From Alphaproteobacteria bacterium (GTDB lineage: Bacteria; Pseudomonadota; Alphaproteobacteria; RF32; CAG-239), in NCBI GenBank assembly GCA_017444525.1, contig JAFSWL010000033.1:1-40117 (forward strand): DNA of 40,117 bases. Direction: 5' to 3'. A model generated the notes under the pieces. It was not told where the DNA came from, did not search any database, and saw nothing but the letters and a program-made list of their open reading frames with translations. A program made the translations under genes and the position numbers. Positions 1 to 40,117 of this stretch are shown here, one piece after another; the stretch's first letter is position 1; each line of letters opens with the position of its first letter.

Positions 1-114
1 CCTGTTTATGAAAGTTTGCTTGAACGTGCCAAACCTAAAATGGTTGCTATTACTGCTGTTATGCGTAAGTTAATCATTTACCTGAATGTTAAATCTAAAA
101 CTCTTTGTGCATAA
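1..114 (+). CDS. IS110-family transposase, C-terminal end only
   Basis: The reading frame is open from the first base to a TAA at 112-114 and gives 37 residues. They match the usual C-terminal tail of IS110/IS116/IS902 transposases: a Tyr-x-x-Leu-Leu stretch, then Lys-Pro-Lys, then an Ala-Val-Met-Arg-Lys-Leu block followed by Leu-Asn. The family makes DEDD-type recombinases that move the element under the guidance of a structured RNA encoded in the element. Only the tail is visible; the catalytic domains lie left of the window. The family call rests on this short motif, so intactness cannot be judged. Confidence 0.72.
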   Translation, partial: PVYESLLERAKPKMVAITAVMRKLIIYLNVKSKTLCA

Positions 115-223
115 TTTTTTTTAACTGGATTGATGACGGTTGTTTTTTTTGCACCGCGCACCTAGAGGATGAAAGGTTGGAGTTTCTCTTGATGCACGGA
201 CGTACAGTGCCGTACGAGGAATG
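1..223 (+). mobile_element. Right end of an IS110-family insertion sequence
   Basis: The transposase stop at 114 is followed by about 110 non-coding bases. These contain a GC-richer patch (150-220) with small repeats around CGTAC (189-213). From 224 the sequence becomes a near-perfect copy of the intergenic module also found at 1283-1316, so the element's right boundary is placed at about 223. IS110-group elements lack classic terminal inverted repeats, and I see none. In the IS1111 subgroup the guide RNA lies downstream of the transposase, so 115-223 could hold it; this is inference. Confidence 0.5.
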
Positions 224-256
224 GCACTAAAGGGAAATTTTACGAACTCGTTATAG
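224..256 (+). repeat. Intergenic module, copy 0 (right half only)
   Basis: These 33 bases match 1283-1316 with a single one-base indel and match 2342-2368 more loosely. Only the right half of the module is present. The left half, with its terminator, is replaced by the IS110 end. This suggests the insertion sequence landed inside a module copy. Confidence 0.7.
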
Positions 257-281
257 TAAACTGATATTTAGGTAAAAATAC

Positions 282-310
282 TTGATAAAATTAGAATATA
301 AGGATATAAA
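282..310 (+). promoter_or_regulatory. Promoter of the PP2C gene
   Basis: TTGATA (282-287) and TATAAA (305-310) are separated by 17 bases. This is a good sigma-70 match about 50 bases upstream of the ATG at 361, and it lies after the repeated module, so this gene has its own promoter. Confidence 0.55.
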
Positions 311-360
311 TAAACTAAAAATCAGTATTTAATTTTTTAAGATATTTATAAGGAAGTAGT

Positions 361-1167
361 ATGATTGAAATAATCGAACAAAAATCAATTTCTAAAACAG
401 GAATTGAAACGGATAATGAAGATGGTGTATTTGTGTCGGATAATTATGTGGCAGTTGTTGATGGCGCAACGAGTAAGGATTCTAATCTATATGAGGGGCG
501 CACAGGAGGTCAAGTTGTTCGTGATATAATATTAGAAACTCTTGCAAAATTGAAAGGGAATGAGACATCTGTGGAGGGTGTGCACTTAATACAAAATGAA
601 ATAGAAAAACAATTTCCGGCAGCGGAATTTTTTCATGCTTGCGCATCTGCTGTTATTTTTAATGTGAGAAAAAGATGTATATGGATGGTGGGAGATTGTC
701 AGGCTTGCGTTAATGGGAAAAAATACACCAATAATAAAATTATTGATGATATAAACTCCCACACCAGAGCTATGGTTCTAGAAGCTTTCATTATGGATGG
801 TAATCCGGAAAGTGAAATTCTTAAAAACGATATAGGAAGAGAAATGATTATGCCGTTCTTAAAACTACAGAAAAAATTTGAAAATAAATCCGGATATTTT
901 GGTTATCCTGTTTTTAATAATGTTTCAATGCCAGAAGATGTATTGCATTCTAAAATTGTAAATATTGATATTCCTGAAAATGCAGAAATTGTGCTTGCGA
1001 GTGACGGATATCCTGAGCTTAAACCATCATTAAAGGAATCAGAAGAAGAACTTGCTAAAATAGTAAAAGAAGATCCTTTTTGTTATAAAACATATTTTTC
1101 CACCAAAGGTCTGAAAAAAGGTAACGTCAGTTTTGATGATAGGACATACATCAGATTTAAATCTTAG
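361..1167 (+). CDS. PP2C-like protein serine/threonine phosphatase
   Basis: The 268-residue protein has the signature blocks of the metal-dependent PP2C phosphatases in the right order. An Asn-Glu-Asp block (19-21) is followed by a VVDGATS block with the metal-binding Asp at residue 34. Then come Gly-Asp-Cys at 111-113 (normally GDS), ALASDG-like Ser-Asp-Gly at 214-216, and a closing Asp-Asp-Arg at 259-261. Members remove phosphate from Ser/Thr using two Mn or Mg ions. There is no signal peptide or membrane segment, so it should be cytosolic. AGGAAG sits just before the ATG. It has its own promoter and a terminator in the module downstream, so it is a one-gene unit. No partner kinase of the Hanks type is in the window. 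The fold call is fairly secure; the role is unknown. Confidence 0.78.
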   Translation: MIEIIEQKSISKTGIETDNEDGVFVSDNYVAVVDGATSKDSNLYEGRTGGQVVRDIILETLAKLKGNETSVEGVHLIQNEIEKQFPAAEFFHACASAVIFNVRKRCIWMVGDCQACVNGKKYTNNKIIDDINSHTRAMVLEAFIMDGNPESEILKNDIGREMIMPFLKLQKKFENKSGYFGYPVFNNVSMPEDVLHSKIVNIDIPENAEIVLASDGYPELKPSLKESEEELAKIVKEDPFCYKTYFSTKGLKKGNVSFDDRTYIRFKS

Positions 1168-1168
1168 A

Positions 1169-1316
1169 ATTCGTAATCTGCCTACTTCGCATTACCAATA
1201 CAAACAACGGCCTGTAAAACGGCTGTTTTTTCTTTTTAAATCAATCGCTTATATGAGTTCGAATGTTTGTTTTTTGAAAACAGCACTAAAGGGAAATTTT
1301 TACGAACTCGTTATAG
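1169..1316 (+). repeat. Intergenic module, copy 1 (complete)
   Basis: This 148-bp stretch starts immediately after the phosphatase stop and aligns along its length with 2222-2368. It consists of a short conserved leader, a terminator hairpin with a long T run, and a second structured part. In that part GAGTTCG (1255-1261) pairs with CGAACTC (1303-1309) around an inner hairpin. The last 34 bases are nearly identical to 224-256. The pairing changes in the other copy keep the stem intact (see findings). Confidence 0.75.
1206..1231 (+). terminator. Terminator of the PP2C gene, inside the module
   Basis: AACGGCC (1206-1212) pairs with GGCTGTT (1221-1227), with one G-T wobble, and is followed by a T run. 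The equivalent stem at 2265-2286 is perfectly paired, so selection for the hairpin is likely. Confidence 0.75.
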
Positions 1317-1351
1317 CAATAATGCAATAAAATCAAGTCGTTATAATTAAC

Positions 1352-1380
1352 TTGACAAAACATGTTAAGTATTTTAAAAT
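1352..1380 (+). promoter_or_regulatory. Promoter of the ART-like gene
   Basis: A perfect TTGACA (1352-1357) and TAAAAT (1375-1380) are separated by 17 bases, 38 bases upstream of the ATG at 1418. It lies downstream of the repeated module. Confidence 0.7.
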
Positions 1381-1417
1381 ATGTACATGGTGTTAATTAG
1401 ATTGCAGTAGGTATAAA

Positions 1418-2221
1418 ATGAGTGTTTCTGATGAAGAAAAGGTCCAAAAGTTGCAAGAAAATTTTCAAAACTATAAAAATTTTCGCCGCAAAAATGAGTT
1501 TAATTTGCAAAAAGAAATCTTAGAATATCAGAGTGAAGCTGATGAATATCGGGCTCAAGGTGATCAATTGAGTATGAGAGCGGTGCAAACGAACATTAAA
1601 CAGACAGAGAACACCTTGCAACGGCTTAAAGATTTGTCGCAGTATGTGCGTGAGCCAACGCTAGAGGATTATGCGTATCGACGTAATCAATATGAGAATT
1701 TTGCAAAAACTATTCAACGATTTATTAGCGAAGATGAGTTGTTGTGCTTTCACGGCACAAATATAGCCGCAACTAAACATATTTTTGAGAGTGGAAACAT
1801 TAGTTCCGGAGCTTCAAGATTAGGATATCACACAAGTTTTGATGCGAAAGGGGCAATTTCTGTTACCAGTATAAATATGGTTGATACCTCCGTCCAAAGC
1901 TATATGAATTTGATTGATGATATGTATTTACCGGCAGGTTGTTTATTTGTTGTTAAAGCAAAAGATGCTGATGAATATGAAAGCTCTATTTCAAGGATGT
2001 CTATTAAAGATGTTGATTTTAAGAATAGTCCGGAAAGATTGGTCGCGGTTATTACAACTCCAGAAAATGAGGAGCGTGTCAATACTTGGGTTCAACAATG
2101 CGTATTTGATGCGTCCAAAGTTATGACTTTTGAGAGTTTCATAAAAGAATGTAAACAATCATATCATGAAAAAATAACCAATATAAAGCGAAGCTCGTTA
2201 AAGGTAGACGAATATACATAA
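1418..2221 (+). CDS. Unknown protein with a possible ADP-ribosyltransferase-like domain
   Basis: The 267-residue soluble protein begins with about 75 residues of charged, Gln/Glu-rich helix that is probably coiled coil. A globular part follows. Near its start is a Phe-His-Gly-Thr block (111-114) and then a Gly-Tyr-His-Thr-Ser...Ala-Ile-Ser-Val-Thr-Ser stretch (136-151). This arrangement resembles the first strands of the PARP/Tpt1-type ADP-ribosyltransferase fold, where the His of an HGT motif binds NAD and a later Tyr/Ser and Glu complete the site. A candidate late Glu lies in the Pro-Glu-Arg-Leu-Val segment after residue 205. I do not recognise the family, and the ART assignment is inference from this motif. 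Own promoter and downstream module make it a one-gene unit. Confidence 0.4.
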   Translation: MSVSDEEKVQKLQENFQNYKNFRRKNEFNLQKEILEYQSEADEYRAQGDQLSMRAVQTNIKQTENTLQRLKDLSQYVREPTLEDYAYRRNQYENFAKTIQRFISEDELLCFHGTNIAATKHIFESGNISSGASRLGYHTSFDAKGAISVTSINMVDTSVQSYMNLIDDMYLPAGCLFVVKAKDADEYESSISRMSIKDVDFKNSPERLVAVITTPENEERVNTWVQQCVFDASKVMTFESFIKECKQSYHEKITNIKRSSLKVDEYT

Positions 2222-2368
2222 AATCCGGCTCGTAACTCGCTTATTTAGGATCACCAATATAAACAACAGCCTGCAAAATGGCTGTTTTTTCTTTTTAAAT
2301 CAAGTAGTTGACCAAGTTTGGATATTGTGCTTTTAAAAACAAGCATTTTGGGAAATTTTACGAACTTT
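2222..2368 (+). repeat. Intergenic module, copy 2 (complete)
   Basis: This aligns with 1169-1316 from the base after the stop codon onward. The terminator stem is at 2265-2286. The long-range stem is AAGTTTG (2314-2320) with CGAACTT (2361-2367), at almost the same spacing as in copy 1 (47 versus 48 bases). The sequence between the arms has diverged while pairing is kept. Confidence 0.72.
2265..2296 (+). terminator. Terminator of the ART-like gene, inside the module
   Basis: A perfect 7-bp stem, AACAGCC (2265-2271) with GGCTGTT (2280-2286), is followed by a T-rich tail. Confidence 0.75.
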
Positions 2369-2374
2369 TAGGGG

Positions 2375-2403
2375 TTTACTTTATAGAGTAAGTTTTGTAG
2401 TAT
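2375..2403 (+). promoter_or_regulatory. Promoter of the P-loop kinase gene
   Basis: TTTACT (2375-2380) and TAGTAT (2398-2403) are separated by 17 bases, 30 bases before the ATG at 2434. The match is moderate. Confidence 0.45.
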
Positions 2404-2433
2404 GGACGCAAATGGTATCAGCGGAGAAAATAA

Positions 2434-2907
2434 ATGGCGACGATTCATTTGATGGTTGGGTTTATGGGGTTTGGAAAAACAACACTAGCAAAACAGTTGG
2501 CTGAAACAATTCCAGCAGTAAGATTGACACATGATGATTTAATGGTTAAACTCTATGGACGAAATATGCCGTATACAGAATTTCACCTCAATTATGATAA
2601 AGTTGATGAGATTTTGTGGAATTTGGCAGAACAAATCATTAAAACCGGAACGGATGTAATTATGGATTATGGCTTTTGGTCGCATAGTGATAGGGATAAG
2701 GCATACCAAAAAGCAAAAAAAATCACAGACAATATTCTTTTTCATTATGTATATTGCGATATGTCCATAGCAAAGAAAAGAATTTTGGCTCGTTCAGCGC
2801 AAAATCCAGATGAATTGTATATCAGAGAAGATGAATTTGATATTTTAGCAAAAAAGTTTGAGACATGGAATAATATGGACGATTATCCTGTTATTATTCA
2901 TAATTAG
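2434..2907 (+). CDS. P-loop kinase-like ATPase (AAA_33 / zeta-toxin-like clan)
   Basis: The 157-residue protein is a minimal P-loop kinase. The Walker A motif runs from Gly9 through Gly14-Lys15-Thr16. A His-Asp-Asp-Leu segment follows at about 33-36, as in the AAA_33 group. A Val-Ile-Met-Asp segment (about 74-77) can serve as the Walker B-like strand, and the Arg-rich region around 118-121 as a lid. Relatives phosphorylate nucleotides, sugars, antibiotics or tRNA ends, so the substrate cannot be told from sequence. There is no antitoxin-like gene next to it. GGAG precedes the ATG at suitable spacing. It is the third single-gene unit of the accessory run and the last before the tRNA-Thr element. 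Confidence 0.72.
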   Translation: MATIHLMVGFMGFGKTTLAKQLAETIPAVRLTHDDLMVKLYGRNMPYTEFHLNYDKVDEILWNLAEQIIKTGTDVIMDYGFWSHSDRDKAYQKAKKITDNILFHYVYCDMSIAKKRILARSAQNPDELYIREDEFDILAKKFETWNNMDDYPVIIHN

Positions 2908-2993
2908 GTTCATCGTCATGGGGCAAGTAGTAAAAATTATAAAAAGTATCAATCAGCGTTTTGAGCATTTGTTAAGTTAATTTAAGTACAGAC

Positions 2994-3018
2994 AAAGCAC
3001 CTCGAAAAGAGGTGCTTT
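2994..3018. terminator. Hairpin terminator, probably the original tRNA-Thr terminator
   Basis: AAAGCACCTC (2994-3003) and GAGGTGCTTT (3009-3018) form a perfect 10-bp stem with a GAAAA loop. It sits directly beside the displaced tRNA-Thr 3' fragment, exactly as the hairpin at 6031-6056 sits beside the intact tRNA. It can also stop transcription from the kinase gene. Confidence 0.65.
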
Positions 3019-3069
3019 GTATTGGTGCCAACAGAGAGACTCGAACTCCCGACCCACTGATTACAAATC
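3019..3069 (-). repeat. Attachment-site copy: displaced 3' half of tRNA-Thr
   Basis: These bases are identical to 6058-6108 and contain the CCA tail, acceptor strand, T arm, variable loop and half of the anticodon arm. At 3070 the sequence departs from the tRNA. It is not a functional tRNA gene. Confidence 0.85.
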
Positions 3070-3147
3070 TTGCCAATTCATTGATTTTGTGCAATCTTAA
3101 GTCGTTGAATATACGTAATTTTTGTTGTATTATCAAAAATTTATGGA

Positions 3148-3168
3148 GTTTAAATTCTAAATTTAAAC
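3148..3168. repeat. 9-bp inverted repeat upstream of the first element gene
   Basis: GTTTAAATT (3148-3156) and AATTTAAAC (3160-3168) are perfect inverses with three bases between. There is no T run, so an operator is more likely than a terminator. It is about 130 bases upstream of the promoter at 3301. The rest of 3070-3300 shows no gene; a CTCACTC-rich patch at 3208-3229 is the only other structure. Confidence 0.4.
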
Positions 3169-3300
3169 TGATTGAAAATGGCTAAAGATGGTATAAACGG
3201 TTTCTTGCTCACTCACTCGGCGCTCACTCAAATAAATAGCTCCTGTTCTGAAATGAAAGGTAATGAATAATCATGTTTTAATACTAAAACTGCTTGCGTT

Positions 3301-3328
3301 TTGGAATTTTGTTTCCTAACTATATAAT
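3301..3328 (+). promoter_or_regulatory. Promoter of the first element gene
   Basis: TTGGAA (3301-3306) and a perfect TATAAT (3323-3328) are separated by 16 bases, 29 bases upstream of the chosen ATG at 3358. Confidence 0.55.
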
Positions 3329-3357
3329 ATAAATCTTATATTATGAAAGGAAAAATA

Positions 3358-3816
3358 ATGGATTACAAAGAGATTATACCGATTACGGCACTACGCAAAT
3401 TTGATGCAATGTGCTTACATAATGAGTATTTGCGCGAAAATAAAGAATTGCAACAGCAAATTTTATCGTGGGCGGCGGAGTTGCTCGGAGAAGCAAGAGA
3501 GGACTGGGGTAAGCTCCATACCACAACCTTTGAAGCTATTGTTGCGGAAGACCGAAGAGCTCAAGCCAAAAAACGCGGCAGAGCCAGAGACAACAAATAT
3601 GCACCTTTTCGCGAGTATTTTAAAAAAGTTCAAAGAGAAAAATTTATGGAATATAAAAAGGCAGGACAAAAGCTTACGGCAAACAGATATGTAGAATGGT
3701 TCTTAGAAAATCTGTCGGAAAATATTAAAATACCATATCGTGAAAGTAACCTAAAAAATAAATTGGTACAATTGGCTCAAATCAACAATCGGGAACTTAA
3801 AAAAGCTTTTGAATGA
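3358..3816 (+). CDS. Basic helical protein of unknown function, element-encoded
   Basis: The ATG at 3358 is preferred because AAAGGAAAAATA lies directly before it; an ATG at 3343 is in frame but lies upstream of that ribosome site. The 152-residue product is soluble and highly charged. It has a Lys/Arg-dense centre (about residues 77-110) followed by a Gly-Gln-Lys-Leu-Thr-Ala-Asn-Arg segment (about 110-117) that could be part of a helix-turn-helix. A DNA-binding or replication-control role inside the integrated element is plausible, but I recognise no family. The gene is 100 bp upstream of the lysozyme pair and on the same strand. Confidence 0.6.
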   Translation: MDYKEIIPITALRKFDAMCLHNEYLRENKELQQQILSWAAELLGEAREDWGKLHTTTFEAIVAEDRRAQAKKRGRARDNKYAPFREYFKKVQREKFMEYKKAGQKLTANRYVEWFLENLSENIKIPYRESNLKNKLVQLAQINNRELKKAFE

Positions 3817-3915
3817 TAAAGTTGATATATTGCAAACTATGCCGGATTGTCAACGTTTTTGCTTATCGTTGAAGTGGAAATGTAAATTTCTAATTTTAGC
3901 TGAAAGGAAAAAACA

Positions 3916-4272
3916 ATGACAGAATTTACACGTGAATTAATGTTCGGCAAACGTCCGGTGCGTCGTACTGACCCTAAACCCGGACAGAGTGAATGGTATT
4001 ATTTGGACCCGCGTGGTGCAAGTACGTTTTCTGATATGAAACAAATCGATGTACCAAGTGAGAATTCGCCCAATCCGTATGCCAACGAAATACAGAACTA
4101 TCTGTATAAAAACGACGAGTATAACTATAAACAGCTTTATGGTGATACTCCACCACCGGCCGTTAATCAATATAGCTATGGTACTACAGATTATATGGTA
4201 AATACCGAAAATCCGATTGGAAAACCGAGCAGTTATTTTCAGAATAACAGTAGTGGATTAATTGCAACCTGA
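3916..4272 (+). CDS. Low-complexity phage-like protein overlapping the lysozyme ORF
   Basis: AAAGGAAAAAACA precedes the ATG. The 118-residue product is rich in Asn, Pro, Tyr and Ser and has no predicted compact domain, signal peptide or membrane segment. It ends at TGA 4270-4272, 11 bases inside the next frame. That next frame is closed by a TAA at 4259-4261, so the two frames share only 4262-4269. The composition continues across the junction: both sides are Asn/Thr/Gln-rich. This suggests the ORF is the N-terminal disordered part of a longer lysozyme protein split by a +1 shift, or a translationally coupled upstream gene. Confidence 0.55.
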   Translation: MTEFTRELMFGKRPVRRTDPKPGQSEWYYLDPRGASTFSDMKQIDVPSENSPNPYANEIQNYLYKNDEYNYKQLYGDTPPPAVNQYSYGTTDYMVNTENPIGKPSSYFQNNSSGLIAT

Positions 4273-4915
4273 TACATTAACAAATCAGGGTGTACAATAT
4301 GCACAAAATAACGTACCTAATACTACAGCTGACACTAACGGAAGTATAGTATTAAATAATCAAGACGCTATTTTTGATAGAGTTTTTAACAGAACAATGC
4401 AAGAAGAAGGAGGATATGAGGATAGAGCAACACATATTGATACACCGACAAATATGGGATTTCAACAAGCCACATTAGATAGATTTAAATCAGCACATCC
4501 TGATTTGGCGCAGGGATATCCTACTAATGTTAGAGATTTAACATACGAACAAGGCAAGCAAATAGCACGAAAAGACTATTTTGATAAATATCGTATTGGT
4601 GAAATACAGTCGCAACCTTTGCAGGAAACTATGTTTGATTCATTTTTCAATCATAGTCTGGAGGGCCCCGCTACTTGGGCTCAAAAGGCTATTAATCAAA
4701 ATACTAACACACGTGTTAAGGAGGATGGTATTTTTGGTTCCGAAACTATAGGAGCATTGAATAATTTATCTCCCACCGAGATTGATAATGTAAATAATGC
4801 TATTATAAATATGAGACAGTCCGATTATGAAAGGGAAAGAGATAAAAATCAAAATCCCAATTATAGAAGTTATACTACAGGCCTCCCTGGTAGATTTAAT
4901 CGTTTTAGAAGATAA
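4262..4915 (+). CDS. GH108-type phage lysozyme (N-acetylmuramidase) with C-terminal peptidoglycan-binding domain
   Basis: The 217-residue product contains a Glu-Gly-Gly-Tyr motif (49-52, Glu49 the expected catalytic acid). It is followed by Asp-Thr-Pro-Thr-Asn-Met-Gly-Phe (60-67), the GH108 pattern seen in ZliS-like muramidases. A C-terminal segment (from about 125) with Trp-Ala-Gln-Lys-Ala and Asp-Gly-Ile-Phe-Gly matches the PG_binding_3 domain usually fused to it. Such enzymes cut the glycan strands of peptidoglycan for phage release or entry. There is no signal peptide. The only in-frame start is TTG at 4262, with no clear ribosome site, so expression probably depends on the overlapping upstream ORF, by re-initiation or a frameshift. 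The family call is good; the true N terminus is uncertain. Confidence 0.75.
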   Translation: MQPDTLTNQGVQYAQNNVPNTTADTNGSIVLNNQDAIFDRVFNRTMQEEGGYEDRATHIDTPTNMGFQQATLDRFKSAHPDLAQGYPTNVRDLTYEQGKQIARKDYFDKYRIGEIQSQPLQETMFDSFFNHSLEGPATWAQKAINQNTNTRVKEDGIFGSETIGALNNLSPTEIDNVNNAIINMRQSDYERERDKNQNPNYRSYTTGLPGRFNRFRR

Positions 4916-4925
4916 TAGCAAAAGT

Positions 4926-4964
4926 AAGAATGGGGTTAGTAAAATGTTACTAATACCCATTCTT
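4926..4964. terminator. Bidirectional terminator between the lysozyme and the secreted protein
   Basis: AAGAATGGGGTTAGTAA (4926-4942) pairs with a partner at 4947-4964, with small bulges, forming a long stem. It follows the lysozyme stop and overlaps the last codons of the convergent gene. Confidence 0.65.
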
Positions 4965-5693
4965 TGCTATATTAAGATAAATTAATTTCTCCAGCATATT
5001 CATCAATATTGTATATTCATCAGTATATGGTAAAATGTTTGACATTGAACCACAACCGCCATGACAATATTTGTTTTCTGCATAAATCCCAAAATAGAAT
5101 TTCCAAGCAGATTTGCGAATTTGTCTTACGTTTTCAAGTATTTTTGTTTGTTCATCAGAAACAAAGCCTTTTTCTATTTCTTGTTTTATGGCGTATTCCA
5201 AACAATCATTGATTTTTATATTTTGCTGTACCATATCTTCTGTGGTTGCGTTATCTCTTAATTCTGCTTCTGCGACGCATTTCTTAAAAATATCTTGAGC
5301 TTGTATTTTGGCTTGTTCTCTGTTGTCTTCTTTTGTATGATTAATACTTGGTAAACTATCCAACTCTGCCGAGATATTATATTCTCCGGCTTTAATGCAT
5401 TCCGAAGCAGCGCCGAGATTAACAAATTTGTTACCATCCTTATAATAAGTATGAGCGAGGTCTAAAGCTATACCATGAACATAAACCGGATTGCTGTTTT
5501 GAACATTATCTACTGGAATAATTTGAGGATTAGCATCAGGACAAATTGAACAATAATCATATATTTCCTTTTGCCTTTGAATAATATCAACCGCCTTTTG
5601 AGCAACTTTCTCACTTACCTCATAGCAAATATCTGCCCAAGCATTTGTACTTAAACTCCAAACAAGTCCTAAAATTAAAACAAACTTTTTCAT
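4950..5693 (-). CDS. Secreted cysteine-containing protein, weakly LprI-like
   Basis: The start is placed at the second ATG (5693), which is seven bases from a GAGGT site; the first ATG abuts that site. The 247-residue product has a clear signal peptide with likely cleavage after Ala-Trp-Ala (about residue 20). The mature part has about eight cysteines. Near the C terminus, Arg-Lys-Ser-Ala-Trp-Lys-Phe-Tyr is followed by Cys-His-Gly-Gly-Cys-Gly-Ser-Met and a helix with Leu. This resembles the Trp...Gly-Gly-Ser pattern of LprI/DUF1311 proteins, some of which inhibit lysozyme. The match is weak. It is convergent with the lysozyme gene in the same integrated element, which makes the comparison worth testing. 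Confidence 0.5.
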   Translation of the reverse strand: MKKFVLILGLVWSLSTNAWADICYEVSEKVAQKAVDIIQRQKEIYDYCSICPDANPQIIPVDNVQNSNPVYVHGIALDLAHTYYKDGNKFVNLGAASECIKAGEYNISAELDSLPSINHTKEDNREQAKIQAQDIFKKCVAEAELRDNATTEDMVQQNIKINDCLEYAIKQEIEKGFVSDEQTKILENVRQIRKSAWKFYFGIYAENKYCHGGCGSMSNILPYTDEYTILMNMLEKLIYLNIAKNGY

Positions 5694-6030
5694 TTTCATA
5701 CCTCATATTTTATTATTTATATCATAATTGTCGCTATATGAATGTCAATATAAAAGTACCGATACTAATATTTATCAGACGAATCTGCTACAAATACAAC
5801 AAAAACAATTTTCCAAATTCTGCAAACAGGATTATTTAGGTAGGCATAGAGCCACTGATTTTATATCAGTGAACTATATAGATAATTATCATTATAAAAC
5901 AAATAGTTACAAAATAATAAAATTAGAGTGAGCGAGGAAGATACATACGTAAATAGGAAAGCACAGTTTAATACATTGCTCCGTGCATACTTGCAAATTT
6001 TGCTTATTGTAATAAGAATTATCCAGAATC
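5694..6030. other. Non-coding end of the integrated element
   Basis: I see no credible gene in this AT-rich stretch. It holds a possible promoter for the secreted protein: TTGACA on the minus strand at 5743-5748 and TGATATAAAT at 5715-5724. It also holds a 7-bp inverted repeat, CACTGAT (5853-5859) with ATCAGTG (5865-5871), which resembles the tRNA-Thr anticodon arm and may be a degraded attachment-like sequence. Confidence 0.45.
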
Positions 6031-6056
6031 AAAAAACCCTTGAAAAATCAAGGGTT
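6031..6056 (-). terminator. Terminator of tRNA-Thr, supplied by the integrated element
   Basis: On the minus strand AACCCTTGA and TCAAGGGTT (6048-6056 and 6035-6043) form a perfect 9-bp stem followed by a T run. It lies directly after the tRNA CCA end. Confidence 0.75.
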
Positions 6057-6057
6057 C

Positions 6058-6108
6058 GTATTGGTGCCAACAGAGAGACTCGAACTCCCGACCCACTGAT
6101 TACAAATC
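6058..6108 (-). repeat. Attachment-site copy inside the intact tRNA-Thr gene
   Basis: This is identical to 3019-3069 over 51 bases. Identity ends within the anticodon stem, as expected if integration rebuilt the 3' part of the tRNA. Confidence 0.85.
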
Positions 6109-6137
6109 AGTAGCTCTACCAACTGAGCTATGTTGGC
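6062..6137 (-). tRNA. tRNA-Thr (anticodon TGT)
   Basis: The 76-base gene folds as a standard cloverleaf: acceptor GCCAACA with TGTTGGC, a D arm with AGTTGGTAGA, and an anticodon stem ACTGA/TCAGT around TTTGTAA. The T arm contains TTCGAGT, and CCA is encoded at 6062-6064. It reads Thr ACA codons. It is the integration site of the 3-kb element to its left and remains complete. Confidence 0.96.
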
Positions 6138-6154
6138 TTGCTATCTGGTAAATG

Positions 6155-6183
6155 CTTATATACTACAGCTTTTCTAATGTCAA
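6155..6183 (-). promoter_or_regulatory. tRNA-Thr promoter
   Basis: On the minus strand TTGACA (6178-6183) and TATAAG (6155-6160) are separated by 17 bases. Transcription would start about ten bases before the tRNA. Confidence 0.7.
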
Positions 6184-6390
6184 TAATATTTTTTACAATT
6201 GTTTATTTTTTTATGCGGTACTAAACGAATTTGTTGATTTTCTACATGTGAAAATCGCATCATGTTCTGTAAGTACTATTATATGCAGTATATAAAATCA
6301 AAATCATCGCTCGTTTGGCGCAATTCAGATTATACAAGCAATCTTCTGTCTTGCTATTCCACTTACGAGTAAGGGGAATGAAAGGATAAT

Positions 6391-6419
6391 AAAAAAAACG
6401 ACCGAAGCCGTTTTTTTTT
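6391..6419 (-). terminator. Terminator of the OmpH/Skp-like gene
   Basis: On the minus strand a five-pair stem closed by a C(TTCG)G tetraloop is followed by eight T residues. The interval 6184-6390 upstream of it shows no gene. Confidence 0.85.
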
Positions 6420-6435
6420 AGGATTGCTTAATTTA

Positions 6436-6894
6436 CTATTTAACTACCTTAGTAATTTCGTCAGTAATATCATCACCACCGCCGAGAAGCATGCCCTTGG
6501 TTATAATGTATTTATAACCCTTTTTTTGAGCTTCAGAAGTAATGGTCTGCTCAATGTTCTGTTCTACGCTACGCAAAGAGTTGATATAGCGTTGGCCATA
6601 AACATTTCTTTTATTATCCAATTCGGCTGATAACTGTTTAGCCAATTCTTCTTGTTTAGTTTTATCTTTTTCTGAGTTAATTTTGTTTTGAGCATCTTGA
6701 ATCCATTGCAGCAATTCGGCATTTTGCATTTCCTGTTCGGCCTTTAAGCTTTGTACCTGAGCTGAATTAGCTACAACTTTAGCAACATCAACCACGGCAA
6801 TTTTTGATTGCATTGTATCTGTATAAATGTAGCCGGCAAAAAATCCCGAGATAAATACGGCAAGCATTGCCCATGTCATGTAAAAAAGTTTCAT
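6436..6894 (-). CDS. OmpH/Skp-family periplasmic chaperone-like protein
   Basis: The 152-residue protein begins with an N-terminal hydrophobic helix (about 5-24) acting as signal or anchor. The Ile-Ala-Val-Val-Asp-Val start of the mature OmpH fold follows. A long charged coiled coil (about 45-110) comes next, and the C-terminal strand region contains Gly-Gly-Gly-Asp-Asp-Ile-Thr, a recognisable OmpH ending. Skp proteins hold unfolded outer-membrane proteins in the periplasm between the Sec and BAM machineries. It is usually next to bamA and lpxD; here it stands alone with its own terminator, so it may be a second family member rather than the main Skp. GAAAGGAAAAAC precedes the ATG. Confidence 0.75.
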   Translation of the reverse strand: MKLFYMTWAMLAVFISGFFAGYIYTDTMQSKIAVVDVAKVVANSAQVQSLKAEQEMQNAELLQWIQDAQNKINSEKDKTKQEELAKQLSAELDNKRNVYGQRYINSLRSVEQNIEQTITSEAQKKGYKYIITKGMLLGGGDDITDEITKVVK

Positions 6895-7126
6895 GTTTTT
6901 CCTTTCGTTAAGATTTAATTATTTCTGGGTATGTTTTTACTCTATTTAATTTTAAAAGTAAAATAAAATTTGCAATAATATGTATTATCAGCAAAAAAAC
7001 GATTAAAAATGATATTTTTTTTGTGATTAACGTATGATTTTGTTTGACATTTATGTAAAATATTGTTCAGACTGTAGGCAGAGGTGGTTGTTTGCCTCTA
7101 CTTTAACGTTAGAGAAAGGAAATAAA

Positions 7127-7399
7127 ATGAATAAAACTGAATTCGTTGATGCCGTTGCTAAAGAAGCAGAAGCATCTAAAGTTGCTGCCGCTCAAGTAAT
7201 TAACGCTGCTATCGCTGTTATTACAAAGGCTTTGAAAAAAGGCAATTCTATTCAAATTACCGGTTTCGGTACGTTTGATGTTGCTAAGCGTGCTGCTCGC
7301 AAAGGTCACAATCCGGCAACCGGCAAAGAAATCAAAATTCCTGCATCTAAGGCTCCGCGCTTTAAAGCCGGCGCTGTATTGAAGAAAGCTGTTAAGTAA
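7127..7399 (+). CDS. hup: DNA-binding protein HU
   Basis: The ATG at 7127 is used because AGAAAGGAAATAAA lies directly before it and the product is then the standard 90 residues. The in-frame 31-residue upstream extension is not HU-like. The sequence shows the full HU fold: the N-terminal helices, the Gly-Phe-Gly-Thr-Phe turn, and the Arg-Lys-Gly-His-Asn-Pro-Ala-Thr-Gly-Lys arm whose Pro inserts between base pairs. It closes with Pro-Ala-Ser-Lys-Ala-Pro-Arg-Phe-Lys-Ala-Gly. HU dimers bend and compact DNA without much sequence preference. Ala- and Lys-rich codons are of the common types, fitting high expression. It is a single gene, with a terminator 20 bases after the stop. Confidence 0.95.
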   Translation: MNKTEFVDAVAKEAEASKVAAAQVINAAIAVITKALKKGNSIQITGFGTFDVAKRAARKGHNPATGKEIKIPASKAPRFKAGAVLKKAVK

Positions 7400-7419
7400 T
7401 TTAATACGTTTTTTCAAAT

Positions 7420-7453
7420 AAAAATCCCTGTTATGATTGTAACAGGGATTTTT
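7420..7453. terminator. Bidirectional terminator after HU
   Basis: AAAAATCCCTGTTA (7420-7433) and TAACAGGGATTTTT (7440-7453) form a perfect 14-bp stem with a 6-base loop. It lies between the convergent HU gene and the 7470-8225 gene. Confidence 0.9.
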
Positions 7454-7469
7454 ATTATGCAGTTGAGAA

Positions 7470-8225
7470 TTAAAGATTACGATGCAATTTATCGTAAATT
7501 TTATCGTAACGAAGCTTATCCTGTTCGCTTAAATCGGCATTATCAAGTACCTCGCAAACGTGGAGTTTAACGTTCTTTTTCATACAGGAACTACCATACT
7601 CGACACATGAAATAACGGCTGAATAATTACCGATGCTCTCTAAATACTTAAAAGCATCAAATTGTCGGCTCAAAGCCAACCAAGAGTGATGTTTGAGCAA
7701 ATATTCAAATTCACCGCGACTGGCAAGGTAACGTTCCATATCGGCAAAACAATCTTTAACACATTCCGAAGCCTCGTTGCGTTTGATTTCCGCACGCCAC
7801 TGATCACAGATTTGCTTTAAATACTTTATGCCGAACTTTTCAGCAAGTAAATCCTTGGATGTCCAATCAGATTTCCATTTCAAAGCATTCCATAACTTAG
7901 CTTGAGCGCACTCCTCCGAAGAAAAAAACTTCACGGCAATGTCTTCCAACTCATAGAGTATGACTTTTGACTTCCATTCTTCTTCATAGTAGGCTTCAAG
8001 CCAATCCCGCAATTTCACCGGATCATACTTTTTGGCAACTGACAACACGTCTTGAACTTCAGCATAGTAACCGAGAGATACCATAAGAGTAAGAATTTCG
8101 GGATAAACCCCATAACCCTCGTTAATAAAACGATCTATACTGCGTGCACCAAACTTCAAAAGATAGTGCATCTCAACCGTTTTTTCCCAATCTGCTGATT
8201 GTAAATCATAAATGGTTTGTTTCAT
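7470..8225 (-). CDS. Helical cytosolic protein of unknown function
   Basis: I do not recognise this 251-residue protein. It is acidic, has no signal peptide or membrane segment, and is rich in Trp, Tyr and Leu spaced as in paired helices, so a helical-repeat solenoid is possible. It resembles the unknown protein at 38665-39819 in general style, but no shared motif is clear. The ATG at 8225 has no good ribosome site. It has its own consensus promoter (8270-8298), whose -35 box lies in the arm of the carD terminator. It converges on the HU gene. Confidence 0.7.
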   Translation of the reverse strand: MKQTIYDLQSADWEKTVEMHYLLKFGARSIDRFINEGYGVYPEILTLMVSLGYYAEVQDVLSVAKKYDPVKLRDWLEAYYEEEWKSKVILYELEDIAVKFFSSEECAQAKLWNALKWKSDWTSKDLLAEKFGIKYLKQICDQWRAEIKRNEASECVKDCFADMERYLASRGEFEYLLKHHSWLALSRQFDAFKYLESIGNYSAVISCVEYGSSCMKKNVKLHVCEVLDNADLSEQDKLRYDKIYDKLHRNL

Positions 8226-8269
8226 AATGATATTTTTTTAGTATATAAATAGTAAAAGAATCTGGGCTA

Positions 8270-8298
8270 TATTTAACATAACAAAAAAATATTGTCAA
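8270..8298 (-). promoter_or_regulatory. Promoter of the 7470-8225 gene
   Basis: On the minus strand a perfect TTGACA (8293-8298) and TAAATA (8270-8275) are separated by 17 bases. The -35 box is part of the carD terminator stem. Confidence 0.6.
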
Positions 8299-8326
8299 GA
8301 GACACAGAGAGTGAACTCTTGACAAT
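8284..8326 (-). terminator. Terminator of carD
   Basis: ATTGTCAAGAG (8291-8301) and CTCTTGACAAT (8316-8326) form a perfect 11-bp stem, followed on the minus strand by a T run at 8290-8284. Confidence 0.8.
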
Positions 8327-8360
8327 AAGTTATGATTTGTGTGATAAAAGGAGAAAAAGT

Positions 8361-8879
8361 TTACAGCGCTTTTTCTTTAGTGAGGATATCGTTCAGTTTT
8401 TTGTTGGCATCTTCAATAGAACAGTTACTGTAGACCGAAACTTCGCTGGCTAAACGCTCAATAGCTTGCTCATATATTTGGCGTTCGCTGTAAGATTGTT
8501 CGGCTATATTTTCACTGCGATACAAATCGCGAATAACTTCGGCTATAGCTACAGGATTGCCGGAATTGATTTTGTTTTCATATTCCTGCGCACGACGAGA
8601 CCACATAATTTTGCGAATACGTGCTTTTCCTTTTAGAGTATTAAAAGCCTCTTCCATAGTTTTATCGTCAGAAATTTTGCGCAGACCTACGTTCGAAATT
8701 TTAGCCGTCGGAATTCGCAAAGTCATTTTATCTTTATCAAAATTCACAACCAGCATCTCCAATTCCGTTCCGGCAATGTTTTGCTTGGTGATATCAGAAA
8801 CTTTGCCGACACCGTGCGTCGGATAAACAACATATTCACCGGCATTAAACGTTAATGATGGTAACTTTTTAATACTCAT
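8361..8879 (-). CDS. carD: CarD/CdnL-type transcription regulator
   Basis: The 172-residue protein opens with the RNA polymerase-interaction domain. A Phe-x-x-Gly-Glu-Tyr-Val-Val-Tyr-Pro-Thr-His-Gly-Val-Gly motif (about 11-25) is the family hallmark. The Tudor-like beta sheet extends to about residue 70. A helical C-terminal domain follows, in which an Arg-Lys-Ile-Met-Trp-Ser-Arg-Arg-Ala-Gln-Glu-Tyr segment (about 88-99) carries the Trp that wedges into the upstream edge of the promoter bubble. CarD binds the RNAP beta subunit and stabilises open complexes, mainly at rRNA and growth promoters. Length and order fit alphaproteobacterial CdnL. AGGAG precedes the ATG, and the gene is a single unit with its own terminator. 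Confidence 0.93.
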   Translation of the reverse strand: MSIKKLPSLTFNAGEYVVYPTHGVGKVSDITKQNIAGTELEMLVVNFDKDKMTLRIPTAKISNVGLRKISDDKTMEEAFNTLKGKARIRKIMWSRRAQEYENKINSGNPVAIAEVIRDLYRSENIAEQSYSERQIYEQAIERLASEVSVYSNCSIEDANKKLNDILTKEKAL

Positions 8880-8921
8880 AATTGCTCCTAAAATAAAAAT
8901 TGTTAAGTGTGAAACAAACTG

Positions 8922-8932
8922 AATATATCACA
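8922..8932 (-). promoter_or_regulatory. Extended -10 motif upstream of carD
   Basis: On the minus strand TGTGATATATT occurs about 40 bases before the ATG, matching a TGN-TATATT extended -10 element. A TTGACT lies further upstream at 8957-8962, at wider than normal spacing. The motif recurs upstream of other genes here. Confidence 0.45.
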
Positions 8933-8984
8933 TTTTTAAGGGTAAATCCAGTCAAAAAATACAAAAAAATAAAAAAAATTAAAA

Positions 8985-10082
8985 TCAGTATTTTTTTTGC
9001 AACGAACGAGCTAAATATTGGGCAGCCACATTAAGTTCCGCCGCCGGTGCAAAGGTATTGCCGAGCTTTTTAACTCCGGTGCGGGCAACGCATTCCGCAA
9101 TAAACATCTTTTCAAGCGCATAATTTATTTTTTCCTGCGGATGGAAAATGTATGACCGCTCGACGCTGTTAATATAATTAAGGCGTGGGTTCAGCATATT
9201 TTCCTCCGGCGGAAAGCGTGAATAATCTCCGGTTGCCATGGCAATATGGTTGGTTTCGTGCCAAGCCAGAGCCAAACAGCGAATTCCACTTTGTTTCTTG
9301 AGTTTGTCGGCGCATATGTATAATGTTCTATCAAGAGCAAAGGCATCGGCTTCAACCCAATCATCAAGTTGAAATTGCCGTAATTGTTCGGCAGTAAGCA
9401 GTACAATCTGCGGGTTTTTGATACGGTTGTATTTTGCGGTTATGCTTGCAACCTTATACAACAGCTTTTTCTGTTCCGGTAAATTCAGCGTATTAAAATC
9501 TTCAAGTTTTTCTTTAATGTGCGGAATTTTGGCAATGTCAGCGGCAATCAGACGAATCTTACGTTGCTCGTATTCCCAAAATTCGGGCGATATCGGCAGT
9601 TGCAACAATGCATTGAGCTTATCGGCCTGTCGGTCAAGCGCTGCCTCATGTTGCTCTTTATCATGAAGATTCATATAACATTCTTTGCTGATTGACAGTA
9701 GAATATCCAGTTTTCTTTGCGGTGACAGCTGCGAAAGAGTTTGCGGTGTGTTGCGGCGAAGAAAATGCTGATATTTGCGTCGGTCCGCCGGATCATAATA
9801 AATGCGACCGTCAGCATCATTATATATAAGGTCGGAATTATGTTGTAAAGCAATATCGCAAAAATCGCTAACGGTCATATCGGTAACAATCAGCCGGCAG
9901 GTATCTTGGTTATCACGATGTAATGTAGTGCTATTGTCTGCAAAAATCTCTAGAATTTGCGGTAAGTGTGATGCGCGGAACAACTTAAATATTACCGGTT
10001 CCGTGTCGCAATCTTCAAAGCAGTCGCAAACATTATCGATTTCCGTGTTGCGTGTCAGCCATATAAAATCTTTTTTATCCAT
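8985..10082 (-). CDS. HExxH-containing protein, possible cytosolic metalloprotease
   Basis: The ATG at 10082 is preferred to a GTG six bases upstream because GAGG sits before it. The 365-residue protein has no signal peptide or membrane segment. Residues 275-279 read His-Glu-Thr-Asn-His inside a Leu-Ala-Leu-Ala-Trp helix, a good HExxH zinc site. A helix about 50 residues later contains Ala-Leu-Glu-Lys-Met-Phe-Ile-Ala-Glu, and its glutamates could supply the third ligand. The N-terminal 250 residues are helical and Gln/Leu/Arg-rich with several cysteines (21, 23, 27). I recognise no family. The motif alone does not prove proteolysis. It is a single gene lying divergently from lexA. Confidence 0.55.
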   Translation of the reverse strand: MDKKDFIWLTRNTEIDNVCDCFEDCDTEPVIFKLFRASHLPQILEIFADNSTTLHRDNQDTCRLIVTDMTVSDFCDIALQHNSDLIYNDADGRIYYDPADRRKYQHFLRRNTPQTLSQLSPQRKLDILLSISKECYMNLHDKEQHEAALDRQADKLNALLQLPISPEFWEYEQRKIRLIAADIAKIPHIKEKLEDFNTLNLPEQKKLLYKVASITAKYNRIKNPQIVLLTAEQLRQFQLDDWVEADAFALDRTLYICADKLKKQSGIRCLALAWHETNHIAMATGDYSRFPPEENMLNPRLNYINSVERSYIFHPQEKINYALEKMFIAECVARTGVKKLGNTFAPAAELNVAAQYLARSLQKKY

Positions 10083-10097
10083 GCTCACCTCGATGAA

Positions 10098-10108
10098 AAT
10101 ATATCACA
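10098..10108 (-). promoter_or_regulatory. Extended -10 motif upstream of the HExxH gene
   Basis: On the minus strand TGTGATATATT lies about 16-26 bases before the ATG at 10082. It is identical to the motif upstream of carD. Confidence 0.4.
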
Positions 10109-10157
10109 TATTTTCATGGCAGTCTATTTAAATTTTTAATCAGAGGCATTTTTTGTG

Positions 10158-10209
10158 TGTGATATAAATAGTGCTTGACTTTTGAAAATTTGCAGAACTA
10201 AAATAGAAC
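10158..10209 (+). promoter_or_regulatory. lexA promoter region with SOS box
   Basis: GAAC (10195-10198), seven bases, then GAAC (10206-10209) is the reverse complement of the alphaproteobacterial LexA box GTTC-N7-GTTC. It overlaps the TAAAAT -10 (10199-10204) of a promoter whose TTGACT -35 is at 10175-10180. Binding would therefore block its own promoter, giving autoregulation. A second possible start is the TGTGATATAAAT motif at 10158-10169. Confidence 0.85.
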
Positions 10210-10231
10210 AAATTTTTTGAGGAGAATGCCG

Positions 10232-10885
10232 ATGCTGACGGAAAAACAATATAATTTACTGATGTTTATAAACAAAGTCAATCGTGAAACCGGACAGTGT
10301 CCGTCGTTTGATGAAATGAAAGATGCTATCGGGTTAAAATCAAAATCCGGCATACATGCATTAATCACCTCGCTGGAAGAGCGTAATTTTATTCGCCGAT
10401 TGCCGCATAAGGCACGGGCTATGGAAGTAGTGCGTTTGCCGCGGTTTAAGCCGCAAGCAATAATTGATGAAGAAAATAAGCGCGAGCAGGCTATTAAAAA
10501 CGGTTCGGTTCAGATTCCTCTCTACGGCAAAATTGCCGCCGGTCAACCGATTGAGGCATTGGCCGACGAAACCGAAACGATAGCAGTGCCTTTTAATATG
10601 GTGGATAAAGGACAGTTTTATGCCCTGAAAATTGAGGGAAACTCGATGATAGAAGCCGGTATTTTGAATGGAGATACCGCGATTATTAAAAAGCAAAATC
10701 AGGCTGATGACGGTAAAATAGTGGTGGCATTGGTCGATAATCAGGAGGCTACGCTTAAGGTGCTGAAAAAAAACGGAGAATATGTGCAGTTAGTGCCGTG
10801 CAATAAGAATTATAAAATCAAAACGCTGGAAGCGAATCGGGTGAAAATACAGGGTGTGCTTTCTGGAATTATCAGAAAATATTAG
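10232..10885 (+). CDS. lexA: SOS-response repressor LexA
   Basis: The start at 10232 puts GAGGAG seven bases upstream and gives Met-Leu-Thr, the usual alphaproteobacterial LexA N terminus; the TTG at 10217 and the ATG at 10226 are poorer. The 217-residue protein has the N-terminal winged helix with Pro-Ser-Phe-Asp-Glu-Met and Lys-Ser-Lys-Ser-Gly-Ile-His, the recognition helix (about 24-50). The Ala103-Gly104 self-cleavage site follows, then catalytic Ser138 in Glu-Gly-Asn-Ser-Met and Lys176. RecA filaments trigger cleavage and relieve repression of DNA-repair genes. An SOS box lies over its own promoter. The ruvA upstream region in this window lacks such a box. Confidence 0.96.
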   Translation: MLTEKQYNLLMFINKVNRETGQCPSFDEMKDAIGLKSKSGIHALITSLEERNFIRRLPHKARAMEVVRLPRFKPQAIIDEENKREQAIKNGSVQIPLYGKIAAGQPIEALADETETIAVPFNMVDKGQFYALKIEGNSMIEAGILNGDTAIIKKQNQADDGKIVVALVDNQEATLKVLKKNGEYVQLVPCNKNYKIKTLEANRVKIQGVLSGIIRKY

Positions 10886-10894
10886 AGGAAAACT

Positions 10895-11167
10895 GCTGTA
10901 GCGGAAGTTATTTTCAATGCCGATGACTTGGTTGAATATATCAAAGATGTGGTTTAGAGTAGGCAGGATATGGAAATATTTCCGAGAGGTAATTTTAACA
11001 GTGTTGACTTTGTGCAGCAATATGAAGATAGAATTGTGCGCTCTATGTTATATCAGTGGGCAAAATATACGATAAAGCCTTATATGAGTAGCAAAATCTC
11101 ACAGATTATGCGCTTTTTGCCGCTAATTAATGTGACGTATAAAAATAAATATATTGTGTTTTGTTAA
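10895..11167 (+). pseudogene. Possible gene remnant downstream of lexA
   Basis: Between lexA and the next gene one frame stays protein-like for 90 codons but is broken by a TAG at 10955-10957 and has no start at its beginning. It reads Ala-Glu-Val-Ile-Phe-Asn-Ala-Asp-Asp-Leu..., then the stop, then a 65-residue stretch from an ATG at 10970 to the TAA at 11165-11167. GGCAGGAT precedes that ATG, so a small intact gene at 10970 is an alternative. I recognise no family, and the remnant may be chance. Nothing else is visible in 10886-11248. Confidence 0.25.
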
Positions 11168-11248
11168 CGTTTCTTTTATGGCCTCTAGATTATAAATATG
11201 TTGTATAATGCAAAAAAATGTGTTACAATGAACTCAGAGAGGTGTGCC

Positions 11249-11944
11249 ATGGATAAGTTGAAAGAATTAGTACGCAAGCTTTTACGCCTTTTGGTTTTTA
11301 TGCTGCCGCTGTTTTTTGTTTTGATTGTCGGTTATATCTTTTATTTGAAGTTGACAAACAGCAGAATCGAGCAAACACAAGAAGATTTGGTTTATTTCAT
11401 GCAGCGAGTGCGTCAAAATTATCCGAGTGCAAAGTATATGGACTTTAATTCCGATTTTATAGGTTATAGCGATTTTTTGCCGCTGAATGTTAAAGTTAAA
11501 CAGTCCGATGAGGGTAATGAGATATATAATCATTTCGGCGGTAAAATGGTTTTCAATGAAGCACCTAAAACATTGGCCGAACGCAAAAATTATCTTTATA
11601 TCAGACGTGAAGAAAAAATGTTTAAGGCACAATATCAGGGTTTGGGTGCGTACATTATTTTATTTACGGGATTGAAACACCGAGAGTGCGTTGCTATGTC
11701 TATGACGGATTGGCATTCTACTTTCCCTAATTTTATGGGGTTGGAGGCATCTTTTGTTTCTGCGCGTGAACCGTATAACGGTTCGGAGCTTATCAGTTAT
11801 TATCTGCTGCAAGATAATCAGAATGAGGTATATAAGTCGGCGGATAATGGAACAATCTCTCGTCAACCGTTGACACGTTGGGATGCCGTTAGAGCTTGTG
11901 GCTGTCTGTCGGATAATTGTACTGTTGCGTTGAAATTCTTTTAG
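11249..11944 (+). CDS. Membrane-anchored protein with a pilin-like (PilS/TcpA-style) periplasmic domain
   Basis: The ATG at 11249 has AGAGAGG at good spacing; earlier in-frame ATGs do not. The 231-residue product has one transmembrane helix (about residues 12-34, Leu/Phe/Val-rich) and then an extracytoplasmic domain. It contains Tyr-Asn-His-Phe-Gly-Gly-Lys-Met (about 92-99) and later Phe-Thr-Gly-Leu-Lys-His-Arg-Glu-Cys-Val, an arrangement like the Asn-x-Phe-Gly-Gly and late Cys of PilS/TcpA-type pilins. Three more Cys occur near the C terminus. There is no prepilin peptidase site (Gly-Phe-x4-Glu) before the helix, so it would not be processed as a typical pilin. The assignment is inference. 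The SemiSWEET gene follows after 11 bases. Confidence 0.5.
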   Translation: MDKLKELVRKLLRLLVFMLPLFFVLIVGYIFYLKLTNSRIEQTQEDLVYFMQRVRQNYPSAKYMDFNSDFIGYSDFLPLNVKVKQSDEGNEIYNHFGGKMVFNEAPKTLAERKNYLYIRREEKMFKAQYQGLGAYIILFTGLKHRECVAMSMTDWHSTFPNFMGLEASFVSAREPYNGSELISYYLLQDNQNEVYKSADNGTISRQPLTRWDAVRACGCLSDNCTVALKFF

Positions 11945-11955
11945 GATAATTTGAT

Positions 11956-12225
11956 TTGGATATCTTCGGTGAAATTTTGGGCTGTTTAGCCGGTATCTGT
12001 ACAGCGGTTGTGTTTTTGCCACAGTCAATTCAGACTATTAAAACCAAAAATGTCAGCGGACTTTCACTCGGCAGCTATGTTATATATTGCGTCGGCATGA
12101 TACTTTGGATAGCTTACGGAGTGTATTTGCATTCAATTCAAATGATGTTTTTCAATGCCTTATCGTTGTTTTTTGCCATGATTATTTTATATATAATCAT
12201 TCAGCAACGAATCAAGAAGCGTTAG
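11956..12225 (+). CDS. SemiSWEET-like PQ-loop transporter
   Basis: The 89-residue protein has three transmembrane helices, the size and topology of bacterial SemiSWEETs. Its first helix ends in Val-Phe-Leu-Pro-Gln-Ser-Ile-Gln-Thr-Ile, which is the PQ motif. Ser-Gly-Leu-Ser-Leu-Gly-Ser-Tyr-Val and an Asn in helix 3 (Phe-Phe-Asn-Ala) follow. SemiSWEETs dimerise and allow passive passage of small sugars across the inner membrane. The start is TTG, with AGGAT nine bases before it, just after the stop of the preceding gene, so the two are probably co-transcribed. The substrate is not predictable. Confidence 0.82.
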   Translation: MDIFGEILGCLAGICTAVVFLPQSIQTIKTKNVSGLSLGSYVIYCVGMILWIAYGVYLHSIQMMFFNALSLFFAMIILYIIIQQRIKKR

Positions 12226-12234
12226 CTTCAAAGA

Positions 12235-14274
12235 TTACTCTTTTGTTGAAGTATGATCGTTATCCCCGTTTAAGTTATCTAAGAAATGGCTTTCTATTTT
12301 GATGTATTGCTTGAAAAGCCATTGAGAGCGCATAATCAGCCAAATTGAGCCTAAAAGCAGTAAGAAAATTGCTTTAGGATTTTCAGTCAGAAATTGGTGT
12401 ACGGCGGTTACAATGAAAAAGCAAACAACTAACATACGTACACTGGTTAAAATCAGCAGAGATGGACGGTAAAGCTTGTTAGCGAACCACAAATCGGTAT
12501 AGATGCGTGAAATGCTGTCTTTGGATATAATGTTTTTAACAGAATCTTTGACGGTTTCAGTATTATCGTGAATAACGGTTTTGAGATGTTGTGGCATCAT
12601 AAAAATATGCCTTTGCGTATTGATTTCTTCAGATGCTTGATTTTTCGGGAATAAACGGCGATGCAAAACCACATAAAGTCGTTTGAAAATATTTTTTTGT
12701 GGAACAAGTTGTTGTGCGTAACGATTTAAGTTTTTAGTCGGCACAGTTTCCAGCAGTTTTTGTTTGGTCTTTTCGGAAACTGTTTTGACAGTATTTTTCA
12801 GATTGGCAGATGTAACTGACGGCAAGATGTTACGGCCGGCCAAACCGGTTAAAAACGGAGACATTAATAATAAGGCGATTGCGGTAGTCAGAATACGAGC
12901 AACCAGATTCGGCATCCATTCCATAGCGTATGGCCGAATCCAGAGTTTTACTATGGCAATTATGGCTGTCAGAATAAAGGAAAATATAAACATACGAATA
13001 AAGGATATTTTAAATAAATCGACCCATTTTTGGTTTTCTTCGGATGAGGTCGAATGTGATTTGGCATTTTGATTAATAAAAGTGAGCCAATTTTCAGGAA
13101 GGGTTTTTTCTAGGAATTTCAAAAACTTGGGAGCTGATTTTATCATGATCGGGGTTAAAAATGTAGTTATTACTGAAACGGCAACAATAATCGGATAAAC
13201 AAACTCATCAATGATATGCAGGCTCATACCGAGAGTGGCGATAATAAAGGCAAATTCACCGACTTGTGCCAATGAAAAACCGCAGGAAACCGCCGTTTTG
13301 AGATTTTGCCCTGAAATAACCAATCCGAAAATCGAAAATATGACCATTCCCGTCAAGACAACGGCTGTTATTACTGCTATAGGATATGCATAAGTGATGA
13401 ACATTTGCGGATTTACCATCATACCGACGGTTACGAAAAATACCGCACCAAAGAAGTCCTTCAGCGGTTTGATGATGTGTTCGACGCGTTGAATGACACC
13501 GGTTTCAGAGAGTATCGACCCCATAATGAAGGCCCCCAAAGCCGAAGAAAACCCAAAATATACTGCCAAATAAACCATAGTCAGACAAAGGGCAACTGCA
13601 ACCAATAACAGCATCTCATCGTTCACAAAGTCTTGAAGTTTGCGTAAAGCTGTCGGAATCAGATAAATGCCGGTCACAAAGCATAAGATCAAAAAGGCGG
13701 CAAGTTTTAAGATACTCAATCCGATTTCGCTACCGTTGATACTGTTGCCCACAGCTAATGTAGGAAGCAGTACAAGCATTAAAATACCGACGATATCCTC
13801 GATTACCAGTATTCCGAATACCAAATCGGTAAATTTTTGTTTTTTGATGTTTAAATCATCAAAGGCTTTGATGATGATTGTGGTTGAAGACATGGAAATC
13901 ATTGAACCTAAGAAAAAGCTGTCAGAAGTTGTCCAACCTATCAACATACCGACATAATAACCGACAAAGAACATTAATAAAATGTTCAGAGTAGCGGTAA
14001 TAACCGCTGATTTGCCGACAGCAAACATTTTTTTGACACTGAACTCTAACCCCAGGCTGAATAATAGGAAAATAACGCCGATGTCTGTCCATAAACTTAG
14101 ATTTGCATGATCGGTTACGGTTGGCACCAGATTAAAGTAAGGACCGGCAAAAATGCCAGCCAACAAGTAGCCCAAAACCATCGGTTGCTTAAGTTTTTTG
14201 AACAGCAGCGTGGTGATGGCGGCATAAATTGTTATCAATGTCAAATCGATAATCAGAGGATGCAATCCGTGCAT
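12235..14274 (-). CDS. CPA2-family monovalent cation:proton antiporter (KefB/NapA type)
   Basis: Residues 1 to about 390 form the Na+/H+-exchanger domain of the CPA2 family, with about 12 hydrophobic helices. Leu-Gly-Tyr-Leu-Leu-Ala-Gly lies in the second helix, Phe-Ser-Leu-Gly-Leu-Glu-Phe near 75-81, and Glu-Asp-Ile in the ion-binding region near 160. Beyond it there is no TrkA-N nucleotide domain. Instead there are two further hydrophobic hairpins (about 430-485 and 610-655) separated by a basic cytoplasmic stretch. It likely exchanges Na+ or K+ for H+ across the inner membrane. The total of 679 residues is longer than the bare transporter. AAGGAAAAAGTC precedes the ATG. It converges with the SemiSWEET gene and has no obvious terminator. 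Confidence 0.85.
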   Translation of the reverse strand: MHGLHPLIIDLTLITIYAAITTLLFKKLKQPMVLGYLLAGIFAGPYFNLVPTVTDHANLSLWTDIGVIFLLFSLGLEFSVKKMFAVGKSAVITATLNILLMFFVGYYVGMLIGWTTSDSFFLGSMISMSSTTIIIKAFDDLNIKKQKFTDLVFGILVIEDIVGILMLVLLPTLAVGNSINGSEIGLSILKLAAFLILCFVTGIYLIPTALRKLQDFVNDEMLLLVAVALCLTMVYLAVYFGFSSALGAFIMGSILSETGVIQRVEHIIKPLKDFFGAVFFVTVGMMVNPQMFITYAYPIAVITAVVLTGMVIFSIFGLVISGQNLKTAVSCGFSLAQVGEFAFIIATLGMSLHIIDEFVYPIIVAVSVITTFLTPIMIKSAPKFLKFLEKTLPENWLTFINQNAKSHSTSSEENQKWVDLFKISFIRMFIFSFILTAIIAIVKLWIRPYAMEWMPNLVARILTTAIALLLMSPFLTGLAGRNILPSVTSANLKNTVKTVSEKTKQKLLETVPTKNLNRYAQQLVPQKNIFKRLYVVLHRRLFPKNQASEEINTQRHIFMMPQHLKTVIHDNTETVKDSVKNIISKDSISRIYTDLWFANKLYRPSLLILTSVRMLVVCFFIVTAVHQFLTENPKAIFLLLLGSIWLIMRSQWLFKQYIKIESHFLDNLNGDNDHTSTKE

Positions 14275-14425
14275 GACTTTTTCCTTAAAAATGTTGTGAT
14301 TACAACGATTTTAATTAAAAACTTTTTATAAATGATTAAGATTTTTGATTAATTTTTCGGTATAGACATCAACGGAAACGGCACAATGCAAAAAGTTTTT
14401 CTGTTTTGCAAGACCTTTATACATA

Positions 14426-14878
14426 CTACTGATGGTTAAACAGTTTAAACTTTTCTATCATCTCGGTTGGAATGCGAGTAGGACGATGCGTTGATATATT
14501 CATATATATCACTTTAACTTCCAAAGTAGCCAAAGTTTCATTGCCACGCTTGATTTCCTGAGCTATAACCGCGCTAGCCGCACCGATTTCAGTAACTTGA
14601 CAAGTAACGATTAATGCATCATCCAATACGGCAGATTTTAGATACTCAATGTGGCATGAGCGTACGATGAAACCGGTCCGTTTTTCGATTAAATCTTGTT
14701 GTTGATGTATTTCCAGTTCGCGTAGAAACTCAGTGCGAGCGCGTTCGGCAAATTTGAGATAGTTAGCATAATAAACAATTCCGCCGGCATCGGTGTCTTC
14801 ATAATAAATTCGGATTGGATAGACGAATACACCGTCAACAGCTTTGCCGTTTGCCGGTAAAATATTAAAGTCAGTCAT
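14426..14878 (-). CDS. ybgC: YbgC-type acyl-CoA thioesterase of the Tol-Pal cluster
   Basis: The 150-residue hotdog-fold protein carries the family signature: [15 protein letters not shown], with the catalytic Asp in the Glu-Asp-Thr-Asp part, followed by a Phe-Ala-Glu-Arg-Ala-Arg helix. YbgC hydrolyses acyl-CoA, or acyl-ACP-linked phospholipid precursors, and is normally encoded just before tolQ. The ATG at 14878 overlaps the ruvB stop by eight bases (ATGACTGA), so translation is coupled; a TTG one codon earlier is in frame. Here tolQRAB do not follow; 150 non-coding bases separate it from the convergent-side antiporter gene. Order ruvA-ruvB-ybgC is typical of Alphaproteobacteria. Confidence 0.92.
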
Positions 14879-15926
14879 CAATATTCTCCAATAAATCGTA
14901 TTGTTTGGTAGATTTTTCCGGCATGCGGATTCCTAAATATTTATAGCCAAGCTGCGAAATAATGCGGCCGCGTGGTGTGCGCTGCAAGAATCCGAGTTTG
15001 AGCAAGAACGGCTCAACCACTTCTTCAATGGTGTCGCGTTCTTCGGAAAGTGCGGCGGCCAAAGTATCGGCTCCGACCGGTCCGCCGCCGTAGTTTTTGA
15101 CAATGCAATTAAGATAACGCCTATCGAAATTATCCAGCCCGAAATCATCGACATCAAGGCGCTTAAGAGCCATATCGGAGATATGCTCATCAATGATTTT
15201 TTTATCGGAAACCGCACCGAAGTCACGGACGCGTCGCAGCAACCTGCCGGCAATACGCGGAGTGCCGCGCGAGCGTTTGGCGATTTCCATGGCACCTTTG
15301 TCGGAAATTTCAATATTGAGTAAATGGGCACCACGTTGCACGATTTTTTTCAAATCTTCGTGTGAATAAAAATCAAGTCGAAGCGGAATACCGAAGCGTT
15401 CGCGCAACGGGGTAGAAAGCAAGCCGGAGCGAGTGGTGGCACCGACCAAAGTAAACGGTTGCAAATCAATGCGTACTGAGCGTGCCGACGGTCCTTCGCC
15501 GATAATCAAATCAAGCTGAAAATCTTCCATTGCCGAATAAAGCACTTCCTCAATTGCCGGATTTAAGCGGTGGATTTCATCAATAAACAGCACATCGTTG
15601 CGTTCGAGATTGGTCAGAATCGCCGCCAAGTCGCCGGATTTGGAAATCATCGGCGCCGAAGTGGCGTGAAAACCGACACCGAGTTCTTTGGCTACGATGG
15701 AAGACAGGGTGGTTTTGCCCAGTCCCGGAGGGCCGAACAGCAACACGTGGTCCAGAGCCTCGCCGCGTTGACGAGCTGCGGTTATAAACACTTTGAGATT
15801 GTCGCAAACTTCGCGCTGTCCGACAAAATCATCAAGAGAGGTCGGACGCAGACTAACCGGATTGTTACCGATTTGGGTGTCTTCCGGCTGTTCTTTGGGA
15901 CTTACTATACGAGTATCATCGGTCAT
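14871..15926 (-). CDS. ruvB: Holliday-junction branch-migration helicase RuvB
   Basis: The 351-residue AAA+ ATPase shows Walker A Gly-Pro-Pro-Gly-Leu-Gly-Lys-Thr (about 65-72), Walker B Leu-Phe-Ile-Asp-Glu-Ile-His (about 112-118), the RuvB sensor/Arg-finger region Gly-Ala-Thr-Thr-Arg-Ser-Gly and Pro-Leu-Arg-Glu-Arg-Phe-Gly, and the C-terminal winged helix with Thr-Pro-Arg-Gly-Arg. RuvB hexamers on both sides of a RuvA-bound Holliday junction pump DNA outward. It overlaps ruvA by four bases (ATGA) and ybgC by eight, so the three form one operon. It has full length with no missing motif. Confidence 0.97.
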
Positions 15927-16579
15927 ACGTCAAATTCCTTATTGGCAAATTCTTTAAGAGCCAAGCGAATAAGTGTGGCAACATTGGCTTCGGGGTTGGC
16001 AGCAACAACCTTAGAGGCGGCATGATAAGCTTCCAATCGTTGATAGCCGAGATTAACCAAAGCTGAGGTAACATCTTCGCTTTTGGTGTAATCAACCTCT
16101 GCCTGCGGGGCAATCGGAGCTGCGGCAGATTCATCGGCGGGAGCGGAAGTCAGCGGATGTGCGGAAGCGGCAACCGGCACGGTAACGATTTTGTCTTTAA
16201 GTTCGGTAACAATTCTTGCTGCCAGTTTCGGCCCGACACCGGAGGCGCGGCAGAAAGAGGCCTTGTCCTGTGCTCCGATGGCCTGAGAGAGCTGAGTAGG
16301 GGTAAGCACCGAAAGAATACTCAGACAAACTTTGGCTCCGACACCTTGAACTTTGGTTAAAGTATTGAACCACTCTTTTTCCCATGCGTCGGCAAATCCG
16401 AACAGGGAAATATCATCTTCGCGCACCGTCATAATCGTCAAAAGGGTGGTTTCTTCGCCAATGTGTAAGTGGCTCAAAGTTTTGGCCGAGGCGGCAACCT
16501 CATAACCGACTCCGTTGACATCGATGATACAGGTATCTTCGCCGATTGTATCTATAATTCCGCGTAATTTTGCAATCAT
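15923..16579 (-). CDS. ruvA: Holliday-junction-binding protein RuvA
   Basis: Translation starts at the ATG at 16579 (Met-Ile-Ala-Lys-Leu-Arg-Gly), the standard RuvA start; an upstream in-frame extension of 37 residues is not RuvA-like. The 218-residue protein has the OB-fold domain (1-65) and the two HhH motifs of domain II (about 70-140, with Gly-Val-Gly-Ala-Lys and Gly-Val-Gly-Pro-Lys). A flexible Ala/Pro-rich linker follows, then domain III (about 170-218), which contacts RuvB. RuvA tetramers hold the junction flat. AAGGATATTAAC precedes the ATG. No ruvC lies upstream and no LexA box is visible in 16580-16765, unlike many proteobacteria where the operon is SOS-induced. Confidence 0.96.
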
Positions 16580-16765
16580 GTTAATATCCTTTGTTATGTC
16601 AACGGTATACGAATTTATTGTGGTGTGCAAGTGTTTTGTTATATTTTCGCAGAGTAAAAATGTAGCGGCAAAATGTAACAAAAATGTCATACAAAATTAA
16701 AGAAAAGTATGATATAAATAAAATGTTATTTGTTATATTTTTTTGTTATTGCAAGGAGAAAAACT

Positions 16766-18559
16766 ATGGAAGATAATGATTTTAAGGCACCGGAAGGAAT
16801 CGCAAGACCGGAAGAGAACAATGGTATAAATATCGGCGGATATTGGAACGATCCCAGTAATACTCAGGGTTTTACACCTACAGCGCAGCAACCGAAAACA
16901 ACTTCTGCAGAAAGCAAAAAAAATAATGAGTCAAGAAAATTAACTCCGGAAGAGCGTAAAAATGTATACAGAGTGCGGAATATGACACCGGAAGAAAAAG
17001 CCAGAGCAGCACATGATGGCAAGGATATTGCAGAAGGTAAAACGGTTATAGATTTTGACAGAGAACGCAGAGAAAGCATTAATAATCGTTTTACTTATCA
17101 TCCGGCGCAAGATGAGAATACAGCAAAAACCGCAACCGATGATAACCGTAAAACGTTTGACACGGAACGGCAAACAAAACTTAAAGACTTGTCGGGGGCA
17201 GAACTGGCAAGGTTGGCACAAAATGGTAAAGTTAGGATAAACACATGGATGCAGGACGGTAAGAAACACTGGAGCTATCATGCGTTAACACCGGAAGAAA
17301 TAAATAAAGGGGAGGAATATTGGATTAATTATAACAAAGAAAAGCGGCCGGAATTATTTCAAAAAAGTGCAGATTCAAAAGTTAATACCTCTAATGCAAA
17401 TAGTTCTGCCGGCAACACGGAAACATCAAGTAATGCCGATATAAATAGAATGATTAACAAAATCAATTATATGAACAAGATTAATGGGGAAGATAAAGCG
17501 ATTGATTCCTCAGAAACAGCTCAGAAACTGTATGAATTATACGGAGATAAAGCAGTAGCTATGCTGGATAAGGCAATTATGGAGCCGTCCAATTATGCTA
17601 AGACTGCCGGTGCAGATATAAAGCTTTCACGAGAAGCAGTTGAACATTTGGCCGGAATTGATAAAGAATATGCCAAGGAATTTTCAGAGAAAATGCTGGG
17701 TAATGCTGCAGCTCAGGAAAAGGGGAACGAAACTTTTTCGGCATTGCAGCAGGCCGGCAATAAAATTCAAGATGATAAACGCATGGCCGATGCCAAGTCT
17801 ATAATGGATATGGCTATGAGCAATCCGGAACAATATCAGCAACTGAAAAATATGTATCAGAATCTGTTTGACGGTAAGTTGCCGGGGTTTGAAATAGCGG
17901 AATATTTTTTGGAGATTATGCAAAAAGTGGAAGGTATTTTGGCTATGGTTGCCGAAGACAAACAAAAATCCGGTGCTGAACAAACAGCAACAAATGGTAA
18001 TAAGACAGCCGATACTTCCACAAAATCCGAAGAAGATAAAAAGCGTGAGGAAGATAAAAAATCTTGCCGTGATTTATATGCTAAGGATAAAGATAAATTT
18101 GCCAAAGCCAAAGACAGCTATGAAGTAATTATTAAAAACGGAGGCGAGTCCGAAAAAGCACAAGCTCAATACTATCTCGATATAATGCAAGAAGTGGAAA
18201 AAGAAAATTCACTGAAAGAAACCATGCAGAAAGATGCAAAAGCAGCGGAGAAAAAGTCGGATAGAGAAATTGAAAATATCAAAAATTATTCCAATAAAAC
18301 TCAGGATAAGGTCTCAAGCGCAGATGGTAAAGAATCGAGCGGAAACACGTTGCAAGGAGCAATGAAGGCAGATGCAAAGACAGCACAGGCGCAAATAGAT
18401 CCGAAGTTAGCCGACGAGATTGAGCGCGATACCGGAACACGACCGACAGAACCGGCCAGAGCTGCCGAAAAGCGCAATGAAAATATGCAGCCTCCGGAGA
18501 AAAAACAAGTTAATTTTATGGATATCGTCAAGAACGTTAAGCAAAAAATCAATATATAA
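16766..18559 (+). CDS. Long hydrophilic, low-complexity protein of unknown function
   Basis: The ATG at 16766 has AAGGAG eight bases upstream. The 597-residue product is rich in Lys, Glu, Asp, Asn and Ala, with few hydrophobic clusters, no Trp-rich core, no signal peptide and no membrane helix. A Leu-Thr-Pro-Glu-Glu-type motif recurs (near residues 58, 69 and 174), and long stretches (about 420-560) are probably helical or disordered. A more structured helical section lies around 225-400. I recognise no family. Similar size and style are seen at 23563-25275 and 30141-31805, so this may be one of a set of lineage-specific proteins. It is a single gene divergent from ruvA, with a TATGATATAAAT promoter-like motif at 16708-16719. 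Confidence 0.75.
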   Translation: MEDNDFKAPEGIARPEENNGINIGGYWNDPSNTQGFTPTAQQPKTTSAESKKNNESRKLTPEERKNVYRVRNMTPEEKARAAHDGKDIAEGKTVIDFDRERRESINNRFTYHPAQDENTAKTATDDNRKTFDTERQTKLKDLSGAELARLAQNGKVRINTWMQDGKKHWSYHALTPEEINKGEEYWINYNKEKRPELFQKSADSKVNTSNANSSAGNTETSSNADINRMINKINYMNKINGEDKAIDSSETAQKLYELYGDKAVAMLDKAIMEPSNYAKTAGADIKLSREAVEHLAGIDKEYAKEFSEKMLGNAAAQEKGNETFSALQQAGNKIQDDKRMADAKSIMDMAMSNPEQYQQLKNMYQNLFDGKLPGFEIAEYFLEIMQKVEGILAMVAEDKQKSGAEQTATNGNKTADTSTKSEEDKKREEDKKSCRDLYAKDKDKFAKAKDSYEVIIKNGGESEKAQAQYYLDIMQEVEKENSLKETMQKDAKAAEKKSDREIENIKNYSNKTQDKVSSADGKESSGNTLQGAMKADAKTAQAQIDPKLADEIERDTGTRPTEPARAAEKRNENMQPPEKKQVNFMDIVKNVKQKINI

Positions 18560-19289
18560 CCTTGTTAAGGTATAATCCGTAAGCCGGCGCACTGATGCCG
18601 GCTTTTTTGCGATCGCAAGCTTCTAAAATGCTTTTAACCTCTTCCGGTTGCAGTTTGCCGTTGCCGACTTGCATTAAAGTTCCGACCATATTTCTTACCT
18701 GATGATAAATAAAAGAACGGGCTTCCACCGTGAAAATTATTTCATCACCGATTTTTTCAATATCCAATTTATCCAGAGTTTTGAACGGCGATTTAGCTTG
18801 ACAGCCAGAACCGCGAAAAGAGCTGAAATCATGATGACCGAGGAGATATTTAGCTCCTTGCCGCATTTTTTCAACATCGAGCGGATAAGTTACATGCCAT
18901 ACGCGGTTAAGCAGAAGCGGACTAGGACCGCGTCGGTTTAATATGCGATAAATATAGCCGCGGCCTTTGGCAGAAAAACGGGCATGAAAATCGGTGCTTA
19001 CAATCTCGGTTTTGAGCACGGCGACCGGAGCTTGCAATTCGCGCAACAATGCATTAAGGCTTTCCTGCATTTTGTATTCGCTTAAGTTCGAATCCAAGTC
19101 AAAATGCGCCACTTGTCCCAAAGCGTGAACACCGGCATCGGTACGACCGGCGCAAAAAACTTCGGTTTCTTGATGCGAAAAACCATTGATAGCGCGCTCT
19201 AAAAACTCTTGCACACTAGGACCTTCGCGTTGTTTTTGCCAACCGACAAGATTGTTTCCGTCATATTCTACCGTAATTTTGTATCGCAT
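18549..19289 (-). CDS. truA: tRNA pseudouridine(38-40) synthase TruA
   Basis: The 246-residue enzyme has the catalytic Asp51 in Gly-Arg-Thr-Asp-Ala-Gly-Val-His-Ala, the Phe-His-Ala-Arg-Phe-Ser-Ala motif, the Ser-Phe-Arg-Gly-Ser-Gly-Cys segment and the Gln-Val-Arg-Asn-Met-Val-Gly motif near 205. It converts U38-U40 in the anticodon arm of many tRNAs to pseudouridine. Its length is normal. GAAGGAAAACAG precedes the ATG. The gene converges on 16766-18559, and only ten bases overlap at the 3' ends. In many Alphaproteobacteria truA follows fmt; here no fmt is present in the window. Confidence 0.95.
   Translation of the reverse strand: MRYKITVEYDGNNLVGWQKQREGPSVQEFLERAINGFSHQETEVFCAGRTDAGVHALGQVAHFDLDSNLSEYKMQESLNALLRELQAPVAVLKTEIVSTDFHARFSAKGRGYIYRILNRRGPSPLLLNRVWHVTYPLDVEKMRQGAKYLLGHHDFSSFRGSGCQAKSPFKTLDKLDIEKIGDEIIFTVEARSFIYHQVRNMVGTLMQVGNGKLQPEEVKSILEACDRKKAGISAPAYGLYLNKVIY
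18581..18608 (+). terminator. Terminator of the 16766-18559 gene, lying inside truA
   Basis: GCCGGC (18583-18588) and GCCGGC (18597-18602) pair around an 8-base loop and are followed by six T residues. The same bases encode the conserved C-terminal part of the convergent truA. Confidence 0.7.
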
Positions 19290-19340
19290 ACTGTTTTCCT
19301 TCAGAGTTCAAATTAAAAAAGCAATCAAAGAATGTCAAAT

Positions 19341-19394
19341 AAAAAAAAGAAGGATTTTTCATCTGTACAAACCGTACTTAAAGAAAAATCCTTC
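19341..19394 (-). terminator. Terminator of ppdK
   Basis: GAAGGATTTTTC (19349-19360) and GAAAAATCCTTC (19383-19394) form a perfect 12-bp stem with an inner GTAC/GTAC pair in the loop. On the minus strand it ends in eight T residues (19348-19341). Confidence 0.88.
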
Positions 19395-19418
19395 CCTGAA
19401 AGCATTTAAGATGCCTTA

Positions 19419-22100
19419 TTAAGCGGCTTTGTTTACTTTATGCTCTTTCTGAGTCTTTCCGAACTTCACCGCAGCTTGGGCAGCAGCCAAACGAGCTACC
19501 GGTACACGGAACGGCGAGCAGGAAACATAGTCCAAACCGCACTGTTGGAAGAACTCGATGGATTTCGGATCACCACCATGTTCACCGCAAACACCTAAAA
19601 GCAATTCCGGATTGGTTTCACGACCATATTGGCAAGCACGTTTAACCAGTTTACCCACACCTTCAACATCAATGGAAGCAAACGGATCGGCAACGTAAAT
19701 ACCTTTGGAACGATAGCAATCCAAAATAGCACCGGTATCATCACGGCTCATACCCAAAGTGGTTTGCGTCAAATCGTTGGTACCGAAACCGAAGAATGCA
19801 GCAGATGCGGCAATTTCTTCAGCCATCAAAGCGGCACGCGGCAATTCAATCATCGTTCCTACTTCATACTCAATGCTTTTACCTTTTTCGGCAAAAATCT
19901 TTTGAGCGGTTGTATCAATGATATTTTTCACAATATCCAATTCTTTCTTGGAGCCGATGAGCGGAACTTCGATTTCCGGAATAACTTTTACGCCTTCAGC
20001 GCGGCATTCCATAGCTGCCTCGAGAATAGCACGGGTTTGCATTTCGCAGATTTCCGGATAGGTAACGGCCAAACGGCAACCGCGGTGACCGAGCATCGGG
20101 TTCATTTCGTGCAAAGAGTTGGAACGATTCTTGACTTCAGCCAAGGTTTTGCCCATTTTATCTGCCAATTCCTGCATTTCTGCATCTGTGTGCGGCAAAA
20201 ATTCATGAAGCGGCGGATCGAGCAAACGAATAACTACCGGATAGCCGTTCATAGTACGATACAATTCTTTGAAATCTTCTTTTTGATACGGCAACAAACG
20301 AGCCAAAGCAGCTCTGCGGCCTTCTTCATTATCAGAAAGAATCATTGTGCGCATATCGGAAATACGTTTAGCGTCAAAGAACATGTGTTCGGTACGAGCC
20401 AAACCGATACCTTCAGCACCAAATTCAAGAGCTTGCTTAGCATCAGCCGGAGTTTCGGCATTGGCACGAACATGCATGGTGCGGATTTCATCAACCCACT
20501 TCATAAAGCGGCCAAAGTTACCGGAGTTGGTATCAGCCTTAACCGTCGGGATTTTACCCTCAATAATCTGACCTTTACCGCCGTCCAAAGATACCCAATC
20601 ACCTTCTTTAATGCAAGAACCTGACTTGGTTGTCATGGTCTTGGAAGCATAATCAATGGTAATATCGGTAGAACCGGAAACGCACGGAGTACCCATACCT
20701 CTGGCCACAACAGCCGCGTGAGAAGTCATGCCGCCGCGTGCGGTAATAACACCCTGAGAAGCATGCATACCGCCGATATCTTCCGGAGAAGTCTCGTTAC
20801 GAATAAGGATAACTTTTTCTCCTTTAGCGGCCCAAGCTTCGGCATCTTCAGCACAGAAAACGGCACGACCGACAGCGGCACCCGGAGAGGCCGGCAAACC
20901 GGTAGCGATGACTTTCTTTTCAGCCTTCGGATCCAACATCGGGTGCAAAAGCTGATCTAATTGGTCAGCACCAACGCGCATAATAGCTTCTTCTTTGGTA
21001 ATCAAGCCTTCATCAAACATTTCAACTGCCATACGAACGGCAGCAGCAGCAGTCCTCTTACCGTTGCGGCATTGCAGCATCCACAATTTGCCGTGTTCAA
21101 TGGTAAATTCCATATCCTGCATATCTTTGTAGTGAGCTTCCAATGCGTTGCGAACATCTACCAACTGCTTATACAGATTCGGCCACAATTCTTCCAAAGA
21201 ATTGCCTTCGCCCTTAGAACTCATCGGTTGCGGAGTACGAATACCGGCCACAACGTCTTCACCTTGAGCATTTACAAGATATTCACCGTAATACTTGTTT
21301 TCACCGGTAGCCGGATCGCGCGAGAAGCATACGCCGGTTGCGGAATCGTTACCCGCATTACCGAATACCATGGTCTGTACGTTACAAGCGGTACCCCAAT
21401 CGCCCGGAATATTATTCAGCTTACGATAGGTAATAGCGCGGGCAACGTTCCAAGAGCCGAATACGGCACCGATACCGAGCCACAACTGTTCCCAAGGATC
21501 TTGCGGAACAACTTTACCCAATTTTTGACCGATTTGTTTATATTGATTTACCAATTCTTTCAAATCTTCGGTAGTCAAATCCGTATCAGACTTGTAACCC
21601 TTAGATTTTTTCATTGCTTCCAAAGCACCTTCATATTCATCTAAGTCAGCGCCCAAAACAACGTCGGAGAACATTTGAATGAAACGGCGATAAGAGTCAT
21701 AAGCAAATCTTTCGTTACCGGAAGTTTGTGCCAAACCTTTAACGCTTTCATCATTCAAACCGAGGTTTAAAACCGTATCCATCATGCCCGGCATAGAAAT
21801 TCTGGCACCGGAACGAACCGAGAACAACAGCGGATTGCTGTTATCGCCGAACTTTTTGCCCATAATGGCTTCAACGCCGGCAACCGCAGCCTTAACCTGA
21901 TCTTTCAGGTCAGCCGGATAAGTGTTGTTGTTGGCATAGTAGTATGTACAAACTTCTGTTGTAACCGTAAATCCCGGAGGAACAGGCAAACCGACCTTGT
22001 TCATTTCTGCAAGGTTAGCGCCCTTACCGCCGAGGAGGTTACGCATATTGGCATCGCCTTCAGCTTTGCCGTTTCCAAATGTATAAACCCATTTACTCAT
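19419..22100 (-). CDS. ppdK: Pyruvate, phosphate dikinase
   Basis: The 893-residue protein is a full-length PPDK, which interconverts pyruvate + ATP + Pi and PEP + AMP + PPi. The N-terminal ATP-grasp domain begins with Leu-Leu-Gly-Gly-Lys-Gly-Ala-Asn-Leu-Ala-Glu-Met. The central swivelling domain has the phospho-His in Gly-Gly-Met-Thr-Ser-His-Ala-Ala-Val-Val (about 455). The C-terminal PEP/pyruvate TIM barrel ends with the conserved Gly-Val-Cys-Gly-Glu-His-Gly-Gly. In Alphaproteobacteria PPDK serves gluconeogenesis or PPi-linked glycolysis. AGGAGC lies upstream of the ATG. It is a single gene with a strong terminator and a palindrome in its upstream region that could be an operator. Confidence 0.97.
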   Translation of the reverse strand: MSKWVYTFGNGKAEGDANMRNLLGGKGANLAEMNKVGLPVPPGFTVTTEVCTYYYANNNTYPADLKDQVKAAVAGVEAIMGKKFGDNSNPLLFSVRSGARISMPGMMDTVLNLGLNDESVKGLAQTSGNERFAYDSYRRFIQMFSDVVLGADLDEYEGALEAMKKSKGYKSDTDLTTEDLKELVNQYKQIGQKLGKVVPQDPWEQLWLGIGAVFGSWNVARAITYRKLNNIPGDWGTACNVQTMVFGNAGNDSATGVCFSRDPATGENKYYGEYLVNAQGEDVVAGIRTPQPMSSKGEGNSLEELWPNLYKQLVDVRNALEAHYKDMQDMEFTIEHGKLWMLQCRNGKRTAAAAVRMAVEMFDEGLITKEEAIMRVGADQLDQLLHPMLDPKAEKKVIATGLPASPGAAVGRAVFCAEDAEAWAAKGEKVILIRNETSPEDIGGMHASQGVITARGGMTSHAAVVARGMGTPCVSGSTDITIDYASKTMTTKSGSCIKEGDWVSLDGGKGQIIEGKIPTVKADTNSGNFGRFMKWVDEIRTMHVRANAETPADAKQALEFGAEGIGLARTEHMFFDAKRISDMRTMILSDNEEGRRAALARLLPYQKEDFKELYRTMNGYPVVIRLLDPPLHEFLPHTDAEMQELADKMGKTLAEVKNRSNSLHEMNPMLGHRGCRLAVTYPEICEMQTRAILEAAMECRAEGVKVIPEIEVPLIGSKKELDIVKNIIDTTAQKIFAEKGKSIEYEVGTMIELPRAALMAEEIAASAAFFGFGTNDLTQTTLGMSRDDTGAILDCYRSKGIYVADPFASIDVEGVGKLVKRACQYGRETNPELLLGVCGEHGGDPKSIEFFQQCGLDYVSCSPFRVPVARLAAAQAAVKFGKTQKEHKVNKAA

Positions 22101-22195
22101 AATATGTTAAGCTCCTGTTAGCTATATTTGTTAAAACGAAGTTTCGGCTCACAAAGAACCGCAACTAAAATCAAAAAAACTTTAATTTGCGTTGA

Positions 22196-22243
22196 ATTTA
22201 TATCACAAAATTGCAATGTTCAAGCAAAATCTTTGCTTTGAAC
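22196..22243 (-). promoter_or_regulatory. ppdK upstream region: extended -10 motif and a palindrome
   Basis: On the minus strand TGTGATATAAAT (22207-22196) is a likely -10. Just upstream a 26-base imperfect palindrome (22218-22243) has arms GTTCAAGCAAA and TTTGCTTTGAAC and covers the -35 position. No T run follows, so a repressor or activator site is more likely than a terminator. The remaining 22101-22320 bases show nothing else. Confidence 0.45.
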
Positions 22244-22320
22244 GTAAAAAAATGGTTAATTTTTTGAAACTTGCAAAAATATATGTCAAACTCGCTGTTT
22301 TGCCGTCGTTTTATCATATA

Positions 22321-22360
22321 AAAAAGCACCATTGTGCGCACAAAGACAAAGGTGCTTTTT
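22321..22360 (-). terminator. Terminator of the Gfo/Idh/MocA gene
   Basis: AAAAAGCACC (22321-22330) pairs with GGTGCTTTTT (22351-22360). The loop contains a second perfect palindrome, TTGTGCGCACAA (22332-22343). Confidence 0.82.
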
Positions 22361-22380
22361 TCATACGATATTATATATTT

Positions 22381-23406
22381 TTACGCAGCCTTATTTTTGG
22401 CCGATTTCTGAGTTGCTGTTTCATTGAAAAAACCGAGTTTTTCTTCGACTTCCCAAATTACGCGTAACGCAGCCAACGCCTGTTCACCGTTTACCCGCGG
22501 GGTTGCTTCTCCGTTTACACACTTGACAAAGTGATTAAGCTCGGCCAAGAGAGGCTGATTGGTCGGAATAAACAACTGTTCCACACTGCCTTTCAAGCCA
22601 TAATTCATCCATTCCGGAATTTCTTCCTGATTAACGAATGGCATACGTCCTTGCGAATGAACATTAATGCTTTGGTTGATAAAGTCCATATCGATATAGT
22701 TGGTGTCGGTCGTTACCGTCAGTGTGCGCACACGCGATTGCGTAATGCGGCTGGCCGTAATATTGGCGGTTGCGCCGTTGGCAAATTCCAACAAAGCCGT
22801 AATATAGTCCTTACCGAGCGGGCTTTCTTTGGTTTTTACCGAGGCGGTCTGCACGTTAATAACCGGAGATTGCACCAAAGATTGAATAACTTCTACATCG
22901 TGAATCATCAAATCCATCGCTACATCAACATCGGTAATGCGTCCGCTGGCGGCCGACATACGCTGTGCCGTAATCGAACGGATTTTGGAAGTATCGGAAA
23001 GCAGTTTGCCCATTTGCTCAACTGCCGGATTAAAGCGTTCGATATGCCCAACCATCAGCACCACATTGTTTTTCTTGGCGGCATTAATCAGGCGCATACA
23101 ACCTTCTTCGGTGGTAGCTAACGGCTTTTCCATCATACAATGAATACCGTGATTCATAAAAAACTCGCCGACATCGGCATGCGTAACCGATGTGGTTACA
23201 ACGCTTACGGCATCGACATTAGCAGCCACTTCTTCCATTGAAGAAAATGCCTTTATGCCGAATGTTTCCGCAGCTGCTTTTGCCGCCTCCGGAAAAATGT
23301 CATAAACACCGATAAGCTCTACACCCTGCATGGTTTTGTATGTTTTGATATGATTTTTCCCCATCATACCGGCACCGATAACGGCAACTTTTATTGTATT
23401 GGTCAT
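22381..23406 (-). CDS. Gfo/Idh/MocA-family NAD(P)-dependent oxidoreductase
   Basis: The ATG at 23406 is preferred to an adjacent TTG, with AGGA before it. The 341-residue protein has the N-terminal Rossmann fold with Gly-Ala-Gly-Met-Met-Gly at about 11-16, the Glu-Lys-Pro-Leu-Ala motif (93-97, with catalytic Lys94), and a C-terminal alpha/beta domain. That domain contains Asp-Leu-Met-Ile-His-Asp, where His is the likely catalytic partner. Family members oxidise or reduce sugars or sugar nucleotides, for example UDP-GlcNAc 3-dehydrogenases used in lipid A or O-antigen synthesis. No neighbouring gene points to a substrate. The C-terminal tail is Lys/Ala-rich. It is a single gene with its own terminator. 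Confidence 0.88.
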   Translation of the reverse strand: MTNTIKVAVIGAGMMGKNHIKTYKTMQGVELIGVYDIFPEAAKAAAETFGIKAFSSMEEVAANVDAVSVVTTSVTHADVGEFFMNHGIHCMMEKPLATTEEGCMRLINAAKKNNVVLMVGHIERFNPAVEQMGKLLSDTSKIRSITAQRMSAASGRITDVDVAMDLMIHDVEVIQSLVQSPVINVQTASVKTKESPLGKDYITALLEFANGATANITASRITQSRVRTLTVTTDTNYIDMDFINQSINVHSQGRMPFVNQEEIPEWMNYGLKGSVEQLFIPTNQPLLAELNHFVKCVNGEATPRVNGEQALAALRVIWEVEEKLGFFNETATQKSAKNKAA

Positions 23407-23521
23407 CAAAAATCCTTTTATATTTAGCTAAATTTCGAGTTCTGCCACAAAATATAACATACTTTCTGTACGCGCGCATTTAACAAGTTGTTACAAATTA
23501 TTACAATATCAAATAATCAAT

Positions 23522-23550
23522 AAAAAAACCGGCAAATGTCGGCTTTTTTA
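23522..23550 (-). terminator. Terminator of the 23563-25275 gene
   Basis: On the minus strand an AGCCG/CGGTT stem with an 8-base loop is flanked by an A run and followed by a T run. It also works in the other direction in part. Confidence 0.7.
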
Positions 23551-23562
23551 TTTTGTAAAAGA

Positions 23563-25275
23563 CTATCCTTCACGTAAATCTTCTTTTCTAATTTGAATTT
23601 TAAATGTTTTCGGAGCATCATTTTGAGGAGTTTTGACAATTTTTCCCTTTTCCTCAAAATGCGGCGGTTTCATATTTGGATTAACTTTTTGCTGAATATG
23701 ATCAGCGTGTGTGCGCATACGTACTTCAGTAAGGCGATTGGCGATTTTGGCATGATCTTCAGGCAGTGCAAACTTTACTCTGTCCAGTACTCTTAAAAAT
23801 GCGTCAATTACTCTGTCGTCAATGTTGGAAAAGTTCTTTTCATCCATTTTGTTTATCATCATACCGAACAAAGTCGGATCAATAGTTTTATATTGACTCA
23901 GCGTATTTGCGGCTTTCAATAAATCTTTTTTGCTGGCTTTTGTCGGTTTGGTTACATCGAATTTATAATCAGACTGAGCATAGTTAAGGTTCAACAATTC
24001 ACAAATTTCATTATTATGTTGTCTGGTAAATTTCAATTCCTTATATACGTTACGCATTCTTTTCTCGAATACGGTAGGCTCTTTTTCGGGAACAACGGCT
24101 TTATGCGTTGCACTTTCAAAATCTAAGGCCTTAATCATAATTTCTTTAACTTTGCTCTGTTTATCGTTTTGACCTTTGTATTGTTCCATCATATCTGAGA
24201 GAAGCTCTCTGAGTTCGGAACGGTGTCCGGCAACTTCGGCTATTTTACCTAAGGCTCCGAAAGCTTGATTTTCTTTACCTTCAGCCATTATCAATTTGCC
24301 GGTTTCATCAATAAGCGCGTCTTTTATCATATATATAGCGGCAACTCCCAGATTTTCTTTGAGAGCTATGTCCTTTTCAGCTTTCATGGTTTTATTGATA
24401 AAAGTCATTAATAAATCTGATTTATATTCTCGGTGAATATCTGATTTAACAATGGCATCGGTTGCCATGGTGAAAATGTCATTGCGGGTATCGGCATTGT
24501 CAATACGGGAAATGCTTTTAATATCACTTAATAAATCAGCAACAGCCTCTTGCTGATTATGTTTGAGTGCCGTTTCAAAGTGTTTTGCAAAAGTTTCTTT
24601 GGCCGGTTCATCTTCCGGATTTTGGATGATGAATTGAATATCTTTGTTTAACTTATAACCGCCTTCCAAAAATTCCATTTCGGTATGTATTTCATTGGCA
24701 ACCGGTAAAATATTTGGGACAATCGGGTAGGCCTGAGTGCAAATTTCATAGAATTTTTTGCAGGTTGCAGCGTCTAATTTACCGGATTTACTATAATCTT
24801 TCCAATGTTCCATAAGTGTTTTCAAAACAATTTTGGTTTGTTTGAGGGCTTCATTGCTTTGTTTGATGCTCTTATTTTTCTGTTTGGCATATTTAGAAAC
24901 TACTTTGTCGGCTATATGCAACAAAATACCGCTGTAATGATGTGTGTTGTTCTGCTCGATTTTCAATGCATTTGCAAAGATTTCAGAAGTATTTTGCGGG
25001 TTAAATTCGATGGCTTCGGTCATAATTTCAGCAAAACTGTGTGCCCATTTATTTGCGGTCGGTGCCGGAGCAAAATCCAGACCGGCAGCAATTTGTGTAG
25101 GATAATTTCCAATAATTTGCTTAAATTCATCGAAAAACAAAGCTTTTTTTTCTGCGCTTTTGGCAGTATCAAAAGCGTTTTTTAAATCTTTCATTGTTTC
25201 TTCAATATCTTTAACACCACCGCTGAAATCTTCATTAACTTGTTGCATTAATGGATTTTTGAAATTGTATTCCAT
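23563..25275 (-). CDS. Long helical cytosolic protein of unknown function
   Basis: I do not recognise this 570-residue protein. It is Lys/Glu/Asn-rich, has no signal peptide or membrane helix, and appears almost wholly alpha-helical. Stretches with hydrophobic spacing from about 60 to 400 suggest a helical-repeat domain. The C-terminal 60 residues, with His, Pro and Lys clusters, look disordered. AAGGAGATATTTATC precedes the ATG. It has one of the best promoters in the window (25312-25339) and its own terminator, so it is a strongly transcribed single gene. Its style matches 16766-18559 and 30141-31805. Confidence 0.75.
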   Translation of the reverse strand: MEYNFKNPLMQQVNEDFSGGVKDIEETMKDLKNAFDTAKSAEKKALFFDEFKQIIGNYPTQIAAGLDFAPAPTANKWAHSFAEIMTEAIEFNPQNTSEIFANALKIEQNNTHHYSGILLHIADKVVSKYAKQKNKSIKQSNEALKQTKIVLKTLMEHWKDYSKSGKLDAATCKKFYEICTQAYPIVPNILPVANEIHTEMEFLEGGYKLNKDIQFIIQNPEDEPAKETFAKHFETALKHNQQEAVADLLSDIKSISRIDNADTRNDIFTMATDAIVKSDIHREYKSDLLMTFINKTMKAEKDIALKENLGVAAIYMIKDALIDETGKLIMAEGKENQAFGALGKIAEVAGHRSELRELLSDMMEQYKGQNDKQSKVKEIMIKALDFESATHKAVVPEKEPTVFEKRMRNVYKELKFTRQHNNEICELLNLNYAQSDYKFDVTKPTKASKKDLLKAANTLSQYKTIDPTLFGMMINKMDEKNFSNIDDRVIDAFLRVLDRVKFALPEDHAKIANRLTEVRMRTHADHIQQKVNPNMKPPHFEEKGKIVKTPQNDAPKTFKIQIRKEDLREG

Positions 25276-25311
25276 GATAAATATCTCCTTGTGTTGACTT
25301 TTATGTTTGTG

Positions 25312-25339
25312 AGTATAGCATATCTTTATATTTTGTCAA
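25312..25339 (-). promoter_or_regulatory. Promoter of the 23563-25275 gene
   Basis: On the minus strand a perfect TTGACA (25334-25339) and TATACT (25312-25317) are separated by 16 bases, about 40 bases from the ATG. Confidence 0.72.
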
Positions 25340-25382
25340 CTTTTTATGTAATAAAATTTCAAATAGTGTTTTGATGATGAAC

Positions 25383-25413
25383 AAAAAAACATCGGTCTTG
25401 TTCAGAGCCGATG
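25383..25413 (-). terminator. Terminator of the gltX-cysS operon
   Basis: CATCGG (25390-25395) pairs with CCGATG (25408-25413), followed on the minus strand by a run of T residues (25389-25383). Confidence 0.78.
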
Positions 25414-25431
25414 CTTTAAGTTAAATTATAT

Positions 25432-26808
25432 TTAGGCTCTTTTCCAAGTGGTTCCCGAAGGGGAATCTTCCAAAATTATACCGCGCTCCTTCAATTTGTT
25501 ACGAATGGCATCGGCAGTTGCCCAATCTTTGTTCTTTTTGGCTACGGCACGCTGTTGAATCAGCTCTTCGATTTCAGCCGTTTCATCATTGTTTTCGCCC
25601 TTAAACCATGCCTCCGGTTCATTATACAACAAGCCGAGCATATAGGCGCTTGCCATCAATTCGGACTTGAGTGATGTGCGTTCTTCGGCATTTTCGGCCT
25701 TGTTCAGATTATTTACCATTTCGTGCAAATAAGACAAAGCCAACGGAGTATTTAAATCATCGGCCAGCGCTTCAATCACTTTCGGATTTGGCGCCACTTC
25801 TTTTGTAGGAACATCGGCATTTTTCAGCAAAGCGTTGTAGAACTTATCCAAAATGCTTTTGGTGTTCTGCAATCCCTCAAATGTAAAATTAAACGGCTGA
25901 TGATAATGTGTGGTTAAAAACAAGAGGCGCAAAGCTTCGGCCGGATATTTGGCCAAAATTTCATCAACTGTGTAGAAGTTGCCGAGCGATTTACTCATTT
26001 TAACACCGTTTATCATCAGCATACCGGTATGCACCCAATAATGGGCAAAATTTGTTCCCGGAAAGGCACCGCAGGACTGCGCCAGCTCATTCTCGTGGTG
26101 TGGAAAAATTAAATCGGAGCCGCCGCCGTGGATATCAAAATCGTTACCGAGCAATTTGGAACTCATTGCCGAACATTCCAAATGCCACCCAGGACGGCCG
26201 TAACCCCACGGGCTGTTCCACCCAGGTTGGTCGGCATCCGACGGCTTCCACAAAATAAAATCGGCCGGATTCTTTTTATAGTCGGCTACTTCAATACGCG
26301 CACCGGCCAGCATTTCCTTCATCGAACGACCGGAAAGACGACCGTATGCCGGCATTGAGTCCACATCAAACAAAACCTGTTTTTCTGCTTCATAAGCGTG
26401 ACCGTTTGCAAGCAATCTTTTGACAAGCTCAATCATATCGGCAATATATTCGGTGGCATGCGGACGATAATTCGGGGCCAAAACGTTGAGTTTTGCCATA
26501 TCTTCAATATACCAATTATAAGTTTGTTCGGTAATCTCGCGAATGGATTTTCCGGTTTCTTTATTTTTGTTCAAAATCTTATCGTCAACATCGGTGATGT
26601 TGGAAACGTAAGTTACATGTTCTTTGCCGTAAACATAACACAACAGACGATACAATACATCGTAAATTACCGGAGTTTTGGCATTGCCAAGATGGGCCTT
26701 GTCATAAACGGTCGGTCCGCATACATATACCCGTACATTTTTTTCATCTATCGGACTAAACGGAACTTTGCGTTGTTTTAAAGTATCGTGCAAATAAATT
26801 TGTGTCAT
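25432..26808 (-). CDS. cysS: Cysteinyl-tRNA synthetase
   Basis: The 458-residue class I synthetase begins with Val-Tyr-Val-Cys-Gly-Pro-Thr-Val-Tyr, where the Cys is the first zinc ligand. It has the HIGH-type motif as His-Leu-Gly-Asn, the zinc-site segment with Trp-His-Leu-Glu-Cys-Ser and His-His-Glu-Asn-Glu, and Lys-Met-Ser-Lys-Ser near 267. It charges tRNA-Cys. It is full length, with the C-terminal anticodon-binding helices ending in a Gly-Thr-Thr-Trp-Lys-Arg tail. AGGGAAATAAC precedes the ATG. It starts 14 bases after the gltX stop, so the two synthetases are one operon. Confidence 0.97.
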
Positions 26809-26822
26809 GTTATTTCCCTATA

Positions 26823-28145
26823 TTATGCTTTTTCGCCTTTGAGACGTTTTAAGGTTCTTTCGTAACCGATGAGCGGCAACAGAGTTTTCAACTCAGGCCC
26901 GTTATCAAGCGCGGTTAAAGCCTTGCGAATCGGGTGAAACAATTCTTTGCCTTTTTTGCCGCTTTGTGTTTTGACTTTATTAAGCCATTCGTTGAACGTG
27001 TTTTCATCCCACGGTTCCGGAGGCAATACCGAGGCAGCCAAATCGGTCAACGCTTTATCTTCCATAACCGGAGTTACTTCGTGATGGCAAATATCAGCCC
27101 AAGCCTTAATGTCATCAACCACATTTAAATTCGGGCGCACTTTGTTCCAAAATTCTTCGCTGACGTCAACGCGGTCTTTAACTGCGGCATACGGCATGGA
27201 ACGTACGAATTTGGTGTTGAAATGTTTGAGTTCTTCTTCATCAAACTTCGGCTGTGAACGGCCGAGTTTGGCAAAATCCAGCGACTGCGCCAGTTCTTCA
27301 AGCGAATAATACGGCTCGATAGCATCAGAAGTACCGAGTTTGGCTAAGAAGGAACAGATTGCCAAAGCCTCCACACCTTCGGCTTTGAGTTCGCGCACAC
27401 CCAAACTGCCCAAACGCTTTGAAAGTTTACCTTCAACGCCGGTCAAAAGCGGCAGATGGGCAAAAGTCGGAACTTTGCCGCCGATGGCCTCAAACATCTG
27501 GATTTGTGCCGCCGTATTGGTAACGTGGTCTTCGCCGCGCACAATGTGGGTAATGCCGAAATCGGAATCGTCAATGCAGGACGGGAAGTGATAAAGATAA
27601 CTGCCGTCTTCGCGAATGATAATCGGGTCGCTTAATTTTTCTGCCTCATATTGGCAATGGCCGCGCACAATATCTTCCCATTCGATAATGCCCGGATTGA
27701 GCTTGAAACGATAGTGCGGTTTGCGTCCTTCTGCCTCAAATTTGGCAATGTCTTCCGGTGTATAGTGCAAGGCCTGCCGGTCATAAATCGGCGCTTCGCC
27801 TTTAGCCATGGCGCGTTTGCGCTTTATTTGCAATTCTTCCGGCGTATCATAGCACGGATAAATGCGACCTTGAGCAATCAGCTTATCGCGCATAGCATCA
27901 TAACGTTCGAAACGTGCGGATTGACGAGCTTCTTCACACCAATCAAAACCGAGCCATTTCAGGCTCTCACGCATGGCATCTTCATATTCTTTTTTGGAGC
28001 GGGCAAAGTCCGTATCATCAATACGGAGCATAAATTTTCCGCCCAGTTTTTTGGCCAAGAGCCAGTTAAACAGCGCCGTACGCGTGTTGCCGATATGCAT
28101 AAAACCGGTAGGGCTCGGGGCAAATCTTACTTTAATTTCTGACAT
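26823..28145 (-). CDS. gltX: Glutamyl-tRNA synthetase
   Basis: The 440-residue class I synthetase has Phe-Ala-Pro-Ser-Pro-Thr-Gly with a HIGN-form HIGH motif (17-20), Arg-Ile-Asp-Asp-Thr-Asp, and a KMSKS-equivalent Lys-Leu-Ser-Lys-Arg. The helical anticodon-binding domain completes it. It charges tRNA-Glu. Alphaproteobacteria often carry two GltX copies and use GatCAB for tRNA-Gln; the Lys-Leu-Ser-Lys-Arg-Leu-Gly form fits the alphaproteobacterial group, but one copy cannot tell which role this has. TAGGTAATAAA precedes the ATG. It is the first gene of the gltX-cysS operon. Confidence 0.96.
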   Translation of the reverse strand: MSEIKVRFAPSPTGFMHIGNTRTALFNWLLAKKLGGKFMLRIDDTDFARSKKEYEDAMRESLKWLGFDWCEEARQSARFERYDAMRDKLIAQGRIYPCYDTPEELQIKRKRAMAKGEAPIYDRQALHYTPEDIAKFEAEGRKPHYRFKLNPGIIEWEDIVRGHCQYEAEKLSDPIIIREDGSYLYHFPSCIDDSDFGITHIVRGEDHVTNTAAQIQMFEAIGGKVPTFAHLPLLTGVEGKLSKRLGSLGVRELKAEGVEALAICSFLAKLGTSDAIEPYYSLEELAQSLDFAKLGRSQPKFDEEELKHFNTKFVRSMPYAAVKDRVDVSEEFWNKVRPNLNVVDDIKAWADICHHEVTPVMEDKALTDLAASVLPPEPWDENTFNEWLNKVKTQSGKKGKELFHPIRKALTALDNGPELKTLLPLIGYERTLKRLKGEKA

Positions 28146-28269
28146 TTTATTACCTAAATTTGTTTGTTTAATTACGGCATAATAAAGACTTTACTTTGTA
28201 AATTCAACACTAAAATGCACACGGCGGATAATTTTTTACGGATTGCGGCGGTAAACAAAAGCCAGTATT

Positions 28270-28956
28270 TTATTTGTTTTGTTGTTGCCGTAATTGTGCG
28301 GTGTTTTCTTTTTCCAAGTCGGCGGTGATTTGTTTTAAGTCTTCCAAAAACCAATCAATGTCATCATCATCGTCTTCGTGCAATATTTTATAAAAACGCT
28401 CACGATATGCCAACAAAAAGCTGGTTTCGGTAATTTTTAAATCACGCACCTTAATTTTGCCGTCATTTTTTACCAATACAAAAATAATGTGAATCCCTCC
28501 TTTGGAAGCATTATCAACCCGTTGTTCCAATGCTTTGACGAACACCGTGCAATATACGTTTTGTAGTTGTTTATCAGGTAAAACTTTGTCGATGGTATAT
28601 GTTACATCGCCTTTATCTATATCTATCGGGTATCCCTTATACAATGCCGAAGTATATCTTTTGAAAATATCCATATAGTCGCTTTGCTGTTTATCGGTCA
28701 TTAAACGCCAATATTTTCCCATAACAAAGCGGGCGGCATGATCCAAATCGACATCGTTTTGCAATATATCGTCGAGTTTTTGATATTTTTCGGCAGAACT
28801 TTCCGAGGTTAGAATTTCCAATACTTCGCGGCCTTTAATCTCGGCCCAAGTGCGAGCCTCTGCAGATGTAAAATCATCTGCAGCCCGAGATTTGAGAGGT
28901 AGCAACAAAACACATAGAAAAAATATTGTCAAATATAAATAATGTTTTAACTTCAT
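28270..28956 (-). CDS. mlaC: MlaC-type periplasmic phospholipid-binding protein
   Basis: The ATG at 28956 has AGAGGG upstream and starts directly into a signal peptide. A further upstream in-frame ATG would add 12 residues before it. The 228-residue product has a Leu/Phe-rich signal sequence with cleavage near Ser-Arg-Ala-Ala (about 24-26). The Ttg2D/MlaC fold follows, with Ala-Ala-Arg-Phe-Val-Met-Gly-Lys-Tyr-Trp, the segment typical of the family, and the Lys-Val-Arg-Asp-Leu-Lys-Ile beta strand. MlaC carries phospholipids between the outer membrane and the inner-membrane MlaFEDB complex. The usual neighbours mlaDEF are not present, so this is a detached copy. An acidic Asp-rich run lies near the C terminus. 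Confidence 0.87.
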   Translation of the reverse strand: MKLKHYLYLTIFFLCVLLLPLKSRAADDFTSAEARTWAEIKGREVLEILTSESSAEKYQKLDDILQNDVDLDHAARFVMGKYWRLMTDKQQSDYMDIFKRYTSALYKGYPIDIDKGDVTYTIDKVLPDKQLQNVYCTVFVKALEQRVDNASKGGIHIIFVLVKNDGKIKVRDLKITETSFLLAYRERFYKILHEDDDDDIDWFLEDLKQITADLEKENTAQLRQQQNK

Positions 28957-29012
28957 TTTAAACCCTCTGGTGTCATAATAAGATAAAATCATCTTAACAT
29001 ACTGGAAAAAAA

Positions 29013-30128
29013 ATGAAAGTGTTTTTTAGTTTATTATCTATCTTGGCCGGATTTGTCGCTACAGATGCCAATGCACAGAAAATCTTATCCGGTGCCGAAG
29101 TCAGGCCGGTGGTGCAGCCGGTAGTCCAGCCGAAAAACAGTGCACCGGAGTATGCAGAAAATATAACGCGGCCCGAAACCAACGGTATTTCTACTTTGCG
29201 ACGGATTAAGCAACGCGATAAGGTGCGCTGCGGGTCTAATTTGCAATTGAAAAGCTATGCTTATCGCGAAGATGAAACATGGCATGGAATAGATGCTGAT
29301 TTTTGCAAAGCAATTGCTTTAGCGGTGGTAGGAGATGCCGACCATATAGAAATGGTAAATGTGGAAGGCGATGAAGTTGCATATGCTCTCAAAAACGGCA
29401 AAATTGATATAATGCTCAGCGGCGGTACAGCAACAGCAAAGACGGAAATTTTGCATAAACTGATGCCGGTAGGTGTGTTGTATTATGAACCGCAAATGTT
29501 GTTAATGTCGGAGCATGAGGGTAAAGATAATGAAGATTTTATCGGCAAAAAAATCTGTGTCACAGATGATTCGGATTATTTCAGAAATTATGAATTATTT
29601 AATTCAGAACATAATTTGGAGTCTAAATATTTAAAGTTCCCGTCAATGAAGGCAACGCGGGAAGGATTTTTGTTGAAGCGATGCGATATGGCAACCGGCG
29701 GCGCTGTTTATTTGAATGGTATGAAGCAGGCAATGGCAAAAACAAAATTTAAAATCTTTCCAGAGCCGATTTCGGTGGCACCGGTTATGGCGACTGTGGC
29801 GCGCGGAAATAACGATTTCGGTTTGACGGTAAAATGGGTTATCAATGGTTTGCAATTGGCGGAACAATATGGTATGACCGCTAAGAACTTAAATTTTTTC
29901 CGAGGACATAATAATCCGGAAATACGCAATTTGATGGGTGATAATTCCAAATTATGGGTTTCACTTGGAGCCTTTCCAAAGTGGCTGGATCAGGCAATAG
30001 CAATTGTCGGTAATTATGGCGAGATTTTTGAGCGTAATGTCGGTATGGAATCCGATTACAAGATTAAGCGCAAACAGGGGAAATTAATTAAAGACGGCGG
30101 AGTTGTCTATCCGCAGCCGTTTTTATAA
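29013..30128 (+). CDS. Divergent AapJ-like amino-acid ABC transporter substrate-binding protein
   Basis: The 371-residue product has a signal peptide with cleavage after Ala-Asn-Ala (about 18-20). After a Pro/Val-rich linker it has a periplasmic binding-protein fold: Lys-Val-Arg-Cys-Gly-Ser-Asn, Trp-His-Gly-Ile-Asp-Ala-Asp-Phe-Cys-Lys-Ala-Ile-Ala, and Leu-Lys-Asn-Gly-Lys-Ile-Asp-Ile. All are family-3 (polar amino-acid) signatures closest to AapJ. The usual Thr-Arg-Asp ligand segment after the first hinge is replaced by Gly-Gly-Thr-Ala-Thr-Ala-Lys, so ligand choice may differ. No permease or ATPase gene is next to it, which is unusual for an aap locus. CTGGAAAAAAA precedes the ATG. It is divergent from mlaC across only 56 bases. 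Confidence 0.82.
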   Translation: MKVFFSLLSILAGFVATDANAQKILSGAEVRPVVQPVVQPKNSAPEYAENITRPETNGISTLRRIKQRDKVRCGSNLQLKSYAYREDETWHGIDADFCKAIALAVVGDADHIEMVNVEGDEVAYALKNGKIDIMLSGGTATAKTEILHKLMPVGVLYYEPQMLLMSEHEGKDNEDFIGKKICVTDDSDYFRNYELFNSEHNLESKYLKFPSMKATREGFLLKRCDMATGGAVYLNGMKQAMAKTKFKIFPEPISVAPVMATVARGNNDFGLTVKWVINGLQLAEQYGMTAKNLNFFRGHNNPEIRNLMGDNSKLWVSLGAFPKWLDQAIAIVGNYGEIFERNVGMESDYKIKRKQGKLIKDGGVVYPQPFL

Positions 30129-30140
30129 AGTTGCTTACCG

Positions 30141-31805
30141 CTAAAGCTGCTTGCCGTCAGAATTTTTCTTGGCGGCAAAATGAGCTTGCATAATCCGCTT
30201 GTTCATTCTGATATCTTCCGGACGTTTCAACGTATCAACTTCAATGCCGGCAGTTTTCAACTGCTGAGCAAAACGTTTCATTTCCTGTTTAATAAACTTG
30301 GTGTATTCGTCGTTATCCATGACGGTAACTTTTTCAAAGTTCATTACGATACCGCTGTCACAATCCAAATCGCCGAATAACGGATGGTCGGGAATGCCGT
30401 AATCTTTAATTATAAACAAGTCGTAATCGCGCGAAATTGCCTGATAATCAACATATATCTTGCGTCTTTTCATGGTATTGTCTTTATCCATATAAAACGA
30501 AATTCCCTCCATGATTTCGGCATCGGTGCATTGCCCACTGTAACCGGACTTGCGTATATACGGACGGATGTCGTCGATTTTATGATATTCCAAAACACGG
30601 CAATCATCATGGGGAACAACATGCCAACTGCCTTTGAAGTTTTGCTCTTTCCACAAAGTAAATTGTTTGTCGCAGAATTCTTCCCATTGTCCCATATTTT
30701 CATCTCGCTGCAAAGCCAAAGAAGTCCACAACCCGCCCGACGGTTTATCCATAATCGAAAATGGCGAATTATCAAGATAGCGCCCGTTTGTAACACGACG
30801 GAACTTTTCCGCCGTCGGCTTTTCCGGTCCGGCATTAATCAAAACATAGCGCAAGCTGTTCGGCATTGTCGCCGCAGCTTTTTTATCGGTATTTTTTAAG
30901 CGATGAACTCTTCTTTCTACCTTAGATTTAAAGAGCTCCAGTTCCAATTCTTCCTTATGTTTAGCTTTTTCCTCCACATATATTTCGCCGAACGAACGAG
31001 AATCTTTTTCCATTTTTTTGAAACTATCATATAAAATCCGCGATTTTATTTCACACAAACGGTTTTGTGACACATCCATAAACAGATGCTGCATACCTTC
31101 TTGTGTGCGGCGCGGAATAAAATTATCAGCCAAAATAAAATTTTCGGTAATGGTGTCGGTAGTTTGCGGAGATTTATCGGCATATTGCCCATACAAATCG
31201 CGAAAGGCGATTGCCAAGTGCTCTCTCAAATGCACTTGAGTGCGTTCGTCGGCATTTTTTAATAAATTTGATGCATTTTTAAGGATTACCGCCATACCTT
31301 TTTCGGCCAGAGTTTCGTTGCGCGAAATGCAAGTGCGGGCGGCATCCATTACATCGGCATCGCATAAATAATCATTGATGACGTTAAGAGACATACGGGC
31401 TGTTTCCGGATGACAGCTGACCAAAGACTTTATGTTGTTGCCAAGTTCATGTTTGAGATACGGACTGAAATCGGATATTGCGGCGCACTTGGCATAGGCC
31501 GAAGCAATTTCCATACTCTCTTTATTATCAAACGCGCGCTTAATTGAATAGTGCTTATTGGTATTAAGCGAAAGCATAACCAGATTCTCAATCTCGGTCG
31601 GATTTTCGAGCGCATTGTAATCGCGCGCAAGTTGCAGTTGTTCTTCCGGCTTTAATTTGGCTAAAATCGGGTAATCAAGCTCATCATGAATTTCTTCCAT
31701 AACTTTTTGCTTAAGCTCTTGAGCAGACAGCGGAGGAGTCATTTTTGCAAAATCTTCCGTAAATTCTTGTTCCAACTCTTGGCATTTTTCGATAATTTGT
31801 TCCAA
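30141..31805 (-). CDS. Large protein of unknown function with a Lys-Pro-x-Gly-Gly-Leu-Trp block
   Basis: The frame is open to 31865, but that upstream part contains the promoter, so the likely start is the TTG at 31805, ten bases after GGAG; this gives 554 residues. The first 300 are helical and charged, like the other long unknown proteins here. The C-terminal third looks like a compact domain. It has Phe-Arg-Arg-Val-Thr-Asn-Gly-Arg-Tyr-Leu, then Lys-Pro-Ser-Gly-Gly-Leu-Trp (354-360), then Trp-Glu-Glu-Phe-Cys and Gly-Ser-Trp with several His and Asp. The Trp spacing suggests an enzyme-like or ligand-binding fold, but I cannot name it. No signal peptide or membrane helix is seen. Confidence 0.7.
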   Translation of the reverse strand: MEQIIEKCQELEQEFTEDFAKMTPPLSAQELKQKVMEEIHDELDYPILAKLKPEEQLQLARDYNALENPTEIENLVMLSLNTNKHYSIKRAFDNKESMEIASAYAKCAAISDFSPYLKHELGNNIKSLVSCHPETARMSLNVINDYLCDADVMDAARTCISRNETLAEKGMAVILKNASNLLKNADERTQVHLREHLAIAFRDLYGQYADKSPQTTDTITENFILADNFIPRRTQEGMQHLFMDVSQNRLCEIKSRILYDSFKKMEKDSRSFGEIYVEEKAKHKEELELELFKSKVERRVHRLKNTDKKAAATMPNSLRYVLINAGPEKPTAEKFRRVTNGRYLDNSPFSIMDKPSGGLWTSLALQRDENMGQWEEFCDKQFTLWKEQNFKGSWHVVPHDDCRVLEYHKIDDIRPYIRKSGYSGQCTDAEIMEGISFYMDKDNTMKRRKIYVDYQAISRDYDLFIIKDYGIPDHPLFGDLDCDSGIVMNFEKVTVMDNDEYTKFIKQEMKRFAQQLKTAGIEVDTLKRPEDIRMNKRIMQAHFAAKKNSDGKQL

Positions 31806-31836
31806 TATGATAGCGCTCCGTTCATTATGATATTGA

Positions 31837-31865
31837 AGTGTATCACTTCCGCTCGCTTTTGTCAA
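31837..31865 (-). promoter_or_regulatory. Promoter of the 30141-31805 gene
   Basis: On the minus strand a perfect TTGACA (31860-31865) and TACACT (31837-31842) are separated by 17 bases. Transcription would begin about 25 bases before the TTG start, which decides that start. Confidence 0.65.
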
Positions 31866-31898
31866 AATATTTTTTAGCAGATAAATATGAAAAAATAC

Positions 31899-31927
31899 TT
31901 GATTTATTGTAAATAACAGTGTATCTA
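31899..31927 (+). promoter_or_regulatory. tRNA-Trp promoter
   Basis: TTGATT (31899-31904) and TATCTA (31922-31927) are separated by 17 bases, ending 18 bases before the tRNA. The match is moderate. Confidence 0.5.
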
Positions 31928-31944
31928 GTACATCGAATTACGAT

Positions 31945-32020
31945 AGGGGTATAGCTCAGTTGGTAGAGCATTGGTCTCCAAAACCAAGTGTCGAGCGTTC
32001 GAATCGTTCTGCCCCTGCCA
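31945..32020 (+). tRNA. tRNA-Trp (anticodon CCA)
   Basis: The 76-base gene has acceptor AGGGGTA with TGCCCCT (one G-T pair), a D arm with AGTTGGTAGA, and anticodon stem TTGGT/ACCAA around CTCCAAA. The T arm contains GTTCGAATC, and CCA is encoded at 32018-32020. It reads UGG. Its last 18 bases before the terminal A recur at 32172-32189. Confidence 0.96.
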
Positions 32021-32028
32021 AAAACGAC

Positions 32029-32051
32029 AAACCGCCCGTTTGGGCGGTTTT
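32029..32051 (+). terminator. Terminator of tRNA-Trp
   Basis: AAACCGCCC (32029-32037) and GGGCGGTTT (32042-32050) form a perfect 9-bp stem with a GTTT loop. The T run is short, with a second one a few bases later. Confidence 0.75.
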
Positions 32052-32065
32052 GGTGTTTTTGAGTA

Positions 32066-32189
32066 GGGCAGAGTGATGAGAACGCGGACAGAGCGTTCGA
32101 CGCCAAACGAAAGGCGAGCGGAAGCGCGCCGGTCGCGAAGCGATGAGAGCGAAGGAGGAGCGGAGCGAAACAATCGTTCTGCCCCTGCC
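32066..32189 (+). repeat. GC-rich patch ending in a copy of the tRNA-Trp 3' end
   Basis: This 124-bp stretch is much more GC-rich than its surroundings and full of GCG/GAG repeats and short hairpins, for example TCGC-GAA-GCGA. Its last 18 bases (32172-32189) are identical to the tRNA-Trp end at 32002-32019. A GAGCGTTCGA (32091-32100) also repeats part of the tRNA T arm. The ends carry GGGCAGA (32066-32072) and TCTGCCC (32178-32184) as an inverted repeat. Open frames through it are Arg- or Ser-rich and not credible as genes. It looks like an integration scar or a small palindromic repeat inserted in a displaced tRNA fragment. Confidence 0.6.
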
Positions 32190-32198
32190 GAAACTGCA

Positions 32199-32972
32199 TT
32201 AGAAACAATATGTTATGAATTTTGTAATCTTATCATTCAAATCAGATTGATTTTGCAACGTATCGTAAACATGCGAGCAATTATGCAAGATATAAAGTTC
32301 TTTTTTACAGTTTAAATATTTATAAAAACGCTCATTATCTTCTCGAGCCGAGGCTGTATCTTGATCTCCGGTAACAATCAATACAGGCATGTTTAAATTT
32401 TGAATGCTTGCATAAAAATTATAATTTTGCAAATCTTGTAAGTAGGTACTGTCTAAATAGCAATCTATACCATGTCTACGGCGGATAATACCATCTTTTT
32501 GCAATTGTTTAAAAAATTCCGGAGAGTTTTTTTGTGTATTTTGAGATAGTTCATTTCCGTCAAAGATGGAGGATAATAATATTAAACCTTCTACTTTATT
32601 GGGATTTTGTTCTGCAAAATTTAATATAACCGAACCACCTAAAGAATGACCAGCCAATAAAAAAGGTTCTATATAGAAATTTTTTGTTTTCAGCCAATTT
32701 ATTACAGTTTGCGCATCGTCATACATTGATGAAAGTGTCGCACAAGAGTGGTTATTAAAGCTTTCACCGCGGGAATTACGACAATCAAAAGTAACAACAT
32801 AATAACCGTAATTATTTAACGTTGTTGTAGTTTGCAGAATAACATCCTGCTCTTTATAGCCGGTTATGCCATGACAAATTATTGCCATCTTTGGGCGCGA
32901 AATATTTGTAACGGGTTCAGAGATTTGAACGCATATATCCTCATTTTTTGAATTTTTAATAAAGTGTTTCAT
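32199..32972 (-). CDS. Alpha/beta hydrolase (esterase/lipase-like)
   Basis: The 257-residue protein has a complete alpha/beta-hydrolase set. The oxyanion His-Gly-Ile-Thr-Gly is at 34-38 and the nucleophile elbow Gly-His-Ser-Leu-Gly at 108-112 (Ser110). The acid is Asp203 or Asp205 in Gly-Asp-Gln-Asp, and His234 lies in Cys-Ser-His. Asp-Cys-Arg-Asn-Ser-Arg-Gly-Glu-Ser (63-71) matches the group of cytosolic monoglyceride or feruloyl-esterase-like enzymes. There is no signal peptide. AAGAGGAAAAATAA precedes the ATG. It is AT-rich and ends only a few bases from the GC-rich scar next to tRNA-Trp, so it may have arrived with that insertion. The substrate is unknown. Confidence 0.87.
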   Translation of the reverse strand: MKHFIKNSKNEDICVQISEPVTNISRPKMAIICHGITGYKEQDVILQTTTTLNNYGYYVVTFDCRNSRGESFNNHSCATLSSMYDDAQTVINWLKTKNFYIEPFLLAGHSLGGSVILNFAEQNPNKVEGLILLSSIFDGNELSQNTQKNSPEFFKQLQKDGIIRRRHGIDCYLDSTYLQDLQNYNFYASIQNLNMPVLIVTGDQDTASAREDNERFYKYLNCKKELYILHNCSHVYDTLQNQSDLNDKITKFITYCF

Positions 32973-33050
32973 TTATTTTTCCTCTTTTCTTTTTGTTACA
33001 AAAACTTTATTAACAAATCAATAATCGGTTCAAAAACTGCAAGCTTTCCC

Positions 33051-33170
33051 GTGTCCAAACTTGCATGTGCTGCACAGAAGCATTTTTAAGGTATGAACGG
33101 ACACAATGGACTTATAAGGCGCCACCACACCAACTATTTGAGGGTGAGAGTCCCTTTAAACTTGGCATGT
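33051..33170 (+). other. Structured non-coding patch in a gene-poor stretch
   Basis: The interval 32973-33552 has no intact gene. This part carries GTGTCC (33051-33056) with GGACAC (33099-33104) as an inverted repeat, a small hairpin AGGG-TGAGAG-TCCC (33141-33154), and a near-direct repeat, AAACTTGCATGT (33057-33068) and AAACTTGGCATGT (33158-33170). It could be a fragment of a structured RNA such as a group II intron domain, but no family is recognisable. Confidence 0.3.
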
Positions 33171-33185
33171 AATTTAGTCTTTTCT

Positions 33186-33368
33186 TCAGTATTGAGATAG
33201 TTTCTTTAATTGCGGATAAATTTCTTTAGATATCTGAGTGATGATTTCCACATATTCTTTTTGGCATTCGTCCGAGACCTTTATCTACGAGGTTTTATAT
33301 GATACTAGCTTTTCTTGCGGTAATTTGTTTTTCATAAGCAAAATAGCTAAAATTTTATATTTAATCAT
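33186..33368 (-). pseudogene. Possible remnant of a small regulator gene
   Basis: On the minus strand an ATG at 33368, preceded by AGGGATTAAAA, opens a protein-like frame of 27 residues. It stops at a TAG (33285-33287) and continues in the same frame for 32 more sensible residues to a TGA at 33186-33188. The pattern of hydrophobic helix, Lys/Glu-rich turn and amphipathic helix recalls a winged-helix regulator, but the piece is too short to name. Chance is a real alternative. Confidence 0.3.
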
Positions 33369-33552
33369 TTTTAATCCCTATTGGTCAGGTTAATGCGTAA
33401 ATAATATATTTGAACTTTATATAAAAAAACAATAAATATTTTGGTGTTTAGGCGGTTTTACACACAATGCGATGATTGGAGTTTGACTGTTTTATCGGTT
33501 GTAGTATATATTGTGAGCATAATTGGCAGTTTATTATGTAGCGGGGTGCAGA

Positions 33553-35289
33553 ATGCCTAAGAAAATATCAGCGTTATTGGCGGCGGTCATTGCAATTGCA
33601 GTGTTTGCAGTTTATTTGTTTAAGTTCAATGGTAAAGACGAAACAATACAAGCAGAAGAGGTAAAGAATGCCGAGCCTGCTCAAGTTACGCTGCCTAAAT
33701 CTATGGCGGCAAGTAACAAAATATCTACTGAGAAAAAGCAAAAGATAAAACATATTTTTCGTACCAAATATACTGATGCAATTGATATGGATGCATGGCA
33801 GTATAATAAAGAAAATGGTGTGTATTATCAATTGGGAGTGTTGTATGTTCCGAATCCGGCAGATGAAAATTATGAAAGATTGGCATTGTTTGTGCCTGAA
33901 AAATTCTTGACCTGTAGTCTCAATAAAACAAAGAAATATACCTGCGTCTTGCATAAATTGGGAGAAGTCGGACAATATACGGTTGCCACAGCGCCAATTG
34001 TGGTATCGATTGAATCAGAAGACTATGCGGCAAATCCTCCGTTGACGGAATATCGAGACTTCAGCGTGCACACGAAAAAAGGGCATATATACGTTCATGT
34101 CGGATTTCGCGGAATTGAATACGGGGCACCGGCCGGTTTGGTTGATATTAAGGCAGCGATTCGATATATTCGGCGCAATAAAGAAAAAATACCGGCAAAT
34201 ACCGACAGAATTTTTGTGTCCGGAATGGGAAGTGCCGGCAATTTAGGCTCGTTGATAGGTGTATCTGCAGACAGTGCTTTGTTTAAGCCTTATCTAAAGG
34301 CATTGGGTGCATCGGATTATGTCAGCGATCAAGTTCATGGGGTTATGGTTTGGAGTCCGATTACCGGTTTGGATGTGGCTAATGAGGCCTATGAATGGAA
34401 CATGGGCTTAACTCGTGAAAATATGAGCGAACAGCAGCAAAAACTTTCACAAAAAATGGCATACGAGTATGCTAAATTTGTTAACAGGGCAGGGTTTCGG
34501 GATGAATATGGCAAGCCGCTGATGCTACAATATTCAAATCGTGGTACTTATTCGGAAGGAACATATTATCATTATGTGAAGCAGATAATTGAAAAATCTT
34601 TGAACGAGTTTTTAATAAGTAGTACTTATCCTTTGTCGATTGACGGTAAAAATTTGCCGGCATTTCTGACCGAATATTCAGGGTATTTTATAGATCAGCA
34701 AAGATATTTACGGCGTTTGAATAATAAGTTTAACTGGATTCAATATGATAATAATACTGATAAATATGTCATTAGCAGTATAGAAGATTTTGTGCGAATG
34801 ATGAAACCTGCAACAAAACCTATAGGCGCGTTTGATGCGCCGAAGCGCGATAATACGGAGAATCTTTTGTTTGGCACCGGAGACGGAAACGGAAAACATT
34901 TTGATCAGCTAATGCCTAAAGTTTTGAAAAATAGCCCGGAGGCAAAAAAATATACCGATGATTGGTTTAAACCGGATGCGTTCGGTTATTCGGTTCAGGA
35001 CAGACTGAATATGTATACTCCTCTTTATTTTGTTTTACCTTCATACGAGGGATATAACACAACTAAAGTAGCTCCTTTTTGGCGTGTTCGCTCAGGTATC
35101 AGTCAGACGGAAACAGCGTTGGTTACGGAAATTAATTTGGCTTTGGCATTAGTCAATTATCCTGCTGTTAAAAAAGTTGATTTTAAGGTAATTTGGGGAC
35201 AGAGCCATGTTAAAGCCGAAGAAAAGCAGCAAGAAAGTGAAACTATGTTTAGCAACTGGATTGACAAAGTACTGCATGAAAGACGGTAG
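33553..35289 (+). CDS. Membrane-anchored or secreted tannase-like esterase with altered nucleophile elbow
   Basis: The ATG at 33553 starts a typical signal/anchor helix (Ile/Ala/Val-rich to about residue 24). The 578-residue product follows the subtype-B tannase/feruloyl-esterase layout. Val-Asp-Ile-Lys-Ala-Ala-Ile-Arg-Tyr-Ile-Arg (197-207) and Asn-Thr-Asp-Arg-Ile (216-220) precede the elbow, and the Tyr-Leu-Lys-Ala-Leu-Gly-Ala segment follows it. Then come Trp-Ser-Pro-Ile-Thr-Gly-Leu-Asp and Tyr-Glu-Trp, and His552 in Trp-Gly-Gln-Ser-His near the end. The elbow reads Gly-Met-Gly-Ser227-Ala-Gly, so the residue two before Ser is Met instead of Gly. Ser and His are present, so activity is possible but not certain. 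A lid-like Asn/Lys-rich insert fills 300-450. Confidence 0.72.
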   Translation: MPKKISALLAAVIAIAVFAVYLFKFNGKDETIQAEEVKNAEPAQVTLPKSMAASNKISTEKKQKIKHIFRTKYTDAIDMDAWQYNKENGVYYQLGVLYVPNPADENYERLALFVPEKFLTCSLNKTKKYTCVLHKLGEVGQYTVATAPIVVSIESEDYAANPPLTEYRDFSVHTKKGHIYVHVGFRGIEYGAPAGLVDIKAAIRYIRRNKEKIPANTDRIFVSGMGSAGNLGSLIGVSADSALFKPYLKALGASDYVSDQVHGVMVWSPITGLDVANEAYEWNMGLTRENMSEQQQKLSQKMAYEYAKFVNRAGFRDEYGKPLMLQYSNRGTYSEGTYYHYVKQIIEKSLNEFLISSTYPLSIDGKNLPAFLTEYSGYFIDQQRYLRRLNNKFNWIQYDNNTDKYVISSIEDFVRMMKPATKPIGAFDAPKRDNTENLLFGTGDGNGKHFDQLMPKVLKNSPEAKKYTDDWFKPDAFGYSVQDRLNMYTPLYFVLPSYEGYNTTKVAPFWRVRSGISQTETALVTEINLALALVNYPAVKKVDFKVIWGQSHVKAEEKQQESETMFSNWIDKVLHERR

Positions 35290-35403
35290 TTAACAGCTTG
35301 AGAATATTTGGAATAATTGCCGAAAGATAAAAATTCTGGATGTTTGCTTTTTTTATTTACTTTTTGTCAAAAATGAATTACACTAAACACAAACTAAATT
35401 TTT

Positions 35404-36189
35404 ATGCTTATGAAAAAATTATTATTATTTTTGGCCGCCGTAATGATATTATGTGCCGCCTGTGAAAAAGATCCGTTGTTTGTGCAGGGTAATCCTGATG
35501 CACGTCATTTCAAACCGACTGATGACAACAGTAAGCCTGACGACAACAGTAAGCCTGACGACAGCAGCAAGCCTGACGACAACGGTAAGCCTGACGACAG
35601 CAGCAAGCCTGATGACAGCAGCAAGCCTGACGACAGCAGCAAGCCTGACGACAACACTACTATCGGCAATACCGGTGATAACGGTTCGGTTTCAAAGTTG
35701 ACCATTACCAGGTTGTATTCCGTAGTTATGCGGCGTGAGATACCTTATCCGTTTAAGGCCTACGTTATGCAGGTTAGCGACGGTAACTATTTTTACATGT
35801 TGCGCCTGCGTTATGACAAAGAATTGCATGTCGGGGATCAGATTACATTTGGTGTGTTTTCTTTCTGTCCCAGCGAAATAGCTAAAATAAACGGCTATGA
35901 CGTGGGAGATGTTACGGAAACTCCAGAGTATAACGAATCGGTTGATGCGGGTGAGTATTTGGTTGCAAGCGATCCGATAGAAGCTAAAATCAAACATATA
36001 TTCTCGATGAAGATACGTTACAGTATCACAATATGGCCGATTGATACTTGGTTTATTGAAACTACAAAAGGAAATCTGATTTATGTGAAAAAGAGTAAGG
36101 TAAGCACTTCTCTTGATGTCGGCGACGATATAGTATATGAAGTATATACTCTGTTCCCGAATGAGGTTGTAGCTATAAAAGAACTCTAG
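35404..36189 (+). CDS. Lipoprotein with Ser-Lys-Pro-Asp-Asp repeats and two similar C-terminal domains
   Basis: The 261-residue product has a lipoprotein signal peptide ending Leu-Cys-Ala-Ala-Cys20, followed by Glu-Lys-Asp, an acidic start like the surface-export signal of Bacteroidota lipoproteins. Residues 40-81 are seven six-residue repeats (Asp-Asp-Asn/Ser-Ser/Gly-Lys-Pro), a flexible stalk. Two similar domains of about 60-70 residues follow (about 98-165 and 195-261), each ending with a Val-Gly-Asp-x-Ile...Pro-x-Glu-x-x-x-Ile pattern, so the C-terminal part is an internal duplication. No ribosome site is visible before either ATG (35404 or 35410), unlike neighbouring genes. Transfer from Bacteroidota is a reasonable inference. 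The function is unknown; an outer-membrane surface location is likely. Confidence 0.75.
   Translation: MLMKKLLLFLAAVMILCAACEKDPLFVQGNPDARHFKPTDDNSKPDDNSKPDDSSKPDDNGKPDDSSKPDDSSKPDDSSKPDDNTTIGNTGDNGSVSKLTITRLYSVVMRREIPYPFKAYVMQVSDGNYFYMLRLRYDKELHVGDQITFGVFSFCPSEIAKINGYDVGDVTETPEYNESVDAGEYLVASDPIEAKIKHIFSMKIRYSITIWPIDTWFIETTKGNLIYVKKSKVSTSLDVGDDIVYEVYTLFPNEVVAIKEL
35521..35646 (+). repeat. 18-bp tandem repeat, seven units, in the lipoprotein gene
   Basis: Seven consecutive 18-bp units encode Asp-Asp-(Asn/Ser)-(Ser/Gly)-Lys-Pro. The unit is a multiple of three, so copy-number changes lengthen or shorten the stalk without breaking the frame. Units differ at a few bases, mainly AAC/AGC and AGT/AGC. 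Confidence 0.93.
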
Positions 36190-36190
36190 A

Positions 36191-36228
36191 AAAAAAAGAA
36201 TCTGTCGGTTGAGACAGATTCTTTTTTT
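36191..36228. terminator. Bidirectional terminator after the lipoprotein gene
   Basis: A perfect 16-bp stem (36191-36206 with 36213-36228) has a GGTTGA loop and A/T runs on both sides. It serves the lipoprotein gene and the convergent small gene. Confidence 0.93.
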
Positions 36229-36237
36229 ATGCGCAGA

Positions 36238-36393
36238 TTATTTGGCAGATCGAGGCGTTTTTATGCTTTCTTTCCCCAATTGCTTCATAATTCGGGCATG
36301 ATCTCTCATGAGTTGTTTATGTTCCTTGGTGACTTGTTTGAAATCTTCTTCTAATTTAGAAACACTTTTTTCTATTTTTTCGTAATTTTCCAT
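36238..36393 (-). CDS. Small coiled-coil protein of unknown function (51 aa)
   Basis: The ATG at 36393 is chosen because AGGAGAAAAAA lies before it; an in-frame extension upstream lacks one. The 51-residue product is one long charged helix with heptad-like Leu/Val/Ile spacing (residues 6-43) and a basic tail ending Lys-Thr-Pro-Arg-Ser-Ala-Lys. It could dimerise. No family is recognised. It shares its terminator with the lipoprotein gene. Confidence 0.6.
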   Translation of the reverse strand: MENYEKIEKSVSKLEEDFKQVTKEHKQLMRDHARIMKQLGKESIKTPRSAK

Positions 36394-36563
36394 TTTTTTC
36401 TCCTGTAATATGTTGGATTTACATATTTGATATATGTTAATTTTTGTGTGATTAAAACATAACATTTTGATATACGGAACATCTGCTTTTTATTATATGA
36501 AAATATCCGACATCTTGAATTTAGGTATTTAAGCATTATGTGCATAAGGCAGGAGAGAGAAAT

Positions 36564-36875
36564 ATGGAAATTTATATTTTGTCGGCACTGGTATTTGTTT
36601 ATGCTGTGTCTGTAGCGGTCGGCAAACGTGATTTGGTGCGTAAAATCTGGACTTTTGCATTTATAACCTCAGGTTTTATGACGGCGTTTGCATTATTTGC
36701 TTTGCGTATTAAACATCAAGATGTTATGCTTACAGCGGATAACTTTAACTGGTATTTTTTCCTTTACGTATTCGGAGCATTGGCATTTGCACTCGGAATT
36801 ATAAATTTGTGGATTTACCGCCGTCCGTTGTGGAATATGCTTCGTTTTTCCGCCGATGATACGGAAAAAGAATAG
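36564..36875 (+). CDS. Small inner-membrane protein of unknown function (103 aa)
   Basis: The ATG at 36564 has AGGAGAG upstream. The product has three hydrophobic helices, roughly 2-19, 27-46 and 65-86, with basic residues between the first two and a charged C-terminal tail (Asp-Asp-Thr-Glu-Lys-Glu). No transporter or enzyme motif is visible. The flavoprotein gene begins 49 bases later on the same strand and could be co-transcribed. Confidence 0.7.
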   Translation: MEIYILSALVFVYAVSVAVGKRDLVRKIWTFAFITSGFMTAFALFALRIKHQDVMLTADNFNWYFFLYVFGALAFALGIINLWIYRRPLWNMLRFSADDTEKE

Positions 36876-36924
36876 TTGCGTATTTGTTTTTTTGCGACTA
36901 TGATGCGTATGTTTGAGAGGAAAA

Positions 36925-38493
36925 ATGTTACGCGTTAATAATATAAAAATGCCGTTAAAGGCTACGGAAGATGATTTAAAAAAATCGGCGGCTGAGAAAT
37001 TACGCTGTCAGGTTGAAGAAATCAGTGATTTTATCGTTTCCAAAAAGTCGGTTGATGCGCGTAACAAGCATAATGTGCACTTTGTTTACAGTGTGGATTG
37101 CAATTTAGCAAATAGAAAACCGATAGATAAAGATATAGAGGTTCTGCCGCCGGAAGAAAAGCTGATTTTTAAGATAAAAAATGACGGAGTGCGGCCGGTT
37201 GTGGTCGGGAGCGGTCCGGCCGGAATGTTTGCCGGTTTGGCTCTGGCCGAGGCCGGATTAAAGCCGATTATTTTAGAGCGTGGCGCTGATGTGGATACGC
37301 GCCGGCAAAAGGTTGAGCTATTTTGGCAGACCGGCAGCTTGGATACGGAAACCAATGTGCAATTCGGCGAAGGCGGTGCCGGTACTTTTTCCGACGGCAA
37401 GTTGATGAGTGGAATTAAAAAAGATAAGTTTACCGCTAAAGTTATGCACGAATTATATGAAGCCGGTGCACCCGCTGAAATTTTGTATTTGGCCAAGCCG
37501 CATATCGGTACGGATAATTTACGGATTGTGGTACGCAATATTCGCCGCAAAATCGAAGAACTCGGCGGAGAATATCGTTTTTGCAGCAAGTTGGAAGATT
37601 TGATAATTAAGGACTCGCGGCTAGTGGCAATAAAAATCAGAAACGGTAGGGAAGTATATGAATTGCCTGCATCGCGGTTGTTTCTGGCAATTGGTCATAG
37701 TGCACGCGACACGTTTGAAATGTTGCACCGTTGCGGTGTTTATATGACGCAAAAACCGTTTTCGGTAGGGGCGCGAATCGAGCATAAACAAGCGATGATT
37801 AATGCGGCACAATATGGAGCGGCAGCGCAAAGCCCGTCTTTGGGGGCGGCCGATTATAAATTGGCAGTGCATTTGCCTAACGGGCGCTCGGTATATACGT
37901 TTTGTATGTGTCCGGGCGGCACGGTGGTGGCGGCGGCTTCGGAAGAGGGGCGTTTAGTTACCAACGGTATGAGCGAGTTTGCCCGCGATAAGGAAAATGC
38001 AAATGCCGCGCTGTTGGTCGGAGTGGGCGAGGCCGATTTCGGCAGTAAGCATCCGTTGGCCGGTATGTATTTTCAGCGCAAGTTGGAAGAAAGAGCGTTT
38101 GTTTTGGGCGGAAAAAATTATCATGCGCCGGCACAAACGGTAGGGGATTTTTTGCAAGAAAAAGCGAGCACACACGGTGGCGAGGTGCGGCCGAGTTATG
38201 CGCCGGAAGTAACGTGGTGTGATTTGGGAACACTTTATCCGTCAGAGATTACAACGGCTTTGCGACTGGGAATTGCCGAGATGGCAAAAAAGTTGCGCGG
38301 GTTTGATACTTATGATGCGGTGCTGACCGGTGCGGAAACCCGCAGTTCGTCGCCGGTGCGGATTGTGCGTGACGACACCATGCAATGCAATATTAGAGGC
38401 ATATTTCCGTGCGGCGAAGGGGCGGGATATGCCGGCGGAATAACTTCATCCGCTGCTGATGCATTGAAAGTCGTGTTTTCCATTTGTGATTAG
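36925..38493 (+). CDS. COG2509-type FAD-dependent dehydrogenase
   Basis: The ATG at 36925 has GAGAGGAAAA directly before it; a TTG 12 bases earlier is in frame but weaker. The 522-residue protein starts with a small domain (1-85) common to this group. The FAD-binding Val-Val-Val-Gly-Ser-Gly-Pro-Ala-Gly-Met-Phe-Ala-Gly (about 93-105) follows, with the Leu-Glu-Arg-Gly end of the second strand. Then come Phe-Gly-Glu-Gly-Gly-Ala-Gly-Thr-Phe-Ser-Asp-Gly-Lys-Leu, a block that identifies these proteins, and a C-terminal Pro-Cys-Gly-Glu-Gly-Ala-Gly-Tyr-Ala-Gly-Gly-Ile FAD-closing motif. The family is widespread but its substrate is not known to me. It is cytosolic, with no signal peptide. Confidence 0.9.
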   Translation: MLRVNNIKMPLKATEDDLKKSAAEKLRCQVEEISDFIVSKKSVDARNKHNVHFVYSVDCNLANRKPIDKDIEVLPPEEKLIFKIKNDGVRPVVVGSGPAGMFAGLALAEAGLKPIILERGADVDTRRQKVELFWQTGSLDTETNVQFGEGGAGTFSDGKLMSGIKKDKFTAKVMHELYEAGAPAEILYLAKPHIGTDNLRIVVRNIRRKIEELGGEYRFCSKLEDLIIKDSRLVAIKIRNGREVYELPASRLFLAIGHSARDTFEMLHRCGVYMTQKPFSVGARIEHKQAMINAAQYGAAAQSPSLGAADYKLAVHLPNGRSVYTFCMCPGGTVVAAASEEGRLVTNGMSEFARDKENANAALLVGVGEADFGSKHPLAGMYFQRKLEERAFVLGGKNYHAPAQTVGDFLQEKASTHGGEVRPSYAPEVTWCDLGTLYPSEITTALRLGIAEMAKKLRGFDTYDAVLTGAETRSSSPVRIVRDDTMQCNIRGIFPCGEGAGYAGGITSSAADALKVVFSICD

Positions 38494-38570
38494 AAATGTT
38501 TAGTCTTTAAGACGAAATGGATTCTTCGCACGACACTAAAGTCATCTGCTCAGAATGATGGTGAATTAAG

Positions 38571-38616
38571 AGTTTATGCTCTATTAAAAATAACATTTTT
38601 TAATAGAGCATAAACT
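38571..38616. repeat. Perfect 20-bp inverted repeat
   Basis: The arms at 38571-38590 and 38597-38616 are exact reverse complements with a 6-base loop. The T and A runs lie inside the stem, and no T run follows on either strand, so it is not a standard terminator. A normal terminator follows separately at 38623-38658. Just before it, 38510-38560 carries an ATTCTTCGC...CTCAGAATGATGG sequence of a kind that often occurs as a dispersed repeat. Confidence 0.85.
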
Positions 38617-38622
38617 AAAAGT

Positions 38623-38658
38623 AAAAAAACGCTTTCCCTCGCGGAAAAACGTTTTTTT
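38623..38658. terminator. Bidirectional terminator between the flavoprotein and 38665-39819
   Basis: AAAAAAACG (38623-38631) and CGTTTTTTT (38650-38658) pair, with an inner TTTCC/GGAAA stem. It has A and T runs for both directions. Confidence 0.85.
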
Positions 38659-38664
38659 CAAATA

Positions 38665-39819
38665 TCAACGGACGGTATAATGATGAACATCCAGAGGATT
38701 CGCATAAATAATCGTATATAATACGCGTTCCTCATAACGAGCCAGATTGAGTAAAACTTCTTTTGCTAAATTCGGACAACAAGCTGCCACCCAAGCCGAC
38801 ATAGCCGGAGAAACTGTTCCTTCCGATAATTTTGGCTGTAAATAAGCCAGTAAATCAGATATTCGCTTATCATCATTTTCTTCACGACTGAACACAAATC
38901 GAGCTTCACATTCATCCTCTCTCCAATCATCGGAAATCAGCAACAGCGAATTATCAATCATTTTATGAATAATACGACGTTGCTCCGACACCATAATCAT
39001 ATCGTGCAAATGTTCGGGCAAATCCATCGCCAACAGCTTAGAAACCAGATCTTGGTCATAAATGTAGCTGAGCGATAAATACCAAATCAGATACTTTGGG
39101 TTCATCTTCAACATCCTACGAATCATCGCGCTTTCCAAAACGCAATCATCCATATTGCACTGCTCGATTACCTGCATAATGAACTCGTCATTATCCTCAT
39201 TGGCAAACAACGACCACTGCGCCATAAAGTCGGTAAACAACCTGTATCCGTAAATACCGCTCTGACATTCAAAGTAGCGCTTCAACAGCTTGCGATACAT
39301 CTCGGCGCGAACCGGATCACTCTTGTCTGAGGCCGAAATCGCCAATTGCGCCTCACCGGCTTCACGCAAAACATGACCGACGATGTAACTCTCAATCTGC
39401 TCCTTGCTGCCGTTATAAATCAGCTGATACTCGCTGTTAGCCGAAAGTGACAGTAGCAGATAACACGTAGCTCCGGGCTCGCCGCTTCCCAAAATCCACT
39501 TTTCTTCGGCATGCGTATACGGTATTTTGCGCGAACACAGACTGTGCAGATATGCATGGCGAATGTGCTCATTTTCCATAAGCTGCTTCGATTTGAACAG
39601 CCCCTCATCAGCAGTATGATACTTCAGATACAGCCTCATAAAATACTCGCTGTCATTTTTCGTCAGATTGCGCCAGCCTCGTGAGCTCATCCGTGAAACA
39701 TCGCTTTTCAGCGGACTTTGATAATCAATGTAGATTTTGCCTAATTGCTCAAGCTCATCCACTTTGAACGTGCCAAATCTGATTTGCCACATTCGATACA
39801 ATTTACTTATCCAATTCAT
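38665..39819 (-). CDS. Helical protein of unknown function (384 aa)
   Basis: I do not recognise this protein. It has no signal peptide or membrane helix. It is mostly alpha-helical, with evenly spaced Leu, Trp, Tyr and Cys, as in helical-repeat proteins. Its style resembles 7470-8225 but without an alignable motif. There is no good ribosome site before the ATG at 39819, and no close promoter is evident. It lies 51 bases downstream of the ABC exporter gene on the same strand and may be co-transcribed with it. Confidence 0.7.
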   Translation of the reverse strand: MNWISKLYRMWQIRFGTFKVDELEQLGKIYIDYQSPLKSDVSRMSSRGWRNLTKNDSEYFMRLYLKYHTADEGLFKSKQLMENEHIRHAYLHSLCSRKIPYTHAEEKWILGSGEPGATCYLLLSLSANSEYQLIYNGSKEQIESYIVGHVLREAGEAQLAISASDKSDPVRAEMYRKLLKRYFECQSGIYGYRLFTDFMAQWSLFANEDNDEFIMQVIEQCNMDDCVLESAMIRRMLKMNPKYLIWYLSLSYIYDQDLVSKLLAMDLPEHLHDMIMVSEQRRIIHKMIDNSLLLISDDWREDECEARFVFSREENDDKRISDLLAYLQPKLSEGTVSPAMSAWVAACCPNLAKEVLLNLARYEERVLYTIIYANPLDVHHYTVR

Positions 39820-39870
39820 AATTATAAAATTTTAATTAATACTTGCCATAATTATATTTTTGAAACTGTC

Positions 39871-40117
39871 CTATTTTAGTTGCGCTTTATACAATGCTCC
39901 GTAAATACTGTCCGGTCTGCTTAGCAATTCTTCATGCGAGCCGCATTCCGCGATTTTACCGTAATTTATAACCACGATTCTATCGGCATGACGTACCGTA
40001 GACAAACGATGTGCAATCACAATCACCGTACGATCCTTCATCAAATTTTCAATAGCTTTTTGCACTACGGCTTCAGATTTATTATCGAGCGCTGAGGTAG
40101 CCTCGTCCAAAATCACA
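39871..40117 (-). CDS. ABC exporter, C-terminal part of the ATPase domain (cut by window edge)
   Basis: Only the last 81 or so residues are in the window. They start within Walker B ([10 protein letters not shown], including the D-loop) and include the H-loop His in Ile-Ala-His-Arg-Leu-Ser-Thr. They end with [12 protein letters not shown], the usual tail of MsbA/type I exporter ATPases. Substrate and membrane domains lie to the right. The frame is intact to the window edge. Confidence 0.92.

Follow-up and report, generated by a model that had tools for sequence, protein, structure and literature searches.

The question raised by this locus is why its first genes are separated by copies of one intergenic module, and whether the stretches between the copies are units that can be exchanged. 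The window, that is, the whole stretch of DNA analysed here, is the entire contig C12 of genome G000 (40,117 nt, in an assembly of 1.58 Mb and 50 contigs that is 86% complete), and a sequence-only reading of it had proposed that the modules mark the borders of exchangeable promoter-gene-terminator cassettes. Much of the description behind this proposal holds: two full copies and a half copy have sequence, order and spacing in common (84% over 74 nt at 1171/2230; 87% over 31 nt at 229/1289 for the half copy and a full module), the stop codon of the preceding gene directly precedes each full module, and both full copies contain a terminator.

Read from left to right, with all features on the forward strand, the array starts at 224..259 with the half module, which comprises the right-hand arm of the inverted repeat together with the downstream side of the module; in place of the missing left half, other sequence runs to the contig start, and the beginning of the array is lost at this edge. 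A 37-codon tail at 1-114, which we take to resemble the end of an IS110-type transposase, was not confirmed as such by Pfam, PHROGs, PDB or plasmids. Cargo 1 (361..1167, 268 aa) is followed by a motif termed E, the right end of cassette 1 (1170..1190, TTCGTAATCTGCCTACTTCGC), by the core ATTACCA (1191..1197), the proposed crossover and a variant of ATCACCA, the 3' end of tRNA-Glu, and then by the terminator hairpin (1206..1227) and the inverted repeat, or long stem, of module 1 (1255..1309, with arms GAGTTCG at 1255-1261 and CGAACTC at 1303-1309). The same succession returns behind cargo 2 (1418..2221, 267 aa), with the E motif that ends cassette 2 (2229..2249, CTCGTAACTCGCTTATTTAGG), the core ATCACCA (2250..2256), the terminator hairpin (2265..2286) and the inverted repeat of module 2 (2314..2367, arms AAGTTTG at 2314-2320 and CGAACTT at 2361-2367). 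Cargo 3 (2434..2907) encodes a 157-aa AAA_33-type kinase, behind which no E motif is present in the window. A fresh promoter had been claimed after all three copies and was recovered after the first full one, where a sigma-70-like promoter of cargo 2 (TTGACA-17-TAAAAT, 1352..1380) matches at 11/12 positions; just 9/12 match before cargo 1 (337-374), and the scan reported no promoter between module 2 and cargo 3. Terminator-like sites on both strands of 1-3100 number 6 against 1.4 expected, and promoter-like sites 21 against 13.2.

The module extends well beyond the source strain. The copy at 1169-1400 has seven further matches in its own genome (E 2.9e-50 to 7.3e-6), namely the other two copies of the window and five places on contigs C35, C46 and C47, and the module is present in 21 of 27 genomes of the genus, G000 included. 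With a query from another species, it was found in at least 95 of 127 genomes of the family and at least 13 of 16 genera, short partial matches counted, the best E value being below 1e-20 in 56 of the 127 (counted by hand). A pattern scan of named genomes returned 19 stretches, 18 of them titled Alphaproteobacteria, Rhodospirillaceae or proteobacterium, with rumen samples as the source of many, and one a 4.2-kb contig titled Gastranaerophilales. The module was not found in phage or plasmid records, two exact module patterns had no match in viral contigs, and Rfam gave no match for it, two tRNAs being the only Rfam matches in the window. Found across a family and beside differing genes, the modules are borders of exchangeable gene cassettes, and two of the three outcomes that the sequence-only reading had named as damaging to itself, restriction to one strain and constant neighbouring genes, were not encountered; the third, loss of covariation once more copies are aligned, was encountered for the long stem. 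That reading is thus partly supported; absent from it are the two-part boundary, the core and anchoring provided by tRNA-Glu, and larger elements that bear a large serine recombinase (LSR) and have the same two ends.

The right half of the boundary is the module, which is the left end of a mobile element and has the order ATCACCA-ATACAAAC, terminator, AAATCAAGCACTTAA, conserved inverted repeat GAGTTCG...CGAACTC; its core is identical to the tRNA-Glu 3' end, including the CCA. The left half is E, TTCGTAAnnTGCGAGnnnAGC with variants, located shortly after a stop codon, and cassettes typically end in this motif with the next core after it; a second type of left half (TACATCGTCTGATAGTTTCC) accompanies glycosyltransferase cassettes and occurs in two other places. 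At other loci, an intact tRNA-Glu gene (TTC or CTC) with ATCACCA as its last bases stands as the left half. As the left half is either E or an intact tRNA-Glu, the arrays have the order tRNA-Glu / module-gene-E / module-gene-E / flank. According to our reading of the pattern-scan table, an intact tRNA-Glu is flush with a module at 10 of the 38 tRNA-Glu loci of the genus, a count that omits four script-marked MOD tRNA rows with other sequence behind the core (G003 C16, G006 C210, G012 C29 and G025 C84); in other genera this is the case at 7 of 20 loci, which had been preselected for modules or LSRs. In G020, tRNA-Glu-CTC is separated from an L118-type end by a cassette. The E-core pattern occurs at 23 places in 25 genomes and the reversed pattern, used as a control, at none, while loose boundary patterns gave 145 rows, many of them chance E-like rows within genes, and stricter ones gave 67, about a dozen of which still look like chance. 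It may be added that GTTCG is present in the tRNA T-arm too and that E has a similar TTCGTAA.

The same two ends enclose much larger elements. Five with both ends were found in three genera, leading from tRNA-Glu-TTC and module through a large serine recombinase, LSR-E, to E-core: 18.8 kb on C35 of G000, 22.7 kb in G021, 15.0 kb in G072 and 13.5 kb in G056, which belong to one other genus, and 13.9 kb in G126, which represents a third. LSR-E, carried by all five, has 541 aa in G000 and 535 aa in G021 (88% identical), contains Resolvase, Recombinase and Zn-ribbon domains, and retains the RVS serine motif in every one of the 7 copies aligned; the full-size elements also hold serine-recombinase relatives without this motif. 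In G072, G056 and G126, the order is tRNA-Glu-TTC, module, first gene, HUH protein, serine-recombinase-like proteins, LSR-E and E-core, and the first gene, at 29-32% to those of G000 and G021, has helix-turn-helix signals under the Pfam cut-offs. The HUH protein is encoded in 6 of 6 full-size elements examined, with invariant HxH and Y-C-x-K residues and a match to Pfam REP_ORF2-G2P that is above cut-off in G056 and below it in G000. Cytosine methylases are present in the G056 and G000 elements, and the stretch between LSR-E and E encodes an ApeA-type protein in G056 and, by weak matches, a 734-aa ATPase-like and a 332-aa nuclease-like protein in G000. G127 has the tRNA, LSR-E and E, with the first-gene homolog on the other strand and a left module that the pattern did not find.

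An empty site is available for one of these elements. In G034, a genome of the same genus as G056, tRNA-Glu-TTC runs straight into the terminator and flank that follow E in G056, so that this single comparison reveals that insertion was exact and took place at a conserved gene's 3' end. The G056 junctions read ATCACCATTTC on the left and ATCACCAATAC on the right, and their comparison with the empty site places the exchange within ATCACCA. In G126, a native-type terminator sequence lies behind E-core, at 15039 on C9.

The cargo is sporadic and varied. Cargo 1 has no Pfam or NCBIfam family and occurs in 4 of 127 family genomes, and its C-terminal part is copied in G001 (79% over residues 202-268), again with an E motif after it. 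Cargo 2, which has no Pfam family, is represented in 7 of the 127 family genomes, its own among them, and in 7 of 16 genera, with an 81% identical gene in a G007 cassette, and cargo 3 shares 60% identity with residues 1-155 of a fused 407-aa protein that is encoded in a G008 cassette at tRNA-Glu. Of the ten non-self loci of cargo 1 and cargo 2, three are situated at a tRNA-Glu module or E-core site. Four others come after a different tRNA (Ser twice, Pro, Met) and share its orientation, one neighbours tRNA-Glu but on its opposite strand, and the remaining two show neither arrangement; the loci behind Ser, Pro and Met tRNAs suggest that small tRNA-anchored cassettes may exist at other tRNAs. 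In a scan of 20 cassette proteins, no Pfam family was assigned to six at E up to 0.01, and four more have Pfam matches solely below the curated cut-off, the rest being an inositol phosphatase, an SAA-like protein, two GNAT-type proteins, a NUDIX protein, a nucleotide-kinase-like protein, a GDPD, a gp30.3-like protein, a hydrolase and a DUF218 protein. One glycosyltransferase is shared by G008, G021 and G023 at 98.5-99.3% identity, and the cassettes that carry it have different neighbours. On C35 of G000, counting outwards from the tRNA, a full-size element comes first, then the remnant of an L118-type LSR element, a cassette (two small genes and a kinase) and a terminator without module; judging from this order, newer elements seem to lie beside the tRNA whatever stood there before.

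Taken together, it is probable that the cassettes are non-autonomous mini-elements that are moved in trans by LSR-E. A cassette would be an integrative mini-element of about 0.7-2.6 kb in our maps, with the plan core, module (terminator and inverted repeat), one gene, sometimes two or three, and E motif. In a circular form, which we infer, it would join E, core and module as one attachment site, and LSR-E from a full-size element with the same two ends would recombine this site, within the core ATCACCA, with a tRNA-Glu 3' end. The tRNA would stay whole because the element brings its own core and terminator, and new arrivals would land between the tRNA and earlier ones, so that arrays build up. 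The inverted repeat would bind a protein, which might be the recombinase, the first-gene protein or the HUH protein. As the cassettes share both ends with the larger LSR-bearing element, the system resembles the gene shuffling of integrons, with another enzyme in charge.

LSR-E is the sole large recombinase found in these full-size elements, and it is co-located with modules: hits of at least 60% identity are on a module-bearing contig in 9 of 12 cases, against 6 of 65 for other LSRs (Fisher p 5e-6, for hits that are non-independent, with G082 counted twice and contigs of unequal size). Several observations count against this enzyme. Its 12 hits of at least 60% are confined to 10 of 127 genomes and are thus much rarer than the modules, G008 (98% complete) has several cassettes and gave no large serine recombinase hit, and at tRNA-Glu the sequence on the right-hand side of the core is highly diverse, an uncommon feature at known serine integrase sites. 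The rarity and the case of G008 are compatible with helpers residing in other cells, with loss of the helpers, or with a different enzyme. In G027, an LSR-E-like gene (60%) has one internal stop, and no module is among the matches listed; LSR-E had one weak partial match in viral contigs. It should be noted that LSR-E need not act alone, since small complete resolvases are encoded in the full-size elements (198 aa in G056; a PF00239 match in a 235-codon frame in G021). Furthermore, the tRNA-Glu end is a contested site, because other types of LSR sit there: an L118-type LSR is flush with tRNA-Glu-TTC in G014, and a 562-aa type is at the same tRNA end in G003 and G006, with a piece in G009. At 15 of 18 loci inspected, the L118-type LSR or its remnant adjoins the 3' end of a tRNA (Glu, Lys, Gln, Met, Leu). 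It was at first considered as the mobiliser and was rejected as owner of the E end after 566 kb around these elements had been scanned, which gave five E-like hits, none before a core; the far ends of the L118-type elements were not found.

It is also quite possible that the cassettes are CIME remnants, that is, full-size elements minus their middle, which move, if at all, only together with a neighbour by accretion. The rarity of LSR-E compared with the modules favours such decay, as does a C-terminal piece of an L118-type recombinase in G000 that lies by a partial AAA_13 gene between two E-core sites; the order on C35 is suggestive, at most, of CIME decay with mobilisation in cis, and accretion of CIMEs has already been described in the parts of PMC5704250 and PMC3146451 used here. 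Nevertheless, the cassettes are built to one plan (module, gene, E), in which little residual element sequence is left, and the near-identical glycosyltransferase cassettes in three species suggest movement as units, both of which count against a remnant origin.

The sequence-only reading had described paired changes in both stems, but the terminators of the window copies differ on one arm only (G-U versus A-U), the 3' arms being identical, and their long stems differ by one double change from G-C to A-U and one one-sided change. In alignment A2, comprising 43 copies (24 of the genus and 19 of other genera) that were all chosen for having the right arm of the long stem, which favours conservation of that arm, the long-stem covariation that had been claimed is absent: the value is 0.095 against a shuffled mean of 0.095, and 245 of 500 column shuffles were at least as high. 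Three pairs (70-120, 71-119 and 72-118) are invariant in the 43 copies, the outermost two are unpaired in 8/43 and 14/43, and RNAalifold predicted just five long-stem pairs with zero double changes for 24 copies; one divergent module of 25 (G006 C61:17730) is omitted from both alignments, A1 and A2. In contrast to this, nearly all of the 43 copies preserve the terminator fold despite changes of sequence and register (mean z -3.9; 0.5, 0.1 and -0.9 in three weak copies). With covariation equal to that of shuffles and no match in Rfam, the inverted repeat is better read as a conserved sequence than as a covarying fold, and it is probably bound by a protein. Were this the HUH protein, the repeat could be a replication or transfer origin (nick site), and the cassettes would have two cis signals, an explanation that is unlikely, as no nick site is known and some cassettes, for example those with the glycosyltransferase, have core and terminator without the inverted repeat; it is consistent with the HUH protein in all six elements examined and with a near-fixed distance from core to repeat (98-101 nt from the core to the GGGAAATTTT..GAAC motif in 42 of 43 A2 copies and 93 in one, copies with other spacing not having been admitted).

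A tyrosine recombinase, XerC/XerD or a phage integrase, is very improbable as the mover of the cassettes. Enzymes of this class are encoded in 25 of 25 genus genomes searched, and the module-bearing G015 and G019 have just two matches, of XerC/XerD size; however, the contigs of the G000 (C35) and G021 (C2) elements have no PF00589 match, just a 90-aa SAM-like N-terminal piece being seen in these two genomes, and no tyrosine recombinase is among ten proteins scanned from the G056 element. As the constant factor, a tyrosine recombinase was dropped after the PF00589 search of the genus genomes. Homologous recombination between similar modules with no special enzyme is similarly improbable. In its favour, the modules are about 80% identical per column (43 copies) and stand in tandem, but the junctions are exact at the tRNA core, the homology to the tRNA is at most about 7-10 bp, and LSR-E lies beside the same ends in the full-size elements.

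If the cassettes move singly, an LSR can run an integron-like cassette economy with a tRNA gene as the platform. This would explain an accessory-gene hot spot in a rumen bacterial family, the exact cassette ends would be searchable in other groups, and a compact recombinase/site pair would be at hand for testing. A wider proposal can be put forward tentatively, namely that this is an independent second integron-like system, in which an LSR at the 3' CCA of tRNA-Glu captures and reshuffles mostly one-gene cassettes, the inverted repeat is a signal for single-strand replication or transfer by the HUH protein, and the distribution is family-wide in gut and rumen Alphaproteobacteria, with cassettes maybe at other tRNAs.

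In the open-licence full-text literature, which was the scope of the search and lies outside subscription journals, no account was found of one-gene cassettes at tRNA genes that a serine recombinase operates. Tycheposons are integrative elements with cargo at tRNA genes, which have tyrosine recombinases and marine hosts, whereas here a serine recombinase is found in Alphaproteobacteria of gut and rumen; they are named in the part of PMC11389934 used here. Integrons and CALINs, as portrayed in that same part, are alike in outline to the system here, with arrays of small, mostly one-gene cassettes that share a site and with many genomes that have cassettes but not the enzyme. Unlike integrons, the present arrays have tRNA-Glu as their anchor, and a strong promoter of its own was recovered for at least one cassette. 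As the sequence-only reading had stated, the modules are not attC sites: a pair R''..R' at 30-150 nt on either strand occurs in 0 of 43 modules, and since shuffled modules give only 0.2/43, this test mainly shows absence. An IntI-type enzyme was not found at the arrays of G000 C35 or G021 C2 in the PF00589 search.

Elements of the SCC kind, some with a recombinase and some without, stack at a conserved gene's 3' end; this target is a protein-coding gene, and the units are much larger. LSR-E is related to CcrB (64.7 bits) and CcrC (58.5 bits), and scores higher with XisF (85.9 bits), all far below the NCBIfam cut-offs of 900, 900 and 375, respectively. SCC elements are named in the part of PMC3146451 that was available. 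CIMEs are alike in that both attachment ends are kept, the integrase is absent and the elements are stacked at one site, and cassettes with module and E but no recombinase gene agree with this; however, CIMEs are described, in the part of PMC5704250 used, as decayed ICEs or IMEs, whereas the units here are uniform and mostly contain one gene.

The nearest described system is that of the ssrA islands of Dehalococcoides (DsiB/DsiA), as presented in the available part of PMC3146451. These islands are stacked behind a small-RNA gene, they have a roughly 540-aa serine recombinase and a smaller one, the integration module is missing in 15 of 31, and before each target-end repeat they have a conserved 15-bp motif that is unlike the target itself and is comparable to E (PMC3146451, same part). 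Their target is the T-loop of tmRNA instead of the CCA end of tRNA-Glu, their integrase gene occupies the left edge and its reading frame extends into the target, and neither a 125-nt module of terminator plus inverted repeat nor a series of one-gene cassettes is described in that part of PMC3146451. Thus, in order of relatedness, the ssrA islands are nearest to the system in this window, followed by CIME accretion, by SCC and, in logic, by integrons/CALINs.

At the left edge of the cassette array in the window, the first module is a half copy: its left half is missing, and its place at positions 1-223 is taken by a reading-frame tail of 37 codons and about 110 further bases. This stretch resembled the end of an IS110-type element, but searches of Pfam, PHROGs, PDB and plasmids did not confirm that identity. 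At the right edge, the stretch directly behind the kinase gene of cargo 3 (GGTTCATCGTCA..., 2907-2960) is similar, in a comparison by eye, to the sequence behind tRNA-Glu on two contigs of genome G004 (L121 and L132). A different element may end at this point and may have taken away the E motif that marks the right end of a cassette.

Further downstream, an insert of about 3 kb lies behind tRNA-Thr (6062-6137, minus strand) and spans positions 3023-6137 on the minus strand, with an exact repeat of 47 bases from the 3' part of the tRNA at 3023-3069. It contains an endolysin-like GH108 gene (4262-4915), along with genes that had no match in Pfam or PHROG.

At three places (L042, L043 and L055), the distance from the core to the right arm is about 185 nt, versus the usual 97 nt or so, as if about 85 extra nt had been inserted between the terminator and the inverted repeat, or as if the module were composed of two.

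Within the genus, many contigs with a tRNA-Glu locus (L108-L137) stop a few hundred bases or less past the tRNA, which is expected where arrays differ among strains. By eye, a degenerate inverted copy of the 3' half of tRNA-Glu was also seen after several of the tRNA-Glu terminators (L114, L120, L124 and L126).

The full-size element of G000 (locus L268) encodes three serine-recombinase relatives that are devoid of the RVS serine motif of LSR-E, at 4662-5117 and 11200-12231 on the minus strand and at 13934-14317 on the plus strand; they are candidates for accessory factors, directionality factors or relics. Another large serine recombinase family, or a remnant of it, is flush with tRNA 3' ends in 15 of 18 loci from several genera (L231-L248), and the tRNAs that it abuts are Glu, Lys, Gln, Met and Leu. 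In genome G014 its reading frame extends into the antisense strand of tRNA-Glu, and a 99% identical copy was found in a different genus (G065).
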